Assembly (NCBI GenBank): GCA_022829145.1
Contig: CM040744.1
Location: forward strand, 1,520,501-1,584,500
Source: Albula goreensis
Taxonomy: Eukaryota > Chordata > Actinopteri > Albuliformes > Albulidae
DNA: 64,000 nucleotides
Direction of reading: 5' to 3'
Part shown: one piece after another, positions 1-64,000 of the stretch
Layout of the letters: each line of letters starts with the position of its first letter
Numbering within the stretch: the stretch's first letter is position 1
The notes under the pieces: model-generated
The model's input: only the letters and a program-made list of their open reading frames with translations
Database searches by the model: none
Told to the model about the DNA's origin: nothing
Made by a program: the position numbers and the translations under genes

Positions 1-540
1 TCACATCTTACGGTAACAGTTCATGTGGCTTGTGTTATTTAATCACTCAGAAATCACTGCTAACTGAGCGGTATTAAGTGCAGTATGTGTTATGTTTGAC
101 GGCTGATAGCAATACGCTTTCTGTTGAGGCTCTCCGTCTGATTCTGAGAATTAAACGTGTGGTTTTACACAAGGGGAATTCCTGGGCCCATGCCGCAGTG
201 TTGGGCGAGTCTCAGATTTTAGAGAACTCAGTTATGTACAGTTGCGCTCAAAAGTTTACATACCCCGGCAGAATTTTTGCTTTCTTGGCCTTTTTTCAGA
301 GGATATGAATGATAACACAAAAACGTTTTTTCCACTCATGGTCAGTGGTTGGGTGAAGCCATCTATTGATAAACAACTGTGTTTTCTATTTTTAAATCAT
401 AATGACAACAAAAAACATCAAAATATAAGGGATGTGGCCTTGAAACTTGAGGATGCAGGCTGGATTCTCAGCTAAGGTACTGTCATTGTACCCTTAAAGC
501 ATGGCACTTAGTCAAGTCAACATGCCCAGCTGTATATATG

Positions 541-610
541 TACTGTGTTTATTATGTCTAACTGTAAGTCATTGTGGATAAGAGCATCTGCTAAGTGGCA
601 AATTGTAATG
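541..610 (+). repeat. SINE/LINE-like 3' tail fragment
   Basis: The text 'gtggataagagcatctgctaa' followed by AT-rich sequence matches the tail common to many teleost SINEs. The same tail recurs in reverse at 738, 4556 and 37021. Family assignment is not possible by eye. Confidence 0.5.
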
Positions 611-737
611 TTGAGCTCTGTATCAGGATCAGAAAACGGATTTAGAAGGAGGTGTGAACTGACATTAGATTAGATTAGGGAGGCAATTATAATGTCATAC
701 TCTTTAAAGAGAGTGGTAGATAAACAATTGGAATGAA

Positions 738-975
738 CAATACATTACATTACTGTCATTTAGCTGATGCTTTTAGCCAAAGCAACTTACAGGCTTGATT
801 AGGCTAGCCAAGGGCCAAGGGGCCCAATGGGGGATTAAGGGGCCCAATGGGGGGTTAAGGGCCTTGCTGAAGGGCCCAACAGCAATGGTGTTCTTGCTGT
901 GGCTGGACTGGGACTTGAACCACCAACCTCAGGGGTCCCAGTCATGTACCTTAGCCACTAGGCTATAGGCTTCCC
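738..975 (-). repeat. Teleost interspersed repeat (SINE-like), reverse orientation
   Basis: Begins with 'cattacattactgtcattta' and 'gatgcttttagccaaagc', then 'aagggccttgctgaagggccc' and 'cttgaaccaccaacctcagg'. The same block order recurs at 37021-37205 and 57809-57975, which shows it is a dispersed repeat. An internal duplication of 'ggggcccaatgggg' at about 818-856 is private to this copy. Confidence 0.65.
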
Positions 976-3414
976 CCAAAACAATACTGTTTTGAATTTG
1001 GCAAGTCAAACTAGATAACAATGTCAGCTATGTATGACTCATCACTGTGACCCGTGACCCCTGCTCAGCATTCAAACGCCCCCTCACACCCCCCCAAACG
1101 TAAACAAGTCATCACATTTGTACTACGTGTTTCAGAAAGACCTTGTTTTTGAAGTTCGTCCAGCTCTAAGTATCCCTCTCCGACGTTCCAAAGATTGAGG
1201 AAGGAAGTCGAAGGAGATATGACTTTGTGTTGTTATTGAACGAAACCAGCCCCTCTGCCTGCCTTAATGTCACATTGCAGTCTATATATGGTAGCCATCT
1301 ACCACGTTTGCAAAAATCATATTGTATTTGAACATGCCAAAGCGTGTTGCAATCAGCTGTTTTAAGTCACTGATTAATAGTAGAGATTATGACTCTGTCA
1401 GACCTGCCTTCTCTCAACCACAGTGCTAATGCCATTTACTACAGTTATTAGGCTTATGGTTTTTGGTTAACCCAATTGTCCTGAGAGCTATATTCACAAA
1501 GAACTACTGCCATTAGTGGCACTTAAGAGAGAAATGACAAACAGATAGACTCTATGAAACATCTTATCTGCTATTTACTTCCCTCTTTCTTTAGTGAAAG
1601 ACAGAGTGAACGTAGCGGCTTCTTATACTTCTGTAACGGGACTATTTTTATACCTTTGGTCTCAGGTTTCCTCTCTGTCAGCAAACAGGACGCAACTGAT
1701 TTCATTCAGCGGTTTACAATATGATTAATTTGACATGAAACCTTCACTCAAATGGGATCAGTGACCATAATGTACAAGTGGCTCTCAAAACAAACATGTA
1801 AACTTGAGAACAAAGGGGTAATTGTTCTGAACCGGTTTCTCACCAGAAAACAGTTTTAGTCATGGCTCAATGAAGACAGTGTTGCGCTTTTAAATGCCTG
1901 GCAGATAAACAGTTTAAAAAACGGAATGTGGTCGAGGCTGCACCTGTCTAGATTTCTAAAGGGAGTGAGGAAACAGGTTTGTGGCAGTAATGAAAGAAGA
2001 CCGGCCTCTGAGCTCATCACAAAAAAACATTTATTTGAATTATTTTTACATAGGCAGGCTAGATAAGTTTCAACCTCCTCTCTTTCTTGCAGTGAAAACC
2101 AAGGAGGTCAGTGTGGGTAGGGAGATAAAGGGCCAATCAGAACTAGGGGCAGAGTGGGTGACCAATTGCAGAGAACCAGTTTTTTGATGGGCGCTTTAAC
2201 AGCACGCTGGGCTTAATACCCTAACTGTTAAGGAGTGCAATCATATCTTTAGTATCCGCTGTGAATCTGGACCTCCATTTGGCGTCTCATTTGAAGGATG
2301 GAAGCTTCTACGCCACACTTCCTCTATAACTGGGCTGGAGCTGGGGTTTCTCATAAGCAGGTAGCTTCGCTAAGCACACAGATCAAATCCAGGCTGATCA
2401 CTTGTTAAATATTGTGGTCACGGCCTTACAGAAAGAAGAACTACATCGGATTTTTGCCAGGACCAAGCGCTGGGAACCTCTGTCTCAGAGAGCTGTCAAA
2501 TTAAGTCCTGGGTTTTTTTGTTATGTCTATATCAGTTAAAGGTGTTTAAAGTATGTGTTGTTTAATGTTACCGTAAATGGTGACATTCCACAACAAAGAA
2601 AGGCTGTTTACATGAGGCTATTGAAGTCACTGATATCATTTCGCACAGACGGTATCAGATTTCCACTCTCTCCGCAGACAGAGATGGTTTTCCCCCCACA
2701 CTCCTGTAAAGGAAGTCACTGTAAACACAATCTCTTTCAAACCTAACCATTAACCCATATTGTACATAGAACAGCAAACTACATCATAAGTTGATGATTC
2801 AGAGTCTTCAGAGATAAACAGGCATACATAACAATTCCCTTTATAATGTTGCGGTAAGAAGAAAAAACATCAATAGACCAGAGTTGGGATGGGTGGGGTG
2901 AGAGGGTAGGGCTGAGTTTGGAGGATGTATTGTTTGAAATTGTCGAGGCAAGTGCCCAAAATTGTTTAATGATTAGAATGATTAGTGATTAGAATGCCTT
3001 GATAATTATATCTTTAAAAATAAAATATACAAACTAAACATGTGAAGACTTATCATTAGAACTATATTCATTTTTGAAACAACACTAAGGGTGGGGCAAC
3101 TGCAGAATTTTTCTGCTGGGCAGCAAGAGTAGTCATGGTTACCACATAAACAAAAGGCAAAACAAGGGAGAAGACTGGGCTGCTTGGTTGGATTATATTC
3201 TGGTAAATTCTTTTTGATGGGGTGAACCGGGGGGGGGGTTGTTGTGCGATGGCTGGAGTTGCGGTAAGAGGACATTGGGTGTTTTCCATGTCGTATGTGT
3301 TTCTCAATCAAGCAGGATGTTAAAAAAAAAAAACATTCAAAGAATAGCAGAGAGGAATAGTTCAAAGACAGGTTGGTTCCCACGGTAGTCACATGCACAC
3401 TGCTCTGCCCTCAG

Positions 3415-3542
3415 GATAAGAAGGACTTCATCGAGAGGCGGGTGAAGCGTCTGCTCAAGGCCGGAGTCATCTCCGCCCTCACCTGCATGGTCAAAGCAGA
3501 CAACTCCATCCTGACCGACCAGACCAAAGAGATGCTGGCCAG
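3415..3542 (+). CDS. unc45b: unc45b exon: start of the visible UCS region
   Basis: Acceptor ctctgccctcag before 3415 and donor gtgagc after 3542. Encodes [15 protein letters not shown]...QTKEMLA and leaves two bases (phase 2) that complete an Arg codon in the next exon. This helix-rich stretch joins the central and UCS domains. Confidence 0.9.
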
Positions 3543-6500
3543 GTGAGCTGGAGAATCCGCACACAGATGCACACACGCACACACACACATGCACACGTGT
3601 GCACACATACACACAGCACATGCACGCATGCACGCACACTCAAACGAATATACACTGCACATACAACACACACACAAATATTCACACTGCACACTCATAT
3701 CCACGTAAATATACAGACTGCACACACACACAAACAAACAGCATAAACATACATATATACATACATACTGTGGCAAAGTGGCAGGTGTGGCCACTGTGCC
3801 GGGTGGTGAGTGGAAGGTAAAACACAACAAAAAGTTCAACTGAAAGGGCCAAAGGCCATTTATTATCCCTTTTTGGGGAAAAGAAAACACTAACAAAGGG
3901 GCTCAATACAAAACAGGGCAAAACAGGGCAAAACAGAACACCAGGGCAAAACAGAAAAACAGCACAGCTATCCAAACACAAAAAGTCTAGCAGTTCCAAA
4001 AAGTCCAAAGGTTCAGCGATCCCTTGCAGCCTCTCAGGCTGTGCTTAAATAGAGGGCCTAATTGGAGGCAAGTGCTCACAGCTGAGTTGATTAGGAATCA
4101 CTCTCAGGTGAGGCTGCCTGTTTGTGAGGCCTCTGCTGTCGCAGCTCCGGTTAACTCTCCAGGCTGAGGGAGGGAACCAGGAGACTGATGGCTGTACGAT
4201 GGGAGGAGCTGAGGCACTCGCTCCTCCCTCCACCTCTCCTGGCGCCACAATACATATACACTCACACACACAAACATATACAGTAACACAGTCATGCTCC
4301 TAATAACGTCTGTAACATTTCCTGGAAAATTCACAGGAACAGGAGAAAGCTAATTAATTGCAGTCTATGAAACCATATGTCATACGGTCAATTAACAGCA
4401 TGACTGACTCATTTTCAGTAGACAAAAGCACCGTCCTCACAAGTAACTGTTTAGTCATTCCCACACACGCATCTTCAAATCTCTGCACAAATCCCTCTAT
4501 AAACTCACACGCAAACACATCCAAGAGCATAAACTAAGCAAGTGAATGTGCCGTATTCATTACATTACATTGTAGGCATTTAGCGGACGCTCTTATCCAG
4601 AGCGACGTACAACACAAAGTGCATTGTGTTGGGATGAGGGTGCTACAGCACTAGCGGGGGAAAAAGTTTCAAGTGCCAGAAGGGTTAGCACGGATTAACA
4701 TGGACTGTGACATTTGCCCCTTCAACAAACCAAACGAATGAGTTTCCTTTGATGATGAAAGGGGCTAATTACCCCTTAGCTTAGCTAACCTATGATTTAA
4801 GATAGCTGCATGCTTCAGACAAAGTCCTGTTCAGAAATTCAGCATGGGACTTGTACTCCTGCCTCAGACAATGATAGCCTCTCAAATTTTGAAAGCTGGG
4901 TTTGCCTGTCAAAAATGTGAAGTGGCAAAAATGGCGACCGAATGGAGGTCCAAGGCACTCGAAACGGTCGACTGAAAGATAAGATAAGATAATCCTTTAT
5001 GAATCGTACAGCTGGGAAATTTACAGTGTAACAGCAGCAGAGGGGATAGTGCAATAACGAGCATTGTATCAATAAAAACAGTAAATATAATAAATAAAGA
5101 AGAGATAAACAGAATACAAAGTTAAATTGTGATTAGCAATCTACAAATGAACAATTAACCTGCGGTATCTCTCCTTCACACACCACGGGTAAAGCAGCCT
5201 GTCACTGAAGGAGCTTCCCAGTGCGGCACATTTGTATAATATTACATTAATAACCCTTTATTATAGCATGGTAGGAGGACTTTAAAAAAAAAAAAACACT
5301 GATCGTACGGCTTTGTCCTCTCTCAGCCTGTGCTAACCATTCTGTTTCTTTCCTCTTTTTCGGCCTCACACAGAGTGTTCCTGGCATTGGCAGAGGACTC
5401 TAAGGACCGAGGCACCATCGTTGCACATGGAGGGGGGAAGGTCAGTACTCCAAAAATATATCAAATCTAGTACAACACAGACTTATATACGAATATGGCA
5501 GCCACAACTTCATAAATCCCCAAGTGTGATCGATTCATACAGAGTCCATTCATACAGTTACTAGTTTCACATCGTTACATGCAGAAACCAATGCAGACTG
5601 ACATTTCACAAACACTCAATTTCGTGAAGATCGTCATTACTACTATTAATTCATCGACTTAGAAATAGAATAGAAATGCAATGTTAGAGATGTCGGTCTA
5701 TAGATCCCCATTTTCCGTTTTTTTTCACCAGTGAGTTAAACACAGCCAGTTTTAAAGAAGACAATAACAGTTTTAATGACTTCAAAGATGATTTCACAAT
5801 GTAAGACTAGATGACGAAAAGACGAGGCCTTGATTAGAAGATATTAATTAATTGTCAGGTCTCTGAGTGGCTCGCGGGATAAATTGCTGCCTATTTACCT
5901 CCTGAGGGCAGGGGTTCGATTCCCAGCCAAGAGCCATCCAAATATTACTGGCATATACAGACATGCATGAGAGGAAATGAAACCACGATACATGAAACCA
6001 CATAACAAAAACTGTGTTAAAAGCCGTCATTTTTGTCATTAAGTTCATCATGACTTATGGGAAGGCTGTCTGTCTGATTCAACAGGGTCATGTGATAACT
6101 TTTGTTTTTACATGACACTATAACTGCATTATGGAAAAATCACTATATCCAAATGAAACCAGACTTCTCAGTGTCTATAACCAATGGTTTTTTAAAAAGC
6201 ATGCCACACCACCCACCAACTCTCCACCCCCTATCCCCCGACCAGTTGTTTCATTGATTTGTGATGCCAGTGAGTGGACTTATGTACGGCCATATCATTG
6301 ATGTGACATCAAGATTGAGAAACCACCCAAACACACACCTGATGTGTAGCCTGAAAAACAAACCACACCCAATAGTCTAAGTGGATCCGGGGCTTGTCTT
6401 GCTCGAAATACCATTGTTGCCTTAGCAAGAAGAAAACAAACATCCCTAGGGGATACAAATGAAGTCACAACTAGATCTAAAGTATGCTCATTATTGTGTG

Positions 6501-7979
6501 TCGGTGATAAGATATCTTGTATCAGATTTAAGCTTTGTGTGAAAACTGAATTTCCTTGATAAGCTATCAACAGAGGTAAATCTAAAACCACATGCCCAGA
6601 GTGACATGACACAAGGGTAGAGAGTAACTCAGATTTTGCATAAAAGCAAAAATTATATATATTTTTCAGAGGTCAAAAAATCGATACCTCTGTAAGAAGG
6701 TCATCCATAGGGTTTAGTCCATGCTATCCCTTCTGGCACTTTTACATCACTCTGAGGCTTTATCACTCTTGACCCCAGCATAATGCACTTCTGTAAGCTG
6801 CTTTGGATAAGCGCATCTGCAAAATGACTATAACGTAACGTAGTGTTATAATTAGAGGCATTAATCATTGTCCAAGCGTTAGCGATTGACATTTGAGTGC
6901 CATTTAAGTAGCGTTATCAATTTTATTGGCCGCAGGTTCAAAGTCAGAGACTGACAGCCACTCCCTAATCCTCACCTACCATGTGAGGATTGCTTGTTAC
7001 TGAAAGGTCAGCAGGGGAAAGGGAGGGTTTGAATTACTGTAAAGACACAATTTTGCTTTACCAGGTCTTTGCCAGACACAGGGCATTCCCGCTTAGAGTT
7101 TAAAATTGTATCAGCAATTACATGCATCTCACACAATGTGGCCATTTAAAAGACAAGGAACGGATTTGATGAGGGTTTCACATCTGTTCTCGCACCTCAA
7201 GCTGGTTCTCAGGAACCTGTCCTAGTGGCCTTTATCCTTTGCAACCTGGCATGTGCTAGAAAACAGTAGGTATCCCAGCTTCCAGCCCTGGAGAAAGGGG
7301 GAATCGACAACCCCACTATGTGCTGTGAGATATACCATTCACTCTCCAGATCTGTCAAAAATGTATAATGCAGATATCCATTATACTGTCTTCCCAGTGT
7401 GGTTAACCTTTCTAGAGTACTCAGTTCTCAATCTGCATATAATAAAGGCAATACAACCAAGAGATTAGAAGGCTTAATTCATTCATAATAATAGGCTAAC
7501 ATATAAAATAGAACCCACACACGCATTTGTACAGGTATGTGTGCACACAAACACACACGCACACATTTTGTATTTTTACTTCACCTCCCCCAAAATCATT
7601 TGACCCATTTTGACACAGTGAATGAACTTGCACCATCGGCTTTCCCATAATTCAGCGGTGTAGCAGTACTTTCCGTCCTGTACATGACTCATTGCTCAGG
7701 CACTGGGACTGCCAAGTGGCACCGGAACCTTCCATTCTGACCTTAGTTTACCACTTCTCCATCTCCCTACCCTCTCCTCCTTCCACACTTTGTGTGTCTT
7801 CCAGTAACATGCAGGACCGACTCAGCTGTAGTGTAAGCTAACATATAAAATGTAAATAAAAATGAATAAAAGGGCAACAGTCACGTCCAGTTCCAAGAAA
7901 AGTCTAATCGCTGTTCCCTCTCTGTTCCTGTTTTGTCGCTGCACCAAGGAGACATGCCATTGCTGTGGGCTGCTGCAGG

Positions 7980-8014
<35 letters not shown>

Positions 8015-8066
8015 GCACGCACGCACACACTCCCCCAGACACATGCATATGCACACAGACAGACAG

Positions 8067-8103
<37 letters not shown>

Positions 8104-11100
8104 GTGATTTGAGTCTGTTCGCAGAGAGTACGGTGTGCAAACACATGCCATTTCCCTTGTCCACATGCAAGAACTAATTTCAGATTCACCTCAGCGGAAA
8201 CAAACTCCCACCCCCCCTGTAAACCGCCAGTGAGTCACTGTCTCATGATCAGAACCCCGATTCCCCTGGGAAGCTCAGTTAGGTTTACAGACCTGTTGGA
8301 CCTAAGCCACCATTCCATATCACCACACCCCTGCCCACTCTCTCCCCTTCCTCCTCTTTTTCCAGTTCTACAGAGACTAATTGTCTTCCTTATTATTATT
8401 CGTCAAAAAAGCACCGGAGCTCCAGATGGCCCGCTACAGCCACCCTTACAACGTTATATTCCGGCACTGGGGCTGATTGTGGAAAACATCGGGCCACAGT
8501 GTTGAAACATGGTTGAAACTCACAGGCGTACTGGGGTTGCAGCGCTGCACTACTCAGAAGACAGCTGACTTTCAGGAACGCCTATGGTAGCTCTGGAGCT
8601 GAGGGCGAGAGCTAAGGACCTAAGCAGCCCACAGCGATGGCATGTCTCCTTTTACTGTCAGTGTAGCAACAAAGCTGCAAACGTGCACACACAAGTATGC
8701 ACAGATATGCACACACACAGACACACACACATAGAAAAATATGCACAGGTACATGCATGCACACCATGTACACACAAACACACACAATTATCAGTTTTTC
8801 CATTACTCTTGGCTGTACATGCACTTCCTGGTCAGCATGACTCAGCATGGCACGGTATGGGGCGCTGAGAATAGCTCTGCTCTTTCTCTCCCATCCCGCT
8901 TCCTGTCTCCTGTAACATGCGGGACTGGTTCTTTAGCTGTCTTGAGTGAGTGTTGAGACCTTAACCCTTTGTGTGAATTTGGTTTTAATTCCAGTAAATT
9001 CAATTAAAACACTCTGTCATCTGGGATCTTGTTCCTGTCTCCATTCAACCTGGGCCCTGATTGGTCCCTAACACCAGTATCTGTATAACAAAGCCTATGA
9101 TTGGTTACTGATATGGATCTTCAACACGCCCATCAACGTCATCAACACACCCACTTGCTCGCTGTGAATTCTCCAGAAAATTACCTGCTCTTCTCACACA
9201 TGGGCTCAACCAGACATTACCTGGACTTTGTAATTGGGAGTTAGCTGGATAAAATCCGTTTAATGTCTGGTGCGACTGATTCGGACATTTGCGTTCACAC
9301 ATACAGCTCCCCTGGGTAATGTCCGGAAAAGTTCAGGGTTGCAGTGCATGTGTGAAAGGGTCTCTTGATTGGTCTTTGATATCTGTCTCTGCATAACCAA
9401 GCCCCTGATTGGTCTTTGATATCTGTCTCTGTGTAATCACGCCTCTGATTGGCCTCTGATGTTGGTCTCTGTGTAATCAAGCCTCTGATTGGTCTCTGAT
9501 GTTGGTCTCTGTGTAATCAAGCCTCTGATTGGCCTCTGATGTTGGTCTCTGTGCAACCAAGCCTCTGATTGGCCTCTGATGTTGGTCTCTGTGTAATCAC
9601 GCCTCTGATTGGCCTCTGATGTTGGTCTCTGTGTAACCAAGCCTCTGATTGGCCTCTGATGTTGGTCTCTGTGTAATCAAGCCTCTGATTGGTCTCTGAT
9701 GTTGGTCTCTGTGTAATCACGCCTCTGATTGGTCTCTGATGTCTGTCTCTGTGTCACCCAGGCCTTGATCCCTCTCGCTCTCGAGGGCACAGACACGGGG
9801 AAGATCAGGGCTTCCCACGCCCTGGCCAAGATCGCCGCAATCTCCAACCCTGAGATCGCCTTTCCTGGAGAGAGGGTAGGTCTGAAACCAAATCACGTGA
9901 TTCTGGTCACATGACTCCAGAGGTCACTGTGAGAGGCTGGGTTGAGACCAGTATCTCAGATCATTTTCATTCATTGCTTACTTTGTTTGTTGTTTAGAAC
10001 AGTGGCTCAAAAATGGCTTACTTCTAGAATATTCTGGCTGGTCTTATTCATGTGTAGTGCCCAGGCCCAGGTCTGACACTACTACTCCAACAGATCCAGG
10101 CTGTCTTGAAGCCAATCGTCACGGGGGGAGCAGTGTTGTGGCTTTATTCTTTGGTTACAGATAGCTGTATGGTCTGTATATGCATGTTGTTACAAATAAC
10201 ACCAGTACAATTACAAAAGCAATTACTTAACAAAACTCTGGTTAAACAAATTGCATTTATTCAGGAAATCAGGATCTTAAAATATGTGTCAAATTCCATA
10301 TTTCCATAATGTAATCAAATCTATGTTAACACAAAACAAACAGCATTTAGAATATGACTGTAATGACATCAGTGAGTCGTATATTCATGTCAAACATGAC
10401 CATACTGGAAAAGAGAAAAAAGAAATTAAAACAGAAGGTAAACAAAAAAAGGGAAACAAAACAACACAACAAACCAACAAGTCAAAACACAATATTACAA
10501 AAAATCAAAAGACCACACTACAAGAACACTGAACCCAATCCTCTGACACACATATAAAAGTTTACTTGTAAAACATCCCCCCTAATGGACATCACAAATA
10601 CAGTTCTAGATTTTTCCACACCATGCCTCTCCACCCCCTCAAAGGAACCTTTGTAGGCTCCACCCACATAATGCCTTCAGAACCAACACTGGGTCAGCTG
10701 ACCCTGCATCAGCCATTTTGTTTCTCAGGTTTGATATATTCATCATAAAATGGTGGCTGGAACCCTACCCTTGAGCGTGTGCGTTCTCAAACCCACAGCC
10801 CTGTGCTTCCTGTCCTTCTGCATCTGTTTTGCCGTTTTGACTGCAAATTAACTTTCACGTTGTTAAGAGAAGGACCACAATAGGGCCATAGTGCATAACT
10901 AATATTATATTATATCTATATCTAATATGCTACAACTATATAATTACAAACAAACCAAAAACAGCAATAATAATAATATAAAACCTAATTTATTAGAGAC
11001 CAGGTAGTAGTGTGTAGCAGGCCGGCTGGCTGAGCTTGTGAATATTCATACCAATGGGATATTTACTCTTGTTTTAGCAATGGGGTAGTGTTACTAATAA

Positions 11101-14100
11101 AAATATAATAACATAATAATAATTTGTTGGGTAACCTCCTTTTCCGCCAGGAAAAACAAAGTCAAAGAGCACAGATACTGGTGGCTGTTTGTCCTCTTTG
11201 TTAAGCTGAGGCTGGGGGAATGATAAGGCTTTGGACTCTGAAAGGGACTGGCGGGGTGGTAGCTCGCTTGCTGTTGTGGCAGGAAGTGATCGCGTAGTTG
11301 GCAGCGTGAGTGAAGTAAAGAGTGATGATGGCTTTAAAAAAGAAAGAGGGTTAGAGAAATGCTGTTTGGACAACAGCTTGGGCATGTGCTGTATGTATTT
11401 TTGTCTCAAGTAAAGGGGAGGGAGGTATAGACATATGGTTAACAAATGTAAATGAAATAAACCAAGGGAAAAAGAAGCTAGAGGTGACCCATGCACACAT
11501 TCACACAGCAGACTATAAATAAATAAACAAAATAGAGGTGAAAATAAAAGAAAAAATCAATATCAATGGCCAAAAAGATCCCACAAACCACATCCACACA
11601 GACAAAAATGCCATTATTAATTGTGTAACCATTTGCAATTACAATGTGTCCCTTGTTAGCGCTCATGTCAGGAACACACCCTCATGCCTTTTCAAAGGAA
11701 GAGAGGTTGAGTCTCACCCCACCCTCAACAGCAGAACCCAGGAATCCGCTACCAAAATATGCCTGCTGCTGAAGAGATAAATTATAAAAAATATTTCTTA
11801 CTTTGCACATACCGCGCACACAACAAACAACCAACAAGGGAACACAGTGAGGGGACAAAAATAGAGCAAAAGAAACTAGACATAGAACTCCAGAAGAAAC
11901 ACTGTTTGCTTGCTGAAGGCTTGAAGAGTATGTTTAAAACTGTACGTTCTAGAAGTTTTTAATGTACTTAGTATAACAGAACTTCTGCTAGGTACAGTAA
12001 GCACTAATGTAGATGTAGGAGCAGTAGAAGCAGTGAAAGAACAGCAGAACCTTCTGTTCAAAACATGAATTAGTTGATTAAGATCATTACACCTGAACAG
12101 CACTGCAGTGTCATTAGGCTATCTGATAGGCTACATTATCATACTTGTACGCAATACATTATAATATCTGTAGCCTACAAGACAGTATTAATATAAACAG
12201 CAGTGTTTATCATTACAGTACACTTGTGCAGTCAGCACTACAGGTATGCATTACTTGTTTGCTAGCAAAAAGGCCATTATATATATATTTGGCATTTATG
12301 AGTCTTCTGTTCTTTGTCCCCTGCAGTTATTGTTCAGAGAGGTAACGTTAATCTCATAAGATGTATCAGACCATAGCTGGATTCAGAGCAAAATTTTTTA
12401 GATCCTATTTTCCCAACAGATGATGCACAATTATACAGCACATACAGTATATTACAAAACGTATTTTTAACAGTTAGTTCCAAGTGCACATTGTGATCGT
12501 CTGAGACAAATTCCATTACTGCAGTATAACATCATTCGGACCTCATCACAGGTCATGCCATCACTTGGACGTCAGTGGTAGTTTCCAATAACGTAAGTGA
12601 GCCCGCTGTGTCTGGGCTATACTGACTTATGTTATTGGAAACCATCACATAAGTCAAAGATGAGATACAGCAACATCCTCGCTAGCAAGCTGCAGCAAGT
12701 CTGTCACAACTGCCAGTCAAACGGCAAAATCTGTCAAACAAGTGTAATAACAGAGTGGCACTTGTAGCAAGGGTTAATGTTATCCTAGTATCACTACGTC
12801 AAAAGGAAAGTTATTTGAAAATTTCAAGTCCGGTAAGGTAGCCAACTGGCAACCAAATATGGTATGTCTAGCTTAAAAACTGTAGGATAGTAATTAGAAG
12901 AAATAAAGATTCTGTAGAAGAACAGTAGTTTGTGCCTTCGGCAAGCAAACTAATAATAAATACATATTAATATATGTGCAGTAAGTTTGGGTCCGGTCCA
13001 GGATAGATTCCTATTTTTCCAATTCCAGAATTGTTTCTATGTGGTCTGGCCTGGAGTTTCTGAGAGATTCTGAAACAAGCGTGAATTCACAATAGCTGCG
13101 ACCAGGCCATTCCTACTACCACGCCCTTTTAGCCATTTGGCATGAACAGAAACACACAACTTCTCTCTCACAAGCACACACAAACACACACACACACACA
13201 CACACTTGTCCTCAATGGCAAATTTCAGCCTCCTTGGGCGAAAACTGTGGCCACCAAAAGTGTGGGGAAATTGTTGTGGACTGACAGAGTGACCTAGTGC
13301 AGCTTGTCGCAGCTAAAAACTGCTTTTGCAAGATACGAATACTGTGTACCTTCGGCAAGCACAGTAATAACATATATGGCGTAAGTCTGGAGAAAATTCC
13401 TGGCAAAGCTTGCCACTCCCACACTTTTTGCACCATATATATATATTAAATATGAAAACACCTGTCTTGGTCCCAGGTGTTGTTGCTGTAAGTTTTCTGA
13501 GTGACCTGATTTGGAATTGTTTGAGATATCAAAAAAAAAAAAGTTTTTGCAAGATAGTGACTGTGCACCTTTGGCAAGTACAGAAACAAAGGAAATAAGT
13601 GGCTGACAGGATGTTGTTGTGCGGTGAGGGAAAATCCCCCAAAAAAAAAAAGCAGAAGTCAAACTTGCTGCAATGAGAATGAGTCCACAATTACCCCCTT
13701 GCCGATACAGAAAAATTAAAATATTACAGATCGAGATTGCTTTTGTGATGTACAAAGTGTAATTTTACAACTTTAACAACAATTCTAACTGCCTTCTGCA
13801 ACAACAGTATTGACAATGGCTTCCACTGCCAGCTGTAAGCAAAAACTGCAACAAATAGCTTGTTTTATTAAAAAATGACTTCAGGATCTACATTAATATA
13901 TCCATTGTTTTCTTGTTTTATCTTCATGACTGTGTGTTCATTGTATACTATTAGTGTATTCTTTAAAGCAGTATCTGTATCAAGCATGCCTTTCAGAGTG
14001 TTTGGGAGTGTGTTCACAGGAGTTTGAAGGGTAACCACAAGTTGTAATATCTTTCAGCTTGATGTGCTGTAAAAAAAAACAATCAAACAGTGTCAGCGAA

Positions 14101-17100
14101 GAAAGAAGCCTTGTTGCGGTGTCTCATTCTAAGTGCCCTTTCTCTTCATTGATGTTGTTGAAAGTATGCATTCAAGAGTAGTTAGTCATAACACCATGAA
14201 GCAAACTGCCTCAGGAGATTCAGTTTAGGTTGGATTCTGTCATTCGACACCAACCGGTTGCATCACAACTTCAGGCTCTATGACTCACCCGTTTCCATAG
14301 GAACCCTTAGGTGGCTGCTCTCATTCTCGCCAGGAATGCAAGTCAGGAATCCTGGAACAAGTAAAGGACAGACAATGTCCTAGGGGCAAAAGCAAGAAAA
14401 TCTTTTAGCAAGATTTGACCTTACAGGTTTAGGACAGAACATGCAGACTGTTTAATTGTGGATAGCAGAATAATAGAATTTTTTAAATATTTTAACAAAT
14501 ATTGCGGTGTTGAACAATGCGTGCCTGCTTAAAAAAGAGGGATTTTGCATTTTAACATATGTTTTTGAAAACAGAGAAATAGAGGAATTAAAAGTAGTGT
14601 CAAATGTTGATCAAGTACATGCTTTTGTTTTTCACCAATATTTTACGGATTTTTTTTAATGTACAGTAATTATTAAGGCCTCCCTGCATTTAGAGGGTGA
14701 ACCCAGAATCCACTTGTTCCCCCTTGGCGTGCATCTTCCAAACGTCAGTTGTCAATCATAGAAAAATCCCTTAACGGCAAAGTTGCAGAACCGTTAGTGC
14801 GTTCATTAAAGCGGATGGGCCCAAGGAAAACATTGCACATTCTCTGTGCTTCCAATAAATGGCAAATCAATGACAAAGCAAATTTAAGCAGATTAAGAGA
14901 ACCAATGTAAGACAAAGAACTGAGTCAATACTGTGTTATTATACTCATCTCAGTAGTTACAATAGCAGTTGCAAGTTGGACTAAAAAAACGAATGAAAGA
15001 GTAGGTCCACAAACCTCCCACAAGGTAAATGCGTACAGCTGTAGAGATCACTGTTACACTGTATAGCTAAGTTATTCCAGCATTGAATGAATGGAACTGA
15101 ATGAATGAATCATTGGCCATATCATTTCAACAGCATACTTTCACTTTTAACACCGTACAAACACAACAAAACTGATAACGAATAACCGATGACAGACTGA
15201 TTTGCAGTGATGAATCATATAAGACAGATATGCAGACGTACAACACAGTCATAGAATCCCGATGTGAGGCCACATGGACTGCGTGTGGTGAGGAAAAGAA
15301 AAATGTTATATATGAATAACTGTCCACATCGGGTGTGCACAAACCAATGACTTTTCTCCTGGAAAGGGGAATTATTCCTTGTACAAATGTTTATGTTACA
15401 TCATGAGCAGAATGCGTGAAACGGACATTTGTATTTTAATTCATGAAAAGGGCTGGTGGCCTTTGAGAAGCGTGATTGGCTTTGGTATCCTCGGAGTCAG
15501 TCGAAATTATTACTTCATCAATAGCTGACGTCGACTTTGATGACGGGCGAGTTGGATTAGCTGTTCCAACTTTCGATTCATCCCCTCCTTTCCGCCACAT
15601 ATTTCCGGCATACTTCCGGGGTAGGAAAGGAGGAGACGAGCAAAAAAGTATTGGAACGCAGCCTATATTTCCCAGCAGCCTTCCTGGGCCTTCCATTTCA
15701 TCTCCCTTCTTCCTTTTCCATCTCTCAGATCTACGAGGTGGTTCGCCCCCTGGTAAGCCTGCTCCACCCGGAAAGAGACGGTCTGCAGAACTACGAGGCC
15801 CTCATGAGCCTCACGAACCTGGCCGGATTAAACGACAAGTTGAGGTGGGTCTCTGCACGTTGACCCATCTAACCCAGTGCTCTGAACTTTCATCTCCTCT
15901 GTCCCTCACTTTGTACCTCAGCTCTGTTACATTATAATATTTTCCAGGCGTTCTTATCCAGAGCAATTTACAACGCAAAATGCACAAGACAGGGACAATA
16001 GTGTCGAAATTCCAAGAAGGAATGGAAATCCCGAACTTCCAGAAGTGACAACAGAAGACAGACTAATAATGACGGAGATCGCTTACATTAATTGCACAGA
16101 CTCAAATAGTAATGAAAACAGAAACAATAATGACATGAACAGTTACAAAAACAGTTAATGTAAAACAAACAGATAGCAGCAAAACAGTTGAGTAATCTGT
16201 CGAGGGAATAAAGAAACCGCAACGATCCTAGCACTGAGAGGCTAACCACGCTAGCAGTGATACAAAAAAAAAAGAATGGCTAAGTAAAAAGGCAAGGGAG
16301 GAATAAAACTAGAAAAAAGGACAGAGAGATAGAGATGGGATGCTGTTGAGTTTGGCTGATAGAGACTAAGCAGCAAGCTGAAGAGTGTCAAGGTCATGCT
16401 ATGACTGCGTCTCGTTCGAAAAAACACTCATTCAAGGGAAATGAATCATGATGCAATATTCTCACAATACAAAGGCCTCCTTGTCATCCTTTGTATTGTG
16501 ATTCTTTGTACTTTAATTTCTCTTAAGTACTCATAGAATCACAGTAATGTCACATGCAGGCTCACGTATTTGCTTAAGTCCTTCAATATGGTATTGTGAT
16601 TTTTGCTATTAAAAAAGGGTGGTTTTATTTTCAATTTTACAACCTGAAATAGCACAATTAGTATTAGCTCTAGGACCAAACTTCTGGCAAATTCCATCAA
16701 ACAAATGTATCGCTTGAATTCACTTAGCAATTCCTACAGATGTACATCGAACACAGACATTAAGTAAACATGGCAGCCACAGGAAAGATGGTCACATGCC
16801 CTGCGCACATTCCTGCATAATGATATCGTGACTCTGCTACCGGTATTACCAGCAGACAGGCCGTATTTCTGGCCACACCCTCTTAGCAAACGGAGCTTAA
16901 CGCCAGTCAAGAGGCGCAGCCGTCTGTCGGCTGCATCCAAACAAATATTTCAGACCTCTGAATACTATTCAAGAAAAAAAAGGTTTTTAGGCCATCTGTA
17001 TTTATACTGTGAAGTTTAAATCTTAGACAATTTACTTCACCTGTAGAATGGTGTAATGTATGAAAACATAAGCTCTCATTCCATAAACAGTTGGGATGTT

Positions 17101-19646
17101 TAAGTAATCAAAAGCAGACATTTCAGACACGGTAGCCGATGCCGAGTATCCCCCTAGCTTTGCTCAGAGTGGTGGTTGTCATGGTCATTCTTGGGAAGCT
17201 ACTGTTTATCTTGTTTTCTCTTAAAACGATAATGATAGCATCTGAGTCGTAACACCCTGTAAATCTTGTGCAAACATTCTCACACTCTGTTGAAGATTCA
17301 CTGTCTTAAGGTCACGTTCGGTCAGACACGGCCTTATATGCCGTGAAAGATTAAAGTCCCATATTCAAATCAATATGCAGTTTTAAACAATCAGATAAAC
17401 TAGTGTTTCTTTTTAGTGTGCTATATTAAAAATAATTTTAGAAAAAGGTTTCATTTTCAGTTGGTTCGGTCAATGAATAACAAGTGAGCTCAGCTGAGTA
17501 TTGTTTTCTTGGTTTTGAAACTTGATTACTGAAATGACACCATCTGAGTAAAAATAAGAGTTCAATGACAACTGATATTTGAAATCCGAGGCTATGAGGG
17601 CTACACAGGGTAAAACTGACTTGCACCAGCTTTCTGTGCAACTGCATGTATGGTTTCATGTTGTAGTCTTGGTGTGAGTCGATGCAGATGAACAAGTATG
17701 AATGTTTTAAAAATCGAAACAAAAAAGCAACCACAGGAATAAAGTATAATGGTGATTTTCATCCGGCCAGCTAGCATCTCATGGCCTCTTTTCTTACAAT
17801 TATTGTGAAACTAGCCAGTATAAATTCGGTGATTCCGAGTGCTACCCCAACAGAGCGATAACGAGCAGCGCACGCTACACACAGACTGAATAAACGTTTT
17901 TTTGATAGTGAAAATAAAATTAACGTAACTGCTAGTGATTGCAAACATACAGTGGTACTGAGAGACCAAACACACGGGTTTCAATGCCAACTTCCAACCC
18001 AAGTCTGCAGTATGTAAAGCTAAAATTGAGATTCTGTTATCCTCTTGTAACTGATCAGTGTTAAGTGTTTAGTTTAAAATCTTACCTATACAGACTTATC
18101 ACAGTTTTTCGTTGTGCAAACATTAACTGTTGACACAGCTGGATAGTTACTTACACCGCAATTTTTAGAAACAGAAAGCCCGCAAAACAATGGGAACGTT
18201 TGAATTACTTCCCATATAGAGCTGAGTCACCACAAAGTAATAATTAAACCCAGGACTGCATCTGGATGACGTAATCATCAGTGATCACGGTTATGAAATT
18301 ATTATTGAACTGACTCTTTCTTACAATCACCGATGGGGGGGTTGTCCTGCGTAGATCCTGCCACGCCAATTTTGCTGGCCTTACTATTTCCTGTGTTTTA
18401 TTCTGTTCATTATTGTTAGGTGTAGTGTCGATGTGTGTGACAAACATGTGTACTGAACATTTATGAAAATACGGAACAAATCGCGTCCCGTATTGGTTCA
18501 ATACAGGACGCAACATTTTATTGTCAATTAAAAGACGATTCCGTATTTTACCTTACGGGTGGCAACCCTACTCTCATTTGACAGGGTGAAGATTCTGAAG
18601 GAGAAGGCGCTGCCTGAGATTGAGAACTACATGTTCGAGGAGCACGACCAGATCAGACAGGCGGCCACCGAGTGCATGTGCAACCTTGTGGTCTGCAAAG
18701 AGGTGAGCGTGGCACTGTGCTGAAAGTAAGGCCTGTTGTGTGGATGGACCACTACCCTACATCCCCCAAACTGCAACTTGAGCATTAAAACACTCTGCTT
18801 CTGTTTTATGAATAGATCTTTGTTTGAAATCAGGAAGTAAATTTGGCTGGGGCGGGCTGACAAAACATTCTACATTTTGTCAGTCGTTACCTGAATGCTT
18901 AAAGCCGTGGGTGGGTTTAAATCGCTGGTGTGTTTGTGTGGGGTTCCAGGTCCAGGAGAGGTACTTGGAGGACGGGAATGACAAGCTGAAGCTCCTGGTG
19001 CTGTTGTGCAGCGAAGACGACGACAAGCTCCAGAGGGCCGCTGCAGGAGCCCTGGCCATGCTGACCGCTGCCGAGAAGAAGCTCTGCGCCAAGATCACTC
19101 TGGTGGTACGTACCGCTCCCCGCCACATATCCCAGCCTGTCTGTCTGCGAGGACAGACGGGGCACCTGGTCATTAAAGCTCTGTATTTCGTGATTTGACA
19201 TGAGAATACGCTTTCCAAATAAGGAAATTCAGCATGGACAAGCTCATGCTCCATTACTCCATGTTACACAGACAGGAACCAGGCACAGAATTATTGACAA
19301 AATGGACACCAATATTTACTAATTAAGGCCCCAAAGAGGTGGCCTGTAGCATTGCCAGTACACAAGTGTGTGTGTGTGTATATATACTTTTAAAAATAAA
19401 AAAACCAGTCTGCACTTTCATCCGACACCTTTCTGGTTAAACATTTCAAAGGACAGGTCTTCTTCCAGTTTCTAAAAATGAATGTATCTGGGTTATTTGC
19501 CATGTTGTTATGGATACAATCAGGTGTTCTGGCCATAAAAACTTGGGTGACTGCCAGAAAATATAATGTATGTGCACCATATCGGCAGCATGCTACCCAT
19601 ATAAGGACATGCAGGTTGAATCTTGATGCTCAGCTCTGTCAGCAGA

Positions 19647-19727
<81 letters not shown>

Positions 19728-20454
19728 AAGGCCCCCCCCTTAAAAACACACACATATTCTGCTGACAGAATGGGGGCCTAACAGATGGAAATCTGTCTCA
19801 AATGCTTCCATACTAATATCAGCCCATAAACAGTAGCTTAGCCAAAGCTTGCACGGTCCAAGGTTGCAGATAGAAGCCAGGCAACATTCAACCATCCACG
19901 CTGTTTTTACATGTCTGAACACAGTGCCCATCTCACAAAGAACCCTAAAGACTGCACACCACTGAGCTCCTATCCCTACCGTCTTCCCTCAATTAACTTA
20001 CTGTCAAACCAGTTCTTCCCGGATCCACATGCCCCACCTCCCATTTCAGATTTTGTCCCCACCTCCATACCCAGTTCATTCCAGATCAGCAGGCTACAAC
20101 CTCAAAGTCTGACTCAGAACTTCCACCAGTCCATTTCAGTGACTATAGACCGATATGATTGTGTAAATTTCTGCCCTTTTCTCGGCCCCATAGACGGCGC
20201 AGTGGTTGGAGATCCTTCAGCGGCTGTGTCTTCACGACAACATGCAAATCCAGCACAGGGGCCTGGTTATCGTCTATAACATGCTGAAAGCCGATAACGA
20301 GCTGGCCAAGAAACTGATCGAGAGCGAGATTCTGGAGATCCTGACCGTCATCGGGAAGCAAGAGAACCACCCCAAGAGGCAGGAGGTGATCGACGTAGCG
20401 CGCACCTGTCTGAGCATCGCCCTGGACCTGGGACTCATCAAGCCATTCTCTTAA
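3415..20454 (+). CDS. unc45b: UNC45 myosin chaperone, C-terminal part (seven exons; 5' end outside window)
   Basis: UNC45 proteins are co-chaperones that fold and assemble myosin motor heads; they have N-terminal TPRs binding Hsp90, a central domain and a C-terminal armadillo-like UCS domain that binds myosin. The window holds seven exons, 3415-3542, 5374-5440, 9762-9875, 15729-15844, 18585-18702, 18950-19105 and 20194-20454. They join in frame with GT/AG borders to give 319 codons plus TAA. Diagnostic stretches are [71 protein letters not shown] and [24 protein letters not shown] and GKQE fit the muscle paralogue UNC45B better than UNC45A. From a usual length near 930 residues, about the first 610 lie upstream. 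No frameshift or missing splice site was seen. Paralogue choice is from remembered sequences, not an alignment. Confidence 0.9.
3553..3770 (+). repeat. Imperfect (CA)n microsatellite
   Basis: Long CA/CACG/CATA-rich tract immediately downstream of the exon ending at 3542. It produces spurious Thr/His-rich and Cys/Val-rich ORFs on the two strands. Confidence 0.9.
3769..4249. mobile_element. Candidate non-autonomous DNA transposon, 481 bp
   Basis: The segment starts TGTGGC and ends GCCACA, a short terminal inverted repeat. It is flanked by atacatac on the left and atacatat on the right, a 7/8 match to an 8-bp target duplication as made by hAT elements. No transposase is encoded. The flanks are ACATA-rich simple sequence, so part of the duplication match could be chance. 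Confidence 0.45.
4555..4690 (-). repeat. SINE-like repeat, reverse orientation
   Basis: 'attacattacattgtaggca' followed by 'gacgctcttatccagagcga' is the reverse of the tail at 541-610. The following 'gtacaacacaaagtgcattg' resembles 15960-15990, so both belong to one family. Confidence 0.6.
4978..5110. repeat. Fish retroposon 3'-end-like repeat
   Basis: 'gataagataagataatcctt' followed by 'ctgggaaatttacagtgtaa' and an A-rich tail resembles the 3' ends of LINE-like repeats common in fish genomes. The class is from memory only. Confidence 0.45.
5374..5440 (+). CDS. unc45b: unc45b exon: [20 protein letters not shown]
   Basis: Acceptor cacacag, donor gtcagt. The first base completes Arg with the previous exon; 22 further codons follow and it ends in phase 0 with GGGK. 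The next exon continues ALIPLALEG, as in vertebrate UNC45 proteins. Confidence 0.9.
5855..5935 (+). repeat. tRNA-derived SINE head
   Basis: 'gagtggctcgcggga' resembles an A box and 'ggggttcgattccc' a B box at tRNA-like spacing. The flanks do not close an acceptor stem, so this is read as a SINE rather than a tRNA gene. Confidence 0.5.
7981..8099 (+). repeat. (CA)n/(CACG)n microsatellite
   Basis: Compound CA repeat with CGCA and GACA interruptions. The six-frame ORFs here are repeat artefacts. Confidence 0.9.
8690..8790 (+). repeat. Imperfect (CA)n microsatellite
   Basis: CA/CATA/CAGA-rich tract beside the right arm of the inverted repeat at 8625-8653. Confidence 0.8.
9361..9760 (+). repeat. 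40-bp minisatellite, ten units, ending in a splice acceptor
   Basis: Ten head-to-tail 40-bp units of the form 'gcctctgattggcctctgat' + 'gttggtctctgtgtaatcaa' fill exactly 9361-9760. The last unit differs only near its end (gtgtcaccca) and, with the G at 9761, provides the AG of the acceptor for the exon at 9762. That exon starts GCCTTGAT, resembling the unit start GCCTCTGAT. The array therefore spans a junction-like sequence and supplies the pyrimidine tract. Confidence 0.95.
9762..9875 (+). CDS. unc45b: unc45b exon: [11 protein letters not shown]...FPGER
   Basis: Thirty-eight complete codons between acceptor gtcacccag and donor gtaggt. It encodes an armadillo-type helical repeat of the UCS domain ([19 protein letters not shown]). 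The acceptor is formed by the last unit of the 40-bp array. Confidence 0.92.
9876..15728 (+). other. Large unc45b intron
   Basis: A 5.85-kb intron with no supported exon. The motif 'ttcggcaagca' with similar surroundings occurs near 12935, 13350 and 13568 (last copy tttggcaagta), suggesting a degenerate duplicated segment. A short CA repeat lies at about 13182-13205, followed by long AT-rich sequence. Confidence 0.6.
15729..15844 (+). CDS. unc45b: unc45b exon: [12 protein letters not shown]...AGLNDKL
   Basis: Acceptor catctctcag, donor gtgggt. Thirty-eight codons plus two bases completing Arg in the next exon. Contains [17 protein letters not shown], a strongly conserved UCS stretch. Confidence 0.93.
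15845..18584 (+). other. unc45b intron
   Basis: No exon seen. A SINE-like tail in reverse ('ggcgttcttatccagagcaa') lies at about 15931-16010 with an A-rich continuation to about 16330. The rest is unremarkable AT-rich sequence. Confidence 0.6.
18585..18702 (+). CDS. unc45b: unc45b exon: [20 protein letters not shown]
   Basis: Acceptor tttgacag, donor gtgagc. One base completes Arg, then 39 codons ending [10 protein letters not shown] in phase 0. The block [19 protein letters not shown] is characteristic of UNC45. Confidence 0.93.
18950..19105 (+). CDS. unc45b: unc45b exon: [16 protein letters not shown]
   Basis: Acceptor ggttccag, donor gtacgt, 52 complete codons. Contains [20 protein letters not shown], a UCS armadillo helix pair. 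Only 247 nt of intron separate it from the previous exon. Confidence 0.93.
19636..19768. repeat. Inverted repeat around a long (GT)n run
   Basis: Left arm starts CTGTCAGCAGAAT then GT repeats; right arm ends with CA repeats, ATTCTGCTGACAG. The centre TTTTAAGG-(C)n-CCTTAAAA also pairs. The uninterrupted (GT)n is about 75 nt (19649-19724), far longer than the CA run in the right arm. Confidence 0.85.
20194..20454 (+). CDS. unc45b: unc45b terminal coding exon with stop
   Basis: Acceptor ggccccatag at 20193; 86 codons then TAA at 20452-20454. Encodes [27 protein letters not shown] and a C-terminus [11 protein letters not shown]. The ending ...GLIKP is typical of vertebrate UNC45 proteins. Confidence 0.93.
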   Translation, partial: TAQWLEILQRLCLHDNMQIQHRGLVIVYNMLKADNELAKKLIESEILEILTVIGKQENHPKRQEVIDVARTCLSIALDLGLIKPFS

Positions 20455-22740
20455 AATCTAGGCAGTCGGTACAAACCCCCCACTCGAACCCCGGCCACGC
20501 CCCTGCAACTTTCCCGACGGGGAGGTCTTGCAAACGGGCTGATTCCTTATGTACTGAGATTGATTTCCTCATCTGATTCTTGCCACCAGTTAAATATCGT
20601 AAAACCAAGACCACAAATGGCTTTGCCCCCCTTACACCCATGGACTTATACACGTATATCAAAAATGTAATGAATCAGGCCCTAGGACTGTTATTTTTTA
20701 TTTTCAATAGGGTGCCCAAAAACTTGGCCTGCTTTCTGGAAAAGAGCAAGTCTGCGAAGAAACCTTCTGCAACTGACAATACACAAAACACATGTTCTGA
20801 AAATTTTCTCCAAAGATTTATTTTTTAAAATATTTGCATTTTTCTTTTCTATTTTTTTTTTTTTTTGTTATAAGGATTTTCGTTTGATGGTTGAAACATG
20901 TTTGTATTGTTCTGTGCTTGGTTTTGCTTATAGGTTCTTGTGTTTCTCTTTCTGAAAATGTTAATTAAAAAATGTTTTTTTTTTTTTGGAAAAAAAGTGT
21001 TTGTTTTCTTTTTCAAAGATGTAATTTCCTCATTAGTTCAAGAGACCAGCAGAACAGCATAAAACATATTGTAATATTAATAAGAATTAGGAAAATTCAT
21101 GACAATACAACAAAGGGCCAAGATTATTCTTGGGCACCAACTTTTCCGGAGTTGACTGTAACAATACAACACAGAGCTTAAAAAACACACACACCATGAA
21201 ATAGAGCATGCTTGCCACTTTCTCAGTAATTTCTGACTGGTTGCCGATGTCCTGACATCGACCTGACTGCGCAGTGTTTAGACATCCTGTTTTGCATATT
21301 TTAAAGAGAGCACACAGGGCTAGACAGTCATCAAGGGCCTCATGACCATCTGGATTTGGGTGTATAAAGGAGCCGTCGTCGTTACCAAGTCACAAGGGAT
21401 ATGAGGAATGGGGGCCAGGGAGGCGAGAATGTGCTATTAATATGGGATATACCGGTTGGCTGCAGAGGAGTGGGGTGACCCATCGATGTAGTCAAACGGC
21501 TACTAAGATTCATGTTACGTTCTGCAGTGGAAGCTCACAGCGATGTTAGAGATGTACTAGAATCAAACAAATTCCACTTAAAGTCCTCGGGGAATATGTA
21601 ATTAATCCAAAACCGTGTTCATCAGAATGTGATCATTAAATCCTAAAACAGATTAATGCATACCCTTAAAAACCTTGAAGTCTGATTTGAATGAGTCGCA
21701 GAGATTAAGTTAAACATTTTGAATCTTGGCATATGAATGTCTATCTTAAGCTGAATAAGCCAAACATTATCCTCGGTGAGTGCTTCACAGTTACACCTGT
21801 TCATTCCTTTTGTTGGCGGTACTGTCACGCCTCACATTATTCACTGATTATCAGTCAGAGAATGTACTTATAGAAACATTAACGCCTTAAGAGATTACTA
21901 CGAAAAAAAATAAACATCAGCACTTAAAAGAAGTAGTTACAGTAAGGGGGAACCTGAACAAAATGTTTTGGTTTGTTTAACCTCTTGAATGTGACAAATA
22001 CTTTTAAATTGTAAGGAGAGCATCAGCGCATTAGACTCTATTTGATATTTCATTACACACAATGTCATTCCACACATACCACCCAAACTACCCCCCCCCC
22101 CAAGCTAAATATCTCTTTTGAATATCAGTGGCACAGAGGAGGTATTAGATTAGATTTAAGGAATTATTATATGGGTATGGAAAGATAATGAAAAGATAAT
22201 TTATATGTAAGATAAATAGCTGGGACTCATTCTCAGCATGTGGCAGTCTCACTTAAAGAACAGCCAAGCACTGGAGACAGACGCAACCAATCTGAAGCCA
22301 ACTAGAGCTTGTGACTCATCCCATAAACTGGCTCCACTGCGTGCCGTTGGCACTGCTGAGGATCGCGACCCTCTTGCTATACCGCCGTTTAACAGCAACG
22401 GTTCCCTCAGAGAAGCTTCGGTCAAATGCTCCTCTTCCTTCTTTTGAAAACGCCTGACACTCTTCAGGTGGTCCTCTGACATCGGGTGTGTTCCTCACAC
22501 CGTCCACAAACTTTATCACGGTGACGGCCCTCCAGGAGCTGCACAAGGTAGAGGCTTGTGGGAATAGTTGGCACAAAGGACGGCTTTTCACTCTTGCTCC
22601 TCCACTGGTCTTCTGGGTGTGGTTACAACAGTCCATGGGTGGAATACAAATACTTGTACAAATTTGTAACATAATCCCTTGTTTTAACACGGCCGCCGCC
22701 GCAACGTGTTTGAGGGGGCGTATTAAAATATGATCTGACG
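20455..22740 (+). other. unc45b 3' UTR and intergenic gap
   Basis: The 3' UTR follows the TAA; an ATTAAA at 20964-20969 in a T/A-rich setting is a candidate polyadenylation signal, so the UTR would be about 0.5 kb. From 21000 to 22740 I see no gene. A minus-strand ORF of 144 codons at 22316-22750 lacks recognisable similarity. Confidence 0.5.
20964..20969 (+). terminator. Candidate poly(A) signal of unc45b
   Basis: ATTAAA, the commonest variant of AATAAA, followed by a T-rich stretch at 20975-20988. Inferred from position only. Confidence 0.4.
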
Positions 22741-22753
22741 CATTCAACACTCC

Positions 22754-22800
22754 TTATTGGTTATTACCCGCATAAAAGAAGTCTGCGCGGAAGCAGTTAT
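22754..22800 (+). promoter_or_regulatory. Candidate TATA/CCAAT promoter of the membrane-protein gene
   Basis: An inverted CCAAT box (attgg, 22756-22760) is followed by a TATA-like cataaaag at 22771-22778. Transcription would start near 22800, giving a leader of about 75 nt before the ATG at 22878. Spacing is good; usage is inferred. Confidence 0.45.
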
Positions 22801-22877
22801 CGCAGTTACACTTGACTTCAGAGAGAGCTGGCTGCTTCAACTTTCTTGCGACTGGAAAGATATTTTAACTACCACTT

Positions 22878-22893
22878 ATGGCTAAGTTGTCAG
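22878..22893 (+). CDS. Membrane-protein gene exon 1 (MAKLS)
   Basis: ATGGCTAAGTTGTCAG then donor gtatgc. Only 16 coding bases, ending in phase 1. It can be joined in frame either to exon 2 (24099) or to exon 4 (25491). Confidence 0.65.
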
Positions 22894-25800
22894 GTATGCT
22901 GCTGTGCGTCACTCTAATTTCAGGACCATTATAGTAGATCGATGTAACCCTACTTTTAATTATTTGCAAAGCTGAATAAGTAATCGCATTAAAAAATAAG
23001 CGCGTTAAACAGGAGATCCTACGGAGCCACTACAGTCCCAGAAGGTGATACATTTTATAAGATATTCGGTATTTTACGGGCTCGGTAAAGATACAATGTA
23101 AATCAGGAACTATTAAAACTCAGCAAAAACTGTAAACTGACGGAGACGTATCACGGCGATTGATGACTCGCAGCCAGACTGTAGGAGATTCCATATGAGA
23201 CGTGCACTCCTGCCAGTCACGACCGGCTCTTGCCAGCCGGCAAGTACCGGCTCAGCAGTCGCTATATCATGAGCATCCGATACGTAAGCAGCGTACAAAA
23301 ATGTTACATTTCACGGCGTGCTCGTCAGTTTCCGAGGAATACAGAGGCTAAAGGAAATCTGAGTGTTAATCTCCACGTTCTCCCTGGAGGCAGCTTGTGG
23401 CGATATCGAGGTATGATATGCCGTTCATTATCACGTAGAAGTTACTTGCTCCATAATAAGCAGTCACTTGTCGCATCGTGTTAATAACGCTTTTTATTAA
23501 TAAAAGTAATATTCGACCTGCTTAAAGATTTAAACAAAGATGTTTTCTGCCCTATTCATGGAGTCTAGTGTTGATTGCATCATGTAAATTCACTTTCAAA
23601 GAGTTATGCGGTAGGTTTGTAGAGCCGTCCGCTACGTCGAAAACGATTTATCCGTCGCTGAACTGAAGTTCATCCTATTTGTCCACGAGTATTCCGGTCT
23701 AGCTCCGTTAATTGGACATTTTTGTGTATGTTGTTTCTTTTATTATTGATGCACTGATTTCTGGTTAATAATATGTATGCATTATGAAATTCAATCAAAA
23801 CAAACATTACATTACAACGGGTTTTTTTTTAAATTTTTATTTTAACCAGACAAGTAAATTTGTTCTTAGATTTTCTTATCGTTCTAAAACAGAATAGCGC
23901 GTGGTCTTAAAGGACGTTATCAATTTTAAGTGCACATAAACGAGAGCATTTGATAAGGTGGGAAGAAAAAAAATCCTCGTTGTAATGTCTTTGGTACGTT
24001 GCTGCCACCTACAGCAATTCTTCACTTCTACATGGAAAACCATTTCTTGCATCGCTATATGAATGTGATTAATTGTTTCTCAAAATACGTCCCTACAGTA
24101 ATTGAACAACCAAAGAAGAGTGTGGAGGAAAATCTCCCTGTGCAGGAGACTGGGTATGTCATTCCGCAACACAAGAAGCCTAACTTCTTGTGTTGTAAAT
24201 ATATTTATAATATTACACATAATAGTCCATCTGGATTTTATGTCATAATCAGTTGCCCAGGTCTGGATTTTTGACATCCACAGCAGATATCACATGGCTG
24301 TCTTTCTAAGGACTTTAATCACATTTAGCAGACAATCAGAATAGGTTCATCCAGTTTTTTTGCAAATGAAAGAACAAAAATGTGCATAGTGGCAAGTGCA
24401 TGTCGTATGTTGTGTACTCATGTGCTTATCATAAATAAACCAAATAGATTTCCCTGGTGGTTGAGCCAGTCCTGGTCCTCTCACAGTAACCAAATATAAA
24501 CTGTTTCTACAGTGACCCAGCCAATGCCAATGAGGAAAACTCTGACAAGCACTATGTGGAAGAGGAGATAAGGGATCAGGAAATGGTGGAGGAGAAGGAG
24601 AAACCAGTGCTGGAGGAGGAGGAGGTGAAGATTGAACAAGTGCAGATAGAGAAGGAACCTTTGAAAGCTGTAGTAGAGGGGGATGAAGTGAATTCCAAAA
24701 AGAAATTGGAGGAGGAACTGAAGGCAGAGAAGAAAATGGAGGAAGAGGGCGTAAGGGTTGAGGAGAAAATGGAGGAAAAGCTGGAGGAGGAGGTGTTTAC
24801 AGGTCACTACAGTGTGACAGAATGTCAAGGTCATTCCCCACAAGATGAAGCCTCTCAATCCGCTCAAGGAGACGAGGCAGAGCCCGTGGACCTCTCATCG
24901 CCTCAACAGGACAACGACCAAAGTCGAATGAAGATGAAGCGGAAGAAAAAAGGAGCTAACAAAAGGCCCTCGAGGACGAATGCTAAAGCATCACCTGCAG
25001 CTGTGAAGCGTACCAAAGATACACCCCCACTGAATCTTAAGGAATTCTTGGTCTTCAAAATCTCCAAACGTTGTAAGTTTCCCTGTTGGACATTCGTTTC
25101 TTTGAATAAGCACTGGGGCTAGGCGTAACCCACATTTTATCATTGTCCTCCTAAGAAAGTACCGAGCTATATGGTGATTAGTGATGAGTGAATTATGTGT
25201 AATGACACTAAATGTATATCTTACAATAATATCAGCATGCATCATTTAACTATTGAACGACACAAGAAAGCTACAACACTGCACATAGCCCAACAGAGCA
25301 GTGCAACTTCACCGCTGATTTTCAGAGGCTTGCGGTCTTAGGTTCTGTTGGTTACAATAAGATGTTGCTGCAATTCTGAGCTTTATGTATTCGCTGTGCA
25401 GATGCATCACCTGCAACATCACTAAAATGAAGGCATATAAAATGATCTATTGCTAATGTACTTTAATGTTAAATATGACAACTTCAACAGACATCAACTT
25501 CCTCCTGATGGCCCTGCTATGGTCTCCTGTGGCTGGATATCCAACCCCCGAGCCAAGTAAGCAAACAGGTATGTGATCCAGTGTGCTTTAGCCTTGTTGT
25601 TTCCCTTTTTTGGCAAAATCTCTCTGAACGTCATAACGTCTCCTCTTTCTTTCTTCTCTTTTTCTGATAGCTTCTCAGTCTTGAAAAGAATCTGACATTA
25701 TGATCTGGTGAACAGGTAGTTTTTACCTGATGTTATTATATTACCGGATTGTTATTAGAGAATGCTCTTTAGTTGTATTTTTTTTTTTACATTTTTGTTG

Positions 25801-28800
25801 ACTTGCATTTTTAAACATGTCTGCCAGAATTGACATGAGTTTTATGTTGAAGTGTGATGGCTAAAAGAACTCCTGTATCCTCTCCATGTCACCTTTCCTG
25901 TCTGAGACATGCTTGCTCTGTCCCCATTTCTGTGACTTGTAAACATGGAATCCTTACACTTCTGTCAGTGGTATATTTCCCTGATCCCTCCAAAGTAGAG
26001 AGAGAACTGCAAGGTTTCACAAACACCATCACGGAGCTACAGTCTTCTGTCAGTGACTCGTTTGAACCAATAAAAATGTTTTTCTCTCCACAGGAGAGTA
26101 GAGTGATTGTTAAAATGTCTAGAGTCACTGACACAATATGGCAGCTTTTTTCATTTTCAGTTTTATGACAACTCATTCTCCAATCACTGTTCCAAAGTCT
26201 GTGTTTGCTGTTTCTTTGTCACAGAGCCGGTACAGAGATGTGCAGTTTGCTTGGATCGAAGATGTGCCACTGAAGTGATAGTGATCTATGAGTATGGTTC
26301 AGATAAAACAATATGGGAGGGGCAAGGCAATCACCCAAACTGCTCCAAAGAGAACCTGAAGCCAGATGTCCCCTGCCAGACTAAGGATGGTGGGCTTGCT
26401 CTGCTTTACAATAAGCCCCTTGAATTTGAGGGGAACACTTCCTTCGACAAAACAATTATGGGTGAGTATGTCCGCTCTAGGCCATGGACACTACTGCTCA
26501 GGAGTACAGTAAAGGATGAAAGAATGACTGAATTACATGTGCATGTCATGATTGCTGTGTTAAGTACATTTTATGACACTGTACCAAAAAGCAGGCCTAC
26601 CATGCGCAAAGTGAGACCCACAGAACCCTAACTCCACATCCAGAGACAGTGTCTCTGAACCCAGATGGTCAGATCTGTGGAGCTCTCAATACATTCTGGC
26701 CTTAGAGTCAGGGAGGCGTACCTATTTTGGGGTCGATTGCTACGCCAGGGTTAAGGCACCTGAAACATCCAGTTCTCAGAGGGTGGTTTGCTGGGGTTTG
26801 TCTCTCAGTTTGAATCTCTGCGCTCACTCACAGAGGGCTTGCCTTAGAGCCAGTTAACATGGGTGTGGCTGGTTAGAAAATATTTGTTTAATCCAATGGA
26901 GAGGGTTGGATTATCACTCCGAACCACACTGCTTTTGTGATGCTTGTAGCGGAAATGTTGGTAAACCAGATAAATAAGACATGCTCTGAACTTGTAGGCC
27001 TGTAATTTTATCATATTGGACCCCAGACATACTGTGTGTCTCAGGTTTGTGAAGTGTTTTGTTTGACTTTGCAGTCGTCCATCAGTGCAGTAATTACAAT
27101 TTCGTCATAACATCTTCCTCACAGACTGCTCAAAGTTGAATTTCAAGACAACGGACCGTCAATCCGGTAAGTGTTTCCTTTTGTGAAGGAAATTTGCATT
27201 ATATTAGACATTATATTTGTTAGGTGCAGAAATTACCACCTTGGCTCTCTGGACAGGGAGCTGAGTTGACTCAGAAGCAGAAAGTGACGGTAGTGACCAA
27301 GAGGCTGTTTACACTGTCAGCATCAGAAGACAATTGAGATCATGTCGCTCCCTCAGCTTGGCTGTTTATTGGGAGTTCCTGTATTTAAATCAAGTAGGCT
27401 CTGCGGATTACTTGAGAAGTTAATGTACACATTAACCTGTAACTTTGGAGTAGCTTATGGAGTTCAAATGTAAATGGAAAATTACAGAGCAAAGAGAGGA
27501 TAGTCAGTACAGGGAATCCCAAAAGTGCAACAAGTAGCTTGTCCTTTGTGATGTTTGTAATGGAATTAGTAGTAAGCAGAACTAATGTTAGATGAACACA
27601 TATGCAGTACTAATACTGCAGCCCCACACACACACACACACACACACACACAGTCTGCCTTTATAAAATTGGGTAATGCAAGGCGATGGCTGGACAGATT
27701 TACATTCAGCTTGACTTTCTGGAGCTTTATTAAACTACCACCACCCTTCATGGTGACACATCAATCCCACCATGCACCACTGGGTCACATACAATGCTCC
27801 CCATAGAAAATTGATGGAAGTGACAAAAAAAGTTGCTCCCCAATGCTGGTAATTTAACGGCCTTAAAACATCTACCTCTCCTTCTGTGTACACAGGACAA
27901 ACGGACCCTACCACACCTGTCGCAGGTGAGTTTCTGACCAGGGACGAAAGGAGGAAAATGTCTGTGTGCTGATGCCCATTACAAATATAAGATCCCAAAA
28001 ATTTCAACATCTTTTAAAAAAATTATTTTCCAGTTTTGAGCCGGCAAGCCATCATTGGACTTTCTGCTGGACTTCCTGCTGGAGGTAAATTAACGTTTCC
28101 TACAGCTACAATGCACTCAGGCTCCAAACTTGGAAGCAGATCTGCACAGGAATGCTTACAATAAGTGAACAACAACATGCATTTGAAATAAGCATTTTTA
28201 TGCATTTCGCGTGACATGGGTTTTTCACATTTTTTTTTAGTTTGTACATTTATCATTGTAGAAACTGTAGAAACTATATGTTCTATATCTGCCCTAACTG
28301 AGAGATTAGATTACTATAATTTTTGACCAGAGAACAGTAATCATGGGCCGCAAAGTTCTGATACCTCTTCTCTGCACTGGTCTGTATCTTACTCACTATC
28401 TATACTTTACCAACATCTCAGTGTTTGGCATCCTACTCACCACATATACCAGGATTTCCGTGTCCAGTGTCTGTCTACACTCTACCAACATTTCAACGTT
28501 TGGTATCCTACTTACTAACTACACCAACATTTTACAGTGTTCAGTGCTCTACTCGCTAACTATACTCTACCAATGTTCAGTATGTTTCACTGTTCAATAT
28601 TCTGACTCACCACCAACTATACTAGTCTCCTACTCACACAATGTATGTGCTCGACATTTCAGTATTCTGCTCACTATGAATGCCTACATTTACATTTAAT
28701 TTTTGTTTGTTGAAGCTGTCCTTGTTGGTCTTCTGGTGCTTCTTGGGAAATTCCTACACCGCTACTGTGAAAAGCAAAGGAAGTAAGTCCTTTTCAAAAG

Positions 28801-29313
28801 CATCTATGTTTAGATCAAGTTGAATTTACACACGGACACACATATACAGGGTGAAATAAGGGCGGGAAAGAAGGGCTGTGCTGCTCTCTGAAATTCATAT
28901 CAATCAAGTTGAATAGTAACTGTCATGTTTGTACCTTAGGATGAGGTGGGTTTGCCACAAAGTGAGGTCACTTGTTATCCAGCAAACTTTGGTGAACATC
29001 ATGAAGAAAATGCTGCTTATCTGGCAATGAAATTAGCTCTGCATCGATTTTAACGTGCTCAAAATGCCCAGCAACGGTTGATGACTGCGGATCGAAACAG
29101 TCATTTAAATACTCCTATTTCAGCATGTTGAACAAAGTTAGCCAGCTAGCTGGGTAAGCCATGGTACGCTTCGCATAAGTTGAGAGTGATGAATTTCTGT
29201 GTTTCCTCTTTAGCCGCAATCCTGGGCCACAGCAGACCCCTCAGGAAGATAACGGAGATTTGCACATTCCTAACGGAGTTCGTCAGAAGATGAAAGATAA
29301 TGGGATCGTGTGA
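22878..29313 (+). CDS. Unrecognised single-pass membrane protein, ten coding exons, possible dual-product gene
   Basis: Exons 22878-22893, 24099-24153, 24513-25072, 25491-25568, 26225-26461, 27125-27166, 27896-27925, 28034-28084, 28716-28782 and 29214-29313 join in one frame with GT/AG borders, giving 411 codons and TGA. Domains in order: a short N-terminus; a Glu/Lys-rich coiled-coil-like region with a basic cluster (exons 2-3); a hydrophobic stretch INFLLMALLWSPVAG (exon 4); a six-cysteine ectodomain-like region with two N-glycosylation sequons, NCS and NTS (exons 5-6); a linker; a transmembrane helix (exons 8-9); and a basic, polar tail. Exons 4-8 are all phase 1-1, as in modular cell-surface receptors. 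Exons 2+3 total 615 nt, so skipping keeps frame, and exon 1 joined to exon 4 forms an N-terminal signal peptide and a protein of about 206 residues. I do not recognise the family. Confidence 0.75.
22894..24098 (+). other. Intron 1 of the membrane-protein gene
   Basis: AT-rich sequence with no recognisable exon or repeat; a T-rich run lies at about 23820-23845. Confidence 0.5.
24099..24153 (+). CDS. Membrane-protein gene exon 2 (cassette, first half)
   Basis: Acceptor cgtccctacag, donor gtatgt. Encodes IEQPKKSVEENLPVQET and ends in phase 2. With exon 3 it forms a 615-nt in-frame cassette. Confidence 0.6.
24513..25072 (+). CDS. Membrane-protein gene exon 3 (Glu/Lys-rich, basic cluster)
   Basis: Acceptor tgtttctacag, donor gtaagt, 560 nt. 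The first two thirds are E/K-rich with heptad-like spacing (EEEIRDQEMVEEKEK...KKLEEELKAEKKMEEE), suggesting a coiled coil. After a Ser/Gln-rich part comes a basic cluster (MKMKRKKKGANKRPSR...VKRTK) like a bipartite nuclear localisation signal. Such composition is unusual next to a secretory domain. It ends in phase 1, matching exon 1. Confidence 0.75.
25491..25568 (+). CDS. Membrane-protein gene exon 4 (hydrophobic core, signal-peptide-like)
   Basis: Acceptor acttcaacag, donor gtatgtg. Encodes INFLLMALLWSPVAG followed by YPTPEPSKQT. Preceded by exon 1 it has a short N-terminus, hydrophobic core and a small-residue cleavage site (VAG before Y). Preceded by exon 3 it lies about 210 residues in and could only be a short membrane anchor. 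Confidence 0.7.
26225..26461 (+). CDS. Membrane-protein gene exon 5 (cysteine-rich ectodomain)
   Basis: Acceptor tttgtcacag, donor gtgagt, phase 1-1, 78 codons. Cysteines occur as CAVC, RRC, NC and PC, with sequons NCS and NTS. The single-exon, phase 1-1 organisation resembles immunoglobulin-type domains, but I cannot place the strands or the usual tryptophan. Confidence 0.75.
27125..27166 (+). CDS. Membrane-protein gene exon 6
   Basis: Acceptor cctcacag, donor gtaagt. Encodes CSKLNFKTTDRQS; its single cysteine brings the ectodomain to six. Confidence 0.65.
27626..27652 (+). repeat. (CA)n microsatellite
   Basis: Pure CA run in the intron between exons 6 and 7 of the membrane-protein gene. 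Confidence 0.9.
27896..27925 (+). CDS. Membrane-protein gene exon 7 (30-nt linker)
   Basis: Acceptor tgtacacag, donor gtgagt. Encodes QTDPTTPVA, a Thr/Pro-rich juxtamembrane linker that could carry O-glycans. Phase 1-1, so skipping would not change frame. Confidence 0.6.
28034..28084 (+). CDS. Membrane-protein gene exon 8 (start of transmembrane helix)
   Basis: Acceptor ttttccag, donor gtaaat, phase 1-1. Encodes [16 protein letters not shown], running directly into the hydrophobic residues of exon 9. Confidence 0.7.
28343..28690 (+). repeat. Degenerate tandem repeat, ~60-bp units
   Basis: Recurrent 'actctaccaacatttcaacg' / 'tttggtatcctacttac' / 'actatactctaccaa' segments, about five divergent units, in the intron before exon 9. 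No coding function seen. Confidence 0.6.
28716..28782 (+). CDS. Membrane-protein gene exon 9 (transmembrane helix, stop-transfer)
   Basis: Acceptor tttgttgaag, donor gtaagt. Encodes VLVGLLVLLGKFLHRYCEKQR: a hydrophobic run followed by basic residues, a classic stop-transfer signal with a juxtamembrane cysteine. Confidence 0.75.
29214..29313 (+). CDS. Membrane-protein gene exon 10 (cytoplasmic tail and stop)
   Basis: Acceptor ttcctctttag. Encodes a polar tail ending GVRQKMKDNGIV then TGA (29311-29313). A donor gtgagt follows at 29321, only seven bases after the stop, so a spliced 3' UTR would not trigger nonsense-mediated decay. No ITAM, ITIM or kinase motif is visible. Confidence 0.75.
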
Positions 29314-30215
29314 AACCAGGGTGAGTGCTCACTGGTAGTGGACAGAGTGACAAAAGTGTGCTGTATCATATGTGTAATATTAGGCCATTCCACCCGATAG
29401 TAAACAGCTAACCAGGCCTGGGATAAATAAAGTTTAAAATATTCCTCATGGAAACTATAAATGCATGAATCTAATTTATCCTCATGAAAACTGCCTTATT
29501 CCTCATTTTCATGCTCCGTTTAAGTTAAATTGACATCATCTGCAGTCAAGCCCATCTTAACTTTTTAAATTGTGTAAAAGTAACTAGCAGAGAAAAAGTC
29601 TGTTAATGAATGTTTGCCATCTTGAGCACACCTCTACGTGCTCCGGGTTGTGAAATCCGAGTTGCTCACCTGTTCTGTATGGTTCATACCCCTGTGCGAC
29701 CTTGCAACTCAATCCACACCTCACCTGCTATTGGTTCCTGTAGTGGTTGCCTGTCCCAGGACAGCCAATCACAGCCAAGGGCCATTCATATTCCACAGAG
29801 TTGAGGAGGAATGACTCTTTCAGTGTTTCAGGAACATTACCACATAAATGTATGCGTCTTAACCATCCTTATTAGTGTGGATGTGTTTTAATATGACTGT
29901 TGTGCAAACGACTGTACAGTTTGCGGGTCAGAGTACAGTAGAGGCCTTTGCTTATATTCATATTGACATAAACATATAAATAAAACAAACATATTTTTGT
30001 TAAATAACTTAAATATCAAAACATATGTATATGAATATGTGAAACATATAAATATTTTATATTTGCTCATATTCATATCATACTCATATTGACCTATATT
30101 CAGGTCTAGGCTTGATTAAATTGTCAGTGATGAACCTGGATGGGCTGATTGGCTTGTTCTAATCAATGTAAGTGCGTATGACTGTTGACACCCTCCCCTT
30201 TTCTCTTTCACACAG

Positions 30216-30600
30216 GCCATTAAAGGTCACCTCCACCACCAGACGATGTCACCTTCCACTTGACCATTCCCTTGGCAGATGCTTTTATCCAAAGCTACTC
30301 TGGTGGTGGTCAACAACAGGCTGTCACACTCCGAGAACATCGCGGCGGTGAGCCGGGCCTGCAGGTTCTTCCTGCAATCAATATGGAACTGCTCACCAGA
30401 TTCATGTTTTCTGTAGTCACTGTTCTTCTAATAAACTTAGTGGTGTGTATTTTAGTGTGTATTAGTGTGTATTTCTGTACTTTTATGAGTCTGCTGTAAC
30501 AGCACCTAATGCCACAGATCTTCATTTTGATAATTTGGTTGCATCTTTATATTGTTATGTTCTGATATCCATTTCATGCTCTAAAGCCTTGTTAATAAAC
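30216..30600 (+). other. Candidate 3' UTR exon of the membrane-protein gene
   Basis: Acceptor ctctttcacacag pairs with the donor at 29321. AATAAA occurs at 30430-30435 and 30594-30599. Part of the segment (about 30266-30293) is a SINE-tail fragment. Inferred from splice signals only. Confidence 0.45.
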
Positions 30601-31180
30601 TAAGCAAGCCATCTCCCTTAACTGAGTGCTGAAAAGTTTCAAAGAGCTTAACCCATTGAGTGCAGCTAGCTGAATTTCAGGTTGATTAGACATTGGTTAT
30701 CATTATAAAATGTGAGTAGCAGCATCTATAATTAACATTAAGAAGAGTGGAAAGCTCTGCAAATCTGAATAACATTTGGCTTATGGGGCCAAATATAGCC
30801 TAAGATGATTAATGCATTTATAAGTGAGTGTTCTGCCCCACTTCTGTTAAAACACGTGATTGATTATGTGGAATACATGTCTCAAATCAAACCTAAAGGT
30901 AATACTGTTTGTGCTTCCAAATCCAAGTTAACAAGAAAGTGACTTGCAAGCTGACAATGAGAACAAAACATGTTGTACGACCAATATATAACGAAACCTT
31001 AAGCCTAACCCCAACCTTGCAGTTTGTGATGGTTGTAGGCGAATCCAACATGGGAATGTGTAGTTTACTTGAAGAGGTGTGTTTGTGTATGGATGTAGAA
31101 AAAAAAACAAAGATGGCCTTTAAAAAACGGGTGTGTCCTTCCAGATAATGTGGCCTATCAGTACTATTACCACACAGATG

Positions 31181-31252
31181 TCCCATATGGTCTAGCGGTT
31201 AGGATTCCTGGTTTTCACCCAGGCGGCCCGGGTTCGACTCCCGGTATGGGAA
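31181..31252 (+). tRNA. tRNA-Glu (anticodon TTC/UUC)
   Basis: Complete 72-nt cloverleaf: acceptor TCCCATA pairs with TATGGGA; anticodon stem CCTGG/CCAGG encloses TTTTCAC with anticodon TTC; T stem CCGGG/CCCGG encloses TTCGACT; discriminator A at 31252. Internal promoters are the A box around TGGTCTAGCGGT and the B box GGTTCGACTCC. A TTTT terminator lies at 31258-31261. There is no intron, and CCA is not encoded, as expected in eukaryotes. The perfect stems argue for a functional gene rather than a SINE. Confidence 0.96.
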
Positions 31253-31991
31253 ATGAGTTTTGTAATTACATACCGGGCGAGAAAGGCCGTGACAGACACA
31301 AAAACTTTCTACAAGAATTGGTGACACGCTAATATTTGCAAAAATGTGAATCTAACCACAGCTATTTTCCCGTATTGTCGGCTAAATATCTGGCAGCCTA
31401 CGAATCTTTTACTAAAAGGAAAGCTGTACTCCTGTTTTCCACATTTCATCGGGGCCAAGCTGAAAGCACACTGCAGCTACGAAGCTGTCTTACCAAAGAT
31501 AGCTGGCCAATTTGAGTAAGCATGCCAAAGCAAAACATTTAAAAGGTGGCTTCAGTTCGTGTCCAGATAACTGTTATTGTGTATTTTAGCCAGATAACCA
31601 GTGAACCTCCTTCATAATACACTTCGCTGTTCTGACTGAACGTTTTAATGTAATGGAGTAAATATAAGAATGCGCATAAAGACACCCTTTAAATCGAGTC
31701 TAACTTCTTATTCACAACACAGAAAGTCAACTAAACGATTTGTCACTGCAAGCGGAGATAGAATATTATTAGCCACAATTCGACTCATCGTCATAATGTA
31801 CTCTTCATTGGAGGCCTGTGTAGTCACGGAATGGCACAGCGTCACAAATGAACCAGAATTTTAAAATTAAGTTCCCCAATACATGAAAACGGACACGTTC
31901 GACACAGGTTTTTGGTTCAAATCTTTGTGATCTCGGTTGGAGGTTTCAGCGGCTTCTGCGGACACGGTGACCGGAAAAAAGAAGCAGGGCC

Positions 31992-32029
31992 ATGGCTATC
32001 CAAAGCTTTGGCGTGGCGACTCCTCTCAC
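31992..32029 (+). CDS. SAXO-like gene exon 1
   Basis: ATG in context gccATGG, an excellent vertebrate start. Twelve codons plus AC, then donor gtaagt. The two bases complete Thr with exon 2. No in-frame upstream alternative was preferred. Confidence 0.75.
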
Positions 32030-35000
32030 GTAAGTGCGCTTTCACAGACTTCGGACCGACCATTCGTGGGCTTTGACCGGAAAGAAATGTCGTACCTGGG
32101 GCTTCAACAGTTTTATATAATTGGACCATATTTTATATAAATATGACCATAGTTTATGGGAAGTTTGACTGTGGCCACACTGATACCGCGTTTGTCTTTA
32201 TGTAGACCTATAGCTATAAGGTCGTGAGTAACGCGTGTATTGGCGTTTGTTTGTCGAAGGTATGATATTCCTAATTGTTATTAGTGCCTTAATACATATA
32301 CACATATAAATTCACATGATTCACAGTGTAATTGGTGGCAGAAATATATGTATTGGCGTGTCAATATATTAGTAATGTCCGCTTTAATAATTAGAAAAAG
32401 AAAGATAAAATAAATAATTCTGGGACGACAGAATGCGCAACTGTGTTGCTCAGTATTTCTCAGTATTCCATACAGAATCTTGATTCCATTCAGGCCATTG
32501 TTACACACAACAGTCAAAACTATTATTCAAAACTAATCATTAACCTTCCTGTCGTTTTAATATTCATTAGAAATGTAAGTGATGTCATTGGCCCAAGAAA
32601 ATGTGTGGTTCTGACCCTTACCGGATATTGTTACATTGTAGTTTAATGTGGTTTATTTTGTACTTTTAAAAAAAGGCCACTGGTGGGTGTAACATAGAAC
32701 GCTGCCAGCCCTCCTCAGTACATTCAGACCTATTTTCTGTTATCCTATTTGTTAAAGCTAGAGGAAAGCCTTGATTATTAGTGTTCAGTTTTAAATCAAG
32801 TTATGTTTTTATGTTTTTAGTTTAACTTTATTTTATTGGCTTGTTGTCTTGTAATTAATTTCTTTACTATTATTGTTTACTTAATCATACATTTCAAGGC
32901 AAAATTAACCACTTAATTATTTAATTACTTAAAATTTGATATTATTGAGAAAATAATGGACAATATTGATTAGGCTCATTTATTAATTAGCATAATTACT
33001 GAAAATCTAAATTTAACCTTCCCATTATGTATGGATTTGTGTTGCATAAGTTATGTTGGCAAGTTGAGGATGTTTAATTAAGCTGAATGACATTCCTGTA
33101 ATGTAAATGCTGAAACGGGTCAATTTTGAAATACAAATGAAATATAAAATCAACGAAATATGAAAATGACAAGCCTGAAGTATAGATATAACTTACACCC
33201 TGTGCTGCAGGTCTGGCTATGCACTACAGAATGCAACGTATAGGCTTGACAAGGAGAGGAAAAGGTACAGTCCGCCAGCGGGGAGAAATAACTACACAAC
33301 TTCTTACAGAGGTACGTGAATCTTCACATTGCATCTGGCTACAAAAATTAAGTCACAGTATTCAACGGTTTTGGTTATGACACTTATGGTTGTGATTGTA
33401 TAATCTTAAGGTTTCGTTATGAATGGTTTTTTTGTACTGGGGTCATGTTTTCATTATGTAGCATTAGCACAGTTAGCATGCATTAGCACTTTAGTGATAT
33501 TGCATCTGTATGTTGTTAGCATGGTCTAGTACTACTGCCCATATTAATTAGGTGCACGCACCTATGTTCTCCCACACAGCATATCACTCTAGATCAGAGT
33601 GACCGCTAAATGACCGTAAAATAAAATCATGATTGGCTGAATTATTATGATAACTAACAAAGAGGATTGACTTCTGGCTGACGGCTTACAGTTGAGTTTT
33701 CTTTGAAAAGAGAAACTAGCACTTATACTGAACTAGCATGGCCCTGCTAAGTTATGTCAACATGAGGGTTAAAACAGGGGTAATAAAATGCTGTCCTGCA
33801 TGTTTCTGTGGTTTCGTGTCAATCAGGAGCTAATTTACCACTGAGATGAGGTGTGTGTTGAGTTCTGTAGCCTGCTAATGGCTTGACTTAAATCAAGCTG
33901 AAATACTGTAAAAACCAAGACATTGCTCCCGTCCAGGACTTAATGTTGAAATCTGTGGTTTAAAATGAGCCAACGCTCATTTGGAATTTAAGGGCTTTAA
34001 GTCCTCATCCACAAACCGTAAAATGTGGACCTCTGACTCCAGTCTTGAAGTGTCTCTTGGTTTTTTGGAAAACCCTCATTGAGAACAATAACTTCTGGCT
34101 TGCTGTAGTCTTAACGCAGAATGACAGTTCCACGGGAGTCCCTTTTGGTGCTTCAGCAACTAAAATGGACTCATGGTAAAAAAGGACGCTTGAGGGTTTT
34201 CCCTGACTCAAGAATGAATCTTTGATTCAAGAATGAATCTTTGATTCATTCTCGAAGAGATGCATTTCAGCTTCGATTAGCAAGCCATTAGCGCTTTGGC
34301 AATGTTGCAAAGATACTCATTGGTTTGAGAATGATGTTACCCAGCTGTACCTTTCGTTTTTTATTCCTAAATTTGCATTTTCTTTTTTTGCTCTCTACAA
34401 AGAGAACTACCGCAGGTGGGATGCCCCGAGACGACAGCCATTCAAGCCTTGCGATAACCTGATGTTGAGCACCGCCAAATTCCCAGCTACCACCACCTAC
34501 CAGATCGAATACGGCTATAAGGCCTTCCCTGGCAAACAGGTGCAAGACAGCAAGCCAGCTCCCAAGGTGACAGAGTACCAGCCCTTCAAGGACATGGTAC
34601 CCTACGCTCTCCAGGTGCCCGTTAAGCCAACGCAACGGCAGCCAATGGTGTCCAAGCTCCAAGGGGTCATCTATAACCCAAACTCCACCCCTTCCGGTGG
34701 CGATGGAGGCATCTTCGGCTACGGCCAGGCCGCCAAGCGGGAGGCGCCTGAACCGACCCCTGTCCCCCCCTCAGCCCCACCCAAGGCAGATGGAGAGAGC
34801 GGGGGTGTTGTCATTGGGACTGGCAACCGGACCTTCATCGACTCCACAGAGTACAGGGATACGTACCGGAACTGGCCTGCCCAGCCCGTTTATCAGAGGC
34901 AGTACCCGACTTACGATCCTCCTAAGGGCAATATGCGGTTTGTCTCCTCGTACGCCTGGGACTTCCGCCCCTGGGGCGTCCAGACCCGCCCCCCCATCCT

Positions 35001-35118
35001 GCAGAAGGAGCAGTTTGTCCGCCCCTCCGGGCCTTTCCAGCACACCACCACCTACCAGGCCGATTACACCCCCAAAGCCCCCACAAACGCCCGCGTCAGA
35101 CCAAACCAGAGGCGATGA
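31992..35118 (+). CDS. SAXO-like microtubule-associated protein, three exons
   Basis: Exons 31992-32029, 33211-33311 and 34403-35118 join in frame to a 284-residue protein (start MAIQSFGVATPL, end RVRPNQRR, TGA). The protein repeats short modules with a Thr-Thr-x-Tyr/Tyr-x-x-x-Tyr core followed by Pro/Lys-rich spacers: NYTTSYRENY, ATTTYQIEY, DSTEYRDTYRNW, VSSYAWDFRPW and HTTTYQADYTP. STEYRDTYRNWP...YPTYDPP resembles SAXO1/FAM154 (TEFRDKYQAWP...ITYVPP), whose modules bind and stabilise axonemal microtubules. The Cys-rich N-terminus usual in SAXO1/2 is absent, so this is a divergent or different member. A ciliary or sperm-tail role is inferred. Confidence 0.82.
33211..33311 (+). CDS. SAXO-like gene exon 2
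   Basis: Acceptor tgtgctgcag, donor gtacgt. Encodes SGYALQNATYRLDKERKRY...NNYTTSYR, the first Tyr-rich module, and ends in phase 1. Confidence 0.82.
34403..35118 (+). CDS. SAXO-like gene exon 3 (terminal)
   Basis: Acceptor ctctctacaaag; 716 nt open to TGA. GC-rich coding sequence with a Gly/Pro-rich central linker (about 34690-34800) between two pairs of modules. A long overlapping plus-strand ORF (34697-35254) is its shadow. Confidence 0.87.
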
Positions 35119-35657
35119 GGTGGTCGTGAAAAGACTAGCAGAATTCGGGCCTTTCTCCAGTAATTCCTCCCCCTCTAACTGGCTCAGATGCCAGTGGAGG
35201 CAACATAATTTTGTCCCATCCCCGAACTTGTGTGGAGTTTCTTTTCCTCCCTAGATTCCAGTCGTGATTTTTTTAACGGTCTTCTTATTTATCTGGGTAA
35301 ATATGTCAAACCTCTGGGTACTCAAGTAATTTGATGAAGTGAGTATAAAAATAATTTGACAACTTTTTTCCGTGCAATTGTACTACTGTGGGTGTATAAC
35401 TATTCTTTTAAATGACAGACAAGCTAGTGTCGCATGGAGTAACTGCCACTTCTCAATTTCTCCACTAGATGGCACTGTTCTGCTGTCTATTTACTTCGCA
35501 CTGGTATAGACTTGCAAATTCAGCCGTTTCTGTATTGGTGTAAGGGTATTTCTTTTTTAATTGAGAATGGATGGAAGATGGAAAGAGACATGTCTGTATT
35601 CCTATTGTCTGTTTACAGCTGCATTATGACAGAGATTATGGCTATTATGACCTATTA

Positions 35658-35663
35658 AATAAA
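35658..35663 (+). terminator. Poly(A) signal of the SAXO-like gene
   Basis: AATAAA 540 nt after the stop codon, followed by a T-run at about 35673-35680. Confidence 0.6.
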
Positions 35664-37020
35664 ATCACAGCCTTTTTTTTAACATTATTATCTTGTATAA
35701 AGTATCTTCTTTGAAACCTCCCAAATATAACATGAAGCCTCTCCTCTATAAGTCCCCAAGCTAAATTCTCCCAGCTCCCATATGTCATATTTCAAGTTTC
35801 TTCTAGAGTGTGAAATTGGCTTTTTTATTTTTGAAAACTATTGTAGGTGCAGCTGTAGCTCTCTTTAATCAGTATCAACTACAGAGGAAATATGGCACAC
35901 TACCTACCTTGGACAATATGTTCCATCTGACACAAAATGTCACCCGAAGGAGGGCTGAACCCCCTAGATGGCCACTGCCCTGTTTGCGCAGCTCCTCTTC
36001 ACAGAGGGGGCAGCGTGAACGTAAACAGCCCCCCACAGCTGTGGCCCTCGCTTGCTTACAAAGCGCTGGCGCGGCTAAACAGCGAGCTGGGACGACACCC
36101 GTCCTTTGGCAGCGAAACAGAGGAGTGGGGCCCGTAAACGCGCCCGGCTCTTCATTTGTGTTTATTTCTCGGTGCTTCAAATATTTATCCAGGGGCTCAA
36201 AGAAAAAAAAAGCTTTCCATCTTTGTTGCTTATGTCATCAAAACATCTGACCACCCACGCATGTACACATTGCTAATGCTTGCCTGTGTACCCAGTCCAT
36301 GAGAACTTTTTAATTTTTCAGGGAACGTGTCACAAGAAAATGACTCAGGCCTGAATTTAGTTCTCAATCTCCCCATAAATGGTCACAAACGTAAAGTGAT
36401 TGTTTCACGCGACAGAAAAAATATCACAGACACACTATTTGGTAACAGCCTCTGTTGGTTAACATATAGTCATGAAAAAAACGAGATGTGGAAAGGACAA
36501 TAAACAAAGGACCTGTGTTCCATTACTGAGACAAGAGTTCCTGCAACAAATTTTGGGAATACAATTCTATAATTCAGATGAATTGATGAGTGACTCTAAT
36601 AATTAATAATTATGCAAACATGGGTGACTGAGGTGTCACGTCACCATAAGTGAAAGTACCTACAGCTAGCTTTCAATTATTGACTTGTTGCACCAAAGGA
36701 TGAATGGCTGGTTCAAATATTCATTGGATACAATACCATTGATTTAAAATACAGGTTTCATTGAACACCGCTGACTTTTTAAATGAAATATACATCAATG
36801 GAACCCACGATTCAAAATTTTCTTACAAACCTGAGTAGCATTCTTCGACTGCTACTGGAAAGTTCCTGGTGATTTAAAAAAAAATTGCTCAAGGCATAAC
36901 CGGGAAAAAAGGAACAAATTCATGTGTTGGGGGTGTTTACCTTAAAATTACAGGAATGCACTGAAAGCCAGAAATTGTTAACAGACTTTATTGCTGTCCA
37001 CATGAGTGGAAATTTGTTTT

Positions 37021-37205
37021 ACCTCACATTGTAGTCATTTAGCTGACGCTTTTATCCAAAGCGACTTACAGTTGATTAGGCTAACCTAGAGCCAATCCCC
37101 CCTGGGAGCAATGTGGGGTTAAGGGCCTTGCTCAAGGGCCCAACAGCAATGGTGTTCTTGCTGGGGCTTGAACCACCAACCTCAGGGGTCCCAGTCATGT
37201 ACCTT
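37021..37205 (-). repeat. Teleost SINE-like repeat, reverse orientation
   Basis: 'tagtcatttagctgacgctt' + 'ttatccaaagcgacttacag' followed by 'gggccttgctcaagggccc' and 'cttgaaccaccaacctcagg'. It is the cleanest copy of the family also seen at 738-975. Confidence 0.75.
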
Positions 37206-38574
37206 AGCCTACTACAAACTACAGACTGCCCTGTTTTAGGGTTATACATTCATAGGTATACATTATGCAAACATTGAAACATTCAAATAGCTGGAAAAAA
37301 TTCATGAGAAAGACTTCCTCATTTGATCCATGACTCAAAACTACAAGCAGCAACTACAAGTTGTTATTACACATCTGCAGTGATAAATATTAAATACTAA
37401 ATACAAAATATAGCACAGAAATTCAATTGCATTGTGTTATCCAGTATTACCTTTTTTCCAAATTCAGTACACTGAGCGCATTAGAAATTAAAGATTTTTT
37501 TAAAAAAACATTCTTGTTGGCCTTGGTTACCAGTGCTTTGGTAAGGGCGTTGGTTCCTCACGGGACCGGTCTGAGCATGCCCGGACGACTGGACAACAGA
37601 GCGGGCACCTGAATGGAAGTCATTATGGGTCAACTGCAAGCGACAGCCTTTCGCTAATCAAACCAAACATCCCCTCACATTCTGGCCTCTACAAATAAGC
37701 AAAGCTGGGCAAAGCCAAACACTCGTCTCCGACGTCTGACAGGACCCTCTGGTTATTGTGACAGGTAATCAAAACAGAGGTTATAATCCAAGTCAGGCCG
37801 ACATTGTAAAAAAACCACATGTCTGCATTGGAAAAGATAAACATCAGCCTTTTTCTCCTTTGTTCTTTAGCGTCCCATCTTGTAGCTGAACAGCTGAACA
37901 ATTAGGGCGCATTTTCCTGATCTCTCACAGGATGTGAGCGAAGAACGAATTGGCAGGACGAAACCAAACTGAGGGTTATTAGCAATAACAAAACAAAAAA
38001 ATATCCGATGTACTTTTAACCACCAAGTTTAATACACTCAGTTAAAAGGCTTTTATTTTAAAATTTTTCAATTCAGGATTGAATTACACTCTCAATTTAG
38101 ACAGAAGACAGGTATAAATAGTAGCCTACTGTAGGTACAATAGTAAAACTGTATGCAGTGTTCGGTTTCGCCAGTATAGAAAGCTGGTAGCTGATTTGAG
38201 ACGCAGCTTCAGGCTCTTGGCACTAAGGTAGCCTGTTGTGAGTGGACCTGTGTGGCATACTGTGAGGAAATTACCTCTGCCTTTATCTTGAGTTTCCAAA
38301 CTACACACAAACCATGAAAAATGGCACACGTTTAATTTCTGGAGGAATATCAGTGCATATTTACTCGTAAATATTCTCACTAAGAGATTAGCTCATCTTT
38401 TTCCAAGGTTTTAAAGAAGAGCTGGTGGAGAGTGAGAAACAGTGACATCTACTGCTAGCCCTGGAACACTGCAGGAGGGTTATAACTGATGGAACCCCCC
38501 CACCACCCCCACCTTCCCATTCACAGGTTAAAGGAGACATTTTGGCCAGTACTTTTCAGAACGTCCAGGCAGTA

Positions 38575-38612
38575 AAGTGTGTGTGTGTGTGTGTGTGTGT
38601 CTGTGTGTGTGA
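38575..38612 (+). repeat. (GT)n microsatellite
   Basis: GT repeat with one C interruption. Confidence 0.9.
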
Positions 38613-39200
38613 ACAGAGGAATTAGCCATCCTGTTAAAAGCATTTGGTCACCCTCCTGTTTATTGATAGTTTTCACCGCTTTCTCACTTAAGCTAAACAA
38701 AGGCATATCTAAACAATCCTGTTCCCTCAGCAATCTCTAGTTACTGCAGAAAAACAGCTGAGAGAAGTCAAACACAGCTGCACAGCCCCAACACACCCTG
38801 GTCCCCTCCCTCAGTCACACACAGACATACACAGGCCTGCATAGACACACAGACACAGACACACACTCACACATTCAGTAGTACAAATTCTCGGACAACG
38901 ATAGAGCATTTAAAATGACAAGTCTCCGTCTGTGAGGTTAGGGAATTCCACCCCCTTTTTTTGGCTGAAAGAAATGGGGAGAGCAGTTAAGATTAGGTAT
39001 ACCCTTCTAGAAGAAAACAGGAGAGAACGAAGGTGGAGATGGGGAGGAGGAGGGATGCCAGAAATGCTAAGCATGATGGGAAAAGAGGCACATGGTGTTT
39101 ATGTACCTGTATGAGACCGGAGGGGAGATGTGATAGGTTGAGGGGTTGTCTGAGAATTCCTCTCCCTAATTTGTTTTAACAAACTTCAATTAAATCACAC

Positions 39201-40016
39201 TAGGGCTGCACGAAAAAAATAAATAAATAAAAAAAAACTTTTTCTCAAAAAACTGACATGTTATGATATGAAAAAATACAGGAATTTTCACCAGATGATT
39301 TGAATATCTCTGTTTGGAAATAAATAATCATTCTAGAATGATTGGGGTGATTTTGTAAGGGAGTGCATCTGTATTGAACATAAAAATAATAATATAAAAA
39401 AGCTGAAAAATTACTTACTCTGAGGTCGGCAAAGGCATCTGAAATAGTTTTTTGCTTTGATTCAGATCTGGTTTTGCACTCATCATACAGAGCATTGTGG
39501 TGTGGATTTAAATGATCAAACAAATTAGTCGTGTTGCCTCGTGTTGTCTGTCGACAGAGTACCTGTTTTTGGTCAACATCATCTTTTCTGTAGCCTAAAT
39601 AATTCCATACAACGGACGTTGCTTTTCTTTTAGCAGCCAGATCTTCCTTTACGGTGTTTTTCTCCTGTTGCTCATTCATTTTCAGGCTGTAGTCAACAAC
39701 TAGCGGGGGCGGGGCCTGCTTTGGTTGTTTGATAAACTGATCAGGAATGATTGTGATTGGTGGTTCGCTGTGCATGCAGAGCCTGCATGTCACTCACTAT
39801 CAATAAACTATCCAAAAACCCTTAAAACGGACTAAATTATGTTATATCATACATACTTCTCTTGTAGATTAGTCATGGAAAATGAGAACCGTGTGTGTTT
39901 ATCAAGCAGCAAAAAAGTTGTAGCATGACGTGTTTGAGTCATTCTGCCTTACTTGACATCGCACATCCTGCAATGTGACTATTGCATATGCTGAAACGAT
40001 ATATCGTGCAGCCCGA
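39201..40016 (-). mobile_element. Non-autonomous hAT-type DNA transposon, 816 bp
   Basis: The left end starts TAGGGCTGCACGA and the right end is TCGTGCAGCCCGA; reversed, the latter gives TCGGGCTGCACGA, a 12/13 match. The GGGCTGCACGA terminal repeat is familiar from vertebrate hAT elements. Flanks aatcacac and atacacac match at six of eight positions, compatible with an aged 8-bp target duplication. The interior carries a minus-strand BED-finger remnant but no catalytic transposase domain. Confidence 0.75.
39245..39793 (-). pseudogene. hAT transposase remnant with broken BED zinc finger
   Basis: An open frame inside the hAT element encodes KRKATSVVWNYLGYRKDD, then VLCRQTTRGNTTNLFDHL, then PHHNALYDE, the layout of a BED finger (W-x-x-x-G-Y, Cys pair, His pair) from transposase N-termini. 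The second cysteine of the C-x-x-C pair and several residues after it are missing, so zinc binding should be lost. The frame is 182 codons, against roughly 600 for a full transposase. Confidence 0.6.
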
Positions 40017-40018
40017 AT

Positions 40019-40412
40019 ACACACACAATACACACACACATACAAACTCACACAGACATGCACACACACACACAGACACACTCACACATACATACATACA
40101 CACAGAGGCACACAGACACACACACACACACACACATAGACACACACAAACATGCACACACAGACACACACATGCACACAGACATGCACACACTTACATG
40201 CACCCTCACACAGACATGCACACACAGAGACACACTCACACATACACACACACAGACAAGCACACACACTTACATGCTCATTCACATCCCTGTATTCACA
40301 CACTCACAAACATGAAAACGCAAAGACAAAACAAATCCTCCCAAAAAACATAAAATCACAGTGACATGCTCTGCCATCACACAGACAACAAGTTAAAAAT
40401 ACACAACACACC

Positions 40413-40462
<50 letters not shown>
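40019..40462 (+). repeat. Compound (CA)n microsatellite cluster
   Basis: CA/CACAGA/CATA repeats, with a pure CA run at about 40412-40462. It begins directly at the end of the hAT element and yields many spurious ORFs. Confidence 0.9.
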
Positions 40463-40466
<4 letters not shown>

Positions 40467-40929
40467 ATTGAGGTGTGAATTGTTGAATGCACTAATGGCT
40501 AGTAGTTACTTAAATCAACTGACCAATTGAAATTGGCCTAACTGTCTCTTCACTTTGCACTGGTTTGGGGGATGTTAAAGTCAGCTTGCATTTTTTTAAA
40601 AAAAAAAACTTTTTTGAATAAAACTATGTTAAGAATAGCCTGCACTTAAAAGTTCAAATACAAATTTGACCTACCTCTTGAACAATTACAGCAGTCATAT
40701 TTGTGCTTCCTCGGCGACTTTGCGGACAACCTACATCTGAGCGGTTAACAATATTGTGGTTTTGGAGCGTGCTCTGTCTTGCTTTTGACACTTGAAATAA
40801 AGCTTTTTATTGGCCGGTTTCACGGACATTGTGATTTACAGCCAGCTTCGGTCACACCACTAGACTTCCCCTTTCAGCAGCTCACTCGGTTTAAAATGAT
40901 TACAGTCATTTCTCCGGTAACGCGGCTGC

Positions 40930-41193
40930 ATGAACTCTTGCGAGCGGGCCTCGACTGAAAAACCGCAGCTTCTCTCGGGTTACAGCCCCCGTTGCCTCGG
41001 ACCTGCGTCACCAGGCTTTGATGAAAATGAATATGATTTCCCGCCGCAGATCTCGGCGATGAGAATTCCCAGGAGTCTCCAGAGAAAGGAAGACCCCGGG
41101 GCCCCCAAATTACTGCCACCAAGGCGCTCATATAGACCACCTACGGTACTCTCATTCAAACGGCCTGACATCGGATACTTCGCCGAACGCTAA
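40930..41193 (+). CDS. Uncertain 87-codon ORF in a CpG-rich patch
   Basis: Complete ATG-TAA frame containing DENEYDFPPQISAMRIPRSL and ending RPDIGYFAER. The surrounding 300 bp are CpG-rich against an AT-rich background, as in a fish promoter or first exon. No family is recognised. A possible donor (acg|gtactc near 41142) and an exon-like block at about 41594-41621 could make it part of a spliced gene. Chance is quite possible. Confidence 0.2.
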   Translation: MNSCERASTEKPQLLSGYSPRCLGPASPGFDENEYDFPPQISAMRIPRSLQRKEDPGAPKLLPPRRSYRPPTVLSFKRPDIGYFAER

Positions 41194-43530
41194 TGCGACC
41201 GCCAGGTTCGGTTTCCAGTAATGGAATTAGGTCACGCGCTGTCATCTGCACGTGTTAACAATTGACAGAATTATAGCAAACATTGGCCTACTTTTTTATT
41301 ATCGTTATAGAGCCCTCATTATTTGCATTACTGACGCATGAAGCAATTCTAAAATAACAATTTGACAAGACACATTTGTTTGAATAAGAAAATGTGAGAA
41401 ACACGATATTTTAGAAAAACACCCTAAATATGGCTGACCCAGCTTGGCTAAAGTAACAGAACCATTGTTATGTTTTATATACTTCTTAATTTTTACTAAA
41501 ACAGATGTGTCAATATGAAATAGACATTCCATAACAGTTACTACTTTCTTTGTTGTATTTACACACCTTTTGCATAAATTAAATTAATTTCAGATACAGA
41601 GGAGGCGCTGGGGGAACTCAGAGGTTTGTATCCAAGTTATGTCATAAAGACACAAAATGTTTTTGTAAAATGTAGCTATTTTGCTGATAAATACATTAAA
41701 TAAATAAACATAAAAATCCATATTACATATTTTTTTGATATTATCAATAATAGTACTAACACTAGTAATAATATACTTGTTCATCACTTCAATGTGCTGA
41801 ACCACAAGCCAAATAAGTGACATATCAAAACACTTCAATGATATTTAATGATTAAATGTGATAGAATAAAACAACTTTCAATATATAAATAAGGACCTAA
41901 GCCCTGGTTGCTTTTAACACTTTCTCTTCTTCAAATCCCAGTTTGTATCATTTCACTGTGGACCCTTGGTCATTTGAAACTAAACTATTTTTGGAAACTG
42001 AGTTCAAAGACACAGCAATTGGCTGTGATCGGACAAACCTAGATTAGCAGCTAATACCTGTGAGTTGCCACTACTTGGAATTGGCTACCAGGTCATGTAA
42101 TTGAGGCACAGACCCTTGTATGTGTTCAAGTCCAGGCCTGATTCAGTACTGGATACTCTGTAGTATGTATACACATTTTCACCCTATTTAATTACTTTAG
42201 AGTTTGATTGGGGGAAAAAACCAGCACAGCCTGAAAAGGGAACTTCAGAATCAGGCCTACAGCTGGCCTAGAAGACACTGTTTTTGGAGCTAAACCTTCA
42301 GGGTTGAACGTTTTCTTCAGGGAGATTGAATACACTACAAGGGCACAAGGGTGTTTTTGACTTTTGAAATGAATTTGCGCACCTGCGACTGCACTGAACA
42401 GTAAAACAACTGGGATTCCAAACAGGGTAAAATAGTCATTTTATCCAATCAGAAAACATGATTTGTTGTCGAGACATCATTTAATACAATGGGGGGAAAA
42501 TCTAGACATCTGGTTGCATGATGTTAAACTGAGTGGTGGGGCAGACAAAGTGGTTTATGTTTTCGGAGTTTGTTTCCAGAACGTTCTCTGCGCCTACTGA
42601 CAAGACGCGGTCGAAGCGCGCGCGGTTATCGAGACCACACACAGAGCGCGCTCAGGCTGCGGAAAAGCTCTAGTTTTTATAACAATCTGAAAAGTGACAA
42701 GTACAGTTTTACAGTAAACCGCATATATGAGTGTGTAAACATAGTTGAGGGGAAAACCATAGATTGTGTGTGTCTGAACTGGAAAGACGCAGATTGCACC
42801 AAGATAATGCATGTCTGCAAAACACGCTCCTCATTTATCCGGTGTGGGTGAAGCAGGACGGCATTGTGATCCACTCTCACGGTCTCAGACTAAACAAAGG
42901 GCAGCGGGGACAAAGCGGAGGTAGGAGCTGAATCGCTTCATCGCTGCTTTTTCAGTGTTCCGGCTCTTCCCTTCAAACAATCCTCCGCGTTGTCTTTTCG
43001 CAATCTTTGTTGCATCTGGTATTGCGAACTGCGACGAAATGAACGCAAACAGAACCACAATCATTTATAAAAAGTGTATTTAAGACTTCCCCGTTTTAAC
43101 ACGCACCAAAGCACCTTCAAGACATGTCACAGAACACTCACTGTTAAAAATGTTTCTCCCCCCTTCATCTCTCCATCTCCTGTGTTTATCTGTGCCCGAC
43201 TGTACCGGAACGGTTTCCCAACCATGTCTATAACTAGATTTGCCGCAAGACCCTAATTACAGTGGTGTGACGCTCCTTTGAACCTAGTTTAGTTATATAC
43301 CCGAGCAGATGACAGTCCAATGTGGGTCACAAAAAGAAGCTCTTACCCATAATGCTGAGCTGCAAGAAGGTGGGCGAGAAAAGAACAGCTGCGACCATGT
43401 TTAATCCAGCTCAGGGCCTGAACCATCTACCACCAAGAGGGTGTACCACAAAAAGGGTTAGCTGGTTGTCCAGACAAAGAACTAATGGGAGTTTTTAATT
43501 CTGCCCATTTGTGTACACAACCCCCCAACC

Positions 43531-43552
43531 CCGAAAAAAAAAAAAAAAAAAA
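43531..43552 (+). repeat. Poly(A) tract
   Basis: Uninterrupted A-run after cccccaaccccg; possibly a retroposon tail, although no recognisable body precedes it. Confidence 0.6.
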
Positions 43553-45138
43553 AATAACAAAGCTGATGTTTGAGTACTAAGTGAGCACTAAGACTTACCA
43601 CTGAAAGTAGTTAGCGAAAACTGAAGGGTGAGGACAAAGCAGTTGAGATTACAATATAAATTCCAGAGAAGCACATCCTCAAGGGAAAAGAAACAGAGAC
43701 AGCATTGTATTCGGCTTCGGTTTTTTTTATTACTGATTACAATGGATATTTCATCGGTTATGGCCTTTGGTGATGAAGACAGTGGAGAAACAGAGGAAAT
43801 CAAGAATTAGGTCTTAGTGATAAACAGTGTGCTCATTGCTTATGATGTCAGTGGTGGCTTTTGGTGAAAATATTTGTGGTCCTGGCTTTGTGACAGTGGA
43901 AAACAGGCGTCTCCTGATTGTTACTGTTTACCCAAGCCCAAACAATTTTCCTTCACCTCAGGTAAGACATTCAAACTCAACTCACTTACCTCCGGCAGGT
44001 GACATTAATTTTAGTCAAACAGGAAGAACTCTTTTTTTTTCCCGCTCTTTTTCCCTACCCCGACCGTACAAACATAACGGAAATCGCAAAGACCCTGTTC
44101 CACCAATCAAGCAGCAGGAAGCAATGGTCATGTGACCTCCTTGAACACTGGCGGTCGCTTCTTTCCTCTCTGCAGATGCATCACCAATTACGATCTGGCT
44201 ATGTTGTCTGGAGAACATGAAGTCAACATATTCACTCGTTTCGGTGACTGACTGTCCCAACACTCAAGGAACCTGTTGCCTAATAAGTGTCCATATTCCA
44301 ATTCACATGTAGCAATTTCACTGTATATAGAACACACTATTGGCCTGAGACTCACACCAGCAAAAACGTATGGATGACTTTCCAACATTCATTTCTTTCG
44401 CAATGGACTCCCAAACTACTGTCCAAGTATGACTTATCAACCACTTACAAAGTATAATAATAAAATGACAAAAAATACAGTACACTAACTGTTGGTACAT
44501 TTGCACTGATCGGTGAACCATCAATGTTAATTTTGCATAACATTGAACAGTTGACCGAGAATTTAAATCTATTGTGAAGATAATCAAAGTTCATGACCTC
44601 CTGAAACAAACAGGAGAAAAATAGTTTCAAGTTAATACTTGAATCACAACAAAAAAACATTACAAGAGTAAAACTAATATAGAATTTATAAAATATTTAC
44701 AAAAACTTTAAGAAGGATTTTGATCTATGAACATCAATAAAAATTTAAACATTTGACTCTTTTGGGTTAACTGATTTTCAAAGGAATTAATAATCATTAT
44801 TCCTCTAAACATACATTCTCCTTAAAATATCCCAATGAAAACGAATGATCTTGCAGTGTTCATAGCTACAGGAAATAGCCACATATTGCTCAGTTAAAAC
44901 AAATTGTAACATATAGGAAGGGAAAACAAACATTTCAATGCCTTTTTTCCAGCCTAGTTTCCAACGATGGGAAAGTAAACTTTGTGAAACCCATAAAGTG
45001 CGGAATTACCAAATGTTTTCAATCACTAACTTGTTTCCTTGTCTGACTCTGCTCCCTGCAACACCTTGATTGCTTTATACCTCAGCCACTAAACTGTCAA
45101 TCACTGATGGATTTGAACCAATCAAAAATGTTTTTTTT

Positions 45139-45144
45139 TTTATT
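45139..45144 (-). terminator. Poly(A) signal of ercc6l2
   Basis: TTTATT on the plus strand reads AATAAA on the minus strand, about 225 nt beyond the ercc6l2 stop codon. Confidence 0.55.
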
Positions 45145-45367
45145 GGTCTGACTGACCAAGTTACTTATACTACATGGTAGCTCCTCCCATTTTTTGGTTC
45201 ACTGAAACCTCATTCTCCCATCTCTAATGAAAACCACAACTGGGTACAGTATAAATCTGACTGTCAAGGAGTTTTATGGAACTAGTTATGCTGGTGACCA
45301 TTTTTGTGGGTTCACAAAGCCCCCTTCTCTCGTGAAGATAGAGAACACCCCCACCCCTTTCCACAGC

Positions 45368-45732
45368 TCATCTCTTCCACAGGAATTTTTCATTCTTCTT
45401 CCAGAGACGACTGCTCTCGTCCACAGGGGCATCCTTTTTGGCCTCCCTGCTCACCCCGGCCCGTCTGAACAACTGCTCCGCCAGCGACAAATCCGTCAGC
45501 CGGTTGAGGCTCTCCTCATCCCCCTCGTTCAGGATGTCCCAGATGTCTTTGCTACGACTTCTCTTTGCAGTTTCCTCGCCAGGTTGGGGCAGAGCTGTGG
45601 GCGGGGCCTGGGCAGGCACTGGGGCCTGGGCCTGGGCAAGGGGCGTGTCCTTGAGGCCCCGCCTCTGGTTGTGGGTCTGAAGAGGTCATCCAGAACAGAG
45701 GTGTCCCCTATCAGGTCCATCAGGAGGTGTTT
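45368..45732 (-). CDS. ercc6l2: ercc6l2 exon 20: conserved C-terminus with 1-nt frame break
   Basis: Acceptor ccaaatctcag after a short 107-nt intron. Reads [18 protein letters not shown], then must shift one base to read [16 protein letters not shown]...[20 protein letters not shown] and [11 protein letters not shown]. One A missing in TTC-A(A)G-ACC would give F-K-T-H, like human [12 protein letters not shown] and the FLWK end are strongly conserved. Confidence 0.85.
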
Positions 45733-48700
45733 CTGAGATTTGGGCGCGCTCCCTTCCTGCTCGTTTCTGGGCTTGGGTTTTAGGGCAACCCCCTTCTCCC
45801 ATTCAATCTCCCCTAGCCCTAAATGGCAGCGCCTCCTACCATCACTGGAACAGTCTGACGGGGATCCAGCCGGCTCCTTTGGTCCGATTGGGCCGAGGGT
45901 CCAGGAGAATCATCAAATGGGGAACGGGTGATCCCTCCTGCTCTCTCACTGGGAAGGGTAGTGTCTTTAGGGTGTGGAGGACCCCGAGTTTTTGAGCTTA
46001 ACCCTCCTTCCCCTGCCACACTGACATTCCTTACGGGCCATCCAGTCAGGTCTGGGTCCTGGAGTTCAGTGTAGAGCCTGGACTTAGTTGCTGGGTGGGA
46101 CTCTTTAAAACCCGATCCATGTCCCCCCAGCACCCCATGCTTCACTGCAGGCAGTTCTGTCGGGCTTGCAGTTCTGTCCATGGGCTTGGAGTCAAGTTTG
46201 GACTTGGATGGTGGGTGGAACCGCTGAAAACTTGAGTCTTCTTTCCAAACCACCTTGCCCTTCCCTGCAGGTGGTTCCGCTGGACTGGGGTCCGTGACCT
46301 CACCCTTACGGTCGGACCCCGTCAGCAGACGAGAGGATTTAGAACCGGGTTTCCTCCTTTGTGGATAGACAGCAGATGAAGAGGAGGAGGAAGGCCGAGA
46401 TGCTGGTTTTGGCGCTGGTTCCGGAAGCAACTGGTCAAGCGCTGGCCCAAGATTGGGGTTCTGGTGGTGGTAGAACTCCCTGAGCCGGGTCTGACGGGAT
46501 GCAGAGTCGCTTCTCAGGAGGTCCCGGGCGAAATCCCTCACTGACTCGGCCTTGAAGAAGGCAGCCATGTCCTCCAGCTGCGTCCTGGGGGAACAGAAAC
46601 CGGCCCAGGGTCATAGACCATATACACAGTTCAGAAAACTCCTCTCATGAAGACAAACGGTACAGGAAGCCATGTTGAGAGTTGAGACCAAAGTGCCTGA
46701 GCTTGAAAGGTCACATGCTAATAAGTTATTTTATTCATAAATTACACAAAATGGAATTAGTGTGTGTGTGTCAACAGAATAAAACGTAACAGAGCAGCAA
46801 TAGGAAGTGCAAACTCTGGGTTTAGCAGCAGAGAAAAAAAGTGTTCTTTGTTCTCTGAATCTACGCTAAATTCACAAATAAGAATTTCTGATTGATTAGA
46901 AACCCCTTTTTTTCCATTTGTTTTTGATTTCCGTTCAGTTTGAAAATTTTTTGAAATATCTTTATTCTCCGCCTAACTTCTTTGGAAAGTCCGTTCTCAA
47001 TATGGAAACTCCGTTCTCAATATGGAAACATGTGCCCACAGACCCACTGGCTGAGAGCTATTCCAGGCCACACCCATTCATGAATATTCACAAGATGCAT
47101 CATACTGGAATGTCCAAGCTTCAGTGTTTAAGACATGACACAGAACTTTAAATGTTAAGAATACGGTGCAGGTAATATGATTGGTCTCACTCTGGTTGGC
47201 AAAGCCAATCAGCAACCTCCTAAGACCCATCATTCTGACAAGTAGTTGTGACATCAGACTAATCCCTTCCTTCATTTTGAGCAAATTAAACTACAATACT
47301 GATTACTACACAGTACTTCTGTCTGCATAGTTAAGTGTAGGTGTGTGAAAAAATAAATACTTGTCAACAAGTGCAGTACTGTTCTTACGGTCAGTAAACC
47401 TTTAACGTAAAACTCACTCCTAAGCTTGGGTAGTACCATCCCTGCTGCGACAGAGAAATATGACTAACTTTGTTTTGGAAGGGTAGGGGGGAAAAAGGCA
47501 TCAAAGAATTTCGTGTTCCAACTTATAACATGAGGTGTTGCTACCATTTTGTGGTTTTTGTAGGGGGTGAGTGGGGGGGTAATAAAAATGCCTGGTACTG
47601 AATTTTAAATAACAGCAAAACCCTAACTTGAAGGGAGGGAAGGGGGAACACATTACATAAATAAACATTATGTGTTTCTTTTTCTCCCTTTCCGTTTTCC
47701 CTCTGGTATGACTGCAGCGTGCTGGGAGATGGATCTCTAGGGGGGTAGGTGGGGGGGGGGGGGGGCAGGGGCTGGTTGGGAGTTCCCCGTTGCGGGCGAC
47801 GATTTCGGGAAACAGAGCTCTCTGTCCCGGGGCAGTTTCAGTGGTGCTGCGGTCTGCGCTCTGTGGAGCCAAACGAGGTTTTGAGCAGGGATGGGTGTTT
47901 TGTTATTTGGCAGGACTCAAACTGCAGCGCTGGGGGATAGGAAAGAAGGGGGCTGAGGAAGGGGGGTAGTCAGCCGGCTCTGAGGTGGTCTCTGCTCCAG
48001 ACGGCCAGATGGGGGCGCTGAGCCCCGGAGGGAGGACTGTTCCCTGCATCGCTGGGAATTTCCTCTCTGGAAGGTTTTTTTTTCCTTTTCATTTTTTCCG
48101 TTTAACACATATACTTACATTTTAACATTCAGGAGCTGAACTAGACAGGTTTTCTATTTAATATTTATTATTTACCAAAGACAATAAAGGCATTGTGGCC
48201 CTCCAGGACTGGAGTTAAACCTGCAGACACTGCAGCCCTCCAGGACTGGAGTTAAACCTGCAGACACTACGGCCCTCCAGGACTGGAGTTAAACCTGCGG
48301 ACACTGCAGCCCTCCAGGACTGGAGTTAAACCTGCAGACACTGCGGCCCTCCAGGATTGGAGTTAAACCTGCAGACACTGCGGCCCTCCAGGACTGGGGT
48401 TAAACCTGCAGACACTGCGGCCCTCAAGAACAAGAGTCCAGGACTGGAGTTAAAGCCCTGCAGACACTGCGGTCCTCCTATTTTAAACCTGGGACACTGT
48501 TCCCTCGGAACTGACCTGCAGATGGCGCTGGGGGTCCCGCCCATGATGACGATGGCATTTCGGGTGCGGTGTGTTGCCCTCACGGTGTGTGTGACAGGGT
48601 GCTCCACCCGCTGGCCCCCACAGCCCCCCTCTGAGCTCACCTGCTCTGGAGGGAGGGTCAACTCAGGTGATTGTCCTGATAGGACCTGTAACACACACAC

Positions 48701-51682
48701 ACACACACACACAGTTGTATTTCTTACATCCACATTTTTAATGCAATACAAAAGGGCCAGAAGTTTTTAGATGATGATGGTGATCATCATTTATATGTAT
48801 GCCAATACGGCATTAAAATTAAATAAATACACAACATTCTTTCATGACTATTTCTCCATATATATACACAGTACAGCCTCATCCATACACAGCAGCTTTC
48901 ACTGGGAGCTGAAACTGAGTAATGTTTAGCTTGGCACTCTTCCTTGACAGTTCTGTCATTTGTAGGACTCTCACCACTAGCCTGTAAACATGGACTAAGC
49001 TACTTAATATGGACACCAGTGGCTCCTTACCTCAATAGGACCCAGCAGCCGATTGGCTAATTAGTTCCTTAATTCAATATTATCCAGCATCTGATTGGCT
49101 ATTTTCCTCCTTGCCTCAATAGTATCTAGCAGTTTGATTGGCTGTGTATTTCCTTACAACAATGCTACCCTGTGTCTTACTGGATTTTATCTTAGTGTTA
49201 TTCAACAGCTGATTGGTTATTAGCACCCTTTCTGGAAGCTATCCAGAAGCTGATTGGCTAGTTCTTTACCTCAATACAATCGAGCAACTGACTGACTGTT
49301 TTTTGTCAAAGCTAAGCTAGTCATTGACAGGCTGTTCAGTTGCCTTCCTCAGTCCTTTCCAGCTGCTGATTGCCTATTGGCCCCTTACCTGAATGCAGTC
49401 TAGCAAGTGATTGACTATTCACCTGTTACCACAGTACCAATTCTGGCAGCTGACTGGCTGTTAGTTCCTTACCTCAGAGCTATCCAGCAGCTCATTGGCC
49501 GGGACCTGTGAGTACTTCCTGCGTTCGAAGACATCGCGCAGGGCAGCCCGGCTGATGCGGTCCTCTGCCTTGCTGGATCCCACCACGCTCTGGTTCGAGT
49601 GCATGTATGCCACCTCCGTCACGCCGTCTGAAAGCAGAAGCATCATAGCTACAATCCACAGCGCACCCAGTACTGCATCAAACAGCGCCTGCTAGCCCTG
49701 AGAGGATGCGCTAAGAGCCTGGCTAACCACCATCCCCCTTTGGGTCCACTTTGATTCATAAGAACATGTAATGGCGAGAACAAGCCATTCTGTGCAGCTA
49801 GGCTCACCCGTTAGCTACAACCTATAGAGTATCCAGCACTGCATCAAGCCTGGACTTGAACACCAAGAGTCTCTGCCTCAACTACATGACGTGGAAACCT
49901 ATTCCGAGTAGTGACAAGTCTTTGTGCAATGTAATATTTCCTGGTATCAGTACGAAATGTACTTTTAGTTCATTTCCACCTGTTCCATTGTCTGAGCACA
50001 ACCTGAAAAAATCTTTTGCAGCTCAGCTTTCATAACTTTAACCTCTATTAGATCCCCCTTAAGTCTTCATTCGCTAAGCCTACTGCTCACCTAACCTCAT
50101 ATGTTCAAGTCCCCTGCAAGATCGATTTGAGGTCTTGACATCAGGAAGCAGACTGGGGTACTTAGCCTTTCAAAAGAAGGAGAGCACTCAGAAGTTTTGT
50201 ACAAAAATCTCTCTACAACAGAAAATCTGTACAACATCTGTATGTCTGTAAGCCATCTCAGGACATCTTTTTATAGACTGACTATAAAAAAAATTACCTA
50301 ATAATTTGTCGATGGTCACCCCTTGTCTGGGACGGGCCCTTTGGTTTGACGATGGGGATGGAGGCGGAGCCAGAGTCCGACTCTTCAGTGCGGTGAAGGC
50401 CCCGTGTCCGCCGTCCGTCATCGCCACGGCCTTCCGCTTTTTGGGGGAGGGCTCATCCTCAGAGGACGACGTGAAACTGCGGATATCCGGCACCTCCCGA
50501 ACCGAACGCATGGCCTGCGATTGGTGCACGTGGGCTGGAGCTGGATGTCACCCGACTCATCGGTATCGTAGTCCGCTTCGCACGCAACGTTGCCCCTGTC
50601 GTCCGCCTTCTGTCGCCAGGCTTTGGGCTTCCCGTGGCCTGTGATGTCACCGCTTCCCACACCCTTCCCTGAAGAGAGGCAGCGGGCGTGGGAGGGGGGT
50701 GTATTCTTGGTTACGGCACTGACGCCCCCCGCCCCTTTCCCACCCTCATCTGATTCGCTGGAAACAGTCCAACCATGTCTCTGCAGAGGCGGGGCTGTGG
50801 TTTCAGGGTCCATGGGGGGGTCACCATCACTCTCCCCACCCCTACTGTCATCCTCACTATCACTGGCCCCCCCCGTGGCCCCCCCGCCCCCTGGAGGAGT
50901 TTGGCAAACCCGTGTTGGAACAGGCTGAGACCGGCCGGGCTAGGGTTCAGGGCGGGGCCTCCGGGCCTCTTCCTCCTGCCGCCCCACTTTTCCTCACCAC
51001 CATATTCTTCCTCGTCGCCACTGAAGTCCAGAACACCCCCAGAGACCCCCGACTCCTCCCCTGATCCTGAGGCTGGCCCGCCCCTGCCCCTGCCCCTCCA
51101 CCATCACCTGGCACAGCAATGCTACTTCCTGCACTTCCTGTTTGTTCCTCGGGTGCCTGAAAGTGACAGATTAAAAACAAATATCCATCAATCATAAGTT
51201 AGTTACAAGTCAAGGCATCAACGTTTACAGCAGACAAAATGCCCGTTCCTGGTGACCACAGGGCAATGTGTACCAGCAGAGCAAGCAGCTCGAGTGGGGT
51301 GTGGGGGAGGGCTATGTGCAGAGTAAATAAATGCAGTTGAGTTTCCCTGTGGTTTGAGCTGTGCTGGGGGCGGTATGGGGGTGTAATTGCGTCCATGTGT
51401 TGGAGGTTGTGTCATGTGAGAAAGAGTGTGTGTGTGGTGGTGGGGGGGGGGGGGTAGTGGTGCGAGTGATTCTGTCTTTCGCATGGGAATGGAAGGATGT
51501 GAGAGAGAGAGGATGCTGGGAAGGACTCTGGGGTGGCGGTGAGAGAGAGGGAGAGAGAGGTGGATCATGGGAAAGAGGGTTTCTGTCTGTCACGGGTCTC
51601 TGAGAATACTCACGGTCTCCTGCGTCCCAGTGCGTGTTTGGGCTGTCAGCACCCCCGCCTCCACACGTCCCTCCCTCTGAAA

Positions 51683-51732
<50 letters not shown>

Positions 51733-54700
51733 CACATCTTGTTTCTCATTATAATTTGCTCGGATAATAAAACCAATTTGAATTACGTAGTGCCGCGTTG
51801 TTTCTCTCAGTCACTTGTGATGTTCAGAGATTTTTCGGGATTATCTAGAGCAGGGGTAGGCATGGGTTCCAGTCCAGCTTCTGCTCCCAATTATTTAATT
51901 AGCCCAACCACTTATGTGATCTGACATTTTGGCTGCGTTTCTGGCTAAGCTCATTGACAGCCAAAGACATGCTCTCATGCCTCCAAATGAAATTTTTTAC
52001 CATGGCCTAATGTACGTGGGTTTATCGGCTTTGGAGTGTGAAGAGAATACGCTAATTAAACCAGGGTAATTGGCATGAATACAGACCTGCAAAAACACTG
52101 CCCCCAGGACCAAATTAGCCCACTCATAACCTAGAGTTTAAGTTACTGTAACAATAAAGCAGTGAATTGGGAAAGAGGGTAAAATCCCCCCACAAAGACA
52201 TTTTTCAGCTGATCTATCACAATCTGTAGATAGAAAATCGAAATATCAGTACATGTACATAAATCCCACATGCCACTTGCATATTTTACAGTGGAACATA
52301 GCTAACTTGTCTGTGAGGTTACTGAGCTAATGATGAAACATACTTTTGTAACTATGTCCACAAACTACTATGATACTGCTCTCTGCTCTTGCTGTAGTCC
52401 AGCACTTTGCCTTTCCCTGAATTTTCTGCCAGTTTCCATGAAATATTTCCTGAATTTCTGAGACACAAATATTTTCAGGGGTTTTTGGAGGACCATGGTG
52501 GATCTCTGGGGTTACCTCGAGGATCTGCCGGGTCAGGCAGGTTCCGTGGGTCTGCAGGCGGAACAGGTTCCGGATTCCAAACAGCTCACCCTTGTGGCTG
52601 TCAGACCCCTGTACGGCCTCAAAGTACCGCCGGGCATGCTGGTTCCCCACCACCGAGGACTGGAGTTGCTGGAGATAAAATGAAGAAAAAAAACACGAGC
52701 CAATCTTTTATTATCTGATCCAGCGTAGCTAACCCTGGTCCTGCAAATCTACAGGATGTGCTGGTTTTTGTTGTAACTCAGAAATTAATTACTCGGTCGC
52801 AATTAAACAGCGAACCCAACTCCTCTGGTTTTGTTTGGGGTCTTAAGTGGTTGCAGATTTTAAGGTGAAAACATTGTGATGACTCATTACATACCTGTTT
52901 ATACACCTGTCTCAGGTAAATCACCTCTTCCACACTTCCCAGTGTTATCAGCCTGAAGACGGTCACGTCTCTCCACTGACCAATGCGATAGGCCCTGTGT
53001 TGTGTAAAAAAACAGTCAAAACTTGCTTTTAGAGGCTTAGTAGAGGCCCCGCCTCCATCCACCAGAAGAGGAAGAGACAGCCAATAGAGGTGGGGAAGGG
53101 GGCTTGAGACAAAGGCCGTGATTGGACAGAACTGACACTAAGAGTGCATGGCCTCATTTTGATTCCAGGGCATCACCCACCTGTCAATCGCTTGCAGGTC
53201 ATTGGCTGGATTCCATGTCGGGTCAAAAAGCACTACGACGTTCGCCCCCAAAATTCAGCCCGAGGCCTCCAGCCCTAGAGGAGAGCCACAAAGTCAGAAT
53301 CCCATAAAGCAAGACACAGACAATTTGCAACTTCCAACAAGTTATTCAGCTTATACCATGGCTACTTGCAAAATAAATAATTCAAGGCTCAAATGCAAGA
53401 TAACAAAATTCTGTCACACAACGATGTTGTTTTTAACTTATTACAATTTTTCTGTTATGTTCAGCTGTATGTAGAATCTTTTATTCTTCATTTGAAATCT
53501 AAAGTTTAAAAAGCTTGCATATTGATTTAGAATACCAAATTTTCTTCATGTGGGTTATTAAACAAATAGTTCACACCTCCTCAACTAGAATCGGGTTTGT
53601 TTTATGCAAGGGAGTAAAAAAGATGGACAGAAAGAGAGACAGAGAGAAAAAGAAAAAGAACATTTGACATGGAAGCCTTTAAAGCCAATTTCTCTTTTTT
53701 TATCATCTTTATATGTGGTCTTTCCGTACATGGTGGACAGCAGGCAGATGTTTATGTCCGGAGAGCTGTTGAATTCCCGCACGATTTTCATCCGCTCCTG
53801 GGACTTGGTGTTCCCGTCGAGCCTCCTAAAATCCAGCCCCTCCGCCACACAGTGGCTTTCCAGGATGTCCAGCAGCTGAGGGGTTAAAAACGCAATAGCA
53901 CACGCAAGGTTAAGAGAAACAACGCGACAGCCCATATCCACCTCTATCGAAAACCTTATAACCTAATCCAGTCTCTCACATGGCACACTGCAAAGCTAAG
54001 GAAAGTAATACAAAAACCTTCACCAGTCTATTATATTACACACTGCAAAGGTTTGAAAATCCCATAATAACCCACCTAAATCTCTAACTGTACACACTGC
54101 AAAGCTAAGGGAAATAACCTACACTGGTCTCTGACATTACAAACTGCAAAGCTAATCGAGGAAACATGATAACCCTTGCCAGTGTCTCATGTTCACATTT
54201 TTGTTGCCATGCCCCAGGAAACTGCCGGCAGTGAGCGGCGTCGAGCAGTCTTTGGATTCATGGCGTCCCTGACGGCGGAGGGCCCGGAGGGTCTCCCAGG
54301 CCGACGGAGCCGCCATTACCTCCCTTTAATTAACATCACATTTCCGTCCTCTTGGACAAACGCCGTCATCTGCCCCCACACCCCACACCCCAAACCCTCC
54401 GCCAAGATGTTTCCATCATGCCTGTCCTTTGCATCACCGATCTCTCCCGCACCAGATAGCAGCAGAGATGTGTAGACGTTCAGACTACACAAAAGACAGG
54501 AGACAAACCTCCCACCCAATTAAAATCAGGCTAATTCCCGATTCTAAAACAGAGAGACAAAGAGCACAAAGTTCTAGACTTTTCCTGATTAATCAGGGCA
54601 TAATTCATAATTTTTCAAACCTTGAATGTCTAAACCAAATACATAGCTATTTACACCAGAAATGGCAATATGACAGTTATGGCCATCGTAAACAAAACTG

Positions 54701-56075
54701 CAAAATGATGCAAAGTTAGAGACTTACTCTTCCATAATTCTGCTGGTATGACATTACATCATTCCCCCCCCCTCACTCGTGGTTTTCTGGCGAAGCAGAC
54801 CTCCCTTACCATAGGAGCCCGACATCATTCTCAACCATTTAACGATCCTCTCCTAATTATTATTAACGTCCTGCATGTTCTGCAACTCATTAAGTAGCGG
54901 GAGGGTTTCCCCCAGCGCGGGACCCCAGCGAGCACAGGCACACGGACGCACCTGGATGCATTTTTGGGGTTTAATTGGAAAATGGGGTTCAAGTAATCAA
55001 ACGCGGGGTGCCCCCTTGGGGTCTGGTGACGAAGCAGCAGAGCATCCATGTTTTCATGAGTCAGTGGAAAAAACACGTTACGATGTTACGGCACTAATGA
55101 GTACCTTTTGCAATGTTACACGAATATTTATGCAGAAATACGGTGGTTCATATTGTGACATTAATGCATTTAAACTGTTTTTGTTTTATAAAACACAATA
55201 ACATTTGTTTACAATATATAAAATTATCAGAAAATTAAAATAATTAGGGGTCGTTAGCCATGCTACATAAATAACTGAAAAAAAAATGTCATGCAGGCTA
55301 CAGCACAATAAAACCCGTAGGTGAAAACAACAGGTGTAGCTACACTACATCCACAGAAAAACAAACGGCAGCCTGAGTCAATAATTATTAGTATGGAAAC
55401 ACACACGCAAACTTTGCATTGCTTATTTGGGCTGACCTTTAAAGTGGTACATTCTTTGAAAACTGCCGTTTAAAAAATATTTAAAAATAAATCAAACCAT
55501 TATGCACCATAAGACACTAAGCCAAGTAATAAGAACTGAGAAAAAAAAACTTCTTTAAAAATGAGAAACTCTTTTGTTTAGTCACCCTGTCACAGATTAT
55601 GACGTCGGGCATCCCCAAACGAACTCCACCTTTGCACCACTCCTTTTATGGGAGTGTCACGGACCAACAGGACGACAGACATGGTCCGATCGTTTCAATT
55701 GTTGATTCAAATAAAAACAGCAAAACGGACATTTAATTTGTCAGTTCACACAGGACATAAATCCCTTTACAAGGCCTTAGGGAGCAAACCCCCCAAACCC
55801 CCAACACCCCCATCCGTTTTATTTGCAGCAGAGCGGAGAGCGGCCCGGGCTAGTGCAGTGGTACAGGAGTGTATCTGCGGCAGGCCAGCTTCTCGGCTCA
55901 TGGAACACTACACACTGGGTGGCGAAGGGTGTCAAGGGTCAGAGGTCAAAGGCCAGCAGGAGTCACAGTCTGAGGTTGTTGGGGGTGGGGGTTGTACACT
56001 CACCTTAGTGGAGAGAGAGAAGAGAAGCACCTTGTCCTTGTTCTGTAGGAAGTGTCTCAGCAGTCTCTGTAGGAC

Positions 56076-56114
<39 letters not shown>

Positions 56115-59100
56115 TGAGACATAGGTAGTAATTAAACAGTAGCATATCCCTGAAAGTTGAGCAGAGATACACCAAGTCAGAGTAAAGAAACTGGTCAGGC
56201 TCATAGTTATGATGTCATATTTACAAGCCTGATGTCATGTCATGAGGGTGATGTCTTATGATGTCAGGCAATCACATGATACTGATAAGGGAGAGAGATA
56301 ACTCTGCTACAGAAGGTACGCTGACTGGTGTCAGCAGATTTCTGATTGGTTAAGGTGATTAACACTTCATGTACCCAATCCCAGGATCCTTTACTTCTTA
56401 TATTCCTGGAATGGGCTTTGTACCACTCTTGAGAGGAAACATTCTGGATCATAATTATGATTTCATATTTATGAGCCTGAACATCCACTTGGTACAGTCA
56501 TCACTGAGAGATATACCTCTACTCTAATGGGCAGTACCTTGTGATAATATGTAATTTTAAAAATAAATGTTATTAAAAATAAATTTTAAGATGAATGTAA
56601 TTATGAGAACCCTCCGCTGGGCCTGTTTGAGTTCATGTGTACATATGCGCGCAGTCCTTGGGGGGTGAGGGGGTGGGAGGGTAGAGGGAGGACACAGTGT
56701 TGATTTTGGAGCACCAATCATGCGAAAATCCCTCCCGGACAACCTCCGCTGCTGGTGCAGAGGAATGTGCCGCATCTCCCACGGCGACTGCGCAAAACAG
56801 CGCATCTGCCAGTTACGGCACCCTCAAGGTACCCCTGTAACCGGGGTGGGGGGGGGGGGGTGATCTTGGGTGGGTCGTAAAACACAGAGCTTGTTATTTC
56901 CCAGGGAACTGTGTCCACATCTGGAGCTGGGGAAAGCCGGGTTAACCTGCACTGATCCGTGAAAGAGCACCCCCACCCCCTCCACCAACGCCCCCCCTTC
57001 TCACGGCCCAGCAAAACGCTGCTGTCGGCTCCAACGCACACCCCCCCCCAACCTCCGAACGCACACCCACTCATGCCCCGCCAAAGCCAATGGAAAACCA
57101 AGGCAATATTATGGCAGGGGAAATGAAAAAAGGAACGACGTCCAAAAGGGAAATGCGGATGAGAACTAGCCATCTATAGCTAAATCTGGCACTGCTAACA
57201 TACACGCATCTGTGTGAATGCTAGTCACTGGGTACTCTCCTTTCCAAATAACCAGAATAGATATAAATATCGTTTTTTTTTTTTATTTCAGTGGGCTGGA
57301 TGACGTGACCAGAATAAAGGATTGAGCTTGCTTTTGAGAACAAGTCTAGGAGAGCAGGAGAAAGAGGAGGAATGAGGAAGGTCTCTGCGGTTTTGTTTCA
57401 GAATGTTGCACAGTGGCCGTAACGCCATTTTGGTACGGTAAGGTTTTTTGCCGCACGCGGCCTCCTAAATCGACTGCGGCACCGTACCTTCATTTTCCCG
57501 CTGTACATGGGGTCGGACATCGCTTCGAACGCGGCCTCTCGGCACCTCTGCGTGAATTCTGGAAACTTCCGGAAAACCTTTTCACAGATTTCATTCAGGA
57601 ACAGTTCCTGGGAAGGACAGGAAATGGGGGTGCAAGGCAGGTTGACACAAAAATCCAAAAGGCAAAAAAATTGATTTAATAAATCAACAGCATATGTTAC
57701 TGTAATGGGCAGTAGCTTGCTCCTGTAATATTTAACATACATAAAATATGGCATATTTTCTTTAGGGGGAAGGTCCAAACTTCCTGTGGCCCTCCAGGAT
57801 TGGAGTCACTAGACTCACACTTTTAGCCAAAGACTTACAGACTAACCAGGGGCCAGTCCCCCCAGGGGGAAAGGGTTAGGGCCTTGCTCAAGGGCCCAAC
57901 AGCTGCATTTGATCTTTGTGTGGCTAGACTGGGGCTTGAACCACTGACCTTCTGGGTCTCAGTCATGTAGCTTTGCTTTAGACATATCCCTTACCATAGA
58001 CAAACAGAGGACACAAACCGCCTCAGCCGTTTCAGTTTCACTTCATTATCGTATTACATAATAAAAACTCACAAACCCATACTGACCTGTTTTTTACTGG
58101 TGCTGCCTTTGGGCTGCAGGAGAGCCACGTGGTTGGAGGCTTTCCTCAAGATGGTCAGATAACTGAAGTACAGAAACCTCACAGGGATGCCCTTGGAGTT
58201 CGTCTAACCAGAGTACACACAAACCACATACAGTCATTTCACTTATACCGTACACCCTTCAATTTCGTTCAAGGTGTCCACTGCTGAAGGCATCAACTTT
58301 ACTCTGCCTAAGGTTTTAAGTTTTAGATCACCTCTAGTTTGAAATTAGGGTTTCACAATGATCCAAGTCCAGAGATTTATTATTTTGTAGCAAAAGTCAA
58401 TTTTAGACTCCTAAATGTTAATGGTTCAATGTAGAAGTACATGTTTAATTGTTAATGTTCAGAGCGTGATTGTAAAGGTTGTACACTCTGAGTGTACGGT
58501 TTATTTTAAGTGTAGAGTTGAATGCAGACCTTAAAGCAGCACTTTTTGCGGGGCTTGCCGCTCTTGCAGCTGCATTTATGTCCGCTTCGGAGCAGGAGGG
58601 TGACGTCCTCACTGTCCAACACCGTGCGGTAGACCGCCTCCTGAAACTCCGTCATGGAGCAGTACACCACCTAAGCGAGAAGGGGGGAAGTGAGAGCAAA
58701 GATCTCAGAAATCTCAAATATCCTATTTGCATTGGCTTTGAAAATAAGTTTTTTTTTTTATACGTTTCATTCTTATTTTTCCTGTGTTATGCTTTTGCGT
58801 ATGTACTCTCACTCTGCCACGGGTCTGGATTGTAGTATAAAGGATTGGGGAACTGTAACACAGAGGTTGCAGGTTTGATTCCCAGTTGGGGCATAGCCTT
58901 TTTTTTCATGAGCAAAGTGGTTGACCCAAATTTCCTGCAGTAGAAATGGCTGCTATATAAAATCAAAGCTACCTGTTGATAAGGTCATAAAACGTAAATG
59001 TGAACTGACTCTGTCGTCTTTCTTTGGCAGCTGGGCGCTGATCAGCCCTTTGGTCCTGCGCAGGAACCAGCGGGATATCCGCTTCGCCAGCACCTCCACC

Positions 59101-62100
59101 GCCCGCCGGCCCGTGGCCAGGGCCCGCTTGGTGCTGGTGTGCTTATGCCCCAGCTCGATCGGCTCGGAGAACCGCGTCTTGAAATGACCCAGGTTACCCA
59201 AACAGCCTGGAATGGCCCTGCAGAAAAAAAAACACAAAAATTGTTGGCGACTTTCTGTAATAAACAAATAAGTATTAACAGTAAATTATTCTACAGGACT
59301 CTTAAAGCCTCACCCTGAACAGATATCAACCCACATCCCAAAAGTCAACTTTCCAACTACTAATACTCCATACTGAGGAAATGGTTTAGTTGAAATAATG
59401 TTGGGCTGAACATAATTTTTTATTATTTTATTACTTTGAAGGAATAAAAAACTCCTATTCAACCTACAGGTTGACGTTTGGGTTGTGAAACAAGGAGGGG
59501 GGGGGATTACGTAAAAAAGAGCACTATATAACAAACTCAAAATGAAAAACTCTTTCAAAGCCAGAGCGGCTGGATTTGAGAGGAAAGAGGACCTACCAGT
59601 CCATGACGCACCACAGCTCCTCCAGGTTGTTCTGCAGAACGGTTCCGGTGAGCCCCACCCGAACCTTACACCTCATAGCCTTCATGGCGTGGGTGATCTG
59701 GGACTTGGGGTTTTTTATCCTGTGGGCCTCGTCCACGATGACGGCGGACCAGCCGATACTGCAAGAAGCCATCACAGGAATTCGTACATTCACAAATGCA
59801 CACAACATATTGGTATGACGGACAAGTTGTTCGCGGTGGGCGAATGGGCAAACTAGATGGTTGAGAACGTTGTGGAAGCATATTCACCAATGGCAAGCTT
59901 CATTAGCAATGACGTCTAAAAACTGTGTAAAAGTACAAAGACTCGAACTGTTTTTTGGACATCATTGAATTTCTTGCTCCGGTTAAAATCACGTCACCAA
60001 GTGACACTTGTGCAATTTTCCCTCTCATAATGACTTATGAAACTTTCATGAGAGCTAAATGACTGAAAATAGCTACACTTCAGGCTTATCATAATTATAC
60101 AACAGGAAATATCTGAGGTTGAAAAATACATTTTTGTGCGTTGATACATCATGATATTTACTGATAACAAGAAAAAGCCCATATAATTATCAGGATACCG
60201 ATTTCTGTGATGTTACCTGGTTGTAGTAGAACTTAATGTGTGGATGCTGGCTGCTTGTGGCTCACCTGTTGAACTGGTCCAGGCACAGTCGGAGGGTTTC
60301 ATACGTCGTCAGGGCGATCTCGCATCTTCCCCTCCTTACACGGGCGAACTCCTCATCCTTGCGGGTCCCGTGGACGATGATGCTCTGGAAGTGCCCCCAG
60401 GTGTCCAGCTCGTCCTTCCAGTTATAGAGCACCGAGAGCGGGGCCACGATCAGGAACACCTGAGAGAAAGGGCCACAACTGTGTTCTACCTTAACATTCC
60501 AACCCCTGGAATACGATCACACCTGTACTCAACTCTTCCAACACCTGGAGTCAGAGTGCCCTCTCAAAAGCTCCTGCTGGTTAGAAAGAGAACATCACCA
60601 CAGTTAACCATGATGGTGGGTGTGTAGCTCTGAGGTTTGAGGTTCCAAACCCAGGTGGGGCACTGATGTTGAGTTAGACACCAAGTTCATATTTAAAATT
60701 CACTAAAGCAGCCAGTTTTATAAATGGAGAGTGTGTGAAAAAGCAGATAAATATTGTAAATCATGAAAATTACCTTATGGGTTTGGCGCTTCTCGGATGA
60801 CTTCTGGGAGAGTAAAAAATGTGGCATATTGTTCTCTACGTCCTGCCATGTACCCGTTTTGCCAAGTGTAGCAGCAAGGAATGCGATCACCTGTGTTATT
60901 TCGCAACAAAAGCAGAATTCCAAGAACTTCTTAGCTTTTTAGCAAGAAACACTTAATATTAATATTTTAAAACAGCTACAGAACTGACCTGTATCGTTTT
61001 TCCTAAACCCATATCATCGCCCAGAATGCAGCCACGGCCCCGTGCATAGCTATTGTAGATGAACTTGGCTCCCTCCCGCTGGTAGTCCCGCAGATAACGG
61101 TTGATGGTGTATGGAATGCTCTCACCGGTGCAAGAGAGAGCGAACGGCACTGAGGCGCCGGGCGGAACCTGGCTGTTGTGGAAAAGGGGTTTTTCATACA
61201 GGGAAAGCGCTGCCTTCTGCAGTTTTGCCAAAACCACCATTCCTTCATCTCCCTCCTCCTCATCTTCGTCTTGGTTTTGATGACAGGTGAACTTAACCAG
61301 AGCCGCGGCCTCTCCGCGACCTGTAACAGTCAGCCGCTGTATCGTTCCCTGACACAGACGCCCGTCCGTCGGGTGAGGGCAAGACATCTGTCACCGACTT
61401 GCCAATTAACAACTACAGGAAAAAATGAAGTATAATTAATTTTATCCATAAACTAGCCAGGAAAGGGACTCTTCCTCATTAATTTGGAAATACTGATTTT
61501 CAGATCAAAATGTGTCTACAGGACCACTTGTATTTAGATTTTATTGCTGAACATAATCGCTTGCTATCACATATTAAAAAATGTCCTAGCTTTTAATGTG
61601 TGTGCCTACACAAGTCCTCTATCTATCGCAGAGATATTTAGAATATAGGTTTTGTAAATTACGTCAATTATAAATTCATATGAAGCAGATGGTTTAAAAT
61701 AAATATTGCTGACATGCAGGTATGAGCAGTTTATAAATATAACTACTTTTAGCTCACAGATAAAACCAAAGTACCTCTGGTTTCAGTGCAAACACTAATA
61801 TGTTGTGAGTATTTGGCATTTTTGTTTAACTTTCTTTCCAATGACAGGATATGTCACTCTGCCAGGTGACGGGTAACAACTGATGACAGTTTTTATGTGA
61901 ATGGCAAAGACAACTGTATGCTACGACGTAGCAGACAGACCACTTAATATACCTTTTAACAACCACAACAAACAATAACTTCATGATGGCATTCCATCAC
62001 AGCTAGCCTGTATTGCATTACACAACATGCAGTATGCTATTAGAAAACTATGTCATAAAGTATTAAGAATACCAAAGGGATACATAATTGTTCAATGTGT

Positions 62101-62260
62101 TGAAAAAGTAGCAAACCTTGATTGTCACACTTGGCTGCAGAATCTGTCGCCATTCCAGAACTCAGAAATCATCATCAGCTGGCTATCGTTATCGCTTCTG
62201 TCCTCACTTCACCGGTAACAACAGTAGAGGCGTTACCTTAGTACCTTCAAGCTCTGACAT
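45368..62260 (-). CDS. ercc6l2: ERCC6L2, SNF2-family DNA-repair ATPase (20 predicted coding exons, frame breaks)
   Basis: ERCC6L2 is a nuclear Snf2-type DNA translocase linked to genome stability; human loss causes inherited bone-marrow failure. Predicted exons on the minus strand: 62260-62245, 61412-60989, 60890-60774, 60459-60266, 59758-59597, 59217-59010, 58670-58530, 58203-58087, 57607-57488, 56075-56004, 53875-53730, 53274-53181, 52994-52895, 52668-52516, 51676-51614, 51156-50298, 49627-49473, 48685-48516, 46584-45840 and 45732-45368. Order: Tudor-like N-terminus; helicase motifs I (DDMGLGKT), Ia ([10 protein letters not shown]), II (DEAH), III (LTGTVLQNN), IV ([10 protein letters not shown]), V (GGLGLNF) and VI (AYRIGQ); an acidic low-complexity exon; then conserved [21 protein letters not shown]...[17 protein letters not shown] and DIWDILNE...NEKFLWKR blocks. 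Introns are GT/AG with consistent phases. The frame breaks in exon 2, exon 12, three times in exon 16 and in exon 20, each an apparent 1-2 nt loss. Identity rests on remembered human sequence. Confidence 0.92.
45840..46584 (-). CDS. ercc6l2: ercc6l2 exon 19
   Basis: Acceptor tgttcccccag. Encodes [20 protein letters not shown] and [16 protein letters not shown] (human QFEEMASYFNS...MLRDFYASQYP), then a Ser/Pro/Lys-rich, probably disordered region. I end it at donor gtagga (45839), which gives phase 0 into exon 20 and avoids the stop at about 45815. Confidence 0.85.
46585..48515 (-). other. ercc6l2 intron 18
   Basis: No exon seen. Contains a G-run at 47752-47765, a 21-bp direct duplication 'tccgttctcaatatggaaac' near 46991-47030, and the 37-bp minisatellite at 48197-48480. 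Confidence 0.6.
48197..48480 (+). repeat. 37-bp minisatellite, about seven units
   Basis: Unit 'ggccctccaggactggagtt' + 'aaacctgcagacactgc'. Six near-identical copies, then an interrupted one carrying an extra 'aagaacaagagtccagg' and a decayed last unit beside ercc6l2 exon 18. A single related copy occurs at about 57786. Confidence 0.92.
48516..48685 (-). CDS. ercc6l2: ercc6l2 exon 18
   Basis: Acceptor tgtgtgttacag after (TG)11, donor gtcagt. Encodes [20 protein letters not shown] and [18 protein letters not shown], the start of the C-terminal helical block (human FIIGETPKGIR). Confidence 0.87.
48691..48713 (+). repeat. (CA)11 next to the exon 18 acceptor
   Basis: Reads (TG)n on the transcribed strand, five bases from the ercc6l2 exon 18 acceptor. 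Confidence 0.9.
49010..49505 (-). repeat. Degenerate array resembling the end and donor of ercc6l2 exon 17
   Basis: On the minus strand the motif 'gccaat(c/g)agctgctggata' + '..tattgaggtaagga' recurs about eight times downstream of exon 17, at uneven 45-70 bp spacing. The exon itself ends gccaatgagctgctggatag + ctctgag|gtaagga. The copies retain pieces of coding end and, in several, a donor-like gaggtaagga. Confidence 0.75.
49473..49627 (-). CDS. ercc6l2: ercc6l2 exon 17
   Basis: Acceptor ctgctttcag, donor gtaagg. [20 protein letters not shown] then [20 protein letters not shown] and [10 protein letters not shown], matching human [20 protein letters not shown]. The sequence for ANELLDSSE plus the donor resembles the units of the adjacent array. 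Confidence 0.92.
50298..51156 (-). CDS. ercc6l2: ercc6l2 exon 16: acidic exon with three frame switches
   Basis: Acceptor cactttcag, donor gtaatt, 859 nt (phase 0 in, phase 1 out). The start reads [18 protein letters not shown]; by 51060 the sensible frame is +1 ([24 protein letters not shown], like human LTLLQCGFSKLLE). After the G8 run at about 50865-50873 it is +2 ([37 protein letters not shown]). By 50529 it is the entry frame again ([28 protein letters not shown]). Each switch equals one missing base; together they cancel. Low-complexity, GC-rich and acidic, probably disordered. Confidence 0.75.
51614..51676 (-). CDS. ercc6l2: ercc6l2 exon 15 (63 nt, in-frame)
   Basis: Acceptor gtctttcag preceded by (TG)~23; donor gtgagt. 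Encodes [17 protein letters not shown].., matching human REGQVEAGIMTA. Twenty-one codons, phase 0-0, so skipping keeps frame. Confidence 0.85.
51684..51730 (+). repeat. (CA)~23 next to the exon 15 acceptor
   Basis: Reads (TG)n on the ercc6l2 sense strand and ends seven bases before the exon 15 acceptor, in place of a normal pyrimidine tract. Confidence 0.92.
52516..52668 (-). CDS. ercc6l2: ercc6l2 exon 14
   Basis: Fifty-one codons, acceptor ttatctccag, donor gtaacc. Encodes [20 protein letters not shown] and [17 protein letters not shown], matching human RYFEAVQGS...GELFGIHNLF...SCLTKDILE. Confidence 0.93.
52895..52994 (-). CDS. ercc6l2: ercc6l2 exon 13: motif VI
   Basis: Acceptor acacaacacag, donor gtatgt. 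Encodes [20 protein letters not shown] and [19 protein letters not shown] rather than the commoner HRIGQ is the ERCC6L2 form; the residue after Q is Trp where human has Cys. Confidence 0.93.
53181..53274 (-). CDS. ercc6l2: ercc6l2 exon 12: motif V, with 2-nt frame break
   Basis: Acceptor tcctctag, donor gtgggt. Reads AGGLGLNF, then loses frame and resumes as [20 protein letters not shown]. The text is TTTTGGGGGCG where TTT-GTG-GGG-GCG is expected, so two bases (GT) appear missing at about 53245-53254. Exon length 94 would be 96 with them, restoring phase to both neighbours. Confidence 0.88.
53730..53875 (-). CDS. ercc6l2: ercc6l2 exon 11
   Basis: Acceptor aacccctcag, donor gtacgg. Encodes [38 protein letters not shown] and NICLLSTM (Met split by the intron). 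Confidence 0.92.
53901..54190 (-). repeat. ~50-55-bp tandem repeat upstream of ercc6l2 exon 11
   Basis: 'cactgcaaagctaagg(g)aaataa' recurs at about 53986, 54041, 54095 and 54143; a fifth, diverged copy at 53901 lies 26 bp from the exon 11 acceptor. On the sense strand each contains 'ttagctttgcagtgtg', an acceptor-like string. Confidence 0.7.
56004..56075 (-). CDS. ercc6l2: ercc6l2 exon 10: motif IV
   Basis: Twenty-four codons [20 protein letters not shown] + LSTK, donor gtgagt. The acceptor tract is a pure (CT)n microsatellite ending in CAG. Confidence 0.92.
56081..56107 (+). repeat. (GA)n microsatellite forming the exon 10 acceptor tract
   Basis: On the ercc6l2 sense strand this is (CT)n running directly into CAG|GTC. 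Confidence 0.92.
57488..57607 (-). CDS. ercc6l2: ercc6l2 exon 9
   Basis: Forty codons, acceptor tccttcccag, donor gtacgg. [20 protein letters not shown] then DPMYSGKMK, just before helicase lobe 2. Confidence 0.92.
57809..57975 (-). repeat. Teleost SINE-like repeat, partial, reverse
   Basis: 'cttttagccaaagacttaca', 'gggccttgctcaagggccc' and 'ggggcttgaaccactgacc' in the same order as at 738 and 37021. Confidence 0.6.
58087..58203 (-). CDS. ercc6l2: ercc6l2 exon 8
   Basis: Thirty-nine codons, acceptor ctctggttag, donor gtcagt. Encodes [20 protein letters not shown], matching human LYLSYLTVLQKVANHVALL. Confidence 0.92.
58530..58670 (-). CDS. ercc6l2: ercc6l2 exon 7
   Basis: Forty-seven codons, acceptor ctcgcttag, donor gtctgc. 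Encodes [20 protein letters not shown] and a Cys-rich [15 protein letters not shown] segment that parallels human CTCRSGQ...CCYK; possibly metal binding. Confidence 0.92.
58835..58990 (+). repeat. tRNA-derived SINE
   Basis: 'gaggttgcaggtttgattcc' (B-box-like), then 'catgagcaaagtgg' and 'cagtagaaatggctgctata' resemble the body of common fish SINEs, in an ercc6l2 intron. Confidence 0.6.
59010..59217 (-). CDS. ercc6l2: ercc6l2 exon 6
   Basis: Acceptor tttctgcag, donor gtcagt. Contains [20 protein letters not shown] and [20 protein letters not shown], the end of helicase lobe 1. GC-rich relative to neighbours. Confidence 0.93.
59597..59758 (-). CDS. ercc6l2: ercc6l2 exon 5: DEAH box and motif III
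   Basis: Acceptor cttcttgcag, donor gtaggt. Encodes [20 protein letters not shown] and [23 protein letters not shown] hydrolysis (DEAH) and coupling motif, both intact. Confidence 0.94.
60266..60459 (-). CDS. ercc6l2: ercc6l2 exon 4: motif Ia
   Basis: Acceptor tttctctcag, donor gtgagc. Encodes [19 protein letters not shown] and [19 protein letters not shown]; phase 2 at the end. Confidence 0.93.
60774..60890 (-). CDS. ercc6l2: ercc6l2 exon 3
   Basis: Thirty-nine codons between acceptor aataacacag and donor gtaatt. [13 protein letters not shown]...[11 protein letters not shown] matches the ERCC6L2 insert after motif I (human ...DIENNMPEFLL). Confidence 0.9.
60989..61412 (-). CDS. ercc6l2: ercc6l2 exon 2: Tudor-like domain and Walker A, with 1-nt frame break
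   Basis: Acceptor ttcctgtag, donor gtcagt. The first frame reads [11 protein letters not shown], then the frame must shift to read [18 protein letters not shown]. Restoring one C at the CCC run (61377-61379) would make a continuous Tudor motif (W-x-V-G-D-x-C-x-A...DG). Further on: [20 protein letters not shown] and [11 protein letters not shown], with the ATP-binding Lys. An in-frame ATG at 61387 could start translation after the break but would cut the Tudor motif. Confidence 0.85.
62245..62260 (-). CDS. ercc6l2: ercc6l2 exon 1 (candidate start, MSELE)
   Basis: ATGTCAGAGCTTGAAG followed by donor gtacta gives phase 1. That phase fits exon 2 read as [13 protein letters not shown] second donor eight bases downstream (gtaacg at 62237) would give phase 0, which fits only a later exon 2 acceptor. 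Start inferred from context and from similarity to an N-terminal Tudor consensus. Confidence 0.5.
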
Positions 62261-64000
62261 TGTAGCAACAGCTAGACAATAAGCTAACCAGTTAGATAAC
62301 GTTACGTATTATTGCATCTGAGATGGCTGATTCTCAGTAATCTACTCTATTCCGTTGCTAACGTTAGCAAGTCTACTATCTAAAATTCCATGCAAATCAG
62401 TCACCACTTAACTACATCAGAAGCTAGTGGTGTACACTGAATCTTTGTGCTAACATTAGCCACGACAGCCACAGTGAACATGCTATGTCGATTCACATAA
62501 ATACATATAGAACGTATAGTACATATTAAATTGCATTAAGCTTATTTCAACCAAGTTCATTTATCAGGTATGCAACCTCACACTTTGCTGTGGAAGGAAC
62601 AAGCTAACCAGCACAAATAATCTTGCATAGGATAGCAAGGTAGCATTAGCCAACTAACCACATCTAGTTACAGTATTGCTATGACTTGCTAACTGGAGTA
62701 AGTATGAGTATATTTAGCGACAAATTCCGAGCCATATGTAGGCTATGACCCCTTGTGATTAAAACCAAGTTTCTAAGTTTTAAATTCAGGAGTAGCGAGG
62801 TGAAGTTAGCCTACTGGCTCTTTCTCTCAGTTCAGTCAGAGTACAGGAAGGTAAATATATCTTTGTTTTCTCATCTTTGCAATCGCAAAAGCACTTTCAA
62901 CAACGCAAACCCTTTGTATTACAGCAAGAACCGGTGCAACAAAAAAATGTTCCAACTTAATAGAAATTATACTTTATTTTATTTTCAGCTCGGTAATAGT
63001 GTATTGGGCTAATTGTGAACCATGAATCGCGCCTTATTTTTTGCATTTGATACTTTAGTTGCGGGTCAGAATTAGCATAAGCATACTTCAGCCCTTATGC
63101 TAAAATCTCAGCATTAACCTGAAGTGGCTGGAGCACATTTTAGTATGTTTTCGTCTATATCCCCCACAACTTTTTTTCCACTCCATTGGTATCTTTCCAG
63201 ACGGCACTTTTTCAGCACTCAACTCATTTGCCATTGCAATGTCTAAGCCTTTTTCAGTTGGTACAGTAAGCACCACAGACACTATAAATGTTGACATTAC
63301 AATAAAAATGAATAATTAATGGTATGTCAGGATTTGTCAAAATATACCAAAGTGCCAAATACTAGTATATTAAACATCAAAATAATGATAAAATGTAAAC
63401 AAAATACAATCCACATAAAACGGCACTAGTTTATGATGATGATGACTTCCGCCAACAGTCTGGGTGCGTTCCAATAGTCAAATTTTATCTTCTTGTCTTC
63501 TCCACTCGTCTGCTCCTCTCCTCCGTGCCCGGAAGCGTATCTATGTGTCCTCCCTACCTCCACTGTTCCAGAAAGGCAGGAAACAAGATTTCAGGTGCAT
63601 TCCAATACTCAAATTTGTCTCCTCCTTTCCTCCACTCCTCTCCTCCTTTCATCCTTGCCCCGAAAACTGCTCTATGTGCCCTCCTTCCCTCCACTGCTCC
63701 ACATTTCCGCCTTTCCTCTAAATGAAGGATACATCGATGTATCCTGCTGCGGAAGTCTTTTCACATTTCTGGGTGACATCATTGTGCTCACGACCAGTCA
63801 GATTAAAAGACCATCCCACTGAATATTTCACCATTGAAAAGTTCTAAAACATGACAAGGGATTTTCCAACACTGAAGTATAAGCGCCAGACAAACAGTAA
63901 TCCGATCATTTACATTAATAGGGAAATGTTACTGTTTGCGTTTTTCAAACATATCCACATTGACCCGATATATTCAGGTTTTTGAGTTGCAAATGGTGAT
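62261..64000. other. ercc6l2 upstream and intergenic sequence
   Basis: No gene is recognised beyond the ercc6l2 start. Two 'aacgtta' motifs lie at about 62298 and 62361. A roughly 130-bp direct duplication occupies about 63464-63720. Confidence 0.5.
63464..63720 (+). repeat. Direct repeat, two units of about 130 bp
   Basis: 'gtgcgttccaatagtcaaat' at 63464 and 'gtgcattccaatactcaaat' at 63596 each lead into CTCCTC-rich text and a later 'tatgtg(t/c)cctcc' block. 'gtgcgttccaata' resembles the ends of fish DNA transposons. Confidence 0.6.

Follow-up and report, generated by a model that had tools for sequence, protein, structure and literature searches.

Genomic context and exon structure

The window, that is, the whole stretch of 64,000 nucleotides that was analysed, corresponds to C4:1520501-1584500 and is animal DNA, presumably of a bony fish; all genome-wide searches were performed on the same 932-Mb assembly. 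It harbors on its plus strand a putative receptor gene, flanked upstream by the end of an UNC-45 gene (plus strand; PDB match to UNC-45, E 5.6e-13) and downstream by a SAXO-like gene (plus strand; SAXO1 chain, E 4.7e-6; Pfam SAXO1-2, 24.5 bits, which is below the cut-off of 26.5). An ERCC6L2-like helicase is encoded on the minus strand at ~45-61 kb of the window (Pfam RHH_ERCC6L2, E 9e-9, together with SNF2 domains). Rfam searches located a tRNA gene at 31181-31252 (plus strand) and an UnaL2 LINE 3' element at 37029-37082 (minus strand), and a tandem repeat with a unit of 40 nt (9.7 copies, 92% matches) occupies 9366-9754. The features of the receptor gene are as follows:

22771..22778, plus strand: TATA-like box (cataaaag), ~100 nt 5' of the first ATG, read from the sequence, with a putative promoter function
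22878..22893, plus strand: exon 1 (e1), 16 nt, encoding MAKLS plus one base (G), phase 1
24099..24153, plus strand: exon 2 (e2), cassette exon, 55 nt (VIEQPKKSVEENLPVQETG)
24513..25072, plus strand: exon 3 (e3), cassette exon, 560 nt, with an acidic charged helix (predicted from one sequence), a basic NLS-like cluster and the PPLNLKEFLVFKISKR end; frame open beyond chance, phases and net frame kept in a paralogous copy
25491..25568, plus strand: exon 4 (e4), 78 nt, signal-peptide core INFLLMALLWSPVAG; copy at L005 5209-5132
26225..26461, plus strand: exon 5 (e5), Cys-rich ectodomain with five of the six Cys; two genomic places
27125..27166, plus strand: exon 6 (e6), sixth Cys
27896..27925, plus strand: exon 7 (e7), stalk
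28034..28084, plus strand: exon 8 (e8), start of the transmembrane (TM) region
28716..28782, plus strand: exon 9 (e9), remainder of the TM region and basic flank
29214..29313, plus strand: exon 10 (e10), coding part with stop, cytosolic tail ending in NGIV
30216..30620 (end approximate), plus strand: probable 3'-UTR exon (acceptor ...ttcacacag), AATAAA at 30430 and 30594

The internal boundaries of all ten coding exons consist of GT donors and AG acceptors. The region 22800-22877 is devoid of ATG, and the ATG of e1 is the first one after the TATA-like box. A further donor is located 7 nt past the stop codon in e10.

The cassette of e2 and e3

It had been predicted that an in-frame cassette of two exons can be included in or omitted from this gene. 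The coordinates, phases and splice sites on which this prediction was based all hold, and e2 and e3 together comprise 615 nt, or 205 codons, without a stop. Both joins are in frame: e1 spliced to e4-e10 encodes 206 aa and e1-e10 encodes 411 aa, with the same tail. Skipping of only e2 or only e3 leads to a stop after 24 or 46 residues, so that neither exon can be used without the other. Each of e4-e8 has phase 1 at both of its ends; a cassette would therefore join in phase in ~1 of 3 cases, and such a fit alone is weak evidence.

The openness of e3 was compared with first-order Markov resamples, in which its frame remained open in 1 of 5000 cases (0.0002), and a plus-strand frame of 210 codons was found in 1 of 1000 resamples of the interval between e1 and e4. 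When the halves of e3 were analyzed separately, the fraction of open resamples was 0.003 for the acidic half and 0.043 for the second half. Two antisense frames are open in the acidic half as well, and composition thus explains part of its openness.

Predicted products and topology

The short product has the layout that was originally proposed, with INFLLMALLW from residue 7, an ectodomain with six Cys and one TM helix, for which the best segment spans 19 residues (Kyte-Doolittle mean 2.21). According to hydropathy and sequence reading, it fits a generic type I membrane receptor with a signal peptide, an extracellular Cys-rich domain, one TM helix and a cytosolic tail. In this form INFLLMALLW-SPVAG is N-terminal and reads as the signal, for which the -3/-1 rule gives a fair cleavage site behind SPVAG. 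A structure prediction of e5 from one sequence was unusable (mean pLDDT 41.6).

The long product was thought to lose this signal by burial and to become a nuclear-type protein. Inclusion of the cassette does not simply bury the signal, since the core then directly follows the basic flank KISKR(Y) and may serve as a signal inside the chain. Such a signal does not have to be N-terminal, and basic residues next to it favour the cytosolic side for the part that precedes it. By hydropathy, the e4 core is shorter than would be expected of a TM anchor. The same analysis places the TM helix (e8-e9) in both products, and the long form is thus not devoid of targeting or membrane segments. As it retains the e4 core and the TM helix completed by e9, it is expected to reside in the membrane and to carry an additional cytosolic tail of ~210 residues. 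Such a form is likelier than a free nuclear protein, and the predicted switch to the latter was not supported.

An acidic coiled coil, another part of the original prediction, was not recovered in a simple heptad test of our own, as the best a/d count of 5 out of 8 was matched by 4635 of 5000 shuffles. Residues 48-96 of e3, in its acidic part, were predicted from one sequence only to form a long helix (means of 10-residue blocks up to 93, overall mean 64.3). Since a long helix is predicted and a heptad excess is absent, this part is better described as a single charged helix than as a coiled coil.

The basic cluster in e3 is KMKRKKKGANKR. A soluble product bearing this NLS-like sequence could be formed only by skipping of e4 or by read-on into the intron after e3. 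In the former case e3 joins e5 with a TAG at the junction, yielding 210 aa, and in the latter 16 extra residues are followed by a stop. A stop upstream of several junctions leads to mRNA decay, and the TAG at the e3-e5 junction, being so placed, should invite nonsense-mediated decay. The nuclear half of the earlier reading is doubtful.

A partial copy on contig C11

With the DNA of e3 as query, three further matches at two places, both on contig C11, were detected in the same genome. At the first place (L005, C11:826000-835900, minus strand) lies a copy that, introns included, runs colinearly with the part of the window between 24269 (intron 2) and 28818 (just past e9). Its exons e3'-e9' follow the order of the window, with length differences of 369 (e3), 0, 0, 9, 6, 12 and 3 (e9) nt. 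All five changed exon lengths differ by multiples of three, compared with 6 of 33 gaps in local intron alignments. Although e3' is 369 nt shorter than e3, donor, acceptor, phases and net frame are kept, and e3' to e8' are all open. In the nucleotide alignment of e3 and e3', gaps of 1, 4, 5, 7, 13 and 50 nt occur among a total of eleven, and only their sum is a multiple of three; both ends of e3 align in frame, whereas the middle does not. The best-preserved pieces are RMKMK..KKG and PPLNLKEF..FKI.

Since the copy keeps e3 open with the same phases and a kept frame, the receptor gene probably has in e3 a genuine coding exon. Of the originally proposed switch, the part concerning the gene stood: e3, and by its phase e2, looks coding and joined to the receptor gene, and in the partial copy e3 still lies next to e4-e9, with order and phases unchanged.

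Within C11 816.1-1045.8 kb and 1076.1-1105.8 kb, no homologue of e1, e2 or e10 was detected. In e9' (L005 1516-1447, minus strand) an in-frame TGA follows the hydrophobic run; the start of e9' was placed by similarity, and use of the nearest AG acceptor, 12 nt further, leads to the same in-frame TGA. We presume that this hydrophobic ending resembles a GPI-signal-like tail. The copy, e3' included, probably evolved for a long time as coding sequence. Because of the in-frame TGA in e9' and the missing ends it may be dead now, or it may give rise to a shorter product that ends in a hydrophobic tail. If it is a pseudogene, it may testify about the past only.

At the second place (L006 4724-4540; C11 ~1.09 Mb, ~1090.6 kb) a solitary piece of the e3 end with an in-frame insert of 27 nt was found, and no receptor exons were detected near it in the 30 kb of C11 1076.1-1105.8 kb. 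With regard to the other possibility raised originally, that of a cassette captured into the gene, such a solitary end without receptor exons would fit loss or mobility. In a genome-wide search in which the best candidates were scored, the ectodomain was encoded at two genomic places; a third candidate on C19 (E 0.5) was not accepted.

Divergence of exons and introns

Between the gene and its copy, 100 of 426 aligned codon bases of e4-e8 differ, as compared with 352 of 2410 bases of the alignable introns (Fisher p ~1e-5). The contrast was also seen with e4 and e5, which align without gaps (70/315, p ~9e-4). The intron figure is derived from local alignments covering 2410 of ~3995 intron bases, and dropping the unalignable parts lowers this rate. 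The contrast also stands for introns that were aligned nearly in full, namely the one between e3 and e4 (410/418 bases, 53 differences) and the one between e7 and e8 (108/108, 16 differences).

A dN of 0.294 and a dS of 0.240 were calculated, giving a ratio of 1.22 (bootstrap 0.77-2.14), which does not prove positive selection; dS is higher than the rate seen in the introns. For 63 aligned codons of e3, in which the alignment is doubtful, dS was 0.76 and dN 0.22. As judged from the alignments, the pattern is one of fast change inside a preserved reading frame, and the gene looks like one for an unclassified, quickly diverging surface protein. Such proteins are often tied to immunity or fertilisation, and the presence of two gene copies in one genome makes selection testable.

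Splicing and polyadenylation signals

Splice sites were scored with an approximate matrix made from the consensus. The donors of e1 (8.9) and e4 (9.6) were strong and those of e2 (5.8) and e3 (5.3) fair, and the acceptors reached 3.1 (e2), 3.1 (e3), 1.3 (e4) and 0.9 (e8). As e8 is needed in every form, a low acceptor score is no bar to use. In e3 (560 nt) 17 overlapping GARGAR words were counted, compared with 4 in the ~2.0 kb around it, e2 included. GARGAR words have a role in exon inclusion. From the end of e3 to 26069, neither AATAAA nor ATTAAA is present on the plus strand. None of these splice signals favours skipping, and regulated as well as constitutive inclusion would both be compatible with them.

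Searches for relatives and comparison with known systems

With an E-value limit of 10, the receptor, the ectodomain, the two-member alignment and the cassette part each retrieved 0 Pfam families, and the receptor had no match in the PDB at the same limit; the sequence collections that were searched hold almost no animal sequence, so relatives in other fish may exist. Two PDB matches of the ectodomain to a bacterial kinase (E 1.5) were at chance level, and a phmmer match of e3 to CENP-T (E 0.24) was read as chance similarity of low complexity. Searches of viral contigs gave no confirmed relatives among 3 pattern stretches for the receptor and 71 for the cassette, and none of 27 stretches in bacterial and archaeal contigs was confirmed as a relative of the ectodomain. 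From the literature on the gene neighbourhood, the splicing arrangement and exons outpacing introns, nothing was taken up.

Hemogen, in teleosts Si:dkey-25o16.2, is a small nuclear protein of fish that has both an acidic part and a basic NLS (PMC6124579). It is similar to the cassette in combining an acidic part with a basic, NLS-like one. However, Hemogen has its coiled coils and NLS N-terminally and four coding exons (PMC6124579), whereas in e3 the basic part comes after the acidic one and runs into a membrane protein. As layout and NLS position differ, Hemogen was rejected as a source of e2-e3.

IL1RN is a gene with secreted and intracellular isoforms, and icIL-1Ra2 contains an extra exon downstream of the first exon specific to icIL-1Ra1 (PMC8009184). 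There, one gene encodes products with and without a signal peptide through changes at its 5' end, and in the receptor gene the two possible reading frames would allow a comparable change. Loss of the signal in IL1RN results from an alternative first exon combined with use of an internal acceptor, whereas in the receptor gene the start exon would be shared, the signal core would be kept but lie 205 residues inward, and a TM helix is present.

Fast-evolving, duplicated receptors of immune cells or gamete surfaces form a known class. The gene resembles them in encoding a short type I protein with a Cys-rich domain and in having exons that are more diverged than its introns, and it differs from any named family of this class in lacking a Pfam or credible PDB match.

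Interpretation of the locus

The anatomy of the gene is real, and its support is now firmer than the original prediction could offer. Exon structure, phases, open frames and the retention of the phases and net frame of e3 in the copy were observed directly, and on them we base a proposal for splice forms, topology and function. We tentatively favour, at somewhat less than an even chance, one gene with an optional pair of exons, e2+e3, from which a short type I form and a long membrane form with a cytosolic N-tail would be made. Exons e1 and e4-e10 would encode a small, fast-changing type I membrane protein, with e2 and e3 as an obligate coding pair placed after the start codon and ahead of the signal-peptide exon. 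If both are skipped, e1 and e4 would give a cleavable N-terminal signal peptide and the Cys-rich domain would face outward. If both are included, a 205-residue acidic/basic segment, predicted to be largely helical or disordered, would precede the e4 core, which through the positive flank KISKRY might function either as internal signal or as a weak signal-anchor, with e8-e9 as the second hydrophobic pass. This long form would thus be membrane-bound, with an extended N-tail in the cytosol, and not a free nuclear protein. Should the gene make both forms, a single splicing choice would move the signal from an N-terminal to an internal position and thereby change the membrane side of the N-terminus.

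Constitutive inclusion of e2+e3, such that only a 411-aa two-pass protein with e4 as internal signal is produced and the 206-aa receptor is never made, is unlikely, though it has to be reckoned with. It would agree with the acceptors of e2 and e3 outscoring that of e4, the richness of e3 in purine words, the basic KISKR directly 5' of the e4 core and the net frame of e3 kept in the C11 copy. However, e1 and e4 together give a good signal peptide with a plausible -3/-1 site, which would be a coincidence if unused, and the core is short for an anchor. We consider it decidedly improbable that the promoter drives the 206-aa receptor only and that e2-e3 are either part of another transcript, separate or from an alternative promoter, or a decaying remnant. 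The solitary e3 end at C11 ~1.09 Mb, around which 30 kb revealed no receptor exon, would be consistent with this, as would the open frame of e2, which reaches back to 23957 and includes an in-frame ATG at 24032, and the read-on after e3 of 16 residues plus stop, where the C11 copy is open for 19 codons. Against it stand the phases, which match e1 and e4, the position of e3' beside e4'-e9' with donor, acceptor and net frame kept, and the absence of AATAAA and ATTAAA 3' of e3 until 26069 on the plus strand.

A true nuclear isoform, arising by skipping of e4 (junction TAG, 210 aa, basic C-terminus), by intron read-on or by release of the N-tail, is highly improbable. The same bases at the e3-e5 junction in the C11 copy, again forming the TAG, and the basic cluster would speak for it, but an exon beginning with AG is unremarkable and basic clusters are common in low-complexity protein. 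Moreover, the position of the junction stop predicts decay of the mRNA, and the read-on form lacks a canonical polyA signal. A more far-reaching version of the favoured reading, in which one gene with an optional e2+e3 pair makes both membrane forms, is rather improbable as a whole: under a single promoter, the gene of an orphan fish receptor in an arms race would yield, through the paired cassette between start codon and signal core, both a type I surface receptor and a two-pass form. The latter would carry a long basic/acidic tail in the cytosol and might be retained at the inner nuclear membrane by the basic cluster, and the hydrophobic core would be an N-terminal signal in the former product and an internal one in the latter.

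Minor observations

The short motifs PVQET (e2, window 24137-24151) and TPQED (tail, window 29236-29250) resemble TRAF-binding motifs, possibly by chance; this resemblance was weighed and not relied on. A stop-free stretch at window 25969-26168, 66 codons up to a TGA, is preceded by an AG acceptor in phase with e4 and could be an alternative terminal exon of the gene. It gave no match in Pfam and was dropped as an alternative exon after e4; the open stretch is partly preserved in the L005 copy.
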